The notes: generated by a model not told the origin, from the sequence alone. DNA of 64,000 nucleotides from an uncultured Bacillota bacterium (GCA_949298975.1 CASFYR010000002.1:1-64000); one strand, 5' to 3'. Positions 1 through 64,000 are shown, counted from the first letter of the stretch. A program made the numbers and translations.

Positions 1-1
1 T

Positions 2-334
2 GTTTCCGGTGGTCAGAAGCAGCGGTTATCTATTGCCCGGGCCTTGGCGAAAAACGCTTCGATCTATATTTTCGACGATTCGTTCAGCGCTCTTGATTAT
101 GCGACCGATCGTGCTTTGCGTCATGATCTAAAAGAGCTGACAGCAAAGAAAAAAGCGACAGTGCTGATCGTGGCTCAACGGATCTCAACGATCAAAGACG
201 CTGATAAAATCATCGTTCTGGATGCCGGGAAGATGGTCGGCATCGGCAAGCATCAGGAACTACTGAAGACTTGTCCGGTGTATCAGGAGATTGCCCGTTC
301 CCAGTTGAGCGAGGAGGAATTAGCTTATGCCTAG
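2..334 (+). CDS. ABC exporter subunit, C-terminal fragment (cut by window edge)
   Basis: Only the last 110 residues of the nucleotide-binding domain are in the window; the frame is open from base 2. It begins at the ABC signature (VSGGQKQR), continues through Walker B (IYIFDDSFSALD, residues about 17-28 here) and the H-loop region, where the expected histidine of the switch is replaced by Q in VAQRIST. Such a degenerate site is typical of one half of heterodimeric ABC exporters. The stop overlaps the start of the next exporter subunit by 8 bases, so the two are translationally coupled and probably form one heterodimer. Substrate unknown; multidrug or lipid export is the usual role of the family. 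Confidence 0.93.
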   Translation, partial: VSGGQKQRLSIARALAKNASIYIFDDSFSALDYATDRALRHDLKELTAKKKATVLIVAQRISTIKDADKIIVLDAGKMVGIGKHQELLKTCPVYQEIARSQLSEEELAYA

Positions 335-2141
335 ACCGATGAATATTAAACAGGCTAAACCTAAAAATTTCAAAAAGACCGTTCGTGATCTTTTGCGTTA
401 TTTAAGACCGTTTTATGCCAAAATCATCTTGGCTTTGATGATGGTCATCGGATCGACCGTGATCGCCATCATTGGTCCGAAGATCCTGGGTCAAGCTACC
501 ACCTTGTTGTTTGAAGGGATCGTTTCTAAATACCAGGGCGGAGCGGGAATCGATTTTGCGGCAATCTTCCGGATCCTTTTGACTATGGTTGCTCTTTATA
601 TCACTTCCATGATCTTGAGCTATATTGCCAACTGGGTCATTGCCGGAGTTTCCAATAAGATTTCCTTTGGTTTAAGAAGGGATATCAGCCAAAAGATCGA
701 CCGCCTGCCTTTAAAATATTTTGATAAACAAACGCATGGCGAAATACTGTCCCGGGTTACCAATGATGTTGATAATATCTCGCAAAATCTTAATTCTTCG
801 ATCCAGCAGATCTTAAGTTCGGCAGTAACGGTTGTCGGCGTATTGTGGATGATGATATCAATTTCCTGGAAGCTGACCCTTATCGCTTTGCTGGTGGTAC
901 CGATGTCGGGCATTTTTGCCGCTTTTATCGTTAAGCGATCACAAAAATATTTCCATGCGCAACAGGCTTATCTGGGTCACATCAACGGTCATATTGAAGA
1001 GATGTATGCCGGTCATCTGATCGTTAAGACTTTCAACTATGAAGATAAGAGCATTGCTGACTTTGAAAAGATGAACGAACAGCTGTTCAACAGCGCTTAC
1101 CGTTCCCAGTTCTTATCAATGGTCATGCAACCGATCGTTGGTTTTTTAGGTAATATCGGTTATGTCGGAGTTTGTCTGGTCGGTGGTTTTGAGGTCATTG
1201 CCGGCAATATTGAAATAGGCAATATTCAGGCCTTTATTCAATATGTACGTCAGCTTAATCAGCCGATTACTCAGGTAGCTCAGATTATGAATATCATCCA
1301 GTCGATGGTTGCAGCAGCAGAGAGAGTTTTTGAAATATTGGATGAGGAAGAAATCGAACCGGATACCACTAGTCCGGTAGAAATATATGATCAAAACGGA
1401 AATCCGACAATCAGTGGAGAAGTTACTTTTGAAAATGTCCGTTTTGGTTATGACCCGGACAAAATCATTATCAAGAATTTCTCGATGGAGGTCAAAGCCG
1501 GCAGACAGATCGCGATTGTCGGCCCTACCGGCGCCGGTAAAACGACACTGGTTAAACTTCTGATGCGGTTTTATGAGCTTAATGGCGGAGCGATTTATGT
1601 CGACGGTCATAATATCAAAGATTTGAAACGCAGTGATCTAAGGTCGCTGTTTGGTATGGTACTGCAGGACACATGGCTTTATTCCGGCAGTATCCGGGAT
1701 AATATCCGCTATGGCAAAAAAGACGCCGGTGATGAAGAGGTTTATCAGGCAGCCAAGATGGCTCATGTCGATCACTTTATCAAGACGCTTGAAAACGGTT
1801 ATGATACGATCGTCGATGAAGAGACCTCCGGTATTTCTGCCGGTCAGAAACAGCTTTTGACGATTGCCCGGGCCTTTCTTAAAGATCCGAAGATTCTGAT
1901 TCTGGACGAAGCGACTTCCAGCGTCGATACCAGAACCGAGCAATTGATCCAAAGCGGGATGGAACAGCTGATGAAGGGCAGGACCTCCTTTGTCATCGCT
2001 CACCGTTTAAGTACGATCAAAAACAGCGATATGATCATCGTTTTAAATGAAGGCGATATCGTTGAGGTCGGTGATCATGAAGAGTTGCTGGCCCGCAATG
2101 GTTTTTATGCCAAATTATATAATTCACAATTTGAAGGATAA
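327..2141 (+). CDS. ABC exporter, fused membrane and ATPase domains (partner subunit)
   Basis: 604 aa, full length for a type IV ABC half-transporter. The N-terminal half carries about six membrane segments (first near residues 33-55) and the C-terminal half an ATPase domain with Walker A GPTGAGKTT near residue 400, signature SGISAGQKQ near 503 (SAGQ instead of SGGQ), Walker B ILILDEATSSVD near 530 and the H-loop histidine in IAHRLST. It overlaps the preceding exporter subunit, so the pair likely acts as a heterodimeric multidrug or lipid exporter in the cytoplasmic membrane. Start ATG at 327 is preceded by GAGGAGGAATTAG inside the upstream gene. A strong terminator follows at once. Confidence 0.95.
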   Translation: MPRPMNIKQAKPKNFKKTVRDLLRYLRPFYAKIILALMMVIGSTVIAIIGPKILGQATTLLFEGIVSKYQGGAGIDFAAIFRILLTMVALYITSMILSYIANWVIAGVSNKISFGLRRDISQKIDRLPLKYFDKQTHGEILSRVTNDVDNISQNLNSSIQQILSSAVTVVGVLWMMISISWKLTLIALLVVPMSGIFAAFIVKRSQKYFHAQQAYLGHINGHIEEMYAGHLIVKTFNYEDKSIADFEKMNEQLFNSAYRSQFLSMVMQPIVGFLGNIGYVGVCLVGGFEVIAGNIEIGNIQAFIQYVRQLNQPITQVAQIMNIIQSMVAAAERVFEILDEEEIEPDTTSPVEIYDQNGNPTISGEVTFENVRFGYDPDKIIIKNFSMEVKAGRQIAIVGPTGAGKTTLVKLLMRFYELNGGAIYVDGHNIKDLKRSDLRSLFGMVLQDTWLYSGSIRDNIRYGKKDAGDEEVYQAAKMAHVDHFIKTLENGYDTIVDEETSGISAGQKQLLTIARAFLKDPKILILDEATSSVDTRTEQLIQSGMEQLMKGRTSFVIAHRLSTIKNSDMIIVLNEGDIVEVGDHEELLARNGFYAKLYNSQFEG

Positions 2142-2170
2142 GCAGCGTGATATCACACTGCTTATTTTTG
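2138..2170 (+). terminator. Rho-independent terminator of the ABC exporter operon
   Basis: Stem AAGCAG (2140-2145) pairs with CTGCTT (2158-2163) around an inner palindrome GTGATATCAC, followed by ATTTTTG. The stop codon of the exporter lies in the start of the stem. Confidence 0.85.
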
Positions 2171-2393
2171 TCATATAAGTTAAGCGTTTACATTATTGGA
2201 ATATATGGTATAAAATATGTATAGAAAGGGATGGGAAACACCCACTAGGTGCAGACCAATGGACAGTTTTGTTGTTTAGGTTGATTCTCTGCTTGATTGT
2301 CATTTCATATTGATTGATTTTCGCTAAATTTAAGTGGCCCGAAAAGAAAGGAGAAGTCGCGGCAATATATGGGCTTGATGCTTTTGCATAGAT
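2171..2393. other. Intergenic stretch with no assignable gene
   Basis: AT-rich spacer. A TATAAA box near 2210 and an AAAGGAGA motif near 2349 suggest it once carried a promoter and ribosome site, and a short frame opens after that motif but stops after 22 codons. No RNA family was recognised. With the fragment that follows, it looks like decaying coding DNA. Confidence 0.4.
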
Positions 2394-2639
2394 ATGCGAC
2401 AAAGTTTTATGTTCAAGAATGTTGTAGTAGTAAATAAAGCGACCTATTTATTTCTGTGTTTGATCCCGGTCGCTGTAATTAAGGTCATTTTCTATGATCT
2501 GAAGTATTTGGATTATCTTCTTTACTTTGGTACTCAACTATTCTTATCGGGAATGATTGCGGTATTGGGTTTATACTTTTTCATAAGATTCAATACCTAT
2601 TCTCACCTGATGAATCCTAATCATCCCAAAGAGAAATAA
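2394..2639 (+). CDS. Small hypothetical membrane protein (possibly a gene remnant)
   Basis: 81 aa with two hydrophobic segments (about residues 17-33 and 42-63) and a short charged tail. No family recognised. The ATG has no Shine-Dalgarno site in front of it; an AAAGGAGA motif lies 45 bases upstream and belongs to another frame. Since the next 450 bases hold a frameshifted permease remnant, this frame may itself be part of a decayed locus. Gene status is therefore doubtful. Confidence 0.4.
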   Translation: MRQSFMFKNVVVVNKATYLFLCLIPVAVIKVIFYDLKYLDYLLYFGTQLFLSGMIAVLGLYFFIRFNTYSHLMNPNHPKEK

Positions 2640-2641
2640 GT

Positions 2642-3092
2642 CCATCTGATAACCTCTATCAAACGACAACTTACATCGATAAATCGATCAAAGCCAGCCT
2701 TGATAATTATATTACAGTATATATAGATGGCAATGATGTATCTAATCTGTATTATGAAGATAAAGAAGGTTTTTTAGAAGCTAACAAAGAGGCTTTGACT
2801 TTTTTGATGCGATCAACCAACTCGATACCATAGAAGCGGCAAATATAAATTCAAACCGTCTTGGCCTCTAACTTTTTATCTTAATCACCCAAAAATTCAA
2901 TATAATACCGACAGGCATTCAGCTTATATATTAGGCATCATATATGCTGATAGTTTTATGTATGACGAAATTATCGAGATGGTTGAAGGCCGGATGATAA
3001 CTCAGGATGATATCGATGATCATGCTAAGGTGGTAGTGGCAGAAGCTGATTACATTAACTCAAGCGGCGATATCCGGCGACTACCGTTGTAA
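2642..3092 (+). pseudogene. Decayed MacB/FtsX-type ABC permease fragment
   Basis: Three pieces of coding sequence in different frames can be read without a start codon. Piece one (about 2642-2833) gives YQTTTYIDKSIKASL and so on; near 2797 the sense passes to another frame (DAINQLDTIEAANINS) that stops near 2875; piece three (to 3092) contains EIIEMVEGRMITQDDIDD followed by AKVVVAEADYINSSGDI. The last motif resembles the extracytoplasmic MacB_PCD domain, in which a GR(x)nT-x-E/D-x(n)-VVVS pattern is usual. Stops and frameshifts make a functional product impossible. The ATPase partner is not nearby; the link to the exporter upstream is only position. Confidence 0.6.
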
Positions 3093-3120
3093 CCGGTTAT
3101 TTACATAGTAGATATTTTTT

Positions 3121-3140
3121 GTTAATAATGATATATTAAC
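3121..3140. promoter_or_regulatory. Extended -10 promoter of asnA overlapped by an inverted repeat
   Basis: TG (3129-3130), one base, then TATATT (3132-3137) form an extended -10 box; transcription would begin near 3144. GTTAATA (3121-3127) and TATTAAC (3134-3140) form a perfect 7-bp inverted repeat with a 6-nt spacer lying across the box, the geometry of a repressor operator. Which regulator binds cannot be told from the sequence. Confidence 0.55.
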
Positions 3141-3163
3141 ATTTATACGAGGGAGATCTTGCT

Positions 3164-4159
3164 ATGTGGATACCAAAGGATTATAAGGATAAATTGAGTT
3201 ATTATGAAACCGAACTCTTGATTAAGTTCGTTAAAGATAATTTTGAAAGGCATCTGGCAGAAGAACTTGAACTGCTGCGGGTATCGGCCCCGCTTTTTGT
3301 CAAGCATAACAGCGGTCTTAACGATGATCTCAACGGCATTGATAAGCCGGTATCATTTAATGCCAAGGGCATCGTTGACGAACTGGAAGTTGTTCAGTCG
3401 CTGGCGAAATGGAAACGGATGGCATTAAAAAAATACGACTATCAGGGCAAAGGCATCTATACCGATATGAATGCGATCCGTAAAGATGAGGTTGCCGATA
3501 ATATTCATTCATATTATGTCGATCAATGGGACTGGGAAAAGATCATCAAAAGGGAAGACCGCAATCTTGAATTTCTTAAGAAAACCGTTATTAAAGTTAT
3601 CCATGCTTTAAAACTGACCGAAAATGATCTGATTACCAACTTCCCTAAACTGGAGCGAATCATTGACGAAGAAGTCTTTTTTATTACAACCGGCGAACTG
3701 GAAGACAGATATCCGCAATTGACTCCAAAAAAGAGAGAGGATGCTGTTGCGCGCGAGCATCATACTGTTTGTATTATGCAGATCGGCGACGATCTTAAAA
3801 ACGGCAAACCGCACGATATGCGGGCGCCGGACTATGACGACTGGTCGCTTAACTGCGATATTCTGGTTTATTATCCGCTGTTTGATAAAGCAGTGGAAAT
3901 ATCCTCAATGGGTATCAGAGTCAATAAGGAATCTTTGCGCTCACAGCTGATGAAATCAGATAATATGTCACGACTGCTTTTGCCGTTTCACCAAAGTTTG
4001 ATGAAAAACGAACTGCCGCTGACGATCGGCGGCGGGATTGGCCAGTCAAGGATCTGCCTTTTATTGCTTAACAAGGCTCATATCGGTGAAGTACAGGCCA
4101 GTATTTGGCCGGATGAAACGATCCGGCTGTGTGCGGAAAACGGGATTCATCTGTTATAA
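3164..4159 (+). CDS. asnA: Aspartate-ammonia ligase (asparagine synthetase A)
   Basis: 331 aa, the usual length of AsnA. It makes asparagine from aspartate, ammonia and ATP in the cytoplasm. The N-terminus has the family hallmarks (VKDNFERHLAEELELLRVSAP, then GLNDDLNGIDKPVSF), and the C-terminus has the class II synthetase-like motif 3 GGGIGQSR near residue 290. The start is set by GAGGGAG eight bases upstream. It stands alone, with its own promoter, putative operator and a terminator directly after the stop, so it is a single-gene unit probably regulated by nitrogen or asparagine supply. Confidence 0.96.
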   Translation: MWIPKDYKDKLSYYETELLIKFVKDNFERHLAEELELLRVSAPLFVKHNSGLNDDLNGIDKPVSFNAKGIVDELEVVQSLAKWKRMALKKYDYQGKGIYTDMNAIRKDEVADNIHSYYVDQWDWEKIIKREDRNLEFLKKTVIKVIHALKLTENDLITNFPKLERIIDEEVFFITTGELEDRYPQLTPKKREDAVAREHHTVCIMQIGDDLKNGKPHDMRAPDYDDWSLNCDILVYYPLFDKAVEISSMGIRVNKESLRSQLMKSDNMSRLLLPFHQSLMKNELPLTIGGGIGQSRICLLLLNKAHIGEVQASIWPDETIRLCAENGIHLL

Positions 4160-4161
4160 AC

Positions 4162-4186
4162 AAAACCAGTAAAAACTGGTTTTTTA
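4162..4186 (+). terminator. asnA terminator
   Basis: AAAACCAGT (4162-4170), loop AAAA, ACTGGTTTT (4175-4183), then more T: a 9-bp stem with a T tract directly after the asnA stop. Confidence 0.9.
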
Positions 4187-4200
4187 TTATCAGAGAACAT

Positions 4201-4248
4201 TATCAAAACTGATTTTCTGCAAAAACTGATGCAGAGATCGTTTTGATA
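4201..4248. repeat. Long interrupted hairpin between asnA and darA
   Basis: TATCAAAAC (4201-4209) pairs with GTTTTGATA (4240-4248); inside, GAT pairs with ATC and CTGCA (4217-4221) with TGCAG (4230-4234). It is not needed as a terminator because each neighbouring gene already has one. It may be a remnant of a small repeat element or a structured RNA end. Confidence 0.5.
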
Positions 4249-4280
4249 TTAAAAAAAAGAGATACTTAAACCGTATCTCT
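4249..4280 (-). terminator. darA terminator (minus strand)
   Basis: AGAGATAC (4258-4265) and GTATCTCT (4273-4280) form an 8-bp stem; on the minus strand it is followed by a run of eight T (the A run at 4251-4258). Confidence 0.85.
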
Positions 4281-4290
4281 AAATGTGTGA

Positions 4291-4614
4291 TTATAATTTT
4301 AAGAATTGCTCGATATCTAATACGAAGATCGTAGCACCGCCAACCTGAACTTCGACCGGGAATGATGCATAACGGCCAATATCATAAGAAGCAGTGGATG
4401 GTACGATCTCGGTGCGGCGTTTAGATTCCTGACCGATAAGTTCGATTGCCTTATCGACTTTATCATCTTCACAGCCACAGATCATCGTCGTATTACCGGC
4501 TCTTAAGAAACCGCCGGTCGTTGCCAATTTGGTAATCTGGAAACCGCCTTTAGTTAAAGCGCTGGATACAGCTGAACTATCGTCGTTAGATACGATGGCT
4601 AATATTAGTTTCAT
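4291..4614 (-). CDS. darA: Cyclic di-AMP receptor PII-like protein
   Basis: 107 aa, matching DarA/PstA (DUF970), a trimeric PII-like protein that binds c-di-AMP. Recognised by the N-terminus MKLILAIVSNDD, the TKGGFQITKLATTGGFLRAGNTT block that forms the nucleotide site, and the C-terminal GGATIFVLDIEQF strand. It reports c-di-AMP level, tied to potassium and osmotic balance, but its targets are generally not known. It has an AAGGAGG site seven bases before the ATG and its own extended -10 box just upstream (minus strand TGATAAAAT, around 4636-4643), within a few bases of the stop of the phosphoesterase gene. Confidence 0.95.
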   Translation of the reverse strand: MKLILAIVSNDDSSAVSSALTKGGFQITKLATTGGFLRAGNTTMICGCEDDKVDKAIELIGQESKRRTEIVPSTASYDIGRYASFPVEVQVGGATIFVLDIEQFLKL

Positions 4615-4648
4615 AATAGTTGCCTCCTTGTATATATTTTATCATTAA

Positions 4649-5917
4649 TTATTTAAACTGTGTATCAAATTTTGTTGCGTCTTTATTAAAGTAGGTTTTG
4701 ATGTCATAGATGCTTTGCGTATAACTGTTTCTATATCGTTCCACTTCTTCTTTTAAACCGCTGTCATTGATCAGATTATCGATCAGATGGCCTTTGCCGG
4801 CAAATTCATAACAGTTTACCGCCCCTTTCAGTTTGATGATTTCAGCAAATAATTCATCACTGATATCGTCATCGTGCTGCTGATTCATCCGCACCGTGGA
4901 ATATTTCTGGAAATAGGCGAAAGCATTATCTGCAAAATTGTCAAAAAAGGGATCATCGATCTGCTTGTCTTTAGCATAGGCTTCAAGATCAAGACTGACC
5001 GTTTTTAAAGTCAGCCGATCATTATCGATCGTTATCCGGTTGATGTGGTGATCGTAAACGCTGAGCGAAGCCAAAGAGAAATTGGTTATTCCGTCTTTTT
5101 CAATATAGTTTTGCGCATGAAGATGTCCGCTGAAGACCATAGAAACATTGTATTTATGCAATACTTCGGTCAATTCAGGGGCGTTTTCGATTTCCATGCC
5201 GTTAACAGAAGTCATTTTATAAAGCGGATGATGCATAAAGATGATGACGTTGGTATCGCTTGCTTTCCTTTTTAGTTCATTATCCATCCACTCGATAGTT
5301 TCGTCTTTGATCCTGCCCAGACTGGAAGGGGCAAACATATTGTTCTTGTCGTAAGTATTGGAATCCAACATGAAAAACCATAACTGATCATTGACTTTGA
5401 AGAGATAGGATAACGATGTCTCATCGGTCGATGAAGCATCGCTGTAACCGAAATCGTGATAGATGTTTTTAAAATCTTCAGCCGTGATATAAGGAGTGTA
5501 ATAGAGCTCTTCTTTGGAATAGTCAATGGCGTGGGCATTTAGGATATCATGATTGCCCGGAATTACCAAAGGGTAAATTCCTTGGTCTTTGATTGATTTT
5601 AAGACAGCGGCCAATGAGTTATGCGATATTTTTTCACCGTTGAATGTCAGATCGCCGGTTATGATCAAAAAATGGGGCTGATCTTGTATGACGCGGTCAT
5701 GCATCGCTCCTGTCAGTTCATCGATGTAAATACTGAGTTTGCCATCACTGGTCGTCTGGGCCTTGTCAAACTGCTCACCGGTCAGACTCGGATCAATATA
5801 ATGCAGATCGGAAGTTGCATAGATCGTAATCGGTTCATTTTCCCTGATCGGTGTGTATTTTTGGGTGGAACAGGCTGTCAAAGCAACTAAAAAGAATAAA
5901 ATCGTCAATCTTTTCAT
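4649..5917 (-). CDS. Lipoprotein metallophosphoesterase
   Basis: 422 aa. A lipoprotein signal (hydrophobic stretch 4-13, lipobox LTAC with Cys16) anchors it outside the membrane. The five calcineurin-type metal-binding motifs are present in order: ATSDLH (about 34-39), TGDLTFNGEK (about 87), PGNHD (about 119), MHHP (about 229) and SGHLH (about 262). The family hydrolyses phosphodiesters or phosphomonoesters; the substrate is not evident. A C-terminal alpha-helical region of about 120 residues is extra to the catalytic core. The start ATG at 5917 sits exactly where transcription from TAAAAT at 5924-5929 would begin, and no Shine-Dalgarno site exists, so the mRNA is probably leaderless. Confidence 0.92.
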   Translation of the reverse strand: MKRLTILFFLVALTACSTQKYTPIRENEPITIYATSDLHYIDPSLTGEQFDKAQTTSDGKLSIYIDELTGAMHDRVIQDQPHFLIITGDLTFNGEKISHNSLAAVLKSIKDQGIYPLVIPGNHDILNAHAIDYSKEELYYTPYITAEDFKNIYHDFGYSDASSTDETSLSYLFKVNDQLWFFMLDSNTYDKNNMFAPSSLGRIKDETIEWMDNELKRKASDTNVIIFMHHPLYKMTSVNGMEIENAPELTEVLHKYNVSMVFSGHLHAQNYIEKDGITNFSLASLSVYDHHINRITIDNDRLTLKTVSLDLEAYAKDKQIDDPFFDNFADNAFAYFQKYSTVRMNQQHDDDISDELFAEIIKLKGAVNCYEFAGKGHLIDNLINDSGLKEEVERYRNSYTQSIYDIKTYFNKDATKFDTQFK

Positions 5918-5923
5918 GACAAT

Positions 5924-5929
5924 ATTTTA
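5924..5929 (-). promoter_or_regulatory. -10 box, leaderless promoter of the lipoprotein phosphoesterase
   Basis: Minus-strand TAAAAT followed by six bases (ATTGTC) and ATG. With a standard 6-nt gap the +1 falls on the A of the start codon at 5917. Confidence 0.6.
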
Positions 5930-5939
5930 TCTTAACATG

Positions 5940-5945
5940 TATAAT
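5940..5945 (+). promoter_or_regulatory. -10 box, leaderless promoter of yitT
   Basis: TATAAT followed by six bases and the ATG at 5952. ATGACA at 5916-5921 (18-bp spacer) is a good -35 match and overlaps the start codon of the divergent phosphoesterase gene. Confidence 0.65.
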
Positions 5946-5951
5946 TATTCT

Positions 5952-6797
5952 ATGGCGAAAATTATTAAAGAAACATTTATTGTCCTGATCGGGAATTTTA
6001 TTTTGGCCGTGGCAGTCGGACTTTTTCTGTTGCCCAACGATATTCTGACCGGTGGGATCGCCGGGGTTGCGGTACTAATGTCTCCCTTTATCAGCATTGA
6101 CACCAGCGTTATCGTCATGTTTTTGAGCGTTGGTCTGCTGCTGGTAGGATGGATCTTTTTAGGTACTAAATTTATGCTTACCACCTGTCTTAGTTCAATC
6201 ATTTATCCTTTCTTTTTAATGATCATTGAACGGGTGATCGTGCCGTCCAATATCGACCCATTGCTGGCGTCGGTTTATGGCGGACTTTTAGGCGGAGCCG
6301 GAGTTGGCATGGTCATCAAGATGGGCTCTTCGACCGGAGGAATGGATATCCCGCCGATCATCATTAATAAATATACCGGATTTGATTTATCCAAGGCCGT
6401 AATGATCTTTGATGCCTTGACGGTCGGTTTTGGTCTTATGATCTATGGTTTAGAGCAAGTGCTGATCGGGTTGATCAGCGTTTATCTGACGGCGTTTGCC
6501 ATTTCAAAGATTTTGACTTACGGTGGCGTCAGAGCCAAACGGGTAGAGATCATTTCCGATAGTTTTGTCCTGATCAACGAACGAATAAATCATGAGTTGG
6601 AACGGGGAACGACGATCATTAATTCCAAAGGCGGCTATACCAATGAATTGAAAAATGTTATTTTAGTTGTTGTTTCAGAAAAAGAATATCAGCATTTGAT
6701 CAATATTATCAATGAAATTGATAAAGAAGCGTTTATTATCGTTTCCGATGCAACTGATGTCCACGGGGAAGGATTTAGTGAAATTGTCCGGATATAA
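5952..6797 (+). CDS. YitT family membrane protein
   Basis: 281 aa from the ATG at 5952, with five to six membrane segments in the first 200 residues and a C-terminal cytoplasmic DUF2179 domain (about 200-281, ending in ATDVHGEGFSEI). The GGIAGVA and GSSTGGMDI motifs are typical of YitT/YqfU/YvjA proteins. Transport function has been suggested for the family but no substrate is established. A longer reading frame runs upstream into the divergent gene, but the perfectly placed TATAAT before 5952 and the normal family N-terminus (KETFIVLIGNFILAVAVG) decide the start. No Shine-Dalgarno site is present. Confidence 0.93.
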   Translation: MAKIIKETFIVLIGNFILAVAVGLFLLPNDILTGGIAGVAVLMSPFISIDTSVIVMFLSVGLLLVGWIFLGTKFMLTTCLSSIIYPFFLMIIERVIVPSNIDPLLASVYGGLLGGAGVGMVIKMGSSTGGMDIPPIIINKYTGFDLSKAVMIFDALTVGFGLMIYGLEQVLIGLISVYLTAFAISKILTYGGVRAKRVEIISDSFVLINERINHELERGTTIINSKGGYTNELKNVILVVVSEKEYQHLINIINEIDKEAFIIVSDATDVHGEGFSEIVRI

Positions 6798-6824
6798 TGA
6801 TATAATACGAAGTGGTGATAAGAA

Positions 6825-7505
6825 ATGATTGAAATCGAGAATGTATTCAAAAAATATAAAAACGGCACTCACGCCCTTAACGGCATCAGTCTGGAAGTGA
6901 AAGACGAGGAGTTTATTTATATCGTCGGATCGACCGGCAGCGGCAAGTCAACTTTGATTAAAATCCTTAACGGTGAAGAAATTCCTACATCCGGGAAAGC
7001 TATCGTTAATGGAATTGATGTCGGAAAACTGCGTTTTTCCAAAGTACCGTTATATCGCCGCAATGTCGGAGTAGTTTTTCAGGATTACCGGCTGTTGCCG
7101 CGAAAGACGGTTTTTGAAAATGTGGCTTACGCTTTAGAAGTAGTCGATACCCCTAAAAAAGAATTGCGCTCCCGAGTCAGGGAAGTTTTAAAACTGGTGG
7201 ACATCGCGGATAAATCCAATGCTTTTCCCGATGAATTATCAGGAGGTCAGCAGCAGCGGGTTGCCATTGCCCGGGCAATAGCAAACCGCCCTAAGATCCT
7301 GATTGCTGATGAGCCGACCGGTAATCTTGATCCCAAAAAGAGCGATGAGATTATTAAACTTTTTGAAAAGATCAACCAAGAGGAAAAGACGACAATCCTG
7401 ATTGTTACCCATGATACGGAGATCGTTAAGAATCATCCAAAAAGGATGATTATGATCGAAAGCGGTCATATCGTCGCCGATTTAAATAAAGGAGCCAGCA
7501 TATAA
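6825..7505 (+). CDS. ftsE: Cell division ATPase FtsE
   Basis: 226 aa, usual FtsE length. Walker A GSTGSGKST (35-43), Q-loop in VVFQDYRLLP, signature LSGGQQQR (about 138) and Walker B ILIADEPTGNLD (about 158) are intact. FtsE binds FtsX and powers extracellular activation of a peptidoglycan hydrolase during division. The next gene is ftsX with no gap and then a PcsB-type hydrolase, so the whole activation module is in one operon. TATAAT at 6801-6806 gives a transcript with a short leader of about 12 nt; the ribosome site is weak (GGTGATAAG). Confidence 0.97.
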   Translation: MIEIENVFKKYKNGTHALNGISLEVKDEEFIYIVGSTGSGKSTLIKILNGEEIPTSGKAIVNGIDVGKLRFSKVPLYRRNVGVVFQDYRLLPRKTVFENVAYALEVVDTPKKELRSRVREVLKLVDIADKSNAFPDELSGGQQQRVAIARAIANRPKILIADEPTGNLDPKKSDEIIKLFEKINQEEKTTILIVTHDTEIVKNHPKRMIMIESGHIVADLNKGASI

Positions 7506-8402
7506 ATGATCAGACGTTTTTTCAGACATATTAAAGAAGGATTCTTTGGGGTTGGCCGCCACTTGGGTATGGCTTTGTCCAGCGCCAGTGCGGTAACGAT
7601 CACCTTGATCATTATCGGTATCTTTATCGTTATTACCCTTAATCTTTACGAGGTTACCAAATCGATCGAAGGATCAATTTCAATTGTTGCAACGATTAAA
7701 GACGAATATGACAGCGATCATTTGGCAATTCAGGAGCGGATCGATAAGATCGACGGAGTTGAGTCGATCATTTATCATACCAAAGATCAGGAGTTCGATT
7801 ATTATCTGGATACGATGGGCGATGACTCGCTCCGGGAGTTTTACGAATCATACCGTGACGATAATCCGTTTAAAGCCGCCTTTATTATTTATACCGATGA
7901 CGGCAATAAGATCGAAAGCATTAAGACCCGGTTAGATGATATGATCGAGATCGATTCCACCAGTGATGGCGGCAGTAATACTTATGTTTTGGTCGGAGTT
8001 CTTGACCATGTGCGGGTCGTTGGCGGCATATTGGTTGTTGCCCTTATTATTCTGGCGATGTATCTTATATACAATACCATCAAAATTACAATTGCTTCCC
8101 GAAGCGACGAGATCTGGATCATGCGCAATGTCGGCGCTAAAAACGGATATGTCCGGGCGCCGTTTCTGGTCGAAGGAATCATTATTGGGTTTCTTGGCTC
8201 GGTCATTCCGATGCTGGCAGCAGTCTTTGGTTATATTTATCTTTATCAAAGCGTCAGCGGTCGGTTGTTTGGCGCCTTTGTCTTGATCGAACCGCATCCT
8301 TTTGTATTATATGTTGCCGGGTTATTGCTGGCGATCGGTATTGTTGTCGGCTTTGTCGGCAGCTATATCAGTGTCTTTAAATATTTGAGGTTGAAACGCT
8401 AA
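7506..8402 (+). CDS. ftsX: Cell division protein FtsX
   Basis: 298 aa. FtsX topology: first membrane segment at about 21-45, an extracellular domain of about 120 residues (ECD, 55-170) and three membrane segments at the C-terminus, ending in a short tail. The family motif near the third segment (RNVGAKNGYVRAPFLVEG) is clear. It starts immediately after the ftsE stop and its own stop TAATG overlaps the following hydrolase start. It transmits ATP-driven change from FtsE to the PcsB-like hydrolase through the extracellular domain. Confidence 0.97.
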   Translation: MIRRFFRHIKEGFFGVGRHLGMALSSASAVTITLIIIGIFIVITLNLYEVTKSIEGSISIVATIKDEYDSDHLAIQERIDKIDGVESIIYHTKDQEFDYYLDTMGDDSLREFYESYRDDNPFKAAFIIYTDDGNKIESIKTRLDDMIEIDSTSDGGSNTYVLVGVLDHVRVVGGILVVALIILAMYLIYNTIKITIASRSDEIWIMRNVGAKNGYVRAPFLVEGIIIGFLGSVIPMLAAVFGYIYLYQSVSGRLFGAFVLIEPHPFVLYVAGLLLAIGIVVGFVGSYISVFKYLRLKR

Positions 8403-9739
8403 TGAAGAAAAAAACATTGAAAATCATTATCAGTTTGGCTATGGCGTTGAGTTTGTTTTCGTTTGAAGTCATAGCGGAAGATTTCAGTGATACTGAATAC
8501 TGGGATAATGTTTGTGCCGATCCGCCAAAGGATCAGCGCAGCGCCTGTCTTGAGTACACGGAGTATAAGATCAATCTGATCAAAAACGATATTGAAAGTG
8601 CCAAAGAGAGCTTAGCGGAAGCGCAGCAATTGGCAAACGATTACCGCAAAAAGATCGATACTTTGCAGATTGAGATCGATGACCTCACAGCGGAAATTGA
8701 TTCATTGAATGTCAAGATCGAAAGTTTAAAAGTCAATATTGCCGAGAATGAAACAAAAGTGGACGAACTCAATCAAGTTGTTTTAGACCGGATGGCTTCC
8801 AAACAGAGCATTATGCATTTTAATCCTTTTCTGGAGTTTTTGTTAGGGGCCGAGAATTTTGATGATATGTTAAGGCGCAGTTACGGTCTGAATGCAATTA
8901 TGGGTTCGGACGAAGAAACGCGCGATGAGATCAACGCGATAATTGATATGCTGAATAATGATAAGGCCGAACTGGAAACGACCAAAAGTGAAGTTGACAG
9001 TAAACTGCAGATTCAGCAGAGCAAACAGGATGAGTTTAAAGTACTGGAAGAATTTTATAATGATGTAGCTGAACAGTCAGCCGATCAGATCGCGCAATTG
9101 CAAAATGAACAGGATACAGTGTTCAATTTAAGAGATGAGATCTGGGAGAGCATTAACAGCGTCGAAGATCTGCCAAGCAGCGGCGGTTTGATCCCGCCGG
9201 TCAGCGGAGCATGGATCTCTCAGGGCATGCCGTATTATTCTTCCGGCGGTTATCATCTGGGGGTTGATTATGCCGTAAGCATGGGAACCGATATCGTTGC
9301 TCCGGCTAACGGAATAATTATCAACACTGCCAACGGTTGTTCGTCGTGGGGTGGATTAGGTAACACCTGCGGCGGTCAGTATGGCGGAGTATCCGGCGGC
9401 GGTAACCAGTTTACAATGATCATGGCCGCTGATGGCGTGGTATATGGACTTACTATTTTCCATTTGCAGCTTAACAGTTTAACAGTGGCCCCGGGCGATA
9501 TCGTTATGCAGGGCCAGGCTTTGGGCAAAGTCGGATCAAGCGGCAGTTCAACCGGACCGCATGCCCATGTTGAATTATATTTGTTAGGACCGGGCAGTAT
9601 GTCAGATTTAGATGATTATTTGAGCCGAGGCTACAGTTTGTCATTTAACTGCGGCTGGGGCTGGGCCGGACTGGAACGCTTGTGTGCTGATGGCGTAGGT
9701 GCGCCATGCCGGATCGATGGCCGGGTATTCTGGTCTTAA
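8402..9739 (+). CDS. Secreted peptidoglycan hydrolase, PcsB/EnvC-like, with M23 peptidase domain
   Basis: 445 aa. A signal peptide (about 1-25) is followed by two long coiled coils (about 50-125 and 180-255), the layout of the FtsX-binding regulator part of PcsB and EnvC. The C-terminal domain (about 280-410) is a LytM/M23 peptidase with the zinc motifs HLGVDYA and HAHVELY. M23 rather than the CHAP domain of streptococcal PcsB makes it EnvC/YwbC-like in catalytic type, but here it probably cleaves by itself. The last 35 residues contain four cysteines (FNCGWGWAG, ERLCADG, APCR), which is unusual. It overlaps ftsX by one base, so production is coupled to FtsEX. Confidence 0.93.
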   Translation: MKKKTLKIIISLAMALSLFSFEVIAEDFSDTEYWDNVCADPPKDQRSACLEYTEYKINLIKNDIESAKESLAEAQQLANDYRKKIDTLQIEIDDLTAEIDSLNVKIESLKVNIAENETKVDELNQVVLDRMASKQSIMHFNPFLEFLLGAENFDDMLRRSYGLNAIMGSDEETRDEINAIIDMLNNDKAELETTKSEVDSKLQIQQSKQDEFKVLEEFYNDVAEQSADQIAQLQNEQDTVFNLRDEIWESINSVEDLPSSGGLIPPVSGAWISQGMPYYSSGGYHLGVDYAVSMGTDIVAPANGIIINTANGCSSWGGLGNTCGGQYGGVSGGGNQFTMIMAADGVVYGLTIFHLQLNSLTVAPGDIVMQGQALGKVGSSGSSTGPHAHVELYLLGPGSMSDLDDYLSRGYSLSFNCGWGWAGLERLCADGVGAPCRIDGRVFWS

Positions 9740-9771
9740 CCGGATAATGTAAGAGAGGATGATAAAAATCG

Positions 9772-11259
9772 ATGGATAAAATAGAAGAACGCGAAATTGA
9801 TGAGCGATATCGGCTTGACCGTGATGATCGACCGAAAAAGAAAAAGGGTATCTTAGCCAAGTTTTTGATCATCTTTTCTTTGGTTGCGGCGCTGGCGGTT
9901 GGTTTTTTAGGCGGTTATGCCTTAGGCAGCGGCCGGATGATGACGATCGATATCGATTACGATCAAAAAAGCCAGATGATCCGCAATTATATGGAAAAAT
10001 ACTGGCTTTATGGCGATGAGTATGAAGATCTGGACGAAGTTTTAAGTGATAATTCATATTATGGCATGACTACCTTCCCTAACGATCCTTATACCACTTA
10101 TCAAAGCGCTGATGAACTGGCTGAATTCAGTTCATCGATCAATATGGATTTTGTCGGGGTGGGTGTCAGTTATACGATGCAAAACGGAATCCCGACGATC
10201 ATAAAGGTTTATAATGATTCCCCGGCCGCCAAAGCCGGACTGATGGCGGGCGATATCATTGAGAAGATCGACGGCGTCAATATCAAGGATAAGACAACAG
10301 AAGAGATCAAATCGATGGTGCTGGGCGAAGAGGGAACGGTTGTAAATTTTGAGATAACCAGACAAAACGATTCTTTAAGCATCGATGTTACCCGCGGTCA
10401 TGTCGATACAACGGTCTATGGTTATGAAATGGATGGAATCCCAGTTCTTGAGCTGGTCAGTTTTGGTACCAGCACATACGATGAATGTGTCAAGTTTTTA
10501 AGCGAATATCAAAACAGTGACAAATTGATTATTGATTTGCGCAACAATACCGGCGGTTATCAAACCGCTGTATTGGATATTGCCGGACTGTTTTTGCCAG
10601 ACGGCTCGGTCGTGATGCGGGCGATATATAAGGACGGACGCGAGGAAGTATCGTACGAAACTTCAGATATCTATTTTGACAATTTTCAAGAGATCGCTAT
10701 TTTGACCAATAGCGAAACCGCCAGTGCCTCAGAGGTATTGGCAATGGCTTTAAAGGAAGGTCACGCTAATGCCTATACCGTAGGTGATACCAGCTTTGGC
10801 AAAGGCGTTATGCAGTCAACTTTCCAATTGCCCGACGGCAGTGCCTTAAAAATCACAACGGCCAAATGGCTGTCGCCCAACAACAAATGGATTAACGACG
10901 TGGGCATCGTACCTGATCACCCGGTAGCGATGCATCCGGCTTTGTATGAAACTTTCTATTATATGGATGAAAATGATAGTTATCAATTATCCTCTTCCAG
11001 CGAATATGTACGCGTTTGTGCTCTTGCGCTTGATTATCTGGGTTATAAGGTTGAGCGGACGGACGGATATTTTGATGAAAGTTTTGAAGCGGCCTTAAAC
11101 GCTTATAAACAAGATAACGGTTTTGAGCCGGACGGTATTTTGGATGTAAAGACTTATGAGGGTATTTTGTCTTCGATCACTAAAACCAATGCGATCGATA
11201 AGAGCAAAGATGTCCAATTGAACGAAGCGATTAAATTAATAACGGAACAACTGCTGTAA
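9772..11259 (+). CDS. C-terminal processing peptidase (S41, CtpA-like) with peptidoglycan-binding domain
   Basis: 495 aa. One membrane anchor (about 25-47) after a charged N-terminus ([16 protein letters not shown]), a PDZ domain (about 118-195, [20 protein letters not shown]) and the S41 protease core with the catalytic Ser in [11 protein letters not shown] and Lys in [13 protein letters not shown]_binding_1 fold is seen at about 410-475 ([21 protein letters not shown] and so on). B. subtilis CtpA/CtpB have the same layout. Position directly behind the FtsEX-hydrolase genes suggests it processes wall enzymes or the hydrolase itself; this is inference. Confidence 0.94.
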
Positions 11260-11274
11260 AGCAGTTATTTTATT
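11249..11274 (+). terminator. Terminator of the ftsEX operon, with the stop codon in its loop
   Basis: AACTGCT (11249-11255), loop GTAA, AGCAGTT (11260-11266), then ATTTTATT. The TAA stop of the peptidase forms the loop. Confidence 0.75.
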
Positions 11275-11284
11275 GATATTGCGA

Positions 11285-11290
11285 TATAAT
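11285..11290 (+). promoter_or_regulatory. -10 box, leaderless promoter of uvrB
   Basis: TATAAT then six bases (CTAGAT) and the ATG at 11297. The +1 is expected exactly on the A of ATG. No -35 consensus is visible. Confidence 0.65.
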
Positions 11291-11296
11291 CTAGAT

Positions 11297-13261
11297 ATGG
11301 ATTTTAAATTAGTTTCAAATTATCAACCGACCGGCGATCAGCCGGAGGCCATTGAAAAACTGACCAAAGGAATTATTGATGGTAAAAAAGCACAAGTTCT
11401 TTTAGGTGCGACCGGTACCGGTAAAACCTTTACGATCGCTAATGTGATCGCTAAAGTAAATAAACCGACCTTGGTTTTCGCCCACAACAAAACGCTTGCC
11501 GGACAGCTTTATTCGGAATTTAAGGAATTGTTCCCGGAAAACCGGGTCGAATTCTTCGTATCTAATTTTGATTATTATCAACCGGAAGCATATATGCCGA
11601 AAACCGATACATATATCGAAAAAAGTGCGGTAACCAACGAAGAGATCGATATGCTCCGGATGAGTTCATATAATTCGCTTTTGGAAAGAAGAGATACGAT
11701 CGTTGTGGCTTCGGTAGCCTGTATTTATGCTTCCAGCGACCCTAAGGCATACAAAGATATGTTCTATACCTTGAAAGTCAACGATCATATCGACCGACAG
11801 GATCTTATCCGCAGTTTGCTAAGACTGCAGTATCAGCGCAATGATATGGATAATCAGCGCGGTACTTTTAAGGTTAAGGGCGATGTCATTGAGATCGCTC
11901 CCGGTCATACCGACCAGTTTTTGATCCGAATCGAACTGTTTGATGATGTGATTGAGCGGATCACCGAGATCGACCCGCTTACTAAAAATGTCATTAAGGG
12001 TTATTTGGTTTATGTCTTTTTTCCGGCCAGCGGCTATGCCCGCAAACGGGATGATATTTTAAGGGCTTGCATAACGATTGAAGAAGAGCTCGAAGAGCGG
12101 CTAAAATACTTTAGCGAACATGATAAACCGCTTGAAAAAGAGCGGCTGGAACAGCGTACCCGCTATGATATAGAAGCCTTAAGGGAATTTGGCATGTGTT
12201 CGGGCATCGAGAATTATTCTTCCCATATCGACGGCCGTTATCATCACGAACGTCCGTTTAATCTGTTTGACTATTTTCCGGATGATTTTCTGTTGGTGGT
12301 GGATGAGTCGCACGTTTCCCTGCCGCAGATCCGGGGAATGTATAATGGTGACCGGGCCCGAAAAGAAGTTTTGGTGGAATACGGTTTCCGTTTGCCGAGC
12401 GCACTCGATAACCGGCCGATGACCTTTACCGAATTTGAAGGAGTCTGCAACCAGAGTATATATATCAGCGCTACGCCGGGTGACTATGAACTGGAGAAGG
12501 TTGATCATCAGGTGGTTGAACAGATCATTCGTCCGACCGGCTTGTTGGATCCGCTGATCGATATCAGATCAAGCGAAGGTCAGATCGACGATATTCTGGA
12601 CGAAATCAAAGCCAATAACGCCCGTCATGAGCGGACTTTGATTACGACCTTGACTGTCAAGATGGCGGAAGATCTGACTGATTTTTTAAAAAAACAGGAG
12701 CTGAAAGTTGCCTATTTGCATCATGAGACCAAGACGCTTGAACGTACTGAAACACTGGTCGCTTTGAGAAAGGGCGAGTATGATGTTTTGGTCGGCATCA
12801 ACCTTTTAAGAGAAGGACTGGATTTGCCAGAGGTATCTTTAGTCATTATTTTGGACGCCGATAAAGAAGGTTTTTTGAGAAGCGAGCGGTCTTTGATCCA
12901 GACAATCGGGCGGGCAGCGCGTAACGCTAACGGCCGGGTAATCATGTATGCCGATACGATGACTGATTCAATGAAAAAAGCGGTTGACGAAACCAATCGC
13001 CGGCGGCAGATTCAGGACAGCTACAATAAAGAGCACGGTATAACACCAAAAACGATCATTAAAGAAGTCAAAGAGGCGATCCATGCAACCGAAACCAAGG
13101 AAATGGCTAAAAAATTCTTAAAGAAGAAGGTTCATTCAAAGAAAGATAAGGAACAAATGATCACTTCACTGCAAAAAGAGATGCAGGCAGCAGCCAAAGC
13201 GCTGGATTTTGAAAAAGCGGCAGAACTGCGGGATATGATTATTGAAATTCGTTCAGAATAA
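11297..13261 (+). CDS. uvrB: Excinuclease ABC subunit B
   Basis: 654 aa. Nucleotide-excision repair helicase-like protein that verifies damage delivered by UvrA and recruits UvrC. Walker [11 protein letters not shown] lies near residue 39, the DNA-gripping beta-hairpin in [18 protein letters not shown] near 92-110, helicase motifs [14 protein letters not shown] and QTIGRAARN in the last third, and a UVR coiled-coil motif at the end ([10 protein letters not shown]). A TTG start eight codons upstream is in frame but would place the start before the TATAAT box; ATG 11297 is preferred. uvrA is not in this window, whereas in many Firmicutes it follows uvrB. Confidence 0.97.
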
Positions 13262-13290
13262 GTTATTTTCAGCAAAGTTTTTGCTTATGC

Positions 13291-13296
13291 TATAAT
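13291..13296 (+). promoter_or_regulatory. Extended -10 box, leaderless promoter of rapZ
   Basis: TGCTATAAT with six bases to the ATG at 13303, again putting +1 on the start codon. This is the likely promoter for rapZ-yvcK-whiA and the genes behind them. Confidence 0.65.
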
Positions 13297-13302
13297 AAGA
13301 CC

Positions 13303-14148
13303 ATGGAAAGAAAAGTAATTTTGATCAGTGGTTTGTCAGGAGCCGGCAAAACCAGCGTATCAAATGTATTGGAAGATCTTGGATATCGCTGTATTGACCA
13401 GCTGCCGAATTTTCTGTTGGCAGATCTTTTGAATTACATCGAAAAAGATGAAACCGGCACCTATCAGAATATTGCCATTACCATATCCTTGCTTGATCTG
13501 GGCGGTTTTTTGAATGTCTTTGAAAACCTGCATTTTGATGCCAGAGTCCTCTTGCTTGATGCCGATAAAGACGCGCTGTTGAACCGCTACAAATTTACCC
13601 GGCGGATTCATCCGCTTTTGATCGGCAACATTGCCGATACATTAGAAGAAGCGATCGATATCGAAAAAGAAGAATTGACCAAATACAGCGATAAATATGA
13701 TGTGATCAATACTACTTCTCTTGGCACTTATGAACTCAAAGACTATGTTGAACGGCTGCTTGATGTTAATAATGTCAGCAAATTTACCATTTCTTTTGTT
13801 TCTTTCGGATTTAAGAACGGCCTGCCAAAAGATGCCGATCTGGTCTTTGACGTACGTTTTTTAGATAATCCGTTTTATGTAGAGGATCTGCGCCATCAGA
13901 CCGGCAACGATCAGGATGTTTACGACTATGTCATGTCCAAAAGCAAGACAAGGGAATATATCCGGATTTTGGAGGAATATCTGGATTATTCGTTTGCACA
14001 ATATATCAAAGAAGGGAAAAGACATCTTACGGTTGCCGTCGGCTGTACCGGGGGACAGCACCGCAGTGCCAGTCTCATCAATTATCTGTATAACCGTTAT
14101 TGCACGATCTATACCTGTTTTAAGAATCATCGCGACATAAGGAAATGA
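13303..14148 (+). CDS. rapZ: RNase adapter / nucleotide-binding protein RapZ (YvcJ)
   Basis: 281 aa. P-loop GLSGAGKTS at residues 9-17, Walker B-like VLLLDADKD near 85, and the C-terminal RapZ domain with GCTGGQHRSASL near 252. In Gram-positive bacteria the protein (YvcJ) binds and hydrolyses NTPs; in enterics it controls glmS mRNA decay. It heads the conserved rapZ-yvcK-whiA cluster, and its stop overlaps the yvcK start by four bases (AATGAAA region). Confidence 0.96.
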   Translation: MERKVILISGLSGAGKTSVSNVLEDLGYRCIDQLPNFLLADLLNYIEKDETGTYQNIAITISLLDLGGFLNVFENLHFDARVLLLDADKDALLNRYKFTRRIHPLLIGNIADTLEEAIDIEKEELTKYSDKYDVINTTSLGTYELKDYVERLLDVNNVSKFTISFVSFGFKNGLPKDADLVFDVRFLDNPFYVEDLRHQTGNDQDVYDYVMSKSKTREYIRILEEYLDYSFAQYIKEGKRHLTVAVGCTGGQHRSASLINYLYNRYCTIYTCFKNHRDIRK

Positions 14149-15086
14149 AAAAGAAAGTAGTTGTTATCGGGGGCGGACATGGTCAGTCCACCATTTTAAG
14201 AGGATTAAAAGAAATCGAAGATATCGATATTACCGCTATCGTTACGGTCGCTGATGACGGGGGATCGACCGGCCGGATCAGAAATCTTTATCAGATTCCG
14301 GCAATGGGCGATGTACGCAATGTGATGATCGCAATGGCCAAAAGCGAAAGCTTTATGAAAGATCTGATGGATTACCGCTTTGAAGGCAGTAATGACGAGG
14401 ATGTTGTCGGCCATAATTTAGGCAATCTTATGCTTACGGCGCTGACGCAGATCAGCGGGTCGTTTATGGAAGCGATCTTGACGATCTCCAAGGTTTTAAA
14501 TGTGTCCGGGCGAATCATTCCTTCCAGTCTTGAGGTCATTACTTTATATGCCCAGATGGATGACGATACGATCGTCAAAGGGGAAGCGAATATTCCAAGT
14601 TTTAATCACCATATCAAAAAAGTATTCTACGAAAGAGAAGTAAAAGCGACAAAAGAAGCGGTTGAAGCGATCCTTAATGCCGATTTGATCATTTATGGTA
14701 TCGGCAGCGTATATACCAGTATTTTACCAAATGTGATCATCAGCGGAATTAAAGATGCCTTGTGCTCAACAAAAGCCAAGCGGGTGTATTTTGCCAACTG
14801 CATGACGCAGAACAACGAAACTTTTGATTTTGATCTTTTGGATCATGTGAATGCCATTGAAGAACATGGCGCACCGATCGATCTTGTGGTAAAGCACAGT
14901 GAGGTTATCCCTTTTTACATTAAAAACCGCTATCTTAAACAGAATTCGATCGAAGTTATGGATAAAGGCGATCTCAAACAACCGGTTATCGAGTGCGAAC
15001 TGCTAAGTTTTGACCGTGACCTGGTTCGTCATGATCCTAAAAAGATCAAACGGATTACCGAAGAGATATTAAAGGAGCTTGATTAA
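14145..15086 (+). CDS. yvcK: Gluconeogenesis/morphogenesis factor YvcK (GlmR)
   Basis: 313 aa, CofD-like fold. N-terminal GGGHGQSTILRGL, then DDGGSTGR, HNLGNLML and the loop GIGSVYTSILPN; most homologues have GPGS in that loop, so one position differs. YvcK binds UDP-GlcNAc and supports cell-wall precursor synthesis on gluconeogenic carbon. It overlaps both rapZ and whiA by a few bases, as in most Firmicutes. Confidence 0.96.
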   Translation: MKKKVVVIGGGHGQSTILRGLKEIEDIDITAIVTVADDGGSTGRIRNLYQIPAMGDVRNVMIAMAKSESFMKDLMDYRFEGSNDEDVVGHNLGNLMLTALTQISGSFMEAILTISKVLNVSGRIIPSSLEVITLYAQMDDDTIVKGEANIPSFNHHIKKVFYEREVKATKEAVEAILNADLIIYGIGSVYTSILPNVIISGIKDALCSTKAKRVYFANCMTQNNETFDFDLLDHVNAIEEHGAPIDLVVKHSEVIPFYIKNRYLKQNSIEVMDKGDLKQPVIECELLSFDRDLVRHDPKKIKRITEEILKELD

Positions 15087-16027
15087 TGTCGTTTACCAGC
15101 GAGATCAAAGGCGAAATCTCGTATAATGAATTAAAGCCGTGCTGTCAGATCGCCGAACTTAGCGCTCTGATCCAATTAGCGGCTTCTTTGGTCATTTCTT
15201 CCGGCGGTCTTCATCTTTCGATCAAGTGCGAAAATCCGACCACCGCTAAAAGGATCATGTCCTTGCTGAAGGATAATTTTAAACTGGATATGGAATTATC
15301 CAAAATCAAAAAGACTAATCTTAAGAAAAATAATATCTATGTGATCAATATCATGAGCGACGCTAAGCCGCTTTTAAAGGATCTGGGACTTTTGAGTGCC
15401 AGCAAAGGTCTTTTGGATTATCCGATGGCTTTTATCACGACCAAAGACTGCTGTGCCAGAGCCTATCTGGCCGGTGCTTTTTTGGCTTACGGTTCATGCA
15501 ACTCACCGCTTAAGAGCAACTATCATTTGGAAATATCGCTTAATTCTGACGAACATGCCAATCATGTGCTTAAACTGCTCACCCGCTTTAACATTGATGC
15601 CAAAACGACCAAAAGACGAAATAAGACGGTTGTTTACCTAAAAAAAGCCGATGCGATTTCTGATTTTCTGCGCTGTATCGGAGCGCATGAGTCCCTGATG
15701 AATTTTGAAAATGCCCGGATCAGCCGTGATTTCAAAAACTCTTTGACCCGTTTGGATAATTGTGAGATCGCCAACGAAGTCAAAAGTATCAAAGCGGCCA
15801 AAGATCAGATCGCCAATATGGAAACGATCTTTAAAAACGGCCGTTATGAAGCCTTGCCTCCTAAACTGAAGACCGTTGTTGATTTGAGGATGAAATATCA
15901 GGAAGCATCACTTTTGGAATTATGCGAAGCATATTATAATATTACCGGAGAGAAAATCTCTAAATCAGGACTGAAGCATCGTTTAAACAAAATTGCTTCC
16001 ATTGCAGGAGAATTAGGAAATGAATAA
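15086..16027 (+). CDS. whiA: WhiA, LAGLIDADG/HTH DNA-binding protein
   Basis: 313 aa. N-terminal SFTSEIKGEIS is the family signature, followed by LAGLIDADG-like repeats (about 20-190, including ARAYLAGAFLAYGSC) and a C-terminal helix-turn-helix (about 230-310, LLELCEAYYN...SGLKHRLNKI). WhiA affects chromosome segregation and division in B. subtilis and sporulation in actinomycetes. ATG overlaps the yvcK stop region; it is translated from the same mRNA. Confidence 0.96.
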   Translation: MSFTSEIKGEISYNELKPCCQIAELSALIQLAASLVISSGGLHLSIKCENPTTAKRIMSLLKDNFKLDMELSKIKKTNLKKNNIYVINIMSDAKPLLKDLGLLSASKGLLDYPMAFITTKDCCARAYLAGAFLAYGSCNSPLKSNYHLEISLNSDEHANHVLKLLTRFNIDAKTTKRRNKTVVYLKKADAISDFLRCIGAHESLMNFENARISRDFKNSLTRLDNCEIANEVKSIKAAKDQIANMETIFKNGRYEALPPKLKTVVDLRMKYQEASLLELCEAYYNITGEKISKSGLKHRLNKIASIAGELGNE

Positions 16028-16253
16028 TGATTTTTTTCGATATCTGATCGGATTTATTGTCATAATGTTGTTGTGGCCTTTGATTAAATGGCTGGTTTTG
16101 ATCGTTTTGGCATTGGTCGTTATTTTGATTTTGTATTTACACCGGAAGATCAGGATCATCAAACCGTCGGACAGCAATACCCGGATTAACGATCAGCGCA
16201 TTGACAGTGATGATATTATTGATGTGGAGTATAAGACAAAAGATGGAGAGTAA
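16020..16253 (+). CDS. Small membrane protein of unknown function
   Basis: 77 aa. One long or two adjacent membrane segments (about 8-42) and a basic then acidic cytoplasmic tail ending in DSDDIIDVEYKTKDGE. The DIIDVEYK-type ending is seen in many small Firmicute membrane proteins, but no function is known. The ATG overlaps the whiA stop and its own stop overlaps the next start, so the gene is part of the operon. Confidence 0.75.
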   Translation: MNNDFFRYLIGFIVIMLLWPLIKWLVLIVLALVVILILYLHRKIRIIKPSDSNTRINDQRIDSDDIIDVEYKTKDGE

Positions 16254-17136
16254 TTTATTAGTTCAGGGTTTTAAGGAAGTTGGCTATGGCGATATCGAAC
16301 TGATCAAAGGTTATCTGGAGCTGAAAGGTTATGGCGAATCTAATCATAATCTGGTCAATATCTTTGAGTGGCTGGATTATTACCGCGTCTTTGAATATCA
16401 TGAAGCCGGGTTTATGCTGCTGATCAATCTTTTCAAGGGTCAATACAATGTGTATATGCCTTTTTGCCGCAGCGAATGTTTGGGCAAGGCATTGCCTTTG
16501 GTTTTGGATCTGAAAGAAAAGATCGCCGCCCCGATCCATCTTAACTACTATACTGAGGAGATCTATGCGGCTTTAAAAGAACTGCGTCCGGATCTTAATG
16601 CCGCTAAAGATCGGGATAGTTTTGACTATATTTATGATCTGGCGTCGTTTCGCACCTTTAAGGGCAAGAAATACCAAAAAAAGCGCAATCATTTGAATAA
16701 TTTCCTTAAGAATTATGCTGATCGCTATCAATTTGAGATGATCGATGATCATAATGTGGAAGAAGTGATGAATTATGTTGATGATTTGCCGGGTTTTGAT
16801 GAAAGTCTATTGTTTGAAAAAAGAGGAATCATCAAAGTGTTGGCCTATCGCGATCGCCTTAAAGCCAAGGGCGGACTTATCCGGATCGACGGCAAAGTTG
16901 AGGCCTTTCTGATAGCGTCGGTTTTAAACGAGGAGATGATCCAGGAGAATGTTGAAAAAGTAAATCATGAGATCGTCGGCCTCAGCCAGATCTTATTAAA
17001 GGAATTCTTTAGCCGCAACTATCTTAACTGTCTCTATCTCAACCGTGAGGATGATATGGGACTTGAAAACCTGCGGCATTCCAAAATGTCTTATGAACCG
17101 TTATACTTATTGGAGAAATACGATATCAGCTTATGA
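16243..17136 (+). CDS. DUF2156 (GNAT-like phosphatidylglycerol lysyltransferase C-terminal) protein
   Basis: 297 aa from ATG 16243, overlapping the previous gene. It resembles the soluble DUF2156 proteins: KKYQKKRNHLNNFLKNY near 135-150, then a GNAT-like fold and a conserved ending with LNREDDMGLENLRHSKMSYEP. Related domains transfer amino acids from tRNA to lipids when fused to membrane segments; this protein has no membrane part, so its acceptor is unknown. It sits directly before another GNAT protein (stop and start overlap by 4 bases). Confidence 0.82.
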   Translation: MESNLLVQGFKEVGYGDIELIKGYLELKGYGESNHNLVNIFEWLDYYRVFEYHEAGFMLLINLFKGQYNVYMPFCRSECLGKALPLVLDLKEKIAAPIHLNYYTEEIYAALKELRPDLNAAKDRDSFDYIYDLASFRTFKGKKYQKKRNHLNNFLKNYADRYQFEMIDDHNVEEVMNYVDDLPGFDESLLFEKRGIIKVLAYRDRLKAKGGLIRIDGKVEAFLIASVLNEEMIQENVEKVNHEIVGLSQILLKEFFSRNYLNCLYLNREDDMGLENLRHSKMSYEPLYLLEKYDISL

Positions 17137-18047
17137 TCAGATACGCATTAACTGAAGAAAAAGATCGATTGCAAGAGATATGGCATGACGCTTTCGCTTT
17201 TGACGACGGCGGTTTTACTGATTTCTTTTTTACCGATCTTTATGATAAAGGACAGCACTATGTTTTGACCCAGGAAGAAAAGATCGCCGCGATCGCCTCG
17301 GTCTTTAAGCATGATTTTATGATTGGCGGCCGGCGGCTAAAGGTTTCAATGATCGCAGGAGTAACGACCCTGCCTCCTTACCGCAATCAGGGATTAATGA
17401 GCAGTCTTTTAAAGGAAATACTGGATCAGCTGAGCCGTCAGGATCTGCTGACGATGATTCAGGCGTATGATTCGGCGATCTATCAAAAATTCGGCTTTGA
17501 AACAGTTTATCACCGCCGCCGTTACTATTTCAATTACCGCGGATTTAACTACAGTTCGACCGACGGAATCAAAGACGAGATCGTTACAACTGATCTTTTA
17601 AAGATCTATCGCCGTTTCACCCGGCTTTTCAGCGGTTATAAGACCAGAAATACCGACTATTTTGAAACGATGCTCAGAGGGATCAAAGCGCAAAATCAAA
17701 TGATCAGGATTGTTTATGACTCTAACGGTAATCCCAAAGGATATTTTATCTATGAGCGAAACACCAAGCAGATCATTATTCATGAATGTTTATATCTTGA
17801 TGCCAGAACGCTCAATAAGATCTTATCTTACTGTTTGGCGCAAAGAGAAAATGTAATCATATATTTGAGCGAATATGAACGGATTGAACGGCTTTATCCG
17901 GGAGTGGCGTATGATACGAGCGATTATACGATGGTAAGGGTCAATGATTATCAATTATTCAATAAACTGTTTAAAAGCGAAATTACTGATCCGCTTTCGG
18001 CGATGACCATCGACAATAAACCATTATTTATGCATGAGGAGATCTAA
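17133..18047 (+). CDS. GNAT family N-acetyltransferase, Eis-like
   Basis: 304 aa. The N-terminal GNAT domain contains the acetyl-CoA loop VTTLPPYRNQGLMSSLL near residues 75-92 (Q/RxxGL/A pattern), and a second half (about 130-300) probably forms the Eis-type second GNAT/sterol-carrier-like region. Substrate unknown. It overlaps the DUF2156 gene, and the two acyl- or aminoacyl-transfer proteins may act on related substrates; this is inference. Confidence 0.83.
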   Translation: MIRYALTEEKDRLQEIWHDAFAFDDGGFTDFFFTDLYDKGQHYVLTQEEKIAAIASVFKHDFMIGGRRLKVSMIAGVTTLPPYRNQGLMSSLLKEILDQLSRQDLLTMIQAYDSAIYQKFGFETVYHRRRYYFNYRGFNYSSTDGIKDEIVTTDLLKIYRRFTRLFSGYKTRNTDYFETMLRGIKAQNQMIRIVYDSNGNPKGYFIYERNTKQIIIHECLYLDARTLNKILSYCLAQRENVIIYLSEYERIERLYPGVAYDTSDYTMVRVNDYQLFNKLFKSEITDPLSAMTIDNKPLFMHEEI

Positions 18048-18048
18048 A

Positions 18049-18867
18049 GTGAAAGAAGTTGTAATCAATAGTTTTGAAGAATTACAGAATCTGGTCTTTG
18101 AGGATTGCTTCGATCTTAAGACTAACCGTTACCGCAACAACCGGGTGTACCGGGGAGTCAGAAATAAAGATTTTAATCTTTTGACGAAACTGAACCGGGT
18201 CTGCAGCCACGATCTGACTCTGGAATCATCAATATTACGCAGTTTTCAGAAATATGGCTATACCGATGTCAAAGACTGTCAGTCATTCTGGCAAATGGTG
18301 GCAATGGGGCAGCATTACGGTTTGCCGACAAGACTTCTGGATTGGACTTATTCTCCTTTGGTAGCTGCTCATTTCGCTACGGAAGACATCTATGAATATG
18401 ATAAAGACGGTGCGATTTATTGCATTAATATGGAAGCCGGACAGGATCTTTTGCCGGATTGCCTTTTGAGTGAGCTTAAGAAAAACCGAGCCAACAGTTT
18501 TACTTTAAGTATGCTCGACGCCTGGGCTAAAAACTATGACGAACTAAAGGCGTTAAGCGATCATCCGTTTTTCTTGTTTTATGAACCGGCCTCGCAAAGC
18601 AATCGTATGACCAATCAGTACGCCCTTTTTTCCATGACTTCCGATCCGTCATACTCCCTGTTTGATCTTTTAAGCGATTCCAAGACCGATGAGCTGATCA
18701 AGATCATTATTCCCAAAGAGGTAAAACTGGAGATCCGGGACAAGCTGGATTACATCAATATTTCTGAACGATTGATCTATCCGGGACTTGACGGCATCTG
18801 TTCATGGATCACCCGCCGTTATTCTGATCTTGGCCATCGGTATAATAAAAAGAAGAAGTCTATTTGA
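18049..18867 (+). CDS. FRG domain-containing protein
   Basis: 272 aa if started at GTG 18049. AGGAG lies seven bases upstream of that GTG and inside the end of the previous gene; an ATG at 18034 overlaps the AGGAG itself and is less likely. The FRG domain (named for its F/YRG motif) is seen at about 15-110: YRGVRNKDFNLLTKLNR, then GQHYGLPTRLLDWTYSPLVAAHFA. The function of FRG proteins is not settled; several occur in phage or defence settings, but here it trails a housekeeping operon. Its 3' end overlaps the convergent gene by 8 bases. Confidence 0.85.
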   Translation: MKEVVINSFEELQNLVFEDCFDLKTNRYRNNRVYRGVRNKDFNLLTKLNRVCSHDLTLESSILRSFQKYGYTDVKDCQSFWQMVAMGQHYGLPTRLLDWTYSPLVAAHFATEDIYEYDKDGAIYCINMEAGQDLLPDCLLSELKKNRANSFTLSMLDAWAKNYDELKALSDHPFFLFYEPASQSNRMTNQYALFSMTSDPSYSLFDLLSDSKTDELIKIIIPKEVKLEIRDKLDYINISERLIYPGLDGICSWITRRYSDLGHRYNKKKKSI

Positions 18868-19372
18868 CCTCTTCTCCTAAAATCTTCTTTAAAGATTCCA
18901 AACCTTTTTCAGCGATTTTCACCGTGGTGACTTTCGCTTTTTTTATGGCTTGTTTGGTTTCTTCCTTATTCATATAATCTTCGACCTGATGATAGATCTC
19001 GTTGGCAAAAGCCTGAGCTTTAGCGCTGGTCTTCTTAAATTCTTCGGAGTTTAAAAAACGGTTGATCGCATCTTCGATATCGTTTTTTTCTTCCTTGATC
19101 CTCAACAGATCATCGATCTTGTGGATCGAATAATAAAAGGCATCATTGAAACGGGAGGTGATCCGATCTTCAAATTCTTCAAGATCAATACCGGCCGGTT
19201 CGCTTTGCGCTTCTTCGATCTTGCGGATGGCTTCGCCTAAGACTTTTGCGGTCTGATTTTTGATCTCTTTTGCCTTTTCTTTGGTAAGATCATCAGCCAT
19301 AGCGATCTCTTCTTCCCGATATCTTTGCATTCTGGCCAGTTTGGCATATAAGGCAGTTGTTTTTTCTGACAT
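18860..19372 (-). CDS. Hypothetical acidic, helical protein
   Basis: 170 aa from ATG 19372, chosen because AAAGGAG lies nine bases upstream; a longer frame to 19510 would run through the promoter of the divergent gene and has no ribosome site. The protein is rich in Glu and Lys, almost all helical (KEKAKEIKNQTAKVLGEA..., DDLLRIKEEKNDIEDAI), with no membrane segment or cysteine. Not recognised. It may be a coiled-coil stress or structural protein. Confidence 0.7.
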   Translation of the reverse strand: MSEKTTALYAKLARMQRYREEEIAMADDLTKEKAKEIKNQTAKVLGEAIRKIEEAQSEPAGIDLEEFEDRITSRFNDAFYYSIHKIDDLLRIKEEKNDIEDAINRFLNSEEFKKTSAKAQAFANEIYHQVEDYMNKEETKQAIKKAKVTTVKIAEKGLESLKKILGEEVK

Positions 19373-19426
19373 ATCAATTTGCTCCTTTATCTTCATTATA
19401 CACAGGATTGTGGCATGATGATGTGA

Positions 19427-19432
19427 TATAAT
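19427..19432 (+). promoter_or_regulatory. Extended -10 box, leaderless promoter of the 19439 acetyltransferase
   Basis: TGATATAAT with six bases (CTTGAT) to the ATG at 19439; +1 would be the A of ATG. Confidence 0.65.
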
Positions 19433-19438
19433 CTTGAT

Positions 19439-19897
19439 ATGATCGAAAAGATGAATGAGACAGATTATGAAACGGTGAAAGCCATGGCCCATAAGCTGCA
19501 GCTGCAGCATGTTAGGGGGCGGGAGGATATTTTTGATCCTGCTTATGAAGAATATAATATTGATTCGTTCCGAGAACTGGTTAATTCGGATAATAAAATG
19601 GCTTACACAGCCAAAGAAAACGGCCGTATTTTAGGTTATATCGTCGCTGAAATCATCAATTTAAAAGGAGTTTTCAAAAAGACGGTCATTGTTTATGTCA
19701 ATGATCTTTATGTGGCTGAAAAAGCCAGAGGCCGGCATATCGGCAGTTCTTTGATGGCCAGGATCGAAGAAGACGCCCGAAGAATCAAAGCGCAGCGGAT
19801 CGAACTTATGGTCTGGAGTTTTAACCAAGAGGCAATTGCCTTTTATGGGCGGTTGGGGTATGGTATCCGCAGTATGATAATGGATAAAGTGTTATAG
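19439..19897 (+). CDS. GNAT family N-acetyltransferase
   Basis: 152 aa, single GNAT domain. The acetyl-CoA-binding motif A is VYVNDLYVAEKARGRHIGSSLM near 88-109 (RGRHIG) and motif B is ELMVWSFNQEAIAFYGRLGY near 122-141, typical of small RimI- or YhbS-type acetyltransferases. Substrate unknown. The mRNA appears leaderless. Nine bases separate it from the next gene. Confidence 0.85.
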   Translation: MIEKMNETDYETVKAMAHKLQLQHVRGREDIFDPAYEEYNIDSFRELVNSDNKMAYTAKENGRILGYIVAEIINLKGVFKKTVIVYVNDLYVAEKARGRHIGSSLMARIEEDARRIKAQRIELMVWSFNQEAIAFYGRLGYGIRSMIMDKVL

Positions 19898-19906
19898 GGG
19901 ATCGTG

Positions 19907-20338
19907 ATGAAAGAATATGATTTGATTGATTATGAAGAAGTGCTGATAGCCGGTGAAAGAGCTATAGATTCGCTTAATGAGGCGCTTGAATGTATGGACA
20001 GCGCCGCTAATTGGGGGTTGTTTGATATGATCGGCGGCGGTTTTCTGGCGACGATGGTCAAAAGATCCAAGATGAAAGACGGTCAGCGCTACCTTGAGCA
20101 GGCCAAATATGATTTAGAACAGTTTAGAGATGAATTGCAGGATGTCGATCTGGATTTTTCGGTTAATATCGGTTCATTTTTAGGTATTGCCGATTATTTG
20201 TTTGATAACCTCTTTGTTGATTTTATGGTTCAGTCTAACATCAATGAAACCCGAAATAAGATCAAAAAGGCAATCGATGAGATCGAAACGATCTGCTATG
20301 ACATCCAAAAGATGTTCGGTATCGAGGATGATGAATAA
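19907..20338 (+). CDS. Conserved protein of unknown function (WGLFDMIGGG motif)
   Basis: 143 aa, all-helical. The central NWGLFDMIGGGFLATMVKRSKM segment (about 34-55) resembles a conserved motif of uncharacterised Firmicute proteins, in which WGxxDMxGGG is followed by KH/RS and a long helix. No catalytic motif is visible and the family has no known function to my knowledge. ATG 19907 is chosen over GTG 19904; GGGGA lies just upstream. It precedes the XpaC-like gene by 61 bases. Confidence 0.7.
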   Translation: MKEYDLIDYEEVLIAGERAIDSLNEALECMDSAANWGLFDMIGGGFLATMVKRSKMKDGQRYLEQAKYDLEQFRDELQDVDLDFSVNIGSFLGIADYLFDNLFVDFMVQSNINETRNKIKKAIDEIETICYDIQKMFGIEDDE

Positions 20339-20386
20339 AATCGTTCCATAGATAAGGGAAAGATATTAAATTAAATTTAAATGTAG

Positions 20387-20392
20387 TATAAT
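20387..20392 (+). promoter_or_regulatory. -10 box, leaderless promoter of the XpaC-like gene
   Basis: TATAAT with seven bases (ATTAGGC) to the ATG at 20400, so the predicted leader is none or a single base. It probably drives the four-gene set up to 24067. Confidence 0.6.
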
Positions 20393-20399
20393 ATTAGGC

Positions 20400-21359
20400 A
20401 TGAAAGACGGAAACAGCTTTATTGGTTTAATATTTTTTATCGTATTTTTTGGGGGTTTTGTCGGACCGATGTTCGGCTTGTTTTTTGAATTGGTTCCGCT
20501 GATCATATTTATCTTTATTATTTCCCGGGTGATTAAGGCAGTTTCGCAGGAATCCAAAACGACCAGACGGAATAATCGCCGTAAAAGCAGCAATACTAAC
20601 CGTTATACGGTCAATCGTTACGATATGTCAAATAAGGATCTCACTAAGATCGATGATAAACTGCGGGCATATTTTGCCGATAACTACGAATTGCCGATTT
20701 TTGATGATATTGTCTTGGTGCCCAAGGGCGGCAAATACCGGGCTTTTGAAGAACTTTATATCGCCAAGGGCGGCGAGACGATCATGTCTTTGAAAGAGTT
20801 CGGCGATAGTTATCCCTCAACTCATAGCAAGATAACTTCTTTGCTTTTGCTGTTTGCCAAAGGCGACGATATGCCTAAAAAAGAAGAAACCCCGGCAAGA
20901 CAGCCAAAGGTCAAAAAGCCTCAATCCAAAGCGGCGATGTATATCGAAAAGATCAGTGATCTGAATATCGCGATCCCTCAAGAAGAGATCACGACCGGGT
21001 TAGAGCAAACCTGTACTCTTTTAAAACAGATCGATATTTCAACAAGCGGTGAAGACGATAATATTCTGGATAAGCTTTATGAATATTATCTGCCGATCTT
21101 GATCAAGATTTTAGAAAATTATAAAGGTCTGCTTGATGCCGGAGCCAAAGGCGATGAGTTTAAAAAGTGTGAAGATCAGCTGATCAAGACGATCCTTTTG
21201 ATCAACGAAGCTTTAAAAACGATCAACAATACGATCCATGAAGATGATTTTATGAACCTGTCAGCCGATATAACTACGCTTCAGTCGCTGCTGAAAAAGG
21301 ACGGTTTGGTTAAAGAAGGTTCAATTTACAGTGAAAGCGGTAAAGATGATGAGCAATAA
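20400..21359 (+). CDS. XpaC-like (5-bromo-4-chloroindolyl phosphate hydrolysis family) membrane protein
   Basis: 319 aa. Two membrane segments at about 5-46, a basic linker (SKTTRRNNRRKSSNTNR), a middle domain (about 75-160, FDDIVLVPKGGKYRAFEELYIA) and a C-terminal helical domain (about 180-310). The last part (YEYYLPILIKILENYKGLL...INEALKTINNTIHEDDFMNLSADITTLQSLLKKDG) matches the XpaC pattern. XpaC-type genes usually sit beside telA (toxic anion resistance); here the partner is a tandem AAA+ ATPase instead. Function is unknown. First gene of a leaderless transcript. Confidence 0.75.
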   Translation: MKDGNSFIGLIFFIVFFGGFVGPMFGLFFELVPLIIFIFIISRVIKAVSQESKTTRRNNRRKSSNTNRYTVNRYDMSNKDLTKIDDKLRAYFADNYELPIFDDIVLVPKGGKYRAFEELYIAKGGETIMSLKEFGDSYPSTHSKITSLLLLFAKGDDMPKKEETPARQPKVKKPQSKAAMYIEKISDLNIAIPQEEITTGLEQTCTLLKQIDISTSGEDDNILDKLYEYYLPILIKILENYKGLLDAGAKGDEFKKCEDQLIKTILLINEALKTINNTIHEDDFMNLSADITTLQSLLKKDGLVKEGSIYSESGKDDEQ

Positions 21360-21873
21360 AAAGACCGAAAAATTCGATGAGATCGATAAAATGTTTGAAA
21401 ACCTGCAGAAAGCCAATGACGAAACAGTGGATTCTTTTAAGCAGCGTTTAAACGAAAATAAGAAAAGCCAAGTCAACCTGTCCGATCTTAATACCAAAAT
21501 GCGCAAGACGATGATGGTGAAAAGACCGGTTGTTCCCGATCGGATCGATGTGGACTTCAATACCCGTTATGACTATTTTTTGTATCTGATCCAAAATGTC
21601 AATTACGGTTCATCCAACTCGGAAAACTATGTTATCGGTCATCGTCGGGCATTAAACAAATATTTATGCGAAGCTGATCGCAACCCGACAGATCTTTCGC
21701 TTTGCGAAGCGGCAATCAGCGACGAGATCCATAGCATGCTTAACCGTTCCAAGACTTCTTTGGATACCAAAGGCTATTTTGATGGTTTAAACTATGTACA
21801 TAAGTCTTTGCGCAAATCCAAGGAAATCATGGCGGAGCGAATCAATAATATACTGAAAAGAGAATTGAATTAA
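21346..21873 (+). CDS. Hypothetical soluble protein of the XpaC-AAA cluster
   Basis: 175 aa (ATG 21346 or 21349), starting inside the previous gene. A coiled N-terminus (KTEKFDEIDKMFENLQKANDE) is followed by a mixed domain with NTRYDYFLYLIQNVNYG and a helical end. No family recognised. Its stop and the ATG of the ATPase overlap by one base (TTAATGG), so the ATPase is translationally coupled to it; it is a good candidate for an adaptor or substrate of that ATPase. Confidence 0.75.
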   Translation: MMSNKKTEKFDEIDKMFENLQKANDETVDSFKQRLNENKKSQVNLSDLNTKMRKTMMVKRPVVPDRIDVDFNTRYDYFLYLIQNVNYGSSNSENYVIGHRRALNKYLCEADRNPTDLSLCEAAISDEIHSMLNRSKTSLDTKGYFDGLNYVHKSLRKSKEIMAERINNILKRELN

Positions 21874-23885
21874 TGGTTAATAAAGAAAAAGAAAGACTGA
21901 TGGCCGAACTGTTCGGTAAAAAAAGAGATCTTACTTTTGATGCGGTCGATGTGCTGGGATCGTCATCCGGTGAACTGGAACGGATCATCAAGGAGAATAA
22001 AAGATCAATTGCTTCCCTGAAAGATCAGGTGGACGAAAAAACCGTTGCCAAGATCGATAATGAAGTGAGGAAGGATTTTAATCTGGCCTCCCTGAAACAA
22101 GAATTGGAAAGCGATCTGGCGGTTAAACTGGAAGTGCCCGAAACGGTTTCGACCGGCAAAGCCTCGCGTGAGGTATTTGAAAAGATCAATGCCGGGCTCA
22201 ATGATCTGGTGCTGGGGCAAAAAGAGGCCTGCAAGGCTATGACGATCGCTTTTAGAAGACCTTATGTTACCGGATATGATGTCAATAAGATCAAAAACAG
22301 TATCATTCTGACCGGGTCAAACGGCAGCGGCCGCCATCTTTTGATCAGAAGCATGGCTGCGCTTTTAAAACAGCATGGTTTAACGACAAGCGATGAGATC
22401 GCTTATCTTGATATGCGGGAATACACTTCACCCAGCAGTGAAGCTTTGTTTTTGCAGGATCTTTATGTCGCTTTATCCGGTAAAGCGCCGATTGTAATCA
22501 TTGAACATATGGAAGAAGGCCATGCCCTGTTTAACCGGATGATCGCTGAACTGGTGGTAAACGGCGAACTGAAACTCAATCAGCGTTATATCTTCAAAAA
22601 CGGCCACCTCGCTTTAGCCAGCGGCAATCTGACCAAAGAAGTGATCGATTCGCTAAGCGGCAACGCCAAGACCTTGGTTTTTATTTCGGAAAACTCCGAA
22701 GGCAAGATGCTGGATATTTTTGGCAAATCCTTTATGGATAAGATTGCCGACCGGATCAGAACGGTATATCTTGATGAGAAATCGCTCGATAAGATCATTG
22801 ATAAGATCATTGCCGAGCTGATCAGGCGCTGCCATGATAAACTGGAGATCGAAGTTTTGATCGATGATTCGATCAAAGAATATCTTTTACGGCACTACAG
22901 CCCTAACGACGGGGTTGATTCAATAACCCCTCTGATCAAAAAAATGTACGACGAGCTGGTCGATATCGCACTTAAACAGGATGATTTTAATTCACTGGTC
23001 ATTCGTTATGATGAGGGGATCAAAGTGATCATTGACAAGGATGAGATCGGTTTGGATCTTGAAGATGACAATAGTTTCGAGCGGGCGGAAATCGACAGGG
23101 AACTGGCAGAAATCGTCGGTTTAAAACCGGTCAAAGAATATCTTTTGAGTTTAGAAGATCATTTGAAAGTGTCACGGCTGCGCAAAGCCAAAGGACTTAA
23201 AACGACCGAGGTTTCCAAGCACATGATCTTTACCGGCAATCCGGGAACCGGCAAGACAACGATTGCCCGGCTGGTATCGCGGATGATGAAGGCTTGCGGT
23301 ATTTTAAAGCAGGGTCAGCTGGTTGAAGTTACCCGTGCTGATCTTGTCGCTAAATACGTTGGACAGACGGCGCCGTTAGTGATGGATGTCGTTAAAAGCG
23401 CGTTAGGCGGCGTATTGTTTATTGATGAAGCCTATTCGCTGTATCGGGGCAAAGATGATTCGTTTGGTCTTGAGGCGATCGATACGCTGGTCAAAGCGAT
23501 GGAAGATCACCGTGACGATCTGATCGTGATTTTGGCCGGTTATTCTAAAGAAATGCAAATTTTCTTAGATGCCAACAGCGGTCTTAAATCGCGTTTTGCC
23601 AATATCATTAATTTTCCTGATTATACCGGCAAAGAGCTGGCTTTGATCGCGGAATCGATAGCTAAAAGCAAGGATTACCGGATCGAGGATAAAGCCTTGC
23701 CGGCCTTGATCGCTTATTTTGACAAGATCCAGTCTTCTAAAGACACCACCAGCGGCAATGGCCGTTTGGCCCGTAATTTAGTTGAAGAAGCGATTCTTAA
23801 CCAGTCAAAAAGGGTATTGGAAGATGAGACGGCAGCGATCGATCTTTTGATCCTGGCTGACTTTGATCTGCGGGAGGAATTATGA
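21873..23885 (+). CDS. Tandem AAA+ ATPase: degenerate ClpA/B-like module plus CbbX/SpoVK-like module
   Basis: 670 aa. The first ATPase module (about 105-370) looks ClpA/B-like (LVLGQKEACKAMTIAFRRP) but its P-loop reads TGSNGSGRH, with Arg in place of the essential Lys, and its Walker B reads IVIIEHMEE without the usual DE. It is probably inactive. The second module (about 405-665) is of the CbbX/SpoVK type with an intact P-loop TGNPGTGKTT, the conserved ADLVAKYVGQTA, Walker B GGVLFIDEAYSLY and arginine finger region GLKSRFANII. The protein probably remodels another protein; the genes on either side are membrane proteins, so it may work at the membrane. Confidence 0.85.
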   Translation: MVNKEKERLMAELFGKKRDLTFDAVDVLGSSSGELERIIKENKRSIASLKDQVDEKTVAKIDNEVRKDFNLASLKQELESDLAVKLEVPETVSTGKASREVFEKINAGLNDLVLGQKEACKAMTIAFRRPYVTGYDVNKIKNSIILTGSNGSGRHLLIRSMAALLKQHGLTTSDEIAYLDMREYTSPSSEALFLQDLYVALSGKAPIVIIEHMEEGHALFNRMIAELVVNGELKLNQRYIFKNGHLALASGNLTKEVIDSLSGNAKTLVFISENSEGKMLDIFGKSFMDKIADRIRTVYLDEKSLDKIIDKIIAELIRRCHDKLEIEVLIDDSIKEYLLRHYSPNDGVDSITPLIKKMYDELVDIALKQDDFNSLVIRYDEGIKVIIDKDEIGLDLEDDNSFERAEIDRELAEIVGLKPVKEYLLSLEDHLKVSRLRKAKGLKTTEVSKHMIFTGNPGTGKTTIARLVSRMMKACGILKQGQLVEVTRADLVAKYVGQTAPLVMDVVKSALGGVLFIDEAYSLYRGKDDSFGLEAIDTLVKAMEDHRDDLIVILAGYSKEMQIFLDANSGLKSRFANIINFPDYTGKELALIAESIAKSKDYRIEDKALPALIAYFDKIQSSKDTTSGNGRLARNLVEEAILNQSKRVLEDETAAIDLLILADFDLREEL

Positions 23886-24067
23886 AAAAAGCCGGAATTT
23901 TTATCGCATTATTATTAGTTAATATCGTCGTTTTATTGATCGCGTTTATTTTGGGCGATCAGTTGGCGGATATCGTCTTATACGGTTTATTGTTTTATGT
24001 GATGATATCGACGCCGATCTATCTTTATTTACAGCTTAAAAGTATTCAAAAAATGGCTAAGAAATAA
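23882..24067 (+). CDS. Tiny two-segment membrane protein
   Basis: 61 aa, two membrane segments (about 4-26 and 30-50) and a basic end (KSIQKMAKK). The ATGA overlap with the ATPase stop couples them. Not recognised; possibly a membrane anchor for the ATPase complex. Confidence 0.75.
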   Translation: MKKAGIFIALLLVNIVVLLIAFILGDQLADIVLYGLLFYVMISTPIYLYLQLKSIQKMAKK

Positions 24068-24092
24068 ACAGACTGCGGTCTGTTTATTGTTA
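24066..24092 (+). terminator. Terminator of the XpaC-AAA cluster
   Basis: AAACAGAC (24066-24073), loop TGCG, GTCTGTTT (24078-24085), then ATTGTTATTT. Confidence 0.85.
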
Positions 24093-24108
24093 TTTGAAAG
24101 GAGAGTTT

Positions 24109-24942
24109 ATGCCAGGACTGATCTTGGAAGGCGGTTCGTTCAGAACGGCTTTTACTTTGGGAGTGATTGATGTTTTAATCAAAAACGAGATCTATTTTCC
24201 TTATATTATCGGTGTATCTGCCGGGGCTTGCGCTGCATCGTCATATATGTCAAAACAATATTACCGCGGGATCGATATTTTTTTAAAGTACCGCAACAGC
24301 AAAGAATACCAGAGCATTTACAATCTGGCCAAGGATAAAAGCTTATTTGGCATCAAATATATTTATGAAGATCTGCCCAATAGGATCTATCCTTTTGATT
24401 ACGACGCTTTTAAGCATTATCCCGGTGATCTGGAAGTCGTAGTCACTGACGCATATACAGGAAAAGCCGCCTATCTGGATGGCAAAGGCTTCGATTATCA
24501 TAACGAACAGTTTATTGCCACCTGTTCCCTGCCGGGGATCTTTCCCGGAGTTAAACTCAACGGCACTCTCTATTTTGACGGCGGAATAGCCGATTCCATT
24601 CCGCTTGCCCGGGCGATCGATCAAGGTCATGAAAAGAATCTTGTCGTACTGACCAGAACAAAAGATTATATCAAGACCCTTGATACCAAAACCAAATTGA
24701 TGGCCCGTACACTGGCTCATAAATATCCTAAACTGGCTGAAGCGATGAACGAACGCTATATCATGTACAATAAAGAGAGGGAATTGCTTGATCAGGAAAT
24801 AAAGGACGGCAGAGCCCTGGCGATCTATCCTTCACATGAATACAATGATATCGAACCGAATGACGAACGTCTTCTGGCAGCCTATAATGACGGAATGGAG
24901 CAGGCAGTTAAGTCTTTGAGATCCATAAGGGCATTATTTTAA
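24109..24942 (+). CDS. Patatin-like phospholipase
   Basis: 277 aa from ATG 24109, which has GAAAGGAGA seven bases before it; an upstream ATG at 24094 overlaps that site. All patatin motifs are present: oxyanion loop GGSFRTAFTLG (7-17), nucleophile GVSAGACAAS near 40-49 (Ser42) and the DGG of the Asp dyad (FDGGIADSIP near 165). YjjU/RssA-like bacterial patatins hydrolyse lipid acyl esters. It has no signal peptide. It is flanked upstream by a terminator and downstream by a separate promoter, so it stands alone. Confidence 0.93.
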   Translation: MPGLILEGGSFRTAFTLGVIDVLIKNEIYFPYIIGVSAGACAASSYMSKQYYRGIDIFLKYRNSKEYQSIYNLAKDKSLFGIKYIYEDLPNRIYPFDYDAFKHYPGDLEVVVTDAYTGKAAYLDGKGFDYHNEQFIATCSLPGIFPGVKLNGTLYFDGGIADSIPLARAIDQGHEKNLVVLTRTKDYIKTLDTKTKLMARTLAHKYPKLAEAMNERYIMYNKERELLDQEIKDGRALAIYPSHEYNDIEPNDERLLAAYNDGMEQAVKSLRSIRALF

Positions 24943-24972
24943 CAGTTCGTTGATTTATGATGTCTTTTTATC

Positions 24973-24978
24973 TATAAT
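24973..24978 (+). promoter_or_regulatory. -10 box, near-leaderless promoter of the glycosyltransferase/rhamnose operon
   Basis: TATAAT with ten bases to the ATG at 24989, giving a predicted leader of about four bases and no ribosome site. This is the only clear promoter before rfbA. Confidence 0.5.
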
Positions 24979-24988
24979 TAAGTTGTTT

Positions 24989-25678
24989 ATGGATAAAAAA
25001 GTATTAATTGTAATTCCAGCATATAACGAGGCAATGAACATCGTTAGTACCATGGAAGATATTCGCAAGCATGCTTCTTGTTATGATTATGTAATAGTTA
25101 ATGACGGTTCCCTCGATAATACTTTAGATATTATTCGCAAACATGACTATAATTGTATTGATTCAATTGTTAATCTGGGATTGTTTGGAGCAGTACAAAC
25201 CGGTTTTCGTTATGCTTATGAGAATGGTTATGATATCGCAATACAATTTGACGGTGATGGGCAGCATAAAGCTGAAGTTTTACCTAAATTAGTGGAAGGG
25301 ATGAATGAAGGAGTTAATATTGTTATTGGATCGCGCTTTGTTAAAGCGAAAAAACCTTTTACGGCCCGAATGATCGGCAGCAGATTGATAGCCGCCGCCA
25401 TTTGGATGGTTACCGGCAAAAAGATCAGTGACCCTACCAGCGGACTTCGGGCTTATGATCGGGAAGCGCTTAAAGAATATGCGTATGGAACCAACAATCC
25501 ACCGGAACCGGATACTCTGGTTTTCATGCTGCGCAAAGGAAAAAGAATAAAAGAAGTCCAGGCGACTATGCGTGAACGGATTCATGGAGAGTCATATTTG
25601 AATTTGAGTAATACAGTCAAGTATATGAGCCGGGTCCTGCTTTCAATCTTTTTGATACAGCCTTTTAGAAGGAGATGA
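24989..25678 (+). CDS. Family 2 glycosyltransferase (dolichol-phosphate mannosyltransferase-like)
   Basis: 229 aa from ATG 24989. GT-A fold: LIVIPAYNEAMNI (about 5-18), nucleotide-sugar metal motif QFDGDGQHK (about 85-93, DGD in place of DxD) and the acceptor motif SGLRAYDRE near 150. No membrane segment of the flippase kind is seen. It is followed two bases later by a DUF2304 membrane protein, a standard pairing in which the two together transfer a sugar to a lipid carrier. Probable role in cell-surface polysaccharide synthesis. Confidence 0.93.
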   Translation: MDKKVLIVIPAYNEAMNIVSTMEDIRKHASCYDYVIVNDGSLDNTLDIIRKHDYNCIDSIVNLGLFGAVQTGFRYAYENGYDIAIQFDGDGQHKAEVLPKLVEGMNEGVNIVIGSRFVKAKKPFTARMIGSRLIAAAIWMVTGKKISDPTSGLRAYDREALKEYAYGTNNPPEPDTLVFMLRKGKRIKEVQATMRERIHGESYLNLSNTVKYMSRVLLSIFLIQPFRRR

Positions 25679-25680
25679 GG

Positions 25681-26022
25681 ATGGATTTTAAGTTACAGAT
25701 TGTTTTTTTGATCATCAGTTTGACAACGATCATATATGTCATCAATAAAATTGTTAAGCATAAACTAAACATTGAAGACTCAATCGTTTGGATAGTTTGG
25801 GCGCTGATCTTGCTGGTTATCAGTATATTTCCGATCATTCCGGAATATTTTTCCGGCCTGTTTGGTTTTATTTCTACCAGTAATTTTATCTTTTGCTTCT
25901 TTATTTTTACTCTGTTTTTGATTGTATTTTTCCAATCGATCGAAATATCCAATCTTAAACAGAAAAATAAGGAACTAGTACAAAAATTAAGCATTGAGCG
26001 ATATAAGAAAAACAAAAAATAG
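25681..26022 (+). CDS. DUF2304 membrane protein
   Basis: 113 aa from ATG 25681, which has AAGGAG six bases upstream; ATG 25675 overlaps that site. Three membrane segments (about 4-22, 35-55, 67-88) and a helical tail. The SIVWIVWALILLVISIFPII segment is typical of DUF2304. It probably anchors the preceding glycosyltransferase. Confidence 0.9.
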   Translation: MDFKLQIVFLIISLTTIIYVINKIVKHKLNIEDSIVWIVWALILLVISIFPIIPEYFSGLFGFISTSNFIFCFFIFTLFLIVFFQSIEISNLKQKNKELVQKLSIERYKKNKK

Positions 26023-26076
26023 TGACTGTGAACCGTAATGGATTATTATTGTAGATATAAGAATGAGGAGTGTGAA

Positions 26077-26955
26077 ATGAAAGGTATTATTCTAGCTGGA
26101 GGCAGCGGTACAAGGCTTTATCCCTTGACCAAAGTAACAAGTAAGCAATTATTGCCGATTTATGACAAACCAATGATTTATTATCCAATGAGCATTTTAA
26201 TGAGCGCCGGGATCAGAGATATTTTAATTATATCGACACCAAATGATACACCGAGATTTGAGGAATTGCTGGGTGATGGAGTTCAGTTCGGCATTAACTT
26301 ATCATATAAAGTTCAGCCTTCACCCGATGGTTTGGCTCAAGCCTTCATTTTAGGCGCGGAATTTATTGGCGACGATAGCTGTGCAATGATCTTGGGGGAC
26401 AACATTTTTCATGGTCATGGATTGACCAAACGTTTGAAGAATGCTGCTGCAAAAGAAGTTGGAGCAACGGTTTTTGGTTATTATGTCGATGATCCGGAAC
26501 GGTTTGGAGTGGTAGAGTTCGATAGAAACGGCAAAGCGATTTCTTTAGAAGAAAAACCGGCTAATCCTAAATCTAATTATGCTGTCACCGGATTATATTT
26601 TTATGATAATAAAGTGGTAGAATATGCAAAAAACTTAAAACCTAGCGCCCGGGGTGAATTGGAAATAACCGATTTAAATCGGATTTATTTAGAAAATGAT
26701 GAACTATCCGTTGAGCTTTTAGGTGATGGCTTTACCTGGCTGGATACAGGAACTCACGAATCTTTAGTTGACGCTACCAACTTTGTCAAAACGATCGAAG
26801 AACATCAGCATCGCAAGATTGCCTGTCTTGAAGAAATAGCTTTTAACAACGGCTGGATAACTATAGATGATTTAAATGCTACCTACGAAATATATAAGAA
26901 GAATCAGTATGGTGCTTATATCAAAAGAATCATGGAAAGGAAGTATATCGGTTAA
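26077..26955 (+). CDS. rfbA: Glucose-1-phosphate thymidylyltransferase
   Basis: 292 aa from ATG 26077 (GAGGAG seven bases upstream; an ATG 13 codons earlier has none). First enzyme of dTDP-L-rhamnose synthesis: dTTP + glucose-1-phosphate to dTDP-glucose. [13 protein letters not shown] at 6-18 is the nucleotidyl transferase signature, and YDKPMIYYP and [10 protein letters not shown] are the substrate motifs. It starts the rfbA-rfbC-rfbB-rfbD set, all overlapping by 1-4 bases. Confidence 0.97.
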
Positions 26956-27530
26956 TGGAAGTAATTAAAACAGATTTAGATGGAGTTTTGATCATTAAAC
27001 CTGATGTCCATGGTGATCATCGTGGTTATTTTATGGAAACCTATTCCAAAGCAAAATATGAAGCGTTTGGCATTGTCAATACTTTCGTTCAGGATAATAT
27101 GTCTTTTAGCGCTCACAAGGGAACTTTAAGAGGTCTCCACTACCAGAATAACCCGTTTGCTCAAGCGAAATTGATTTCGTGCACAAGAGGGAAAGTTATT
27201 GATGTTGCGGTCGATATTCGCAAAGGTTCGCCAAATTATGGTAAATGGACTAGTGTTGAATTAAGTGATGAAAATTTTTTGCAGTTTTATATTCCGCAAG
27301 GCTTTGCTCATGGCTTTCTGACTTTAACTGATAATGTTGAATTTAGATATAAGGTGGATAATTTCTACAACAAAGAAAGTGATCGCGGCATAAGATATGA
27401 TGATCCGTTCATCAATGTTGACTGGCGCGGTTTACTAAACGGCATTGAACCGATTCTTTCTGACAAGGATAAGAATGGTCCAACTTTAGATAATGCTGAC
27501 TGTAATTTTATTTATGAGGAGATGAAATAA
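26955..27530 (+). CDS. rfbC: dTDP-4-dehydrorhamnose 3,5-epimerase
   Basis: 191 aa. Cupin-fold epimerase; third in the pathway although second in gene order. The catalytic His is in FSAHKGTLRGLHYQ (about 55-68) and the Tyr in VEFRYKVDNFY. The end of the previous gene supplies the ribosome site (GGAAAGGAAG). One base overlaps rfbA. Confidence 0.96.
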   Translation: MEVIKTDLDGVLIIKPDVHGDHRGYFMETYSKAKYEAFGIVNTFVQDNMSFSAHKGTLRGLHYQNNPFAQAKLISCTRGKVIDVAVDIRKGSPNYGKWTSVELSDENFLQFYIPQGFAHGFLTLTDNVEFRYKVDNFYNKESDRGIRYDDPFINVDWRGLLNGIEPILSDKDKNGPTLDNADCNFIYEEMK

Positions 27531-28558
27531 TGAAACATTTAGTAACAGGTGGTGCCGGTTTTATCGGCAGTAATTATATCTTTTACCTGCTTGAAAAATA
27601 CCCGGAAGATAAGGTTATTTGTTTGGATAAACTGACTTATGCGGGAAATCTGTCAACTTTAAAAACCGTTCTTGATTTACCTAATTTCAAATTTGTCAAA
27701 GGGGATATTTGTGACCGCGAACTGGTCTATGATTTAGTTGAAAATGAAAGACCGGATGTTATCGTCAATTTTGCGGCAGAATCACATGTTGACCGTAGTA
27801 TTGAAGATCCAAGCATTTTCCTTAACACTAATATTATCGGTACTTCTGTTTTGATGGATGCCGCCAGAAAATACGAGATTAAACGATTCCATCAGGTTTC
27901 AACTGATGAAGTATATGGTGATTTGCCGCTGGATCGTCCGGATCTTCTATTTCACGAAGATACCCCTTTACATACCAGTTCACCATACTCCAGCTCTAAA
28001 GCCGGCGCCGATTTATTGGTGATGGCTTATTACCGTACTTTCGGTTTACCGGTAACTATTTCGCGCTGTTCTAACAACTATGGTCCTTACCAATTTCCGG
28101 AAAAATTGATTCCTTTAATGATTGCCAAAGCATTAAACGAGGAAAAATTGCCGGTATATGGCGATGGCGCTAATGTTCGTGATTGGCTGTATGTTGAAGA
28201 TCATTGTGAAGCGATTGATTTGATTGTAAGAAAAGGCAGAATTGGCGAAGTATATAATGTCGGCGGCCATAACGAAAGGAATAACTTGACGATTGTCAAA
28301 CTGATCCTGGAAGAACTTGGCAAAAGCGAAGATTTGATTCATTTTGTTACTGACCGCAAAGGCCACGATCGCCGCTATGCAATTGATCCGACCAAGATCC
28401 ATAACGAATTAGGCTGGTTGCCAAAGACAACTTTTGAAAAAGGCATCAAAGAAACCATCGCCTGGTATCTTGAACATAGAGAATGGTGGCAAACTATTAT
28501 GAGCGGGGAATATCAGAATTACTACCAGAAGATGTATCTGGATAAGGGGCGGGTATGA
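27530..28558 (+). CDS. rfbB: dTDP-glucose 4,6-dehydratase
   Basis: 342 aa, extended short-chain dehydrogenase. NAD site TGGAGFIGSNY (6-16), the active-site TDEVYGDL near 125 and YxxxK in YSSSKAGADL near 152-161. Converts dTDP-glucose to dTDP-4-keto-6-deoxyglucose. GAGGAG lies just before its ATG. The TGA stop overlaps the rfbD start. Confidence 0.97.
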   Translation: MKHLVTGGAGFIGSNYIFYLLEKYPEDKVICLDKLTYAGNLSTLKTVLDLPNFKFVKGDICDRELVYDLVENERPDVIVNFAAESHVDRSIEDPSIFLNTNIIGTSVLMDAARKYEIKRFHQVSTDEVYGDLPLDRPDLLFHEDTPLHTSSPYSSSKAGADLLVMAYYRTFGLPVTISRCSNNYGPYQFPEKLIPLMIAKALNEEKLPVYGDGANVRDWLYVEDHCEAIDLIVRKGRIGEVYNVGGHNERNNLTIVKLILEELGKSEDLIHFVTDRKGHDRRYAIDPTKIHNELGWLPKTTFEKGIKETIAWYLEHREWWQTIMSGEYQNYYQKMYLDKGRV

Positions 28559-29409
28559 TGCGCCTGTTAGTAACCGGATATAAAGGGCAGCTTGGCTTTG
28601 ATGTTGTAAATGAAGCGCAAAAAAGAGGCATTGAGGCAATTGGGGTTGATATCGAAGAGATGGATATTACCGATAGAGTCAAAGTCAACGAAGTCATTAC
28701 TGAAGGCAATTATGACGCTGTTATTCATTGCGCGGCGTGGACGGCGGTTGACAAAGCAGAAGAAGAAAGTCTTTATGATAAAGTATATGCCGTTAATGCG
28801 CTTGGAACTAAATATATAGCTGAGATCTGCGCCGAACTTGATATCCCTATGATGTATTTTTCTACCGATTATGTCTTTAATGGCGAGGGAAAGGAACCGT
28901 GGAATGAATACGATCAAAGAAATCCCCTCAATGTCTACGGCCTAACCAAAGCTAAAGGTGAAGAGTATGTAGAAAAAATAGATAAACACTTTATTATTCG
29001 GATTGCCTGGGTATTTGGTGTCAACGGCAGTAACTTTATTAAAACGATGCTGCGTTTGGGAAAAGAAAGAGGAGCAGTAAAAGTAGTTGATGATCAGATT
29101 GGGTTACCGACATATACTTATGACCTAGCTAGATTGGTTATTGACATGATACAGACAGATAAATACGGAACTTATCACGCCACTAACTCCGGATCCTTTA
29201 TTAGTTGGTACGATTTTGCCTGTGAAATCTTTAAGCAGGCTGGTTTGGTTGTTGATGTTGCTGCCGTATCCAGCGAAGAATTTCCTGCCGCAGCCAAAAG
29301 ACCACATAATTCCCGTATGAATCAGACAGAACTGGATAAAAATGGTTTTGAACGTTTGCCCGACTGGAAAAACGCACTGGAACGTTATCTTGCAATTATT
29401 AATTCATAA
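28555..29409 (+). CDS. rfbD: dTDP-4-dehydrorhamnose reductase
   Basis: 284 aa; ATG at 28555 (or 28558). NADPH site TGYKGQLGFDV (6-16) and the active-site STDYVFNG and YGLTKAKGE segments are clear. Last step of dTDP-L-rhamnose synthesis. Four genes in a row complete the whole pathway, so the cell makes rhamnose for a wall polysaccharide. Confidence 0.97.
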   Translation: MMRLLVTGYKGQLGFDVVNEAQKRGIEAIGVDIEEMDITDRVKVNEVITEGNYDAVIHCAAWTAVDKAEEESLYDKVYAVNALGTKYIAEICAELDIPMMYFSTDYVFNGEGKEPWNEYDQRNPLNVYGLTKAKGEEYVEKIDKHFIIRIAWVFGVNGSNFIKTMLRLGKERGAVKVVDDQIGLPTYTYDLARLVIDMIQTDKYGTYHATNSGSFISWYDFACEIFKQAGLVVDVAAVSSEEFPAAAKRPHNSRMNQTELDKNGFERLPDWKNALERYLAIINS

Positions 29410-29415
29410 ATGATT

Positions 29416-29440
29416 AATACGGGGTCTTTGGCCCCGTATT
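29416..29440 (+). terminator. Hairpin after rfbD
   Basis: AATACGGGG (29416-29424) and CCCCGTATT (29432-29440) form a 9-bp stem. No T tract follows, so it may terminate inefficiently or protect the transcript end. Confidence 0.6.
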
Positions 29441-29505
29441 CTGTGTTGAATAACAGACGAAGGCGATTTTAGATGATTAATGTTTAAATATAACTGATAA
29501 AGTTA

Positions 29506-29511
29506 TATAAT
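29506..29511 (+). promoter_or_regulatory. -10 box of the LCP gene
   Basis: TATAAT 36 bases before the ATG at 29547; transcription would begin near 29518, giving an SD-led leader (GAGG at 29536). Confidence 0.5.
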
Positions 29512-29546
29512 AGATTTCGCTTTAGATTAAATGTTGAGGTTGTTTG

Positions 29547-31010
29547 ATGAAACTATTTAAAGATATCCGAATTTATTTACTGATACTGTTAGCTTTGCTG
29601 TGTCTGCTGGCCGTATTTCAATTTTCAACTTCTGTCTTGTCGTGGAAGTATTTGATTTTGGTAATTTTGGTTTTTATGTTTTTAGTCACTTTTTTGGCGG
29701 CACTATGTTACCAAAAGAGTAAAGCTTTTCGTTACATTGGTATGATTATGCTGGTAATTTTTGTAATTATCGGCGGTTATGGTAATTATACTTTGTATAA
29801 AACTAAAGGAGTATTAAGCTTAATTTCTTCTTTGAGTACCAATTCGGTGCGTTACAGTGTTTTGACATTAAATGAGAATGTAACTGACAATGATGTTGAT
29901 CCATCCAAACATGATCTTAGTGACTACAGCAATAAAGAATACGGCATTATTATGGTAGGCAATACTGCCAATAACGGTGATGTCATCAAAGCGATCAGTG
30001 AAGATACTAATAATCAGGCTCAGTACACGACATACTATTCAATTCAGGAAGCGGCAGAGGCTTTTACTGACGGGGACGTAGATATGTTAATACTGAACGA
30101 AAGTCTGAGGTCAATGTTTGAAATTGACCTGGAAAGCATTTCGACAGTTGTGGCAGAGTATTCTTTCGAGGTTGAAAGTGTTGATATTCGTGATGCTGCC
30201 GAAGTGACAAAAGAGCCTTTCTTGGTCTATATCACTGGTGTAGATGTCTATGGCGATTTGAGCGAGCAGGGGCGAAGCGATGTCAACAAGGTCATGGCAA
30301 TTGACCCGGTAGAAAAAAAGATTTTGCTTATAGATATCCCGCGGGATTATTATATTCCTCAAACTTGTCAGTATGATCAAAAGGACAAGTTAACGCATAC
30401 CGGTTTCTTTGGGGTCGATTGCACTGTTAGTTCGATTGAAAATTTCCTTGACATTGATATTAATTATTTTGTAAGAGTCAATTTTTCAAGCGTGGTTGAT
30501 ATCGTCGATGCTTTAGGTGGAATCGATGTCTATTCTGATTACACTTTCGATACCCACATGGCAGCTGCCGGTTATCATTTTGATGAGGGATGGAACCATC
30601 TTGACGGGATGGAGGCATTAATGTTTTCCAGAGAGCGTTATGCTTTCCTTGACGGTGATAATCAGCGGATCAAGAATCAGACTAAAGTCTTGGAAGCAAT
30701 TATTGACAAAGTTGCCTCCCCGGCCATTATTACTAATTATATGAGTTTTATGGATGTCATGGCTAAGACGATCCAAACTAATCTTACTGAAAACGATATC
30801 TATGCTCTGATCCAGATGCAGCTTAACGATTTAGCTTCGTGGAATATCGAGTCACATGCAATGGAGGGCGAAGGAGCGATATTATGGTCACCGGCCGGTT
30901 ATGCCAATCTTTGGGTAATGGAGCCGTACACCACCAGCGTGGAAAAGGCGAAACAGCTGATAAATGATTTTATGAATAAAACCAGCGATTCACAAGTTCA
31001 GTCTAATTAA
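29547..31010 (+). CDS. LytR-CpsA-Psr (LCP) family wall polysaccharide ligase
   Basis: 487 aa. Three membrane segments within the first 85 residues, a variable extracellular domain (about 90-215) and the LCP catalytic domain (about 220-400) with the conserved DPVEKKILLIDIPRDYYI motif, an FFGVDCTVSSIENFL region and the Arg-rich SRERYAFLDGDNQR. LCP enzymes join undecaprenyl-linked glycans to peptidoglycan. It is beside the rhamnose genes, which suggests a rhamnose-containing polymer as its substrate (inference). ATG 29547 with GAGG is preferred over TTG 29544. Confidence 0.94.
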   Translation: MKLFKDIRIYLLILLALLCLLAVFQFSTSVLSWKYLILVILVFMFLVTFLAALCYQKSKAFRYIGMIMLVIFVIIGGYGNYTLYKTKGVLSLISSLSTNSVRYSVLTLNENVTDNDVDPSKHDLSDYSNKEYGIIMVGNTANNGDVIKAISEDTNNQAQYTTYYSIQEAAEAFTDGDVDMLILNESLRSMFEIDLESISTVVAEYSFEVESVDIRDAAEVTKEPFLVYITGVDVYGDLSEQGRSDVNKVMAIDPVEKKILLIDIPRDYYIPQTCQYDQKDKLTHTGFFGVDCTVSSIENFLDIDINYFVRVNFSSVVDIVDALGGIDVYSDYTFDTHMAAAGYHFDEGWNHLDGMEALMFSRERYAFLDGDNQRIKNQTKVLEAIIDKVASPAIITNYMSFMDVMAKTIQTNLTENDIYALIQMQLNDLASWNIESHAMEGEGAILWSPAGYANLWVMEPYTTSVEKAKQLINDFMNKTSDSQVQSN

Positions 31011-31027
31011 GGCTGAACTTTCTTTTA
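30994..31027 (+). terminator. Terminator of the LCP gene, overlapping its stop
   Basis: AAGTTCAG (30994-31001) and CTGAACTT (31013-31020), then TCTTTT. The last codons and the TAA stop lie inside the stem-loop. Confidence 0.8.
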
Positions 31028-31056
31028 TTAGCGAAACATTTTAGAAAGGCTCGTGG

Positions 31057-31062
31057 TAGAAT
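31057..31062 (+). promoter_or_regulatory. Extended -10 box, near-leaderless promoter of the rluA-like gene
   Basis: TGGTAGAAT, nine bases before the ATG at 31072; predicted leader about 3 nt. Confidence 0.5.
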
Positions 31063-31071
31063 ATTGATTGT

Positions 31072-31974
31072 ATGAATTATGAAGTAAAAGGAAATTATTT
31101 ATTCATTGATCTTGAAGGAATCTATTACTCCTCGGTTCAGGATTTGTTTGATGAACTGATCCCGTCAAAAAAGATCCAGCATCTTCTGATTCAAAATAAG
31201 TGGATCACGATGGATGATAATCCGGTCAAAAGAGAAACAGCGCTAATCGGGAAAAAGCTGAAGATCGATCTTTACCCGGTACAGACAGAATATCCGATAG
31301 TCGAAACCAAACCGGATATTGTCTATGAGGATGAACTGTTTCTGATTGTCAATAAACCTAATGGTCTTTTGGTACATAAAGACGGCAACAGCAGCCTGAC
31401 CCTAACCGATATTGTCGGCAGCTATCTTAGGGAGAATAACATCCCTGGCGAAGCCAAAGCGATCCATCGTTTGGATGTTGACACCTCGGGTCTGGTTGTT
31501 TTTGTCAAGAGCATGATTTTTCAGCCTTTGCTTGATCGCCTTTTAATGTATAAGCAGATCAAACGCAGTTATATTGCGATCGTTGAAGGCCGCTGCGATT
31601 TTAAAAGACAAACGATCGAAAAAAACATTGGTTCTGATCGTCATGATAGCCGCAGGATGGTTATCGCTAAAAGAGGACGAAGCGCAAAAACTACTGTTTA
31701 TAATCTGTACAGCTGCGGCAAATATTCGGTATTGCGCTGCGAATTAAGGGACGGGCGGACACATCAGATCAGAGTGCATCTGGCCTCCATCGGACATCCG
31801 ATCATTAATGATGAATTGTATGGCACAAGTTCACCGCTTTTAAAAAGAATGGGTCTGGTTGCCAACGAAGTTGAATTTTATCATCCGCTAAAAGTTGAGA
31901 TGATGAAAGTCAAGATCCGGTTAGACAGTGATTTCAGAAAACTGATGGAGTATGTCGATGAAGAAGAATTATAA
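31072..31974 (+). CDS. RluA-family pseudouridine synthase
   Basis: 300 aa. The catalytic Asp is in AIHRLDVDTSGL near residues 131-142, and the N-terminal half (about 1-60) is an unusual variant of the S4-like domain, followed by the INKPNGLLVHKDGN motif. RNA substrate (23S rRNA or tRNA position) cannot be assigned from sequence alone. It overlaps the ybaK gene by 17 bases. Confidence 0.94.
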   Translation: MNYEVKGNYLFIDLEGIYYSSVQDLFDELIPSKKIQHLLIQNKWITMDDNPVKRETALIGKKLKIDLYPVQTEYPIVETKPDIVYEDELFLIVNKPNGLLVHKDGNSSLTLTDIVGSYLRENNIPGEAKAIHRLDVDTSGLVVFVKSMIFQPLLDRLLMYKQIKRSYIAIVEGRCDFKRQTIEKNIGSDRHDSRRMVIAKRGRSAKTTVYNLYSCGKYSVLRCELRDGRTHQIRVHLASIGHPIINDELYGTSSPLLKRMGLVANEVEFYHPLKVEMMKVKIRLDSDFRKLMEYVDEEEL

Positions 31975-32443
31975 GACTAATGCCATGCGGGAGCTGGACA
32001 GTGCGAAAATATCTTACGAGACTCTGTATTACGATTTGGGTGATACGGCATTTTCGGCTGAAGCGGTCAGCGAGAAACTGGCAATTGATCCGTTTGAATG
32101 TTATAAGACCCTGGCTTTGAAACATGATCATGATCTGTATATTGTTGTGATCAGCGCCAATCAGGCCATTGATCTTAAAAAAGCCGCCAAAGCTTTAAAG
32201 GTCAAGGACCTTAAGATGGTGGCAGTAAAAGATTTAGTGAAGGAAGTCGGCTATGAACGGGGCAGCGTATCGCCGCTTGGCATTCATAAAAAGCACCGGA
32301 CGGTTTTTGCCTCTGAAGCCGATAAACTGGATAAGCTGGTCGTCAGTGGTGGGATGAAGGGCATTAGTTTACGGATCGGACGCGAAGAATTATTAAACTA
32401 TTTAAAAGCAGATATGTTGGATGTATGTGAGGAAAAAGAATGA
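31958..32443 (+). CDS. ybaK: Cys-tRNA(Pro)/Cys-tRNA(Cys) deacylase
   Basis: 161 aa from ATG 31958 (GGAG seven bases before). YbaK/EbsC proofreading enzyme that clears cysteine from tRNA-Pro. The active-site Lys lies in YKTLALKHD near 48-56 and the SPLGIHKKHRTVF segment and the C-terminal GISLRIGREEL are family marks. It sits within a three-gene unit with the synthase and the HAD protein. Confidence 0.94.
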   Translation: MKKNYKTNAMRELDSAKISYETLYYDLGDTAFSAEAVSEKLAIDPFECYKTLALKHDHDLYIVVISANQAIDLKKAAKALKVKDLKMVAVKDLVKEVGYERGSVSPLGIHKKHRTVFASEADKLDKLVVSGGMKGISLRIGREELLNYLKADMLDVCEEKE

Positions 32444-33156
32444 TCAAGAATATCTTTATCGATCTTGACGGTACGCTGTTACCGATGGATAACGACGAAT
32501 TTATCAAGCGATATTTTAGTCTTTTGGGCCAAAAAGCAGCTGCAAACGGCTATGACCCTAAAAAACTGGGTGAAAGAGTGATGACGGCGACTTATGTCGT
32601 ATTGCAAAACGATGGGAAAATCAGTAACGAAGAATTATTTTTTACTACTTTTGAAAAACTGATGGGTCATGACATCATTGGCTCATTCGCTGATCTTAAG
32701 GCGATGTTTGCTGATTTTTACGAACATGATTTTGATAAGATCAAAGAAATAATCGCTGACAGTGATTCTTCAACCAATTTTTTAAAGGATGTGATGAAAA
32801 AGTACAATGTTGTGATCGCAAATACTCCGGTTTTTCCCGCCCAGGCAGTAAATAAAAGATTAAGCTGGATCGGCTATGGCATTGATGATTTTGTCTATGT
32901 CACGACTTATGAAAATTCCTCCTATGCCAAACCCAATCCGCTATATTATCAGGACCTTCTGAATAAACTAAACTATCAGGCCCAAGAGACATTAATGGTT
33001 GGCAACGATATGGTCGATGATATCGTTCCGGCTGATAAAATCGGCTTGAAAACTTTCTTTTTAGATGATTATCCACTAAATGATGGTAAGGGTTTCCCAG
33101 GCCCGCGAGGATCGTTTAAAGATCTGTCAAACTACCTTTGCACCTTGTCAAGATAA
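32440..33156 (+). CDS. HAD-superfamily hydrolase
   Basis: 238 aa. The nucleophile motif is FIDLDGTLLP (6-15), the second motif ANTP near 128 and the acid motif MVGNDMVDDIVPADKIG near 187. The cap is helical, as in class I HAD enzymes. Substrate unknown. ATGA overlap with ybaK. Confidence 0.9.
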   Translation: MIKNIFIDLDGTLLPMDNDEFIKRYFSLLGQKAAANGYDPKKLGERVMTATYVVLQNDGKISNEELFFTTFEKLMGHDIIGSFADLKAMFADFYEHDFDKIKEIIADSDSSTNFLKDVMKKYNVVIANTPVFPAQAVNKRLSWIGYGIDDFVYVTTYENSSYAKPNPLYYQDLLNKLNYQAQETLMVGNDMVDDIVPADKIGLKTFFLDDYPLNDGKGFPGPRGSFKDLSNYLCTLSR

Positions 33157-33168
33157 TCACAAATATTC

Positions 33169-33197
33169 TTGAATTTCAAAGAGGATTTTTATATAAT
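33169..33197 (+). promoter_or_regulatory. Strong promoter of the duplicated-domain lipoprotein
   Basis: TTGAAT (33169-33174), 17-bp spacer, TATAAT (33192-33197). Near-consensus, followed by GAGGAGGAG 8-16 bases before the ATG, so the gene should be highly expressed. Confidence 0.8.
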
Positions 33198-33223
33198 ACT
33201 AGCGAGGAGGAGTTTTTAAACTT

Positions 33224-34225
33224 ATGAAAAAATTATTGGCTGTTTTATTAACAGTACTGATGGTTCTTGGTTTAGCTGCTTGTTCAAACACAAATAACGA
33301 AGAACCAGGCGACGATACCCCATCAACCACTTACAAAGTAGGATTAGGCGTATCAACCAGTGTTTCAGCTTCTAGTGCTACTGAAGATAGCACTGGTAAA
33401 GTTCAGTCAACTGATACTTATGCATTGGTTGTTTTGGATGCCGAAGGCAAGATTGTCAAGGTTGACATCGATGCCGCACAGAATGCTGCCGTTGTTACTG
33501 CTACCGGTGAAGTTACCGGTGAAGCTATCCCTACTAAGACCGAAAGAAAAGAAGACTACAACATGAAAGGCACTTCTCCAATCGGTAAAGAATGGTACGA
33601 ACAGACTGCTGCTTTTGAAGAATACTGTGTTGGTAAGACTTTAGAAGAAGTTGCAGCTATGGAACTTGATTCTGAAAACCACAACGGACCGGTTGATTTA
33701 GCTACTTCTTGTACAATCGATGTTACAGCTTTCTTGGATGCAATCGCTAAAGCTGGTGCTAATGCCGTTGAAGTTGAAAACTATGCTACTTCCGGTTTAG
33801 CCAGTGTTACTACGGTTGAAGGCGGCACTGCTACTGAAGATAAAGCCGCTACAGCTACTATCACTACTACTATCGCTGCAGTTGCTTTAGACGCTGATGG
33901 TAAAGTTGTTTACGTTGATGTTGACGCTTCTCAGCAGAAGGGTACTGCTACTACTACCGGTGAAGTTACCGGTGAAGCTATCCCTACTAAGACCGAAAGA
34001 AAAGAAGACTACAACATGAAGGGCGTTTCTCCAATCGGTAAAGAATGGTACGAACAGGCTGCTGCTTATGAAGAATTCTTATTAGGCAAGACTGTTGCTG
34101 ACGTTGAAGGTATGGAACTTGATACTGAAAACCACAGTGGACCGGTTGATTTAACTTCTTCTTGCACAATGTCAGTTGTTGATTTCAACACTGCTGTCGT
34201 AAGTGCAATGAACAGCGCTAACTAA
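33224..34225 (+). CDS. Abundant lipoprotein with a tandemly duplicated domain
   Basis: 333 aa. Lipoprotein signal ending in LAAC (Cys20) followed by a polar linker with TPSTTYK. Residues about 38-185 and 190-333 are two copies of the same domain, each with a TxKxxVxxVDIDA strand, EVTGEAIPTKTERKEDYNMK block and ENHxGPVDL motif. The repeat period is 151 residues. The fold recalls FMN-binding-like lipoproteins seen near respiratory genes, but no FMN site (the SGAT-type Thr) was identified with certainty; one could be MELDxENHxGPVDL. Codon use (GCT, ACT, GTT, GAA) is of the highly expressed type. Function unknown. Confidence 0.85.
   Translation: MKKLLAVLLTVLMVLGLAACSNTNNEEPGDDTPSTTYKVGLGVSTSVSASSATEDSTGKVQSTDTYALVVLDAEGKIVKVDIDAAQNAAVVTATGEVTGEAIPTKTERKEDYNMKGTSPIGKEWYEQTAAFEEYCVGKTLEEVAAMELDSENHNGPVDLATSCTIDVTAFLDAIAKAGANAVEVENYATSGLASVTTVEGGTATEDKAATATITTTIAAVALDADGKVVYVDVDASQQKGTATTTGEVTGEAIPTKTERKEDYNMKGVSPIGKEWYEQAAAYEEFLLGKTVADVEGMELDTENHSGPVDLTSSCTMSVVDFNTAVVSAMNSAN
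33501..33567 (+). repeat. Direct repeat, copy 1 (within lipoprotein gene)
   Basis: A 67-nt stretch identical to 33954-34020; offset 453 bases, a whole number of codons. Confidence 0.9.
33954..34020 (+). repeat. Direct repeat, copy 2 (within lipoprotein gene)
   Basis: Identical to copy 1 at 33501-33567. Similarity continues beyond the identical core, so the duplication covers the whole domain. Confidence 0.9.
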
Positions 34226-34248
34226 GTTAGTCAAATAGGTTATTATTT

Positions 34249-34275
34249 AAGGGTTCAATATGAACCCTTTTTTTA
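34249..34275 (+). terminator. Lipoprotein terminator
   Basis: AAGGGTTCA (34249-34257), loop ATA, TGAACCCTT (34261-34269), then seven T. Confidence 0.9.
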
Positions 34276-34325
34276 TGTTAAAAAAGATGATATAATTTTT
34301 TGCGGGAAAGAGGAAGGAGATGAAA

Positions 34326-34796
34326 ATGAAAAAGGTATTAAAATTATTGATCGTTGTATTATTAAGTTTAGGGTTGGCAGCCTGTTCAGGTGATTCCGAT
34401 AACATTGACCTGCCGTTATCAGAGATAATGGATAAGTTATACGAGGGCATTCCTGAAGAAGACCTGCCGATGATGGCAGAGTATGTTACGGTAAACAGCG
34501 ATAATGAGTATTGGTATCTTGGCACTGCTGGACTGCAGTTTGAAGAAGCACTGGCTGTTGAACCAATGATCGGTTCGATCGCTCATTCGGTTGTTTTAGT
34601 CAAAGTAGCTGACGGCACTGATGTTCAAGAAGTAGAAAATCAGATCAAAGATAATATCGATACAAGAAAATGGGTATGCGTCGGTATTGAAAAAGACCAG
34701 CTGATTATTACTCACCGCGGTAATATAATCCTAGTGGTTATTGATGATCTGGGTGTCGGCAATACCATTAAAGAAAATTTTGAAAATATCAAATAA
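34326..34796 (+). CDS. DUF4358 lipoprotein
   Basis: 156 aa, lipoprotein signal (hydrophobic 6-20, LAAC lipobox). The domain has the DUF4358 look (LxEIMDKLYEG, PMMAEYVTVNS, KENFENIK). In several Firmicutes DUF4358 lipoproteins sit beside MBOAT and DHHW genes, as here. ATG 34326 is preferred over 34320 because AAGGAG ends six bases before it. Confidence 0.82.
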   Translation: MKKVLKLLIVVLLSLGLAACSGDSDNIDLPLSEIMDKLYEGIPEEDLPMMAEYVTVNSDNEYWYLGTAGLQFEEALAVEPMIGSIAHSVVLVKVADGTDVQEVENQIKDNIDTRKWVCVGIEKDQLIITHRGNIILVVIDDLGVGNTIKENFENIK

Positions 34797-34825
34797 GACC
34801 TTATAATAATTATGAGGTCTTTTTT
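34795..34825 (+). terminator. Terminator overlapping the -10 box and ribosome site of the MBOAT gene
   Basis: AAGACCT (34795-34801), loop with TATAAT (34802-34807), AGGTCTT (34815-34821), then TTTT. The 3' arm (GAGG) also lies 8 bases before the GTG start of the next gene, so termination, promoter and ribosome site share the same bases. Confidence 0.65.
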
Positions 34826-36169
34826 GTGGTCTTTTCGAGCGTCAGTTTTATATTTTATTTTCTGCCGATCGTCATCGTGGCGATTTATCTGTTGCCAAAG
34901 CAGCGAAACCTGATACTACTTATCAGCAGTATCTTTTTTTATTTCTATGGCGAGAAAATGTATGTGGCGATCCTGCTTTTTGCATGCCTGTTCAATTATG
35001 CTTTTGCTCGGTATCTGGAAAGCCATCGATCGAAAAGAATGCTGGTCTTGGGAGTAGCGGTTGATCTTATAGCTTTGCTGTATTTTAAATATACTGCTTT
35101 TCTTCTAGGACTTTTTAATATCAGCGTTAATATCGTCCTGCCGATCGGTATATCTTTCTTTACCTTTCAGGGATTGAGCTATCTTTGCGATGTTTATGAG
35201 GGGAGGGTTGCCGCAGAGCGCCGTTTTATCGACTTTGCCGCTTATCTGACGATGTTTCCGCAGCTGGTAGCCGGACCGATCGTTCGTTATCAGGATATCG
35301 CGGCGGAACTATCTGTATTTAAGAGTAGTAGTGACAGTTTCGCTTGTGGTATCAGAAGATTTATTGTCGGTCTGTTTAAGAAATTGGTTATTGCGAATAC
35401 GCTGGGAGAGCTGGCCGCCATACTCGCTTCCTTAAACGAACCGACCGTCGTCAGTTATTGGTTGGATGCCTTTTTTGATGCTTTGCAGATTTATTTTGAT
35501 TTCAGTGCTTACAGCGATATGGCGATCGGCATGGGTTTGTTTTTTGGTTTTCATTTTCTTGAAAACTTTAATTATCCTTTTATCGCCCGGAGCATCCGGG
35601 AATTCTGGCAGCGGTGGCATATCAGCCTTTCGACCTTTTTTAAAGACTATGTCTATATCCCGCTGGGCGGATCAAAGGTAAAAATCAGCCGCTATATCAT
35701 TAATATGCTGATCGTTTGGTTTTTGACCGGGTTTTGGCACGGAGCGGACTGGAATTTTATGCTTTGGGGTATATATTTTGCGGTATTGATTATTGCGGAG
35801 AAATTATGGCTGAGCCGCTGGCTGAATGATCATCGGATATTTGGTCATGTCTATACTTTTGTTTTGGTGGTGATCAGTTTTGTGATTTTTACCAATCCCG
35901 ATCTTGACCGGCTATTGATTAACTTCAAAGGTCTTTTGGGGCTTAATGTCCCATTGCTTAATGTTGAGACGATATACTATTGCCGGAATTATCTGCCGTT
36001 TTTGCTTATCTGCCTTATATCCGCTACTCCGCTTGGCCATAAATTATATGAACGCTGGCAAAAGAAGATCGGTTATGCTGAGATTGCCGTATTAATGATC
36101 ATGTTTATGATGGCGATCGGTTTTTTGCTGGACGAAAGCTTTAATCCCTTTTTGTATTTCAGGTTTTGA
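34826..36169 (+). CDS. MBOAT family O-acyltransferase
   Basis: 447 aa with nine to eleven membrane segments. The start is GTG, giving the classical N-terminus MVFSS. The conserved catalytic His is in WFLTGFWHGADWNFMLW near 307-323. MBOAT proteins of this type (AlgI, DltB) carry acyl groups across the membrane. Together with the DHHW protein immediately after, it would O-acetylate a surface polysaccharide. Confidence 0.93.
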   Translation: MVFSSVSFIFYFLPIVIVAIYLLPKQRNLILLISSIFFYFYGEKMYVAILLFACLFNYAFARYLESHRSKRMLVLGVAVDLIALLYFKYTAFLLGLFNISVNIVLPIGISFFTFQGLSYLCDVYEGRVAAERRFIDFAAYLTMFPQLVAGPIVRYQDIAAELSVFKSSSDSFACGIRRFIVGLFKKLVIANTLGELAAILASLNEPTVVSYWLDAFFDALQIYFDFSAYSDMAIGMGLFFGFHFLENFNYPFIARSIREFWQRWHISLSTFFKDYVYIPLGGSKVKISRYIINMLIVWFLTGFWHGADWNFMLWGIYFAVLIIAEKLWLSRWLNDHRIFGHVYTFVLVVISFVIFTNPDLDRLLINFKGLLGLNVPLLNVETIYYCRNYLPFLLICLISATPLGHKLYERWQKKIGYAEIAVLMIMFMMAIGFLLDESFNPFLYFRF

Positions 36170-37227
36170 TGATGAAAAATAAGATATTGATTACATTGTT
36201 TATGCTGGTCCTGATTGTTGGCGGGGTTTCACCGTTTTTTGATCAGGCATCGATCTCCTTTTCTGAGCGAAGATCGCTGGCGGTATTTCCTGATGTTTGG
36301 GAAAACGGCAATCTTAATGCCGGTTTTTTCGATGAAGCCGATAAGTATTACAGCGATCATTTTCTTTTGCGCGATGAATTCAGAGCCCTAAAGGGATTCG
36401 TCATCTCTCAGATCTTTCATATCGGGGAGTATAACGGTGTTTTTATGCAGGATAACTATCTCTTTAAAAAAGACGAATTTGATCAAAAAGCAGTCGAAAG
36501 AAATATTGCGATCATCAATGAAATCGCTGCTGATTTCAACAACTGTTATCTGACGATTATTCCTAATAAAGCGGAGTATGCCCGGGGATATCATGACAAT
36601 TATGACTTTAATGAATTAGTAAGCTTTATAAATGAAAAAGCAGAAATCACCTTTATTGATATCAGTTCCTCGCTGTCACTAGAAGATTATTATCGGACCG
36701 ATATACATTGGCGGCAAGAGCAGATCGGCGGTATCGCTGAATTATTGGTCAGTGAAATGGAAATGTCCTGGATAGCGGGGAAGTATGAAAATGAAAGCTA
36801 TTACCCGTTTTATGGCGCACTATATGCCGAGATCGCTTCGTCTGTAAAGCCGGATACTCTAGTTTATCTTGACAGCGAAACAATCAAGCAGGCCAAAGTA
36901 TACGATCTGGAAAGCGATAAATACATTACGGTATACGATCAGCAGGATTTATTGAGCCCTGATGCCTATGACATATTCTTGGGCGGACCGAAAGCCTATC
37001 TGAAGATCGAGAATCCTGCATCGAAGACCGATCAAAAACTGATTATCTTCCGTGATTCCTTTGCCAGCAGTATTGCTCCGCTTTTGATCGAGAGTTTTGA
37101 GCAGATCGAACTGATCGACTTGCGCTATTATGACCGCTCGCTAATAAAAGACCTCAAGTTGGACAATGAGGCCACGGTGTTATTTATGTACGGATCCCAG
37201 ATCATTAACAGTTATGCCGTCAGATAA
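36169..37227 (+). CDS. DHHW family protein (AlgJ/AlgX-like O-acetyltransferase partner)
   Basis: 352 aa. One N-terminal membrane segment (about 5-22), then an extracellular SGNH-hydrolase-like domain with the D-x-H-W motif in YRTDIHWRQEQ near 178 and the nucleophile in FRDSFASSIAPLL near 290. It takes the acetyl group from the MBOAT protein and places it on the polymer. The start ATG overlaps the MBOAT stop. Confidence 0.9.
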   Translation: MMKNKILITLFMLVLIVGGVSPFFDQASISFSERRSLAVFPDVWENGNLNAGFFDEADKYYSDHFLLRDEFRALKGFVISQIFHIGEYNGVFMQDNYLFKKDEFDQKAVERNIAIINEIAADFNNCYLTIIPNKAEYARGYHDNYDFNELVSFINEKAEITFIDISSSLSLEDYYRTDIHWRQEQIGGIAELLVSEMEMSWIAGKYENESYYPFYGALYAEIASSVKPDTLVYLDSETIKQAKVYDLESDKYITVYDQQDLLSPDAYDIFLGGPKAYLKIENPASKTDQKLIIFRDSFASSIAPLLIESFEQIELIDLRYYDRSLIKDLKLDNEATVLFMYGSQIINSYAVR

Positions 37228-38478
37228 TTATTTTTTATACAGTTTGGCTAAATCATTTGTTCGGCTTGTTTTTTTGAGTTCTTCATAATTCTTTCTCAGA
37301 AGATCCTCATACTGGTTGTGATTAAAACGGACAAATTCAATATCTTTGATCGCGTCCGGCAAATACTGGATCTTATGGAAAGCGCCGTAATTATCGTAGT
37401 CGTATTTGGTTTCGACATTGACGGGCGTCAGGTGAAGATAAGACGGCATTTCGTAAGTCTTTTCTTCTACCAGGGCCTGGGCTTTATGAGCGCTGTCAGC
37501 GCCGGTCCGGGATTTAGGCGAGAGACAAAGATCAATGATATGGGTGCCTAGCGGGATGATAGCTTCAGGAAATCCAACATGCAAAGCAGCCTCGCAGGCA
37601 TTAATCGTACGAGCGCAAAGCTGAGGGTTGGCCAAGCCGACATCTTCATAGGCGATAACTAAAAGCCGGCGGATAATTGATTCAAGATCGCCGCTTTGGG
37701 CCAATAATGCAAGATAGTATAAGGCGGCATTGGTATCCGAGCCGCGGATACTTTTCTGAAAAGCGCTCAGAAGGTTATAATGACCGTCATCGCTGCCAAA
37801 AGAGCGGTTATTGGCAAACTTACAGTATTCCAGCACTTTGTCTTTGGTGATGTGATGGTCTTCGCAGGCAATAGCGGCAATTTCTAAAATATTTAAAGCA
37901 AAGCGGATATCGCCATTAACAGTATCGGCAATTTTATCAATTGCATCGTCATCGATTGTGTATTGGCCGTCAAGACCCTTGGGGTTTTTGATTGCTTTAA
38001 CGATCGCCTCTTGGATATCTTCACGGCATAAAGGATACAATTCAAAAAGATGACAGCGGGAGCGGATCGCCGGATTGATCGAATGATAAGGATTGGCGGT
38101 CGTTGCGCCGATCAGAGTGATCGAACCGTCTTCGACATGCGGCAAGAGCAGATCCTGTTTATCCTTGTTCAAGCGATGGACTTCGTCGCAGATCAGAACC
38201 AGATTGCCCGATAGTTTCGCTTCCAAAAAAATCGCGTCAAGATCTTTTTTATTGCCGGTCGTTGCGTTAAAATTGCGGTAGGGCAGATGCATCTGGTTAG
38301 CAATAGCTTTGGCAATGCTGGTCTTGCCAACTCCGGGCGGACCAAAAAAGATCATGGAAAAAAGCGTGCCGTGCTGGATACATTTACGGATGATGCCATT
38401 ATCACCGACCAGATGTTTCTGGCCGATGACATCATCAATACATTCCGGTTTAAGCCGGAAAGCCAAAGGTTCTTTCAT
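37228..38478 (-). CDS. rarA: Replication-associated recombination protein A (RarA/MgsA)
   Basis: 416 aa. AAA+ clamp-loader-like ATPase, tetrameric, that works at stalled replication forks with SSB. Walker A FFGPPGVGKTS (45-54), Walker B LVLICDEVHRLNK (about 92-104), sensor 1 LIGATTANP, and a C-terminal MgsA domain. The mRNA looks leaderless; an extended -10 box is one base too far from the ATG to leave a leader. A zinc-finger N-terminus seen in some homologues is absent. Confidence 0.96.
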   Translation of the reverse strand: MKEPLAFRLKPECIDDVIGQKHLVGDNGIIRKCIQHGTLFSMIFFGPPGVGKTSIAKAIANQMHLPYRNFNATTGNKKDLDAIFLEAKLSGNLVLICDEVHRLNKDKQDLLLPHVEDGSITLIGATTANPYHSINPAIRSRCHLFELYPLCREDIQEAIVKAIKNPKGLDGQYTIDDDAIDKIADTVNGDIRFALNILEIAAIACEDHHITKDKVLEYCKFANNRSFGSDDGHYNLLSAFQKSIRGSDTNAALYYLALLAQSGDLESIIRRLLVIAYEDVGLANPQLCARTINACEAALHVGFPEAIIPLGTHIIDLCLSPKSRTGADSAHKAQALVEEKTYEMPSYLHLTPVNVETKYDYDNYGAFHKIQYLPDAIKDIEFVRFNHNQYEDLLRKNYEELKKTSRTNDLAKLYKK

Positions 38479-38485
38479 ATCTCAT

Positions 38486-38491
38486 ATTTTA
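38486..38491 (-). promoter_or_regulatory. Extended -10 box, leaderless promoter of rarA
   Basis: Minus-strand TGATAAAAT, seven bases before the ATG at 38478; predicted leader one base. Confidence 0.6.
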
Positions 38492-38524
38492 TCATGTTTT
38501 TGACTTTAAAGCGGTCTTTTATAG

Positions 38525-38530
38525 TAGAAT
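38525..38530 (+). promoter_or_regulatory. -10 box, leaderless promoter of dtd
   Basis: TAGAAT with six bases to the ATG at 38537. TTGACT at 38500-38505 is a possible -35 (spacer 19). Confidence 0.6.
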
Positions 38531-38536
38531 AATAAC

Positions 38537-38980
38537 ATGAGAGTCGTAGTACAGCGGGTTAAATATGCCAAATGTCATATTGACGGCCAAACATACAGTT
38601 CGATCGAACACGGTTTTATGTGCCTGGTCGGACTTAAAGAAGGCGATAGTTTAGCAGACGTGGAAAAGATGGCGGACAAAGTAAGCAAACTGCGGATCTT
38701 TGACGATGATCACGGCAAGATGAATCTTGATCTGAAAGCGGTAGGCGGTTCTGTTTTATCAATATCTCAGTTTACTCTTTACGGTGACGCCAAAAAGGGC
38801 AACCGGCCAAGCTTTATCACTGCAATGGCGCCGGATCAGGCAGTCAAGCTGTACGACGCCTTTAACGAATATCTCAAAAACAAGGGAATAGAAACCCAAA
38901 GCGGGATCTTTGGGACTGATATGAAAATTGAATTAGTCAATGATGGTCCGATTACCATTTTATTAGATAGCGAGAGTTAA
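38537..38980 (+). CDS. dtd: D-aminoacyl-tRNA deacylase
   Basis: 147 aa. Frees tRNA mischarged with D-amino acids (and glycine on tRNA-Ala). SISQFTLYGDAKKGNRPSF near 74-92 and the C-terminal SGIFGTDMKIELVNDGPITI are the DTD motifs. One base gap to folD, so the two are in one unit. Leaderless mRNA predicted. Confidence 0.97.
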   Translation: MRVVVQRVKYAKCHIDGQTYSSIEHGFMCLVGLKEGDSLADVEKMADKVSKLRIFDDDHGKMNLDLKAVGGSVLSISQFTLYGDAKKGNRPSFITAMAPDQAVKLYDAFNEYLKNKGIETQSGIFGTDMKIELVNDGPITILLDSES

Positions 38981-38981
38981 G

Positions 38982-39821
38982 ATGATAGTATATGGAAGCG
39001 AAATAGCAAAAGATATCAAAGCAGAAATTGCCGCCAAGATCGACGGTTATGTCAAAGACGGCAAAAGACGGCCGCGGCTGGAAGTTGTGTTAGTGGGCGA
39101 TGATCCGGCCAGTTTATCCTATGTCAAAGGCAAAAGCAAGGCTTCGGAAGTTTCGGGCATTGATTTCAAGCTGCACCATCTGGCGGCAGATATCGACCAG
39201 AAAACATTAGAGGATACGATTGCGGCAATCGATCGTGATGCGACCGTAGACGGTATTCTTTTGCAGCTGCCTTTGCCCAAGCACCTTAATGAGAAAGCAG
39301 CCTTGGCGATGATCAGCGATGCAAAAGATGTTGATGGTTTGAAACTGCTGAATAAGGGTAAATTGTTTATCGGTGAAAGCGGCCCAAGACCTTGCACGCC
39401 GAAAGGAGTGATGGCGATGCTCGATCATTGTCAGGTAACGATCGAAGGAGCCAGAGCGGTTGTGATCGGCCGCAGTCAGCTGGTTGGCCTGCCTTTGGCT
39501 AAAATGCTGCTAGACCGGAATGCCACGGTAACGGTTTGTCATTCAAAAACCAGGGATTTGCAAAAAATAGCCAAAGAAGCCGACATCCTGATCGTTGCCA
39601 TTGGCCGGGCAAAAATGATTGATCGCAGTTTCGTCAAAGCCGGGGCAGTCGTGATCGATGTAGGGGTCAATCGGATCGATGGCCATTTATGCGGCGATGT
39701 CGATTTTGAAGATGTCAAAGATCTGGCTTCGATCATTACTCCGGTGCCAAAAGGCGTTGGTCCGATGACGATCGCCAGCCTGATGCAAAACACGCTGGAG
39801 GCTTACGAGGAGAAACTATGA
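38982..39821 (+). CDS. folD: Methylenetetrahydrofolate dehydrogenase / cyclohydrolase
   Basis: 279 aa. One-carbon folate enzyme interconverting 5,10-methylene-, methenyl- and 10-formyl-THF. YVKGKSKASEVSGI near 48 holds the catalytic Lys, LQLPLPKHLNE and KDVDGL are substrate motifs, and the NADP site is VVIGRSQLVGLPLAKML near 157. The ATG overlaps the next gene's stop by four bases; it follows dtd. Confidence 0.97.
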   Translation: MIVYGSEIAKDIKAEIAAKIDGYVKDGKRRPRLEVVLVGDDPASLSYVKGKSKASEVSGIDFKLHHLAADIDQKTLEDTIAAIDRDATVDGILLQLPLPKHLNEKAALAMISDAKDVDGLKLLNKGKLFIGESGPRPCTPKGVMAMLDHCQVTIEGARAVVIGRSQLVGLPLAKMLLDRNATVTVCHSKTRDLQKIAKEADILIVAIGRAKMIDRSFVKAGAVVIDVGVNRIDGHLCGDVDFEDVKDLASIITPVPKGVGPMTIASLMQNTLEAYEEKL

Positions 39822-40018
39822 TTGAAAGTTATGAATTAAACGATATTGTTCAGATGAAAAAAGATCACCCGTGTAAAAAAAGTCATTATTGGCGCATCAT
39901 TCGGGTGGGAGCGGATATCAAGATCAAGTGCCTTGGCTGCGACGCGGTAGTCATGATGGAAAGACACGAGTTTGAGCGCAAGTGCAAGAAACTGATCAAA
40001 AAGGCTGAAGAAGAATAA
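39818..40018 (+). CDS. DUF951 family protein
   Basis: 66 aa, starting within the folD stop. The pattern ELNDIVQMKKDHPCK, WRIIRVGADIKIKCLGC and VMMERHEFERK fits DUF951, with C-x(n)-CxxC possibly binding zinc. Present in most Firmicutes; function unknown. Confidence 0.92.
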   Translation: MIESYELNDIVQMKKDHPCKKSHYWRIIRVGADIKIKCLGCDAVVMMERHEFERKCKKLIKKAEEE

Positions 40019-40025
40019 ACATATC

Positions 40026-40060
40026 ATGCTCCTTGATATTGAAAGGAGCATTTGTTATTT
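40026..40060 (+). terminator. Terminator between the folD unit and pyrK
   Basis: ATGCTCCTT (40026-40034) and AAGGAGCAT (40043-40051), then TTGTTATTTT. Its 3' arm is an anti-AAGGAG copy. pyrK must have its own promoter here or depend on readthrough. Confidence 0.8.
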
Positions 40061-40071
40061 TGGAGCGAAGA

Positions 40072-40824
40072 ATGGACAGAACGAATATTAAACAGAAGTA
40101 TGAAGTTGTATCAAACCGTAAACTAAGCAGCGATCTTTATGAAATGACCTTATCCGGCGATACTTCGATGATTGCTAAGCCGGGGCAGTTTATCAATATC
40201 ACGATCCCGAATCATTTTTTAAAACGGCCGATCTCCATTGCCGACTGGGACGATGAAAAAATGGTGATCATCTACCGCATAGCCGGCAAAGGAACCAAAT
40301 GGCTTTCTTTGCTTACAAGCGGCGATAAACTGGAATGCTTGAGCGGGCTGGGCAATGGTTTCACGGTTGAGAATAATCGCCGTCTGATCATTGGCGGCGG
40401 GGCAGGCGTGCCGCCGTTATATGGTTTGGCAAAAAGAATGGTAACTGCCGGAATTAAACCGATAGTCATCCTTGGATTCAGAAACGCCGATGAGATTTTT
40501 TATTTAGCCGAGTTTAAGGCTTTAAGCGATGAGGTCTACGTGGCTACCGATGATGGTTCTTTCGGTCAAAAAGGAACGGTATGCGATCTTTTGACAGTAA
40601 GAGGACTGACAGATATTCCATATTATGCCTGCGGTCCTTTGGCTATGCTGAAATCTGTTTGCCATATCAGCCAGACTAATGGCCAGCTGTCGCTTGAAGA
40701 GAGAATGGGCTGTGGTTTTGGCGCCTGTATGGGCTGTTCGATCAAGACAAAAAACGGACCTAAACGGATCTGCAAAGAAGGGCCGGTATTAAGCAGCGAG
40801 GAATTATTATGGGATGTGATTTAA
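40072..40824 (+). CDS. pyrK: Dihydroorotate dehydrogenase electron transfer subunit
   Basis: 250 aa from ATG 40072 (GGAG six bases upstream). FAD/NAD-binding iron-sulfur subunit of class 1B dihydroorotate dehydrogenase. The FAD motif KPGQFINITIPNHFLKRPISIAD (about 38-60) and the cysteine cluster in EERMGCGFGACMGCSI and KRICKEGPVL (binding [2Fe-2S]) are present. The following pyrD starts inside its last codons. Confidence 0.96.
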   Translation: MDRTNIKQKYEVVSNRKLSSDLYEMTLSGDTSMIAKPGQFINITIPNHFLKRPISIADWDDEKMVIIYRIAGKGTKWLSLLTSGDKLECLSGLGNGFTVENNRRLIIGGGAGVPPLYGLAKRMVTAGIKPIVILGFRNADEIFYLAEFKALSDEVYVATDDGSFGQKGTVCDLLTVRGLTDIPYYACGPLAMLKSVCHISQTNGQLSLEERMGCGFGACMGCSIKTKNGPKRICKEGPVLSSEELLWDVI

Positions 40825-41726
40825 GAGTCAATTTAGGTAAAATCAAACTGGACAACCCGGTCATTCCGGCCAGCGGAACTTTTGGCTTCGGCTATGAATT
40901 TGCCGACTTTTATGATCTTGATATCTTAGGCAGTATTGCGATAAAAGGAACAACACTTAATGCCAGATTCGGTAATCCGACACCGCGGATTGCCGAGTGT
41001 GACCGGGGAATGATCAATGCCGTCGGTTTGCAGAATCCCGGAGTGGAAAAAGTCCTTGAAGAAGAACTGCCGAAATTAAAACAGGTATTTCATAAACCGA
41101 TAATCGCTAATATCGCCGGATCTTCTTTTGCTGATTATATAGCTTGTGCTGTGGCTTTTGATAAAGCGGAGATGGTTGGCATTTTAGAGATCAATATTTC
41201 CTGTCCCAATGTCAGCAAAGGCGGACTTAGTTTTGGCAGCGATCCGCAGACGGTCAAAGAATTGACGCAAAAGATCAAGCAAGCGGTCAAAAAACCGGTC
41301 TTTATGAAACTGAGCCCGAATGTTACGGATATCGTCGCGATTGCGAAAGCATGCGAAGAAGGCGGGGCCGACGGGATCAGTTTGATCAATACGCTGCTGG
41401 GAGCGCGGTTTGATCTTAGAACCGGGAAGCCGATCGTTCATAATATCATGGGCGGCTTCAGCGGCCCGGCAATAAAACCGGTCGCCTTAAGGATGGTATA
41501 TCAGGTATATGAGGCAGTCTCTTTGCCGATTATCGGAATCGGCGGCATCAGCGAAGCCGAAGATGTCATTGAAATGATGTATGCCGGAGCGAGTGCGGTT
41601 GAGATCGGAGCTGCTAATTGCACCGATCCTTTCGCTTGTAAAAAAATACTCGACGATTTGCCGGAATTGTGCCGTCGTCTGGGTATTGGAAGTCTTAAAT
41701 CAATTATCGGTAAAGCGCATCAATAA
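40809..41726 (+). CDS. pyrD: Dihydroorotate dehydrogenase, catalytic subunit (class 1B)
   Basis: 305 aa, FMN TIM barrel. Catalytic Cys in LEINISCPNVSKGG near 124-137, KLSPNVTDIVAIA, and the phosphate site GIGGISEAEDV and EIGAANC near 240-270. NAD-linked with PyrK. ATG overlaps pyrK by 16 bases. Other pyr genes are not in this window. Confidence 0.97.
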   Translation: MGCDLRVNLGKIKLDNPVIPASGTFGFGYEFADFYDLDILGSIAIKGTTLNARFGNPTPRIAECDRGMINAVGLQNPGVEKVLEEELPKLKQVFHKPIIANIAGSSFADYIACAVAFDKAEMVGILEINISCPNVSKGGLSFGSDPQTVKELTQKIKQAVKKPVFMKLSPNVTDIVAIAKACEEGGADGISLINTLLGARFDLRTGKPIVHNIMGGFSGPAIKPVALRMVYQVYEAVSLPIIGIGGISEAEDVIEMMYAGASAVEIGAANCTDPFACKKILDDLPELCRRLGIGSLKSIIGKAHQ

Positions 41727-41750
41727 AAGCGGTCAGGGCCGCTTTTTAAA
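41725..41750. terminator. Bidirectional terminator, pyrD / phosphoesterase
   Basis: AAAAGCGG (41725-41732), loop TCAGGG, CCGCTTTT (41739-41746). The stop of pyrD and the stop codon of the convergent gene both lie in or next to the stem. Confidence 0.8.
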
Positions 41751-42287
41751 TGCTGTTTTTTGATATAGTTCATCATTAAGATCATAAATGGCCAGACCAT
41801 CATGATCCATGAGACCGTAAGTACGCGGATGACCGCCTTTGGGTAAGGTAATGCTGCCGGGATTAAAAGTGTAGTGTTCATCCTCGTATTTGCAGATCGG
41901 CAGATGCGTGTGGCCGTACATGAAGATATCGTCATGGCTAAGCGGCGGCAGATGCGTTTCATCATAGACATGGCCGTGCGTCAGCCAGAGAATCCGGTCT
42001 TCAATGGCAATCATGCGCAAATAATCACATAAAGAGAAGTCATACATCATCTGATCGACATCGGCATCACAGTTGCCCTTGACCGCGATGATCTTGTCTT
42101 TTAAAGTGTTGAGGAGCGATATGACGGCTTTGGGATCATAATCAGCTGGCAAAGGATTGCGCGGACCGTGGTAGTTGATGTCGCCAAGACAAATAATTTT
42201 TTCAAAATCATGCTTTTGATCAAGCTCGGCAATTTTGACAGCGCTGTCCTTAGCACCGTGGATGTCAGATACAATCAATATTTTCAT
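41733..42287 (-). CDS. YfcE-family metallophosphoesterase
   Basis: 184 aa. Motifs SDIHG (7-11), GDINYHGPR (36), KGNCDADVD (71) and HGHVYDE, YGHTHLPI (112, 129) form the dinuclear metal site. Homologues hydrolyse phosphodiesters with no known natural substrate. The ATG at 42287 lies where transcription from TATAAT 42294-42299 would start, so the mRNA is probably leaderless. Confidence 0.93.
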   Translation of the reverse strand: MKILIVSDIHGAKDSAVKIAELDQKHDFEKIICLGDINYHGPRNPLPADYDPKAVISLLNTLKDKIIAVKGNCDADVDQMMYDFSLCDYLRMIAIEDRILWLTHGHVYDETHLPPLSHDDIFMYGHTHLPICKYEDEHYTFNPGSITLPKGGHPRTYGLMDHDGLAIYDLNDELYQKTAFKKRP

Positions 42288-42293
42288 GTCTTC

Positions 42294-42299
42294 ATTATA
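42294..42299 (-). promoter_or_regulatory. -10 box, leaderless promoter of the YfcE-like gene
   Basis: Minus-strand TATAAT, six bases (GAAGAC), ATG at 42287. Expected +1 is the A of ATG. Confidence 0.65.
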
Positions 42300-42351
42300 G
42301 AATAAGTCATAAAAATAAGCGATAGATCATTACCAATAATATTTAAATTGA

Positions 42352-42357
42352 TATAAT
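42352..42357 (+). promoter_or_regulatory. Extended -10 promoter of the transketolase genes (SD-led)
   Basis: TGATATAAT with +1 near 42364, followed by AGGAGG five bases before the ATG at 42377. A contrasting SD-led start 60 bases from a leaderless one. Confidence 0.65.
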
Positions 42358-42376
42358 AGGGCTTAGGAGGTTATAT

Positions 42377-43192
42377 ATGGAAGAATTAGAGCTAAAAAAA
42401 CATGCGAATAATGTGCGCAAAAAGATAATTGATATGGTCTACACGGCTCAAAGCGGCCATCCCGGCGGCTCTTTGAGCGCAGCTGATCTTTTGACCTATC
42501 TCTATTTTGTGGAAATGGATATTAATAATGACAATGTCAAAGGAATTGACCGCGATCGTTTTGTCTTATCTAAAGGTCATGTATCACCGGCCCTTTATGG
42601 CGTGTTGGATGAAGCCGGCTTAATGAAGGAAGATCTTAAGACTTTCCGGCAAATTGATTCCAATCTGCAGGGTCATCCGAATATGAACGAAGTCGACGGC
42701 GTCGATATGTCGACCGGCTCTTTGGGTCAGGGCACCAGTTGCGCGGTGGGCATGGCCTTAGCTAATAAGTTAGATAATAATAATCATAACGTTTATGTTT
42801 TGCTGGGCGATGGGGAAAGCGAAGAAGGCATTATCTATGAAGCGATGATGGCCGCCAGTCATTATCATTTAGATAATCTTTGCATCATCCTTGATCTTAA
42901 TCACTTGCAGATCGACGGGCCGATCGAAGAAGTAATGAATCCGACCCCGCATAAAGAAAAGTTTGAAGCTTTTGGTTTTAAGGTAACTGAATGCGACGGA
43001 CATGATTTCGCTGCGATCGCCAAAGCCTTTGAAGTGTTCCATAATACCAAGGGTCAGCCGACCTGCATCATCGCTCATACCACTAAAGGCAAAGGCGTAT
43101 CTTTTATGGAGAATAATGCCGCATGGCATGGCAGTGCTCCCAACGATGAACAATACAAGATCGCTATGAATGATCTAAAGGAGGTTAAATAA
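42377..43192 (+). CDS. Transketolase, N-terminal (thiamine diphosphate) subunit
   Basis: 271 aa, the split form of transketolase. ThDP/Mg site LLGDGESEEGIIYEAMMAA...DLNHLQIDG near 140-180, and GHPGGSLSAADLL near 27. Works in the non-oxidative pentose phosphate pathway. AGGAGG before the ATG. The stop overlaps the C-terminal subunit start by one base. Confidence 0.95.
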   Translation: MEELELKKHANNVRKKIIDMVYTAQSGHPGGSLSAADLLTYLYFVEMDINNDNVKGIDRDRFVLSKGHVSPALYGVLDEAGLMKEDLKTFRQIDSNLQGHPNMNEVDGVDMSTGSLGQGTSCAVGMALANKLDNNNHNVYVLLGDGESEEGIIYEAMMAASHYHLDNLCIILDLNHLQIDGPIEEVMNPTPHKEKFEAFGFKVTECDGHDFAAIAKAFEVFHNTKGQPTCIIAHTTKGKGVSFMENNAAWHGSAPNDEQYKIAMNDLKEVK

Positions 43193-44118
43193 TGGCTTTA
43201 GAAACCAGAACTGCCTATGGCAATGAATTAGCCCGCTTAATAAAAGCAGATAATAATATCGTCGTCTTGGACGCCGATCTTTCCAAAGCTACCAAGACTT
43301 ATGAAGCAAAAAAAGCCTGTCCTGAGCGTCATTTCAATGCCGGTATCGCTGAATGCAATATGATGGGCATGGCAGCTGGTCTGGCTGCCAGCGGCAAGAC
43401 TGTCTTCGCTTCCACTTTTGCCGTCTTTGCCGCCGGCCGAGCCTTTGAGATCATCCGCAACTCGATCTGTTACCCGAATCTTAACGTCAAGATCTGTGCT
43501 ACTCATGCCGGCTTAAGCGTTGGTGAAGATGGCGCATCCCATCAGGCAATAGAAGATTTAGCCATCATGCGATCCCTTCCTAACATGAAAGTCTTTGTTC
43601 CATGCGATCAGTATGAGACCAGGGCAATAATTGATTATGTCGCTAAAATCAAAGGTCCATGTTATGTCAGACTGGGCCGCAGCAAGGTCGATGATGTCTT
43701 TGATGAAAACACGGTTTTTGATCCCGAGAAAGTCAAGGTATTGCATCAAGGCAAAAAGATTGCTTTATTTGCCACCGGATTAATGGTCCAAAAGACCCTT
43801 AATGCAGCCAAGATGCTGAAAGATAAGGGAGTTGACGCAACGGTAGTCAATGTATCATGTCTTAAACCATTAGATAAAGAAGGTATCCTTAAGATCGCAA
43901 AAGAACACGATTTAGCCTTCGCTATCGAAGAGCACAGCATTATCGGCGGTCTTTATGGCGCATTAAGCGAACTCTTAAGCAAAGAGCACCCGCTAAGACT
44001 GACCCCGATCGGCGTCAATGACACCTTTGGTGAAAGCGGCAAAGCTAATGATGTCTTAAAGAAATATGGCCTGACCGAAGAAAATATCATCAAGACTGTT
44101 GAGGAATGTGTTAACTAA
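43192..44118 (+). CDS. Transketolase, C-terminal subunit
   Basis: 308 aa. Pyrimidine-binding part with the conserved Glu in HFNAGIAECNMMGMAAGLA near 47-65 and the C-terminal transketolase domain (about 190-305, VEECVN end). AAAGGAGG six bases before the ATG. Homodimeric transketolase is a single chain in most bacteria; split pairs are common in Firmicutes and archaea. Confidence 0.95.
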   Translation: MALETRTAYGNELARLIKADNNIVVLDADLSKATKTYEAKKACPERHFNAGIAECNMMGMAAGLAASGKTVFASTFAVFAAGRAFEIIRNSICYPNLNVKICATHAGLSVGEDGASHQAIEDLAIMRSLPNMKVFVPCDQYETRAIIDYVAKIKGPCYVRLGRSKVDDVFDENTVFDPEKVKVLHQGKKIALFATGLMVQKTLNAAKMLKDKGVDATVVNVSCLKPLDKEGILKIAKEHDLAFAIEEHSIIGGLYGALSELLSKEHPLRLTPIGVNDTFGESGKANDVLKKYGLTEENIIKTVEECVN

Positions 44119-44143
44119 ATGTGCTAATTATTAGTTTAGAATT

Positions 44144-44177
44144 ATATCGGCTATTACGGGTAGCCGATATTTTTTAT
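44144..44177 (+). terminator. Transketolase terminator
   Basis: ATATCGGCTA (44144-44153), loop TTACGGG, TAGCCGATAT (44161-44170), then TTTTT. Ten-base perfect stem. Confidence 0.92.
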
Positions 44178-44905
44178 AAGATGGTCACTTTGCATGAATA
44201 AGGATATAGTGCCGGATTATGGCTATATAGTATGGTTTTTATGCCTCTACGAGATGAAAAAATCAGTTATTTACCGTTATCCGAGACAGTTAGGTGCAAT
44301 GTTTTTTGCACGGCTTATTCAAAATGTGGGGAAATTGGTCAATAGTTATGTATAACTTTAATTTTTCTTGCAGTTATGTTAAAATTCAACAGTAGGAAAT
44401 CTGTTTTTGTTGTTCCTATTGTGGTGGTTAAAGGAGATTTTAGAGTCAGAAAAAAGACCATACAAATACTGTTTTGAATAGATGTTCATTTGCTTGACGG
44501 ATAGGTTTGACAAAGGTTTGTGTCGATGAAATAAAAATGGTTAGCGAAAGAATTAAAGTTAGCGTTGTGCTTGTTGGAAACACAAACAATTTGCGGCAGA
44601 CTTTTCTTAACTCGTTTGTGATTCATGATTCCTGATCATTGCCATTAGATGTATTTAACAGATCGGATATACTATCACTATACTTAATTTGAAACAATTT
44701 TGGCACATAGAAGATGAGATGCAGGAAAACGACAAGAAATCTGAAAATAAGAGGAAAAATCTTTTGCCGAATTTTATAGATTATTTAATATGGATCTTTG
44801 TACATGTGGGTGAGCAAAAAGTTTTATATTGATGAGATTTTAATACTTTGAGGGGGATTATAAAGATGAGAGTACACATGGATATAGAATACGGGAGGGC
44901 GAAGA
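44178..44905 (+). promoter_or_regulatory. Long leader and promoter region of the Cps cassette
   Basis: About 730 bases without a convincing gene. An extended -10 box TGTTAAAAT (44377-44385) would start a transcript near 44392 with a leader of about 510 bases; just after it TAGGAA (44394-44399) can pair with TTCCTA downstream. A second possible promoter is TTAACA (44655-44660), 18 bp, TATACT (44679-44684). GTGCAA/TTGCAC near 44293-44309 is another hairpin. A 37-codon frame (44719-44832) has no ribosome site and is left out. A leader this long upstream of a polysaccharide gene set may hold an RNA regulator; none of the known families was recognised. Confidence 0.5.
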
Positions 44906-45865
44906 GTGAAAAAAATAGCGATATTTGGATTAGTTAGCGTCCTTTGCGCGGTTGCGGTTGGTCTGACGATTTTTGGTCTTGATAAACAGAACCCAGTTAT
45001 TAGTCTAAAAGATAATAACCCGACAATCAGTTGCGAAACTACTTTTGAATCATTGCTGGACAATGTGAGTGCCACTGATAAAAATGGTATTAAGGAACTA
45101 TTTATCGAGGAAAAAAGTTTAGCAGAGATCATTGAGAAGTCGCGGTTTACTTATGTGGCGATCGATGGCAAGAACAATGTTTCCAAAAAAGAGGTCTATG
45201 TCAATATTCCCGATGAAGTTAAAAATAAAAAAATCAGTGTTTTAAAGGAATTGGTCTTGCCGCTTGGCGAGGAGTTTAGGGCGGAAGAATATTTCAGCAT
45301 TACTAACGAATGCGGTACTTCATTTGACGATATTATTAAAGTTACCGGTTTGAATACCAAAGTAGCAGGAGATTATGAGATTACCGTTTCGGCGATAAAT
45401 GATACTTATACCGAACCTCTAGTAGTTGTTATGAAAGTCGCCGATCTAGAAAGCCCTCGAATAATATTAAAAGCGACTGAATTCGAACTTGAATACGGGC
45501 AAAATCTATACTTTAACGATGTCGTTGAAAGGTTTGAAGACAATAAAGATTCGTTTGAATATTTAAAGGAAAACATGCAGGTCGATTCAAATGTTAATAT
45601 TTACCTTGCGGGCGAGTATCATATAAAATATACTATAATGGATAGCGATGGTAATATAGCTACCGCCGAAGTAAAAGTAACGGTCAAGGCTGAGGAGAAA
45701 CCGGTTGAACCATCTGAACCAACCGGCCCGTCTGTTCCAAATGAACCAACCGTTCCAAGCGAACCGGAGACCCCTAACGAACCGGAGCAACCTTCACAGC
45801 CAGAAGAACCGGAGCAACCAGAAGAACCAGTCGAACCGGATACCCCGACGGATCCAGCAGAATAA
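44906..45865 (+). CDS. Secreted protein with Ig-like domains and Pro/Glu-rich tail
   Basis: 319 aa from GTG 44906, which has GGGAGG seven bases upstream. N-terminal signal or membrane anchor (about 3-23), then three Ig-like, DUF5011-type domains of about 75 residues each (VISLKDNNPTISCE..., VLPLGEEFRAEEYFSI..., IILKATEFELEYGQNLYF...), ending with a long EP-rich tail from about residue 258 (EPSEPTGPSVPNEP type repeats). No LPxTG sorting motif and no second membrane segment are present. The AGGAGG of the next gene lies within its last bases. Its place in front of the Cps kinase genes suggests a surface role linked to polysaccharide assembly, which is inference. Confidence 0.8.
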   Translation: MKKIAIFGLVSVLCAVAVGLTIFGLDKQNPVISLKDNNPTISCETTFESLLDNVSATDKNGIKELFIEEKSLAEIIEKSRFTYVAIDGKNNVSKKEVYVNIPDEVKNKKISVLKELVLPLGEEFRAEEYFSITNECGTSFDDIIKVTGLNTKVAGDYEITVSAINDTYTEPLVVVMKVADLESPRIILKATEFELEYGQNLYFNDVVERFEDNKDSFEYLKENMQVDSNVNIYLAGEYHIKYTIMDSDGNIATAEVKVTVKAEEKPVEPSEPTGPSVPNEPTVPSEPETPNEPEQPSQPEEPEQPEEPVEPDTPTDPAE

Positions 45866-45874
45866 GGAGGCCAA

Positions 45875-46591
45875 ATGGAGAATAACGAAGAATATGTGAG
45901 CATAGATCTCAGCAGAGTACTAGAAATAGTTAAAAAGAATCTGATATGGTTTATCGTTGTTATTTTATTAGTTAGTACCGCCGCTTTTGTCGGTACTAAG
46001 ATGTTGCTTAAAAAAACATACAGTGCTACGGCAACTATCATTATCGTTCAGAAGAACGATAATAGCAGCAGTAGCGTTACTTACAATGATGTACAGCTGT
46101 CACAAAAACTGGTAGCTACTTATACGCAAATCTTAACCAGTGAAGCGATCAATGATACAGTTGTAGCTAATCTGGGTTTAGATAAAGAAGATATCACTTC
46201 TAAAGAATTACAAAGCATTGTCAGTGTCAATGCTGCTAATAATACTGAGGTAATGAACATTACCGCAAAAACCAATGACCCAAAGCTTAGTGCTGATATC
46301 GCAAACGAAGTCGTCAGCGTTTTCCAACAAAAGATTTATGACATTATGCAGATTGAAAATGTTACAATTTTGAACAACGCTAAAGTTCCAACTGTTCCAA
46401 GCGGTCCAAGCGCAACAAAAAATACGGCTATCGGCGCAGCAATCGGAATCATGATTTGCGGTGCTTATACGGTTATTAAGGTCTTGACTGATACGAAAGT
46501 AAAAACTGAAGAAGAGGTTAAGAAGATTTTTGATTATCCAATTATTGGGGTAATACCGGAATTTGATGCTGAAGAAGGAGGTAAGAAATAA
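45875..46591 (+). CDS. Chain-length/kinase modulator, Wzz (YveK/CapA) family
   Basis: 238 aa. Two membrane segments (about 25-45 and 178-198) around an extracellular Wzz domain, with the cytoplasmic C-terminus (KTEEEVKKIFDYPIIGVIPEFD) that activates CpsD-type kinases. It regulates export and polymer length of capsular or exopolysaccharide. ATG has AGGAGG seven bases upstream and its stop overlaps the cpsD start. Confidence 0.94.
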   Translation: MENNEEYVSIDLSRVLEIVKKNLIWFIVVILLVSTAAFVGTKMLLKKTYSATATIIIVQKNDNSSSSVTYNDVQLSQKLVATYTQILTSEAINDTVVANLGLDKEDITSKELQSIVSVNAANNTEVMNITAKTNDPKLSADIANEVVSVFQQKIYDIMQIENVTILNNAKVPTVPSGPSATKNTAIGAAIGIMICGAYTVIKVLTDTKVKTEEEVKKIFDYPIIGVIPEFDAEEGGKK

Positions 46592-47289
46592 TGGCTGAAC
46601 CAACAAAGAGTTTAGTAACGATGAACGATCCTGCTTCCGCTGCAGCTGAAGCTTTTAGACAATTGAGAACTAATATTACTTTGAGAGATTTTGATAAGAA
46701 AATAAAAGTTATAAATGTTATTTCAACCGGTCCGCAGGAGTCTAAAAGTACTACAACCCTGAATTTGGCCTACACTTATTCCCAGCTGGGCCGCAGAGTA
46801 TTGGTTATTGATATGGATTTACGTTTGCCTTCTATTCACAAAAAATTAAATTTGCGCAATAAAGTAGGCATAACCGATGTAATCGGTGGACAATGCCGTT
46901 TTGAATCGGCGGTTAATAACTATGCGCCAAACTTTGATGTGTTGACTTCTGGCACGAAAGTGCCGTTTGCTTCAGAGTTTGTTCAGTCTAAAGCATTGAA
47001 AGATTTTTTGGAAAGCCTTAAATTAAAGTATAGCTTGATTTTGATCGATTGCCCGCCAGTAGGGCTTGTTACTGATGGGGTAATTGCTTCAGGATTATGC
47101 GACGGTACGGTTTTATGTTTGGCTAGCGGTAAAAATGAAAGAAAAGAGTTAGAAAGAACCAAAGATATATTGGAACAGATGCAAGTCAATGTACTTGGCA
47201 TAGTGATGACCCGTATGCCGCAGATGAAAAAATATTATGGCTCTTATGGCGGTTATTACGGTTCAAGCAAAAAAGGTAAGAAGAAATGA
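46591..47289 (+). CDS. CpsD/CapB bacterial tyrosine kinase
   Basis: 232 aa. P-loop near 53-58 reads STGPQESKSTT, in which the usual Gly before Lys is Ser. Walker A' VIDMDLRLPSIHK and Walker B LILIDCPPVGLVTDG are intact. The C-terminal tail is tyrosine-rich (KKYYGSYGGYYGSS), the autophosphorylated cluster. It phosphorylates itself and works with the Wzz protein before it and the CpsB phosphatase after it, overlapping by 4 bases. Confidence 0.94.
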   Translation: MAEPTKSLVTMNDPASAAAEAFRQLRTNITLRDFDKKIKVINVISTGPQESKSTTTLNLAYTYSQLGRRVLVIDMDLRLPSIHKKLNLRNKVGITDVIGGQCRFESAVNNYAPNFDVLTSGTKVPFASEFVQSKALKDFLESLKLKYSLILIDCPPVGLVTDGVIASGLCDGTVLCLASGKNERKELERTKDILEQMQVNVLGIVMTRMPQMKKYYGSYGGYYGSSKKGKKK

Positions 47290-48041
47290 TAGATATTCAT
47301 AATCATCTGATGTTTAAAGTCGATGATGGTAGTCGATCGTTTATAGAATCTTTTAAATTATTGCAAGATGCCGCCGAGGAAGGAATAACGGACATTATAT
47401 TAACTCCCCATTATATTCACAACGGTGAATATCGTGTAAAAAAAGAGGTGTTAGAACGGGTTTTGCCCGTATTTCAGCAGCAATTGGTTAAGGAAAGAAT
47501 AAATATCAGGCTCTATTTAGGGAATGAATTGTATATTCATAAAGACTTGGATATTTTGCTTGGTGAGGGCACATGCTGTTCGCTCAATGGAAGCCGTTAC
47601 GTTCTGGTCGAATTTTCTTTCGGCGAATATAAAAAGGATTATGACGAAGCTTTGTATAACCTTAAAATAATGGGCTATGAAGTTATTATTGCCCATCCCG
47701 AAAGGTATTTGTATGTGAAAAAAGATCCTTCGTTTGTAAAGCGGTGGGTTGATGAAGGTTATTTACTGCAAGTAAATCAGAATGCTTTCAACAAAAAGGA
47801 AAAGCATATGGTGTATGATTGGATAGCTAAGGGGTATGTTTATTTCGTAGCCAGTGACGCTCATAACGAGAATCGTCCGTGCACGCTGATTGGTGCTTAT
47901 CAAGAAGTGACGAGTAAGTTTGACGACAAGCTTGCCAAAACAATTTTTGTGGATAATCCCCGAAGAATTATTAAAAATCAAAATATTGACTGTATGCCTA
48001 ATTATAAAAAGACAATCTTTGGGTATAAAAGAATTGACTAA
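47286..48041 (+). CDS. CpsB/YwqE tyrosine-protein phosphatase (PHP domain)
   Basis: 251 aa. PHP-type metallophosphatase: IDIHNHLM (2-9), DIILTPHYIHNGEY near 36-50, IAHPERYLYV near 132 and VASDAHNENRPC near 195, the metal ligands. It removes phosphate from the CpsD tyrosine cluster. End of the cassette; no glycosyltransferase, flippase or polymerase gene follows. Confidence 0.94.
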   Translation: MIDIHNHLMFKVDDGSRSFIESFKLLQDAAEEGITDIILTPHYIHNGEYRVKKEVLERVLPVFQQQLVKERINIRLYLGNELYIHKDLDILLGEGTCCSLNGSRYVLVEFSFGEYKKDYDEALYNLKIMGYEVIIAHPERYLYVKKDPSFVKRWVDEGYLLQVNQNAFNKKEKHMVYDWIAKGYVYFVASDAHNENRPCTLIGAYQEVTSKFDDKLAKTIFVDNPRRIIKNQNIDCMPNYKKTIFGYKRID

Positions 48042-48049
48042 TATTAATT

Positions 48050-48078
48050 ACGGAACCTTAATCGGTTCCGTTTTATCA
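48050..48078. terminator. Bidirectional terminator, CpsB / Cof hydrolase
   Basis: ACGGAACC (48050-48057), loop TTAATC, GGTTCCGT (48064-48071), then TTT. On the other strand it serves the convergent Cof gene, whose stop is at 48076. Confidence 0.88.
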
Positions 48079-48873
48079 TATTATGTCAAAGTGGTTTAAT
48101 GTGTTATAGACACCATTATCGCCGCAGTTGGTTGTGATGTAGTCGGCCACGGCCTTGACATTGTCGCCGGCATTGCCCATTGCTACGCCGATTCCGGCTT
48201 TTTTGATCATGTCGATATCGTTTTCGCTGTCGCCAAATACCATTACTTCCTCCATTGCAATACCCAATAGTTCAGCAACATATCTGATTCCGCTGGCTTT
48301 GGATGCTTTCTTGGAATAGCATTCCATCGCTCCCTTATAAGCATGGACCCATTCAACTTCCGGGGTTGCGTTAGCGAAACGCTCCAGATCTTCATCATCG
48401 CTGATCGCAAAACAGCCCAGCGGCATGCCATGATCCAGATGATAGTTGCGTTCTCGTTCGTAATTCAATTCCAGTTTTGGATATAACTTGCCGGTATATA
48501 CCCTGACATAATCTTCAAAGCGGTTGTATACCGCAATGGCTTTTTCAAATTTATATCCCATCGCAATGTTAAGCTGCAAACCGGTATCGAGCAGTTTATG
48601 GAAGTGCTCTTCTCTGATCGTCGTTTTGTGGATCGTATTAAAATTTCCGTCGGTCAAAAGCGCTCCGTTGACCGTAACATAATAATCGGTCTTGACGCTA
48701 TGCAGAATACATTCCGGGATAAAATAAGGACAGCGGCCGGTAGCGATCATGATCTTACCCCCGCGATCCTCAAACTCTTTGATGGCCAGTTTGGTCGAGT
48801 CCTCAATGTCTTTTGCTCCCCTTGGCAAAATTGTTCCGTCGATGTCGAACGCTATTAATTTTATCTTTTCCAT
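48076..48873 (-). CDS. Cof-type HAD hydrolase
   Basis: 265 aa. Nucleophile FDIDGTILP (9-17), motif 2 in MIATGRCP near 40, GDSENDIDMIKKAGIGVAMGNA near 215. Cof proteins dephosphorylate sugar or flavin phosphates. The start ATG at 48873 follows TATAAT with a leader of one base, so the mRNA is probably leaderless. Confidence 0.93.
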   Translation of the reverse strand: MEKIKLIAFDIDGTILPRGAKDIEDSTKLAIKEFEDRGGKIMIATGRCPYFIPECILHSVKTDYYVTVNGALLTDGNFNTIHKTTIREEHFHKLLDTGLQLNIAMGYKFEKAIAVYNRFEDYVRVYTGKLYPKLELNYERERNYHLDHGMPLGCFAISDDEDLERFANATPEVEWVHAYKGAMECYSKKASKASGIRYVAELLGIAMEEVMVFGDSENDIDMIKKAGIGVAMGNAGDNVKAVADYITTNCGDNGVYNTLNHFDII

Positions 48874-48880
48874 GGTTCAT

Positions 48881-48886
48881 ATTATA
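48881..48886 (-). promoter_or_regulatory. -10 box, leaderless promoter of the Cof hydrolase
   Basis: Minus-strand TATAAT, seven bases before ATG 48873. Confidence 0.6.
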
Positions 48887-48935
48887 CTACATTAATTATG
48901 AAAATATCAGTTGTTACAAAACCGCTTTAAAATGG

Positions 48936-48941
48936 TATAAT
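48936..48941 (+). promoter_or_regulatory. Extended -10 box, near-leaderless promoter of ecfA1
   Basis: TGGTATAAT with +1 near 48948, between two in-frame ATGs (48945 and 48951). Divergent from the Cof promoter 50 bases away. Confidence 0.55.
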
Positions 48942-48950
48942 GTTATGGTT

Positions 48951-49778
48951 ATGGAAATAATTGAAGTAAAAAATGTCTCATTCGCCTATACCAAAGATAT
49001 CGTCGCTTTGAATGATGTATCCTTTAGGGTACAGAAGGGTTCATATACGACGATCGTCGGGCATAATGGCTCGGGCAAAAGCACGATAGCTAAGCTTTTA
49101 GCCGGTCTTTTGGCGCCGTCTAAAGGAGCGATTCATATCGGTGGCGAGATCCTGGACATCAATAATACAGCCAAGATCCGCAATCAGTTAGGCATAGTTT
49201 TCCAGAACCCGGACAATCAGTTTATCGGATCGACGGTTAGGGATGATATTGCCTTCGGTCTGGAGAATCATTGCGTTGCACCGGAAAGAATGGATGAGAT
49301 CATCGATCGTTTCAGCGAATTTGTCAATATGAAAGATTATCTTGACCGGGAACCGAATAATCTATCCGGCGGTCAGAAACAGCGGGTCGCAATCGCCGGG
49401 GTTTTGGCAATGGGGCCGGAGATTATTATTTTTGATGAAGCTACCAGTATGCTGGATCCTAAAGGCAAGGCGGAGATCAAAAAACTGATATACAGTTTGC
49501 ACGCTGATAAACAATTAACGATCGTATCAATAACACATGATATCGAAGAAGCTCTGAAGAGCGATCATACGATCGTTATGAACAAGGGTCAAGTTTTTAT
49601 GGACGATCACCCGTGCAATATTTTTAAGGAAGAAGAGAAGCTGCATTCGATCGGGCTTGACATTCCTTTTACTTACAAGGTAGCTAATGAATTAAGAAAA
49701 GCCGGTTACGATGTCGGCTGTTTAGACTCAATGGAAGGATTGGTGAGGGCAATATGTCAATTAAATTCACGAATCTAA
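48951..49778 (+). CDS. ecfA1: ECF transporter ATPase subunit A1
   Basis: 275 aa from ATG 48951; the other ATG at 48945 would precede the expected +1. Walker A GHNGSGKS at 37-44, Q-loop FQNPDNQF typical of EcfA, signature LSGGQKQRVAI near 141, Walker B IIFDEATSMLDPK near 162. Forms the energising part of an ECF vitamin transporter with EcfA2 and EcfT; the S-component lies elsewhere. It overlaps ecfA2 by 25 bases. Confidence 0.95.
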   Translation: MEIIEVKNVSFAYTKDIVALNDVSFRVQKGSYTTIVGHNGSGKSTIAKLLAGLLAPSKGAIHIGGEILDINNTAKIRNQLGIVFQNPDNQFIGSTVRDDIAFGLENHCVAPERMDEIIDRFSEFVNMKDYLDREPNNLSGGQKQRVAIAGVLAMGPEIIIFDEATSMLDPKGKAEIKKLIYSLHADKQLTIVSITHDIEEALKSDHTIVMNKGQVFMDDHPCNIFKEEEKLHSIGLDIPFTYKVANELRKAGYDVGCLDSMEGLVRAICQLNSRI

Positions 49779-50605
49779 GTCATATTTACGATAAGGAAAT
49801 GCCTTATGCTTTTGCGGCATTAAAGAATATTGATCTTTCGATCGAAGAAGGCAAGATTACCGCGATCATCGGTGAGACCGGCAGCGGCAAATCGACGATG
49901 GTGCAGCATCTCAACGCCTTGCTTTTACCAAGTGACGGGGAACTGGCAATTGCCGGATATACGATCAAAGCGAACGAAAAAACCAAAGGTCTGAAAAAAT
50001 TAAGACAAAAAGTCGGCCTAGTGTTCCAATTCAGCGAATACCAGTTGTTTGAAGAAACGATCTTAAAAGATGTGGCTTTTGGCCCGAAAAATTTTGGCGC
50101 CGATGAAAAAGAGGCGGCAGAAAGAGCGAAAGCGGCCTTAAAACTCGTAGGGATCGAAGAAGAATGCTATGAGCGCAGTCCTTTGGATCTCAGCGGCGGT
50201 CAGAAGCGGCGGGTTGCGATTGCCGGTATTTTGGCGATGGATCCTTCGATTATTGTTTTGGATGAACCGACGGCAGGGCTTGACCCCAGAGGATCAGCTG
50301 AAATGATCGCTCTGTTTTGTCATCTGAACCGCGATCTTGGCAAAACGATCATCCTTGTTACTCATGATAACGAGGTGGTCTATCATCATAGCGACAATGT
50401 CGTTTTGCTGCAAAAAGGTGAAGTTGTTTTGAGCATGCCGACCCGGGATTTTTTTGATGATGATGAACGGTTGGAAAGGTATCATATCATCAAACCGCAG
50501 ATCATTGCCTTAAGGCAAATGCTGAATGAAAAGGGCTTTGATCTTGGCAAAGATGTCCGTGACATTAAGACTTTGAGCGAAAGAGTGGTGGCTCATTATG
50601 AATAA
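49754..50605 (+). CDS. ecfA2: ECF transporter ATPase subunit A2
   Basis: 283 aa. Walker A GETGSGKST at 40-48, FQFSEYQLFEETI, signature LSGGQKRRVAIAG, Walker B IVLDEPTAGLDPRG. Heterodimer partner of EcfA1. Its start overlaps ecfA1 and its stop overlaps the ecfT start. Confidence 0.95.
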   Translation: MSIKFTNLSHIYDKEMPYAFAALKNIDLSIEEGKITAIIGETGSGKSTMVQHLNALLLPSDGELAIAGYTIKANEKTKGLKKLRQKVGLVFQFSEYQLFEETILKDVAFGPKNFGADEKEAAERAKAALKLVGIEEECYERSPLDLSGGQKRRVAIAGILAMDPSIIVLDEPTAGLDPRGSAEMIALFCHLNRDLGKTIILVTHDNEVVYHHSDNVVLLQKGEVVLSMPTRDFFDDDERLERYHIIKPQIIALRQMLNEKGFDLGKDVRDIKTLSERVVAHYE

Positions 50606-51398
50606 TATCGTTTTTGGCAAGTATCTGCCTTTAAATACCGTCATTCATAATCTTGATCCCAGAGCCAAGATTATCGCCATGTTCTTTGTATTGATCGCTG
50701 TTTTTTTACCGGCCGGTTTTATAGGTTATGGTATTATCGCTTTGGCTTTGGCGGCAGTTATTGTGCTGGCCAAGATCAATTTCCGGTTTATCATCAAAGC
50801 TTTCAAACCGATGATATTTATGATGATCTTTCTTTTGATCATTAATATCCTCAGTTATAAGGACGGCGTTTTGCTATTAAGTTTTGGTTTTATTTCGGTT
50901 TATTCCAGTGCCCTAATCCAGACTTTGTATATCGTTATTCGTTTGATTTTAATGATCATGACAACAACCATTCTGACTTTTACGAGCAAACCGCTGGATC
51001 TGACTTTGGGCATTGAATACATGCTTACCCCGCTTAAACGCTTTAATTTCCCGGCTCATGAGATCGCTATGATCATTTCGATCGCTTTGCGCTTTATTCC
51101 TACGATCATCGAAGAGACGGCCAGAATCATGAATTCGCAAAAATCAAGAGGCGTTGATTTTGAAGAAGGTAAACTCAAGGAAAAAGTCGTAGCGATCGTT
51201 TCGTTGATCGTACCGTTATTCTCGGTCGCTTTCCAAAGAGCGGATGATCTGGCGGACGCCATGGAGGCCCGCGGCTATGTCCCCGGGGCGAAGCGAACCC
51301 GCTATAAGCAATTATGTTATCACCAAAGCGATTATGTATTGCTGGCATCATCTTTGATTTTGCTGGGCAGCCTTGTCGCGATCAGTATAGTCTTATGA
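50598..51398 (+). CDS. ecfT: ECF transporter transmembrane subunit T
   Basis: 266 aa with about six membrane segments and the coupling-helix motif AMEARGYVPGAKRTRYKQL near 220-240 (ARG signature that contacts the ATPases). Stop TGA overlaps the truA ATG in ATGA. Confidence 0.95.
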   Translation: MNNIVFGKYLPLNTVIHNLDPRAKIIAMFFVLIAVFLPAGFIGYGIIALALAAVIVLAKINFRFIIKAFKPMIFMMIFLLIINILSYKDGVLLLSFGFISVYSSALIQTLYIVIRLILMIMTTTILTFTSKPLDLTLGIEYMLTPLKRFNFPAHEIAMIISIALRFIPTIIEETARIMNSQKSRGVDFEEGKLKEKVVAIVSLIVPLFSVAFQRADDLADAMEARGYVPGAKRTRYKQLCYHQSDYVLLASSLILLGSLVAISIVL

Positions 51399-52180
51399 GA
51401 TACAAGTGTATAATATCGTATGATGGCAGGAATTATGTCGGATTTCAATCACAGATCAATGGCATCGCCATCCAGGATGTGATTGAAGCCAAATTGGCCG
51501 TTATCCTGCAAAGACCGCTCAAAATTGTCATGTCGTCAAGGACTGACGCCAAAGTTCATGCGTTAGGACAGGTCTTCCATTTCGATATTGACCGCCAGCT
51601 TGATCTGTATCGTTTCAAAGGCAGTCTTAACTCGCTTTTGCCTGATGATATTTATCTAAAATCGATTGAACCGGTTGATGATGATTTTCATGCCCGTTAC
51701 AGTGTTAAGGCTAAGAAATATCGCTATCTGATCAATACCGGTGAGCATGACGTCTTTTTGAGCGGCCGGGTATATGATTGTTATTTCAAGCTGGATATGG
51801 CTGTTTTTAGGAAGACCGCCGAGCTGTTTTTAGGATATCATGATTTCGGTTCGTTTAATACGTCAACCTATGACGAAGTAAAAGATCAGCACCGGACGAT
51901 CTATGCTGTCGATATCAAAAACAAAGGGGATCTTATTATCGTGGATATTATTGGCGATGGATTTTTACGGCACATGGTGCGGATGCTTGTCGGCACGATG
52001 ATCGATACCGCCCGTGGTCAGAAAGACATTGCTGATGTTAAAAGGATGCTGACGCATCCTGATAAAAGATATCATGTTTATAATATCAGCCCCGAAGGTC
52101 TGTATTTACTGGAAGTATATTACTCGCAAACATATCCGGTTTGGCTAAAACCTTCCATAGTCAATTCCAGGGAAATGTAA
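51395..52180 (+). CDS. truA: tRNA pseudouridine(38-40) synthase
   Basis: 261 aa. Catalytic Asp in SSRTDAKVHALGQ near 50-62, LLPDDIYLK, FHARYSVKAKKYRYLI and FLRHMVRMLVGT. Modifies uridines in the anticodon arm. ATG 51395 fixed by the ecfT stop overlap; the frame open further upstream lies inside ecfT. The last 20 residues run past the usual TruA end, so that the 3' end overlaps a convergent lipoprotein gene by 61 bases. Confidence 0.95.
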   Translation: MRYKCIISYDGRNYVGFQSQINGIAIQDVIEAKLAVILQRPLKIVMSSRTDAKVHALGQVFHFDIDRQLDLYRFKGSLNSLLPDDIYLKSIEPVDDDFHARYSVKAKKYRYLINTGEHDVFLSGRVYDCYFKLDMAVFRKTAELFLGYHDFGSFNTSTYDEVKDQHRTIYAVDIKNKGDLIIVDIIGDGFLRHMVRMLVGTMIDTARGQKDIADVKRMLTHPDKRYHVYNISPEGLYLLEVYYSQTYPVWLKPSIVNSREM

Positions 52181-52587
52181 TCCGGTGTTTCACCATCGGC
52201 TTGTTCGATGAATCCGTTTGACAGCAAAGCTTCAAAATCGGCATTCTTATAGTCGATCGTAATGGTTTCATAAAGATAATCATCCTGGAAATAAGCTGAG
52301 TAAGATACGCCCTCGATGGCATTATAATCAGTCTTGCACTGTTCGACGGCATCATTGATCGCCTCTTCGCTGTATCCCAAAGCTACCATTTCAGGGATGC
52401 TGCTTTTGATCTCGTTTTTTTGCAGTACGACGACATCGTCTTCACTGCTTAAGGTAACTGTTTGAACTACATAATCCATATCGATAGTGCAAACGGTTTC
52501 GGCAGTTTTTTTGTCTTCCCCGCCGCTGCAGCCGCCCAACATGAAAATAACGGCAACCACTAATAGTAAAGATAAGATTTTTTTCAT
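52120..52587 (-). CDS. DUF1307-type lipoprotein
   Basis: 155 aa. Lipoprotein signal (hydrophobic 4-17, LGGC lipobox) then a small domain of YehR/DUF1307 type. TATAAT lies 28 bases before the start and AAGGGG about ten before it, so it is SD-led. Overlaps truA on the other strand by 61 bases. Function unknown. Confidence 0.82.
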   Translation of the reverse strand: MKKILSLLLVVAVIFMLGGCSGGEDKKTAETVCTIDMDYVVQTVTLSSEDDVVVLQKNEIKSSIPEMVALGYSEEAINDAVEQCKTDYNAIEGVSYSAYFQDDYLYETITIDYKNADFEALLSNGFIEQADGETPDYISLELTMEGFSQTGYVCE

Positions 52588-52647
52588 AATATTTTACCCC
52601 TTTGTTTTTTAATTATAACACCGAAAGATCAGATAATCGAATAAAAA

Positions 52648-52680
52648 AATACTTCCGGCTAACCGGAAGTATTTTAGTTG
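52648..52680. terminator. Terminator of the UMF1 transporter gene (and of the other strand)
   Basis: AATACTTCCGG (52648-52658) and CCGGAAGTATT (52663-52673), 11-bp stem with T tracts on both sides. The transporter stop lies at its edge. Confidence 0.88.
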
Positions 52681-53906
52681 ATCTTGTTTGTTTGATAGAA
52701 GACATACAGACCAATGACAAACATGAAAGCAATGGCGCCGATGCCCAGATTCATTGAATTGGTAAACTGTGAAACAAAGGAAACGATGAAAGTTCCTAAA
52801 AAGGCTGCTCCCTTGCCGCAGATATCATAGATCCCGAAATATTCGCCGCTTTTTTCTGCCGGGATTATTTTGGCAAAGTACGAGCGGGACAGCGATTGGA
52901 TCGCTCCCTGGAACATGCCGACCGCAACGGCCAAAATCCAGAACTGATACTGTTCGTTGAGGAAAATAGCATAGACAGCAATCAGCAGATACGCCACGAT
53001 ACAGACATACATCAGTTTATAGTTGGGATATTTGGTTGATAATTTACCAAAGATAATCGCCGCCGGAAAAGCCACGATCTGCGTTACCAGCAGGGCCAAA
53101 AGCAAGCCGGTCGTATCAAAACCTAAGGCCGTGCCATAAGCCGTTGCCATGTCGATGATCGTATATACTCCGTCAATAAAGAAGAAGAAAGCGATCAAGA
53201 ACAGGAAGGCTTTACGGTTTTGTTTCAGTTCACTGAAGATGTTGGAAAGCCGGTGCCAGCCGGATGAGATCGGATTGTCTTTTACTTCAACATAATTTAA
53301 CTGCTTATAGCTCTTAAGAAGCGGTATTGAAAGGATCAGCCACCAGGCTGCGATCAAAATGAAAGCAAAAACCATGGCCAGTCCCTGTGAAATGCCGATC
53401 TTATCATACATTAATACCAAAAGCAGACACATAATAAACGGTACGCAAGAGCCGATGTAACCCCAGGCATAGCCTTGTGATGATACCTGATCCATTCTTT
53501 CGTCGGTCGTCACATCCGGCAGCATGGAATCATAGAATACCAGACTTAATGAATAAGCTGATTTGGTAATCACAAACAGCAACAAAAACCACAGCCATGA
53601 CTGTATGATGCCCAGTCCGACGCAGCCGATCGCCCCCAAAAGAATGGTAGCCATAAAGAAGATCTTTTTACGTCCTTTGTTGTCAGAAAGCGTGCCTAAT
53701 GTCGGTCCTAAAAACGCGACGATCAGGGTTGCGGCCGATGTGGCGTAACCCCAGTAGGCCAAATAACTTACTTCCGACAGATTAGCCGAATCGGCCAATG
53801 AATTGAAATAGATCGGCATGATCGTTGATACCAGCAGGGTAAATGCCGAATTAGCAACGTCATACAGCACCCATTTCTTTTCTAATGATGTCATTTTGAA
53901 TTTCAT
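52674..53906 (-). CDS. MFS transporter, UMF1/Atg22-like
   Basis: 410 aa, twelve membrane segments. Family marks are WVLYDVANSAFTLLVSTIMPIYF near the N-terminus and LSDNKGRKKIFF in the loop between segments 2 and 3. Atg22-like proteins export amino acids from the vacuole in yeast; the bacterial substrate is unknown. SD GGGGG is 6-9 bases before the ATG. It follows the phospholipase-like gene by 17 bases. Confidence 0.9.
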   Translation of the reverse strand: MKFKMTSLEKKWVLYDVANSAFTLLVSTIMPIYFNSLADSANLSEVSYLAYWGYATSAATLIVAFLGPTLGTLSDNKGRKKIFFMATILLGAIGCVGLGIIQSWLWFLLLFVITKSAYSLSLVFYDSMLPDVTTDERMDQVSSQGYAWGYIGSCVPFIMCLLLVLMYDKIGISQGLAMVFAFILIAAWWLILSIPLLKSYKQLNYVEVKDNPISSGWHRLSNIFSELKQNRKAFLFLIAFFFFIDGVYTIIDMATAYGTALGFDTTGLLLALLVTQIVAFPAAIIFGKLSTKYPNYKLMYVCIVAYLLIAVYAIFLNEQYQFWILAVAVGMFQGAIQSLSRSYFAKIIPAEKSGEYFGIYDICGKGAAFLGTFIVSFVSQFTNSMNLGIGAIAFMFVIGLYVFYQTNKIN

Positions 53907-53923
53907 ATTCTACCCCCAATATT

Positions 53924-54748
53924 TTAAATACAGATCTTTTCCCAGCCGTCTTGTTTTTCAAAAGTTTTGCTAAAAGCCGGATCAAGGTCGTTTTGACCGT
54001 TGAGATAACCAAACAGGTTCACTGCCAATTTTACATACAATTTCTGCGCGTCGTATTTTAAAGAAGCCAGACCAAGGCAGGAAGAAGTCAGGTCCTCGTT
54101 CTCTTCCAGCGGTATCAGCTGATCTTTCAGGGAATGGTAAACCCCTGCCACCTTCATAACATTTAAAAGGGAATTGCGCTTGACGGGATTCGGCGCGATC
54201 AAAAGCCGCAGATAAAAGACCATCGATTTTAGAACTTTGTGCATCTTCGGCCATTTGATCCCCGGGAAAAACCGGGCAATGATCTTGGCGTTACGGATAC
54301 TGGGCTCCAGATGTCCGGTCGTATTGAAGGACAGCGGATCATAGCCGTCTTCGACCAAAAGATAACGGTCGAAACAGGTCTCAACCAGCGTATGGGAGAC
54401 TTTCTTTTGATGCATGATAGCTTCAACATAACTATGGCAGGAGTAATCAAGGGCAAAATGCGCTACAAATCCTAAAAGATATGCCAGCATTTCTTCCTTA
54501 CCGTCTTGATTGTTGGCGTAGATTTTTCTGGCCTGAGCGAAAAAGTCGCTGGCTAATTCATCGTGCATTGCATAGCCGCGGGAACTGATGGCATTTTTAT
54601 GATAAGGCTGATAATAAAACAGGATATCAGGGCCGTGAAGACCGATATTAAACAACTGACGATGAGCGTTAATGATCGCTCTGATGCCTTTAGGCAATAA
54701 AGGAATCACCTCGCAGCCAAAACTGTAATGTGCATATGTCGCCGGAAT
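53924..54748 (-). CDS. Zinc-dependent phospholipase C-like protein
   Basis: 274 aa if begun at ATT 54748; 277 if begun at GTG 54757. Family hallmarks are PATYAHYSFG at the N-terminus and LGFVAHFALDYSCHSYVE with conserved His residues. Relatives (PF00882) usually begin Met-Pro-Ala; here the corresponding codon is ATT, and AAAGGAG ends eight bases before it, while GTG 54757 overlaps the GGAG itself and TTG 54754 is only two bases away. An ATT start is thus the best spacing. The family has a secreted zinc enzyme fold, but this protein has no signal peptide. TATAAT lies at 54775-54780. Confidence 0.8.
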   Translation of the reverse strand: MPATYAHYSFGCEVIPLLPKGIRAIINAHRQLFNIGLHGPDILFYYQPYHKNAISSRGYAMHDELASDFFAQARKIYANNQDGKEEMLAYLLGFVAHFALDYSCHSYVEAIMHQKKVSHTLVETCFDRYLLVEDGYDPLSFNTTGHLEPSIRNAKIIARFFPGIKWPKMHKVLKSMVFYLRLLIAPNPVKRNSLLNVMKVAGVYHSLKDQLIPLEENEDLTSSCLGLASLKYDAQKLYVKLAVNLFGYLNGQNDLDPAFSKTFEKQDGWEKICI

Positions 54749-54950
54749 AAACAACACTCCTTTCTCAATCTAACATTATAATAATAACATGGCTTTAAGT
54801 TATCTTTGTGAGGTATCTTTAAAAATAATGTTAAAAATAGATAATGCCATCAAAACTTTATTTATTGATGTCAATGGTTTAAAATATAATAAAGTTATAT
54901 CATTTGCTGTATTTTAAATAAAGGTGTTGTTAAAAGAGGGAGATTGAATA

Positions 54951-55019
54951 ATGAAAATTATTGCCGGAATCGTTTATTTTATTTTTGTAGCACTCAAAAC
55001 GATGATGAAAAGGATCTAA
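54951..55019 (+). CDS. Possible 22-aa hydrophobic peptide (type I toxin-like or remnant)
   Basis: The peptide is MKIIAGIVYFIFVALKTMMK plus two residues: one short hydrophobic segment with basic ends. GAGGGAG lies nine bases before the ATG; TATAAT at 54895-54900 would start a transcript near 54907; a terminator ends it at 55139. The pattern of promoter, ribosome site, tiny membrane peptide and terminator is that of small toxins of type I systems, but no antisense RNA can be shown from sequence alone. It may equally be a gene remnant. Confidence 0.4.
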   Translation: MKIIAGIVYFIFVALKTMMKRI

Positions 55020-55115
55020 AAAAGATGGTTAAAGCAGCTGATCGGCATAATTTCCGGTGCTGTTACCGTCAATTAATGAAACACTAAAAGGCGTTGTTCT
55101 GCATAATTTATTTTG

Positions 55116-55139
55116 ATGGCTTAAAATAGCCATTTTTTT
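55116..55139 (+). terminator. Terminator behind the 22-aa frame
   Basis: ATGGCT (55116-55121), loop TAAAAT, AGCCAT (55128-55133), then six T. Confidence 0.8.
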
Positions 55140-55160
55140 ATTATTTTATACAAAAAATAC

Positions 55161-55189
55161 TTGAATTAGTATAAGGATTATTGTATATT
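55161..55189 (+). promoter_or_regulatory. Promoter of the S10 operon
   Basis: TTGAAT (55161-55166), 17 bp, TATATT (55184-55189), +1 near 55196. The leader before rpsJ is about 130 bases. Confidence 0.8.
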
Positions 55190-55286
55190 ATTAGAGCGCT
55201 TGCGGTGATATGGGAGGTTGCTGGCACGCCGGTATCTGTGTACCTGCGTGATAACCAGGGAATTCACATGGAGCGAGTAATCGGGC

Positions 55287-55309
55287 TGATTTAAGGCCTG
55301 ATAAATGAA
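55287..55309 (+). promoter_or_regulatory. Hairpin in the S10 operon leader
   Basis: ATCGGGCT pairs with GGCCTGAT (8 bp with two G-U pairs) around a short loop, ending just before AAGGAGG of rpsJ. The leader may act in autogenous control, for example by a ribosomal protein of the operon (inference). Confidence 0.5.
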
Positions 55310-55327
55310 ATGAAGGAGGAAAATTTC

Positions 55328-55639
55328 ATGGCAAAAAATAACGTAAGAATTAAATTAAAGGCTTACGAACACCGTTCTTTAGATGTTGCGACACAAAAGA
55401 TCGTCAAGGCTGCTGAAGATACCGGTGCTAAAAAGGTCGTTGGACCGGTACCTCTTCCAACTGAGAAGCAGGTAGTTACTATCTTAAGAGCTGTCCACAA
55501 GTACAAAGATTCCCGTGAGCAGTTCGAAATCAGAACGCATAAGCGTTTGATCGAGATCGTTGGCCCAAGTGCTAAGACAATTGATGCCTTAAGCCGGCTT
55601 GAGCTTCCAAGCGGTGTCGATATTGAGATCAAGTTGTAA
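55328..55639 (+). CDS. rpsJ: 30S ribosomal protein S10
   Basis: 103 aa, usual length. [13 protein letters not shown] and GPVPLPTEK motifs, and the C-terminal [16 protein letters not shown]. Start ATG 55328 has AAGGAGG eight bases upstream. First gene of the S10-spc operon; S10 also takes part in transcription antitermination as NusE. Confidence 0.98.
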
Positions 55640-55658
55640 GAAATAGAAAGGTGACATT

Positions 55659-56336
55659 ATGAAAGGAATACTTGGCAGAAAGTTAGGCATGACGCAGGTG
55701 TTCACCGCTGACGGAAATCTGATTCCGGTAACAGTGATCGAATGTGAACCAAATGTGGTTATGCAAAAGAAGGTTGTCGAAATTGATGGCTACAACGCAA
55801 TCCAGTTAGGTCTTGAAGATGTTAAGGAAACAAGAACTACCAAGGCGGCTGTCGGTCATGCAAAGAAGGCAAACGCCGCTCCTAAGCGTTTCTTAAAGGA
55901 GATCCGCAGCGAAGAGATGATGGATCTTGAGTTAGGGGCTGAAGTTAAGGTCGATATCTTTTCCGCTGGTGACATCGTTGATGTAACCGGTACTTCTAAA
56001 GGTAAAGGCTATATGGGTACCATCGTCAGAAACAATGCGACCATGGGTCCTAAATCACACGGTGGATCAAAGAATATCCGTCATATCGGATCTTTGGCTA
56101 CTACCGGCCGTAACAATGGCCGTATCGAAAAGAATACTGCTATGCCGGGTCATGAAGGGGTATATACTACTACCAATCAGAATCTGGAAGTTATCAAAGT
56201 TGACAGCGAAAAGAACTACATGCTGGTCAAGGGCAATGTTCCGGGTCCAAAAAGAGGATTGGTCATGGTCAAGACAACAGTCAAGCCAATCAAGCATGTT
56301 GACGCTAAAGTGTTATTGAACGAGAAGGAGGCGTAA
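55659..56336 (+). CDS. rplC: 50S ribosomal protein L3
   Basis: 225 aa, slightly longer than the usual 205-210. GILGRKLGMTQVF start, SKGKGYMGTI, GSKNIRHIGS and PGHEGVYTTTNQNL segments. One of the first proteins to assemble 23S rRNA. GAAAGGTGA precedes the ATG. Confidence 0.98.
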   Translation: MKGILGRKLGMTQVFTADGNLIPVTVIECEPNVVMQKKVVEIDGYNAIQLGLEDVKETRTTKAAVGHAKKANAAPKRFLKEIRSEEMMDLELGAEVKVDIFSAGDIVDVTGTSKGKGYMGTIVRNNATMGPKSHGGSKNIRHIGSLATTGRNNGRIEKNTAMPGHEGVYTTTNQNLEVIKVDSEKNYMLVKGNVPGPKRGLVMVKTTVKPIKHVDAKVLLNEKEA

Positions 56337-56339
56337 TAA

Positions 56340-56975
56340 ATGGCTAAGTTTAATGTTTATGATCTAAGTGCCAAAGAGGTAGGAAATATTGAATTAGCTG
56401 ACGGCGTCTTCAATATCGAAGTCAATAATCAGGCGATCTTTGATGCTGTGCTCAGACAGAGAGCTTCTTGGCGTCAGGGAACGCACGACACTAAAAGCCG
56501 CAGCGAAGTATCCGGCGGCGGTAAGAAGCCGTTTAGACAAAAGGGTACCGGCCGTGCCAGACAGGGTTCGATCCGGGCTACGCAGCACCGCGGCGGCGGT
56601 ATCGTCTTTGGACCAACTCCAAGAAAATACTTATTCAAGCTAAACCGCAAGGTTAGAAGACTGGCTTTAAAGAGCGCTATTTCCTTAAAGACCCAGGAAG
56701 AAAACATCACTATCTTGGATTCGATCGTGATGAATGAAGTCAAGACCAAAGAGTTCGTCAAGGTTATGGATGCTTTCGGTTTTGACCGCAAGGTATTGTT
56801 TGTTGTTGATTTAGAAGAAGACTTCAACAATGCTTACCTGTCAATGCGTAATTTACCTAATGCTGCAATGGTCGCAGTTGAAGGTATCAATGTTTACGAT
56901 GTCATGGATGCCCGCAAATTGGTCATGACCAAGGCGGCAGCCAAGAAGATCGAGGAGGTATTAAGCAATGACTAA
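56340..56975 (+). CDS. rplD: 50S ribosomal protein L4
   Basis: 211 aa. TKSRSEVSGGGKKPFRQKGTGRARQGS is the tunnel loop and KLNRKVRRLALKSA follows. In E. coli L4 represses its own operon; whether that holds here is unknown. GGAGG lies close before the ATG. Overlaps rplW by 8 bases. Confidence 0.98.
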   Translation: MAKFNVYDLSAKEVGNIELADGVFNIEVNNQAIFDAVLRQRASWRQGTHDTKSRSEVSGGGKKPFRQKGTGRARQGSIRATQHRGGGIVFGPTPRKYLFKLNRKVRRLALKSAISLKTQEENITILDSIVMNEVKTKEFVKVMDAFGFDRKVLFVVDLEEDFNNAYLSMRNLPNAAMVAVEGINVYDVMDARKLVMTKAAAKKIEEVLSND

Positions 56976-57258
56976 TGCTAGAGATGTCATTATTCGTCCG
57001 CTGGTAACCGAAAAGACCTTAAATACGGAAAAAGACAACAACACCGTCGTCTTTGAAGTTAAAAAAGGCGTTAATAAGGTTCATGTCAAAAAGGCAGTCG
57101 AAGAAATTTTCAATGTTAAGGTCGAAAGAGTCAATGTAGTTAATACTAAATCTAAGACCAAACGTGTTGGCCGCTATGTCGGTAAGACCAGCGCAATCAA
57201 AAAGGCTTATGTCAAATTAGCTGAAGGCCATCACATTACCATTCTTGAAGATAAATAA
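56968..57258 (+). CDS. rplW: 50S ribosomal protein L23
   Basis: 96 aa. DVIIRPLVTEKTL, FEVKKGVNKVHVKKAVE and VERVNVVNTKSKTKRVGRYVGKT match L23, the docking site for trigger factor and signal recognition particle. A 62-base gap with a small hairpin (CGGAA 57272-57276 with TTCCG 57289-57293) follows before rplB. Confidence 0.98.
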   Translation: MTNARDVIIRPLVTEKTLNTEKDNNTVVFEVKKGVNKVHVKKAVEEIFNVKVERVNVVNTKSKTKRVGRYVGKTSAIKKAYVKLAEGHHITILEDK

Positions 57259-57320
57259 TCTTCAATATTATCGGAAGAATTATGCTATTTCCGGACAATT
57301 GCATAGGAGGAAAGAATTAA

Positions 57321-58154
57321 ATGGCAATTAAGAAATACAAGCCAACGACTCCTGGAAGACGTGGGATGACAGGACTGACCTTTGAAGAAATTACCAAGAA
57401 AACTCCTGAAAGAAGTTTGGTGGTCAGTTTCTCCAAATCAGGCGGTCGTAACAATACAGGACGTATTACAACCAGACATCACGGTGGCGGTCACAAACAG
57501 TTATACCGTATCGTTGATTTCAAACGTAACAAGGACAATGTACCGGCTAAGGTCGCAGCGATCGAATACGATCCAAACCGTAACGCCAATATCGCGTTAT
57601 TGCACTATGTTGACGGCGAAAAGCGTTATATCTTAGCGCCAAAGGGCTTAGAAGTCGGAGCTAAGGTTATCTCCGGTCCAACCACTGATATCAAGGTCGG
57701 CAACGCTCTTGAATTGCGCAATATGCCAGAAGGTACTATCGTTCACAACATCGAATTGAAACCGGGCAAAGGTGGTCAGCTGGCCAGAGCAGCCGGCGTC
57801 AGCGCTCAGATCCTCGGTATTGAAGAAAAATATGTAACTTTGCGTTTAGCCAGCGGTGAAGTCAGAAAAGTATTAGGCAACTGCCGTGCAACGGTTGGCG
57901 TTGTCGGTAACGAAGATTACAGCCTGATCAATTTAGGTAAAGCCGGAAGAACTCGCTGGTTAGGCATCAGACCTACCGTCAGAGGTTCGGTTATGAATCC
58001 TAACGATCACCCTCATGGTGGTGGTGAAGGACGTACACCTATCGGACGTAAGTCGCCAATGACGCCTTGGGGCAAAAAAGCAATGGGTGTTAAGACTCGC
58101 GATACGAAGAAGGCTTCTAACAAGCTGATCGTCAGAAGAAGAAATTCTAAGTAA
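57321..58154 (+). CDS. rplB: 50S ribosomal protein L2
   Basis: 277 aa, usual length. [35 protein letters not shown], and the C-terminal [27 protein letters not shown] are the L2 signatures, with the near-catalytic His of the peptidyl transferase region. GAGGAAAG before the ATG. Confidence 0.98.
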
Positions 58155-58171
58155 AGAAGGGAAAGGACAAC

Positions 58172-58441
58172 ATGAGTAGAAGTTTGAAAAAGGGCCCATT
58201 CTGTGACGAACATTTAATGAAAAAGGTCGTCGCACTCAATGAAGCCAACAAAAAAGAAGTAATCAAAACCTGGTCACGCAGATCAACCATTTTCCCTGAC
58301 TTTGTCGAACACACATTCGCAGTATATAACGGAAAAGATTTCGTACCAGTATATGTAACAGAAGATATGGTCGGTCACAAATTAGGTGAATTCGTACCAA
58401 CCAGAAAATTCGGCGGTCACGGTAGTGACAAGAAAGCGTAG
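58172..58441 (+). CDS. rpsS: 30S ribosomal protein S19
   Basis: 89 aa. [32 protein letters not shown] and [13 protein letters not shown] are standard S19. GGGAAAGG precedes the ATG. Confidence 0.98.
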
Positions 58442-58449
58442 GAGGTAAG

Positions 58450-58785
58450 ATGATGGAAGTTAAAGCAACCGCCAAGACAGTCAGAATCGCTCCGCGTAAG
58501 GTTCGATTAGTACTGGATCTAATTCGCAACAAAGATGCAAACGAAGCATTGGCAATCTTAAAATTTACTCCTAATCATGCTGCTGCAGCAATCGAGAAGG
58601 TCGTTAAATCAGCTGTTGCCAACGCAACTCATAACTATCAGATGGATGCTGATAAGTTATATGTCAAAGCCTGCTATGCCAACGAAGGCGTAACTCTTAA
58701 GAGATTCATGCCAAGAGCTAAAGGCAGCGCTGCTCAGATTTTAAAGAGAACCAGCCACATTACGGTTGTGGTTGAGGAAAGGTAG
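58450..58785 (+). CDS. rplV: 50S ribosomal protein L22
   Basis: 111 aa (ATG 58450 or 58453). [31 protein letters not shown] at the start and the tunnel hairpin [21 protein letters not shown]; macrolide contacts are in that hairpin. GGAGG eight bases before. Confidence 0.98.
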
Positions 58786-58796
58786 GAGGTCAATTA

Positions 58797-59582
58797 ATGG
58801 GTCAGAAAGTAAGTCCTATTGGATTAAGAGTCGGCATCATTCGTGATTGGGAATCAAGATGGTATGCTGAAAAAGAATACGGTTCTTTATTACAAGAAGA
58901 TATCAAGATCCGTGAGTTAATTGACAAAGACGCCAGAGAATGCCTGATTTCCCGCATTGAGATCGAGCGTTCAAAGAATCATGTTCAGATCATTATCCGT
59001 ACCGCTCGTCCTGGCAACTATGTCGGACAGGATGGCGCTAAGGTTAATGAACTAAAGAAACAGTTAGAAAAAATGACCGGTAAAACCGTCAACATCAATA
59101 TCGTCGAAGTAGCTAACCCAGAGCTTGACGCTCGTTTGGTAGCTATGAAGATCGCCAAGATGTTAGAGGATCGTCAGTCATTCAGAACCTGCCAGAAAAG
59201 AGCGATCCAAGCTACGATGAGAGCTGGCGCCAAAGGTATCAAGACAGCTGTATCGGGTCGCCTTGGCGGCGCTGATATCGCCCGTACCGAAGGATATTCT
59301 GAAGGTGTAACTCCGCTTCATACTTTAAGAAGCGATATCGATTATGCCTGGGAAGAGGCAATGACCACTTATGGCAAATTAGGTGTAAAAGTCTGGATCT
59401 GCCGTGGGGAAGTATTGCCGGGCGAAATGGTCAAGGAACCGGAAAAACCAAAAGAAAACAGACGTTTCAACAAGCGTCCTTTCCGCGGCAACCGTAAAGA
59501 CAATGTAAAAGCGGAAGCTCCGGTAAGCGAAGCAGCTGAAACCAAGACTGAAGCACCTGCTTCGGAAAAGGGAGGTAATTAA
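58797..59582 (+). CDS. rpsC: 30S ribosomal protein S3
   Basis: 261 aa; the usual length is about 215-230. [20 protein letters not shown], the KH domain GYxGQDGAK-like [15 protein letters not shown] and [17 protein letters not shown]. The extra 40 residues at the C-terminus are rich in Lys, Arg, Ala and Glu (for example [18 protein letters not shown]) and probably disordered. Confidence 0.98.
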
Positions 59583-59584
59583 TT

Positions 59585-60001
59585 ATGTTAATGCCTAACA
59601 GAACAAAATATCGTCGTCCTCATCGCTTAAGCTATGAAGGACGTTCCAAGGCCGGCCGGGAAGTTACTTTCGGTGAATACGGATTAGTTGCCATGAGCGG
59701 TGCTTATGTTTCTAACCGTCAGATCGAAGCTGCCCGTGTTGCCATGACTAGATATATGAACCGTGGCGGTAATGTCTGGATCAAGATATTCCCGCACTTA
59801 GCTATCACCAAGAAACCGCTTGAAGTCCGTATGGGTTCCGGTAAAGGTGCGCCAGAGGGCTGGGTAGCCGTCGTTCAAAAAGGTCGTGTAATGTTTGAGA
59901 TTAGCGGCGTCAGCGAGGAAATTGCTCGTGAAGCCTTCCGTCTTGCATCTCATAAATTGCCTGTTAAATGTAAATTTATCAAGAAAGGTGAGACTGTATA
60001 A
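59585..60001 (+). CDS. rplP: 50S ribosomal protein L16
   Basis: 138 aa. [22 protein letters not shown] start, [32 protein letters not shown]. The ATG follows GGGAGG by nine bases. Confidence 0.98.
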
Positions 60002-60198
60002 TGAACATCAAAGAAATTAAAGATAAGACCAATGATGAATTAGTCAAGATCATTGCTGAAAGCAAGGAAGAATTATTCGATCTGCGTTTCCAGAAGGCTA
60101 CCGGCCAGATCGAAAATCCAATGCGCATCAGAGAACTTAAAAAGACGATCGCCCGGATCAAGACGGTTTTGAATGAAAGGGCAATGAAGGGAGAATAG
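60001..60198 (+). CDS. rpmC: 50S ribosomal protein L29
   Basis: 65 aa. [49 protein letters not shown]. Start overlaps the rplP stop by one base; GAAAGG is upstream. Confidence 0.98.
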
Positions 60199-60200
60199 TG

Positions 60201-60464
60201 ATGGAAAGAGCAAACAACAGACGCGTATTACGCGGAAAAGTCGTATCAGATAAAATGGATAAGACCATCGTCGTGGAAATCTCGACAAAGAAATCACACC
60301 CGCTTTATGGCAAGCGCGTTAAATTCTCTCGCAGATTCAAAGCCCATGATGAAAACAACGAAGCTAAAGTCGGCGATATCGTTGAGATCATGGAAACTCG
60401 TCCGCTTTCCAAGGACAAGCACTTCCGTTTGATCAGTATCGTTGAAAGAGCAGTTATTCTTTAG
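60201..60464 (+). CDS. rpsQ: 30S ribosomal protein S17
   Basis: 87 aa from ATG 60201 (GGGAG before); GTG 60198 overlaps the rpmC stop. [36 protein letters not shown] and [19 protein letters not shown] are S17. Confidence 0.97.
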
Positions 60465-60479
60465 TAGGAGGTAAGATCA

Positions 60480-60848
60480 ATGATTAGTAATGAAACACGT
60501 TTAAAAGTCGCTGATAACACTGGTGCTAAAGAATTGTTAGTTATTAGATGTTTAGGTGGTTCAAGAAGAAAGACTGCCAATATCGGTGATGTAGTGGTAT
60601 GTTCGGTCAAGGCAGCTCAGCCAAACGGAACAGTTAAGAAGGGTGATGTCGTTAAGGCCGTCATCGTTCGTACCAAATACGGCATTTCCAGAGAAAATGG
60701 TTCATACATTAAATTTGATGACAATGCCGCTGTAATCATTAAAGATGATAAAACGCCAAGAGGAACCCGTATTTTTGGTCCTGTGGCCAGAGAACTTCGT
60801 GATAAGGACTATATGAAGATCGTATCCTTAGCACCGGAAGTATTATAG
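60480..60848 (+). CDS. rplN: 50S ribosomal protein L14
   Basis: 122 aa. [39 protein letters not shown] and [29 protein letters not shown] are characteristic. AGGAGG before the ATG. Confidence 0.98.
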
Positions 60849-60865
60849 TAGGAGGATGACTTTAG

Positions 60866-61186
60866 ATGAATATTAAAAAAGGTGATAAAGTTAAAGTCAT
60901 TACAGGACATTACAAAGGTACGATCGGTGAAGTTATCGCAGTAATGCCTAAAGTTGACAAAGTTGTGGTCGAAGGGGTCAACATCGCTAAGAAGACCTTA
61001 AAACCAACCCAGGAAAATCCTGACGGCGGCATCATTGAAAAAGAAATGCCGATCCATGTATCAAACGTAATGCTTTATGATTCCAAGGCAAAAGCGGCTT
61101 CAAGAGTCGGTTATCGTGAGGAAAAAGGCGTTAAGGTCAGATACTACAAGAAATCAGGAACTACGATCAAGGGAGGTAAGAAATAA
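60866..61186 (+). CDS. rplX: 50S ribosomal protein L24
   Basis: 106 aa. KOW motif in [20 protein letters not shown] near 4-23, then [41 protein letters not shown] before the ATG; the stop overlaps the rplE start. Confidence 0.98.
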
Positions 61187-61725
61187 TGAACCGCCTTCAA
61201 GAAAAGTATAACAACGAGATCAAGGCCAGCTTGATGAAGAAATTCGGTTATTCTTCTGTTATGGAAGCACCGAAGTTAGTCAAGATCGTTATCAACCTCG
61301 GTGTAGGCGATGCGATCAGCGAACCAAAGCACCTCGATGAAGCTGTAAGTGAACTGACAGCAATCGCCGGTCAAAAACCGGTCGTTACCAAGGCTAAAAA
61401 ATCCATCGCCAATTTCAAATTGCGTGAAGGTATGGCTATTGGCTGCAAGGTTGATTTACGCGGCGAGAAAATGTACGATTTCCTCGATAAGCTCGTCAAT
61501 ATCTCTTTACCACGAGTAAGAGATTTCCGCGGTGTCAGCACAACTGCCTTTGATGGCCGTGGTAACTATACTTTGGGTGTCAAGGAACAGATCATCTTCC
61601 CTGAGATCCAATATGATAAGGTAAACAAAGTACGCGGTATGGATATCGTTATCGTCACTACTGCGAAGACTGATGAAGAGGCACGCGCTCTGTTGCAAGA
61701 GCTGGGAATGCCGTTTGCAAAGTAA
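61186..61725 (+). CDS. rplE: 50S ribosomal protein L5
   Basis: 179 aa. 5S rRNA binding protein: [82 protein letters not shown]. Usual length. Confidence 0.98.
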
Positions 61726-61741
61726 GAAGGGAGAATGATCA

Positions 61742-61927
61742 ATGGCAAAGACATCAATGAAAGTTAAATGTGCACGCCCTGCAAAATATTCTACCCGGGC
61801 TTACACAAGATGTGAACGCTGCGGCCGTCCACACTCAGTATTAAGAAAATACAAATTATGTCGTATCTGCTTCCGCGAATTGGCTTATAAAGGTCAGATT
61901 CCGGGAGTTAAGAAGGCTAGCTGGTAA
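61742..61927 (+). CDS. rpsZ: 30S ribosomal protein S14, zinc-binding type
   Basis: 61 aa, the short zinc-containing S14. Two CxxC pairs at CERC and CRIC, with the spacer of about 12 residues normal for this form. SD AAGGGAG before the ATG. Confidence 0.97.
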
Positions 61928-61947
61928 TCGAGAAGGAGGAATTAGCA

Positions 61948-62352
61948 ATGATGAATATGACAGATCCAATTGCGGATATGCTGACCAGAATCAGAAATGG
62001 TTTACATGCCGGTCATGAAACTGTATCAGTTCCTGCAAGCAAGACAAAAATTGAAATTGCTCGTATCCTTAAGGAAGAAGGTTACATCACCGGCTATAGC
62101 GTAGAGGGTGAAACAGCTAAGGATAAGACAATCGTGATCACGCTGAAATACGGTAAGAACAATCAGAAAGTTATTTCCGGCATCAAGCGGATCTCAAAAC
62201 CGGGCTTGCGAGTTTACGCTAAAAGCGACTCCGTCCCTCGTGTTTTAAATGGTTTGGGAATTGCGATCATTTCAACTTCCAAAGGAGTTATGTGCGATCG
62301 TGATGCCCGTAAGAATCATGCCGGCGGCGAAGTTATCGCCTACGTATGGTAA
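61948..62352 (+). CDS. rpsH: 30S ribosomal protein S8
   Basis: 134 aa (ATG 61948; 61954 also possible). [44 protein letters not shown] and [38 protein letters not shown] precedes. Confidence 0.97.
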
Positions 62353-62378
62353 TTATCAGACAGACAAAGGAGAAATAA

Positions 62379-62921
62379 ATGTCACGTATCGGTAATAAAA
62401 CGATTACCATTCCCAGCGGTGTTGAAGTTACGATTTCAGCGGGGAATGAGGTGACTGTAAAAGGACCTAAGGGTACTTTGACACGTCAATTCAGTCCATT
62501 GATCACAATCAATAATGACAATGGCACCATTGTTTGCACACGTGCAAATGAAGAAAAACACACCAAACAGTTACATGGGACAACCAGAGCTTTGCTTCAC
62601 AATATGATCGTGGGGGTCAGCGAAGGTTATGTTAAAGAACTGGAAATTGAAGGTATCGGTTATCGTGCCGCACTGCAGGGCAAAACCTTAGTGTTGAACA
62701 TCGGTTATTCGCATCAGATCGAATATACACCGGAAGAAGGCGTTACTGTTGAGGTTCCAAGCCAGACTTCAATCAAGGTATCAGGTATTGATAAACAGCG
62801 GGTTGGTGAAGTAGCCGCTAATATCCGCGGTTACCGTAAACCAGAACCTTATAAGGGCAAGGGTATCCGTTATAAGGGCGAACATATCCGTCGTAAAGAA
62901 GGAAAGACGGCAGGTAAGTAG
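62379..62921 (+). CDS. rplF: 50S ribosomal protein L6
   Basis: 180 aa. SRIGNKTITIPSGVEVT, the GTTRALLHNMIVGVSEGYVKEL segment and the C-terminal RKPEPYKGKGIRYKGEHIRRKEGKTAGK. AAGGAG before the ATG. Confidence 0.98.
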   Translation: MSRIGNKTITIPSGVEVTISAGNEVTVKGPKGTLTRQFSPLITINNDNGTIVCTRANEEKHTKQLHGTTRALLHNMIVGVSEGYVKELEIEGIGYRAALQGKTLVLNIGYSHQIEYTPEEGVTVEVPSQTSIKVSGIDKQRVGEVAANIRGYRKPEPYKGKGIRYKGEHIRRKEGKTAGK

Positions 62922-62942
62922 TAAGGAAAGGAGTTATCGAAC

Positions 62943-63299
62943 ATGTTAAAAATGACATCTAAAAATAAAGAACGTCAAAGAAGACACGCTCGTGTCAGAC
63001 GTAAGATTTCCGGTACTGCTGCTTGTCCGCGTTTAAGCGTATTCCGCTCTAATGCGCACATCCACTGCCAGATCATTGACGATACGACCGGAAATACTCT
63101 TGTTTCTTGTTCAAGTGTCGATCTTAAATTAAGCAACGGCGGCAATGTTGAAGCTGCTGCTAAGGTCGGAAGCGAGCTTGCTAAACGTGCTTTAGCCAAG
63201 AATATCGAAAACGTGGTCTTTGACCGCGGTGGATATATCTACCACGGACGGATCAAAGCTGTTGCCGAAGCTGCCCGTGAAGCTGGGCTTAAATTCTAG
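62943..63299 (+). CDS. rplR: 50S ribosomal protein L18
   Basis: 118 aa. [35 protein letters not shown] and [26 protein letters not shown]. Binds 5S rRNA with L5. GGAAAGGAG upstream. Confidence 0.98.
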
Positions 63300-63307
63300 G
63301 AGGAACT

Positions 63308-63844
63308 ATGGAAGATAAGAAACAACAAAGAAAACCAAGAAGATTCAATCGTGATCAGGTTCAGAAAGAATTTGAGGAACGGGTTGTCGTTATCAACCGG
63401 GTTTCTAAAACTGTAAAGGGTGGCCGCCGGATGAGCTTTTCGGCCTTAGTTGTCGTTGGCGATAAGAAAGGCCGGGTCGGTTATGGTCTTGGTAAGGCTA
63501 ACGAAGTACCTGATGCCATCAAAAAAGGCATTGAGGCCGCTAAAAAGAATGTTATCCGCATTCCGCTTGTCAACAACAAGAAGACGATTCCGCATGAAGT
63601 TACCGGCATTTTCGGTTCCGGTGAAGTTGTTTTGCGTCCGGCTGCTGAAGGTACCGGTGTTGTTGCCGGCGGACCGGTCAGAGCGGTTGTTGAATTGGCA
63701 GGAGTTGAGGACATCATCTCTAAATGCATCGGTTCACGTACTCCGATCAATGTCATCCAGGCAACGATGGAAGGTCTTAAGCAATTAAAGACAGTCAACT
63801 CTGTCGCCAGATTGCGTGAGAAGAAAGTCGAAGAGATCAGATAG
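63308..63844 (+). CDS. rpsE: 30S ribosomal protein S5
   Basis: 178 aa. [49 protein letters not shown] is the S5 core; [34 protein letters not shown] follows. AGGAGG before the ATG. It is followed directly by rplO, where rpmD (L30) is usually found. Confidence 0.98.
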
Positions 63845-63857
63845 GAGGTCCTTAAGC

Positions 63858-64000
63858 ATGAATTTAAACGAACTAAAATACAATGAAGGCGCTCGTTTCG
63901 GCACTAAAAGAATCGGACGCGGTCATGGTTCAGGCAATGGTAAGACAGCCGGTAAGGGCCATAAAGGTCAAAACGCCAGATCGGGCGGCGGTGTAGCTAT
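63858..64000 (+). CDS. rplO: 50S ribosomal protein L15 (5' part, cut by window end)
   Basis: First 47 codons: [20 protein letters not shown], then [25 protein letters not shown], the L15 start. GGAGG eleven bases before the ATG. The remainder lies outside the window. Confidence 0.96.

Follow-up and report, generated by a model that had tools for sequence, protein, structure and literature searches.

A tandem AAA+ ATPase cluster of Erysipelotrichales as the probable motor module of a TelA/XpaC-type envelope-stress system

Introduction

TelA and XpaC are widespread proteins that have carried the annotation of tellurite or "toxic anion" resistance for decades, and to our knowledge no mechanism has been established for either of them. 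Both xpaC-yaaN and yceCDEFGH of B. subtilis belong to the sigma-W regulon (PMC3498285), and a mutant in Listeria lmo1967 (telA) displayed greater sensitivity to nisin and tellurite, as stated in a passage of PMC12791056 that cites Collins 2010. TelA has also been considered, or proposed, as a component of sub-membrane structures (PMC7824862).

Each of CbbX, EccA and SpoVK serves a single narrow target as a dedicated chaperone, MurG being the protein activated by SpoVK, and their variable N-terminal regions may recruit the substrate (PMC10659427). Ravi et al. (2024; PMC11237479) describe a dual-AAA+ protein, inactive in its N-terminal domain, that is occasionally linked to PspA, and propose ATP-dependent membrane remodelling. 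As for an operon combining TelA, XpaC and an AAA ATPase, no description was found in the open literature searched, and the earlier note on this DNA knew of no such combination; the 2012 Ter-system survey (Anantharaman, Iyer, Aravind) or Collins 2010 may hold an earlier mention.

Results

Organization of the cluster

The window, i.e., the whole stretch of 64,000 nucleotides that was analyzed, is part of a 1.3-Mb draft genome whose relatives are Erysipelotrichaceae, the named matches among them being Lactimicrobium massiliense and uncultured Erysipelotrichaceae. The features of the cluster at 20400-24067 are the following:

20387..20392, plus strand: -10 box TATAAT, identified from sequence, of a predicted leaderless-type promoter
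20400..21359, plus strand: XL, membrane-anchored XpaC-like protein (ORF of 319 aa, weak PF10112 match)
20931..21326, plus strand: XpaC-type C-terminal domain of XL, residues 178-309 (hhalign against the true XpaC of L042)
21331..21873, plus strand: SM, small soluble protein, predicted all-helical (180 aa from GTG; alternative ATG at 21346)
21873..23885, plus strand: tandem AAA+ ATPase (670 aa)
21972..23009, plus strand: N-terminal pseudo-AAA module of the ATPase, residues 34-379, degenerate ClpC/ClpB D2 type (PDB profile search, Walker residues)
23040..23846, plus strand: putative catalytic C-terminal AAA+ domain of CbbX/SpoVK/EccA type with its lid, residues 390-658 (PDB profile search, catalytic residues)
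23882..24067, plus strand: 61-aa membrane protein, two hydrophobic segments predicted, a lineage-specific accessory (homologues, coding conservation)
24063..24088, plus strand: hairpin resembling a terminator, T tail weak (folding)

The four-gene overlapping cluster noted before was found with all its ORFs present and with overlaps at each junction (28 nt between XL and SM, or 14 nt if SM starts at the ATG, 1 nt between SM and the ATPase, and 4 nt between the ATPase and the 61-aa gene), which suggests translational coupling. Compared with congeneric genomes, codon position 3 was the least conserved in each of the four genes, and dN was well below dS wherever dS, often saturated, could be estimated. 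Judged by this protein-coding conservation, the four genes are genuine and under purifying selection.

The TATAAT box ends 7 nt 5' of the XL start codon and is not accompanied by a good -35 box; similar boxes occurred near the XL start in most congeners (L031, L034, L036, L037, and L038). The cluster thus has its own predicted promoter, of leaderless type, and probably does not include the gene at 19904. This preceding gene, formerly considered a possible member, was discarded, since homologues were lacking in all the loci compared and it was seen only in the window; a GNAT gene at 19439 was kept only in the closest genome and was likewise left out. The stretch folding into the hairpin at 24063-24088 reached -16.3 kcal/mol (z -5.9), yet with its poor T tract the site counts as terminator-like and not as a proven terminator. 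Of the single promoter and single terminator proposed earlier, the former is therefore backed by a conserved -10 box and the latter only by a strong hairpin. No match to Rfam was obtained within the window.

Homologues of the 61-aa membrane protein were found only in L031, L032, and L035, i.e., in four genomes including the window, and it was rejected as a core component. Given this distribution, and with the 19904 gene restricted to the window, the "two membrane ends" of the remodelling machine imagined in the earlier note are not general: an XpaC-like membrane protein, a soluble partner and a motor are present, whereas the second end is confined to those four genomes and remodelling itself is still an inference.

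XL and SM

According to its model, XL comprises a hydrophobic hairpin (about residues 7-45), a small alpha/beta domain (about residues 78-154) and a helical XpaC-type domain, the AlphaFold model being weak (mean pLDDT 71.5, pTM 0.37). The match of XL to PF10112 (16.9 bits, E 0.0065) fell below the Pfam gathering threshold of 29.8, and no PF10112 match was obtained in its own genome at E 1e-3. Residues 178-309 aligned by hhalign with a true XpaC (L042) with 97.3% probability (E 2e-11); in the light of this profile alignment, the C-terminal helical domain of XL is homologous to XpaC. The XpaC-family label first given to this gene consequently fits that domain but not the Pfam threshold. A PDB fold search with XL gave no significant match.

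Homologues of XL appeared in 108 of the 215 genomes of the order, and 17 further loci had a homologue of SM lying between the genes of XL and the ATPase. The AlphaFold model of SM is all helical (mean pLDDT 79.4); SM matched no Pfam or NCBIfam family and had no significant match in the PDB fold search. No fold match connected XL or SM to any known adaptor.

A tandem ATPase with a degenerate N-terminal module

In a PDB profile search with a profile built from 15 orthologues, N-terminal residues 34-379 of the ATPase matched the second AAA domains of ClpC (6em9, the best hit, E 4.5e-19), ClpE, Hsp104, and ClpB, and the C-terminal part matched CbbX (3syk, E 1.1e-81) and EccA1 (9lur, E 9.7e-80). 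None of the 50 aligned homologues had the catalytic Walker B Glu in its N-terminal module; the position of the Walker A lysine was occupied there by Arg in 31 and by Lys in 18 of them, with His next to it in most, so that the Walker A K/T was mostly R/H. The C-terminal domain retained in 50/50 the residues K461 and T462 (Walker A), D518 and E519 (Walker B), R574 (Arg finger), and R631 (sensor-2). Given the loss of the catalytic residues in one half and their invariance in the other, the ATPase joins a dead Clp-D2-type module to a live CbbX-type ring.

The SpoVK-CbbX-EccA clade is recognized by a GY motif at sensor-1, an Asn four residues before the first Arg-finger position, and the sensor-2 Arg (PMC10659427). 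The C-terminal domain keeps all three signatures (G556, Y557, and N568 invariant in 15 rows, R631 in 50/50); the first Arg-finger position is K in the ATPase of the window and the second, R574, is invariant. The ATPase nonetheless scored below the curated equivalog cut-offs of the three named members, with 298.9 vs. 422.95 bits for SpoVK (TIGR02881), 240.5 vs. 459.25 bits for CbbX (TIGR02880), and 253.3 vs. 466.65 bits for EccA (TIGR03922), and its dead Clp-D2-type module differs from the N-terminal domains (short, TPR or other) described for the clade. Its earlier assignment to the CbbX/SpoVK type thus suits the C-terminal ring domain, but extends neither to the curated families nor to the Clp-D2-like N-terminal half. 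Relatives of 1100-1200 aa in Paraclostridium, Terrisporobacter, and Sporanaerobium have several AAA domains in a different architecture and were left out of the counts.

Conserved neighbourhood in the order

XL-SM-ATPase was a recurring gene order in the family of the window. XL and a full-length ATPase were both present in 98 of the 215 genomes, on the same contig in 90 of these 98 and within 1.1 kb in 87, so that, by gene position, their clustering is far beyond chance; about a third of the pairs lay too close to fit SM, which indicates that this gene is often absent. On the evidence of gene order, the triad is a conserved unit across Erysipelotrichales. The search in relatives advised by the earlier note thus recovered its central part, a membrane XpaC-like protein, a small soluble partner and a CbbX/SpoVK-type motor recurring in order. 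Of the two observations named there as contrary to a joint unit, a neighbourhood not conserved in relatives and independent transcription of the genes, neither emerged from the evidence available.

The seven genes XL-SM-AAA-XpaC-TelA-LemA-TPM, with XpaC and TelA defined by PF10112 and PF05816, respectively, and accompanied by LemA-like and TPM-domain proteins, were contiguous in L042, L044, L086, and L172, and a shorter form, XL-SM-AAA-TelA, was found in L040, L045, L168, L170, and L171. In genomes without XL, the ATPase adjoined a short XpaC and TelA (L046 and L047) or TelA (L174 and L175). TelA was the next or next-but-one gene in L040, L042, L044, L045, L046, L086, L168, and L170-L172, and the LemA-like and TPM proteins joined the operon in L042, L044, L046, L086, and L172. 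In one genome (G032) the same parts were spread over three places (L041, L052, and L053).

Throughout the loci examined, the recurrent neighbours of the ATPase were limited to XL, SM, XpaC, TelA, and the LemA-like and TPM proteins. This bears on a reading in which the ATPase would be the dedicated chaperone of another envelope enzyme, with TelA, XpaC, and XL acting as membrane recruiters or regulators and not as the client. The members of its clade typically have one narrow target and SpoVK serves MurG (PMC10659427), and the LemA-like and TPM proteins, suspected membrane-assembly factors, occur in the operon at the five loci just named; yet no peptidoglycan or lipid enzyme recurred beside the ATPase in those loci, and we consider this reading rather unlikely while still giving it some weight.

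A role of the cluster in phage defence or as a Ter-type conflict system appears very improbable. In favour of such a role, TelA is part of the Ter repertoire, which has been linked to resistance against phages and xenobiotics, some jumbo phages encode it (PMC7824862; PHROG 5890), and an FRG-domain gene located 1.5 kb upstream of the cluster matches candidate defence models. Outside the window, however, that gene adjoins the module in L031 alone, the closest genome; PADLOC models gave no match to XL, SM, the 61-aa protein or TelA and only weak generic AAA matches to the ATPase, and the order of the module is conserved across many genera, unlike that of typical defence islands.

Co-occurrence with TelA

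The window's genome encodes a full TelA (G000:C49:2866-3846), on a different contig from the cluster. Across the 215 genomes of the order, TelA was detected in 102 of the 103 with a full-length ATPase vs. 8 of the 112 without it (Fisher P = 2.7e-50, uncorrected for kinship); at genus level it was found in 24/24 genera with the ATPase vs. 3/48 of the others (P = 3.7e-16), these figures being counts and not events, and the collapse to genera controlling kinship only roughly. A well-completed genome, G139, carried the ATPase and XL with TelA undetected. From another collection, 17 genomes (Erysipelotrichaceae and, in many cases, Clostridia such as Lachnospiraceae, Ruminococcaceae, and Acutalibacter) were retrieved via the ATPase, and all 17 carried TelA. 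The ATPase is often solitary in Clostridia, and in most of the retrieved Clostridia TelA adjoins a long XpaC-like protein, after which LemA-like and TPM proteins sometimes come. Neighbours of the solitary ATPase in Lachnospiraceae (GAPDH, PGK, transporters) resembled random housekeeping genes and were disregarded.

The reverse dependence was not observed. Of 200 genomes from the Lachnospiraceae, the family of G227 (one of the 17 genomes), 100 encoded TelA and five the full-length ATPase, all five being TelA-positive, which indicates that the ATPase is not required for TelA function generally; together, these counts present it as an optional add-on practically requiring TelA. A congener of the window, G001, was devoid of XL and the ATPase and retained TelA, which suggests that the module was lost as a whole. 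These results modify two statements of the earlier note. The proposal that the ATPase replaces TelA as partner of the XpaC-like protein is not supported, given the presence of TelA in the same genome, the near-perfect co-occurrence, and the adjacency in several genera; an XpaC-like gene without telA is correct for the locus in the window but not for the genome.

TelA and the ATPase were on separate contigs in every sampled genome of the window's genus, and several other genera behaved likewise. This separation, along with the wide occurrence of TelA without the ATPase, would be expected if the ATPase, XL, and SM and, on the other hand, TelA were independent devices against the same stress, brought together only through a common niche or regulon. 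Tight linkage was, by contrast, repeated in many genera in varied arrangements that always involved the same few genes, XL and true XpaC are homologous, and TelA accompanied the ATPase in all 24 genera, so we hold independence to be improbable.

PspA (PF04012) was absent from the window's own genome and from all the ATPase-positive genomes among 60 relatives, and was therefore discarded as a hidden partner.

Discussion

The closest described system is the XpaC-TelA pair (xpaC-yaaN in B. subtilis and lmo1966-lmo1967 in Listeria). The cluster resembles it in that the C-terminal domain of XL is homologous to XpaC, that TelA is encoded in the same genome and is adjacent in relatives, and that a role in envelope stress would be expected. 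It differs in having two further proteins, the large tandem AAA+ ATPase and the small, helical SM, in a longer XL with an extra alpha/beta domain that scores below the Pfam cut-off for XpaC, and in the split of the parts in the window's genome. With the PspA-linked dual-AAA protein, as described by Ravi et al. (2024; PMC11237479), the cluster appears to share two AAA+ domains, an inactive N-terminal one and a membrane-protection partner; the partner here is TelA/XpaC, and the two ATPases were compared by description only. A further resemblance, proposed by analogy, is to ESCRT-III/Vps4, in that an AAA+ ring would act on a membrane-associated helical assembly; the AAA+ family is a different one, and no ESCRT-III homologue was found.

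We are highly confident that the module belongs functionally to the TelA/XpaC system. The cluster probably supplies the motor of an envelope-stress system of TelA/XpaC type and is, in the genus of the window, separated from the TelA gene, and the data suggest that XL, SM, and the ATPase may be the missing energy-driven part of the envelope protection attributed to TelA. Gene linkage, co-occurrence and active-site conservation argue for such a motor, and the physical steps of its action are inferred.

As to how it may work, the hydrophobic hairpin of XL would tether the complex to the inner side of the membrane, and the XpaC-type domain of XL, or the short XpaC where XL is absent, would recruit the ATPase together with SM. 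The dead Clp-D2-like ring could then serve as a docking and stabilizing platform, while the active CbbX-like ring would spend ATP to remodel or take apart a client, for which a sub-membrane TelA assembly is the most likely candidate. The outcome would be a membrane protected or repaired during envelope stress and an assembly that is recycled. We rate as even the chances of TelA, alone or together with XpaC, being the direct client of the ATPase. The complete scheme, an ATP-dependent disassembly cycle in which the pseudo-AAA/CbbX ring acts on sub-membrane TelA assemblies through an XpaC-domain anchor, is a speculative proposal that we rate as unlikely. If true, it would amount to Vps4-like membrane repair built from unrelated parts, in lineages without PspA.

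The ATPase apparently adds a dedicated chaperone to the SpoVK-CbbX-EccA clade, one in which a dead Clp-type ring forms the N-terminal platform. With a motor that is nearly never found without TelA, and often in the same operon, the question of what TelA does becomes concretely testable.

Genes Upstream of the Cluster

The genes that precede the gene of the membrane-anchored XpaC-like protein (XL), the first of the four-gene cluster, include:

18034-18867, FRG-domain protein (PF08867, E 1.3e-23)
18860-19510, minus strand, helical protein assigned to no family

The FRG-domain gene lies a short distance upstream of the cluster, a position kept only in the closest genome; in the comparison with PADLOC, the anti-phage defence model set, its product matched the candidate defence group PDC-S15 (E 6e-48). 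The helical protein stays close to the cluster in the majority of congeners, and also in some other genera (loci L031, L032, L034-L038, and L080).

Phosphatase Gene after TelA

In the own genome, TelA is followed by a second gene on contig C49:

L062:2719-4537, TelA, then HAD-type phosphatase gene

This gene, recognized by inspection from its DLDGT motif, followed TelA in three loci of the genus (L062, L064, and L065), and a gene of the same size stood after TelA in L063, L066, L067, and L071. Components of the Ter system include HAD enzymes (PMC7824862).

AAA+ Relatives and PspA

Proteins of 1100-1200 aa with several AAA+ domains, related to the tandem ATPase by the CbbX-type domain, were present in Paraclostridium, Sporanaerobium, and Terrisporobacter (L099, L101, and L108), one of them carrying a C-terminal SHOCT motif. 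Among 60 relatives of the window genome, the membrane-protection protein PspA was above the cut-off in nine, none of which had the full-length tandem ATPase; this lack of co-occurrence, though confounded by family, is compatible with replacement.

-10 Box Positions

TATAAT-like -10 boxes stood before ATG start codons at several places, including:

20387-20402
19425-19441
13290-13305

Boxes ending 6-7 nt 5' of the ATG were strongly over-represented in the window, with 11 scored matches at these two offsets combined vs. around 1-2 at most others. This excess suggests that many mRNAs in the lineage are leaderless.
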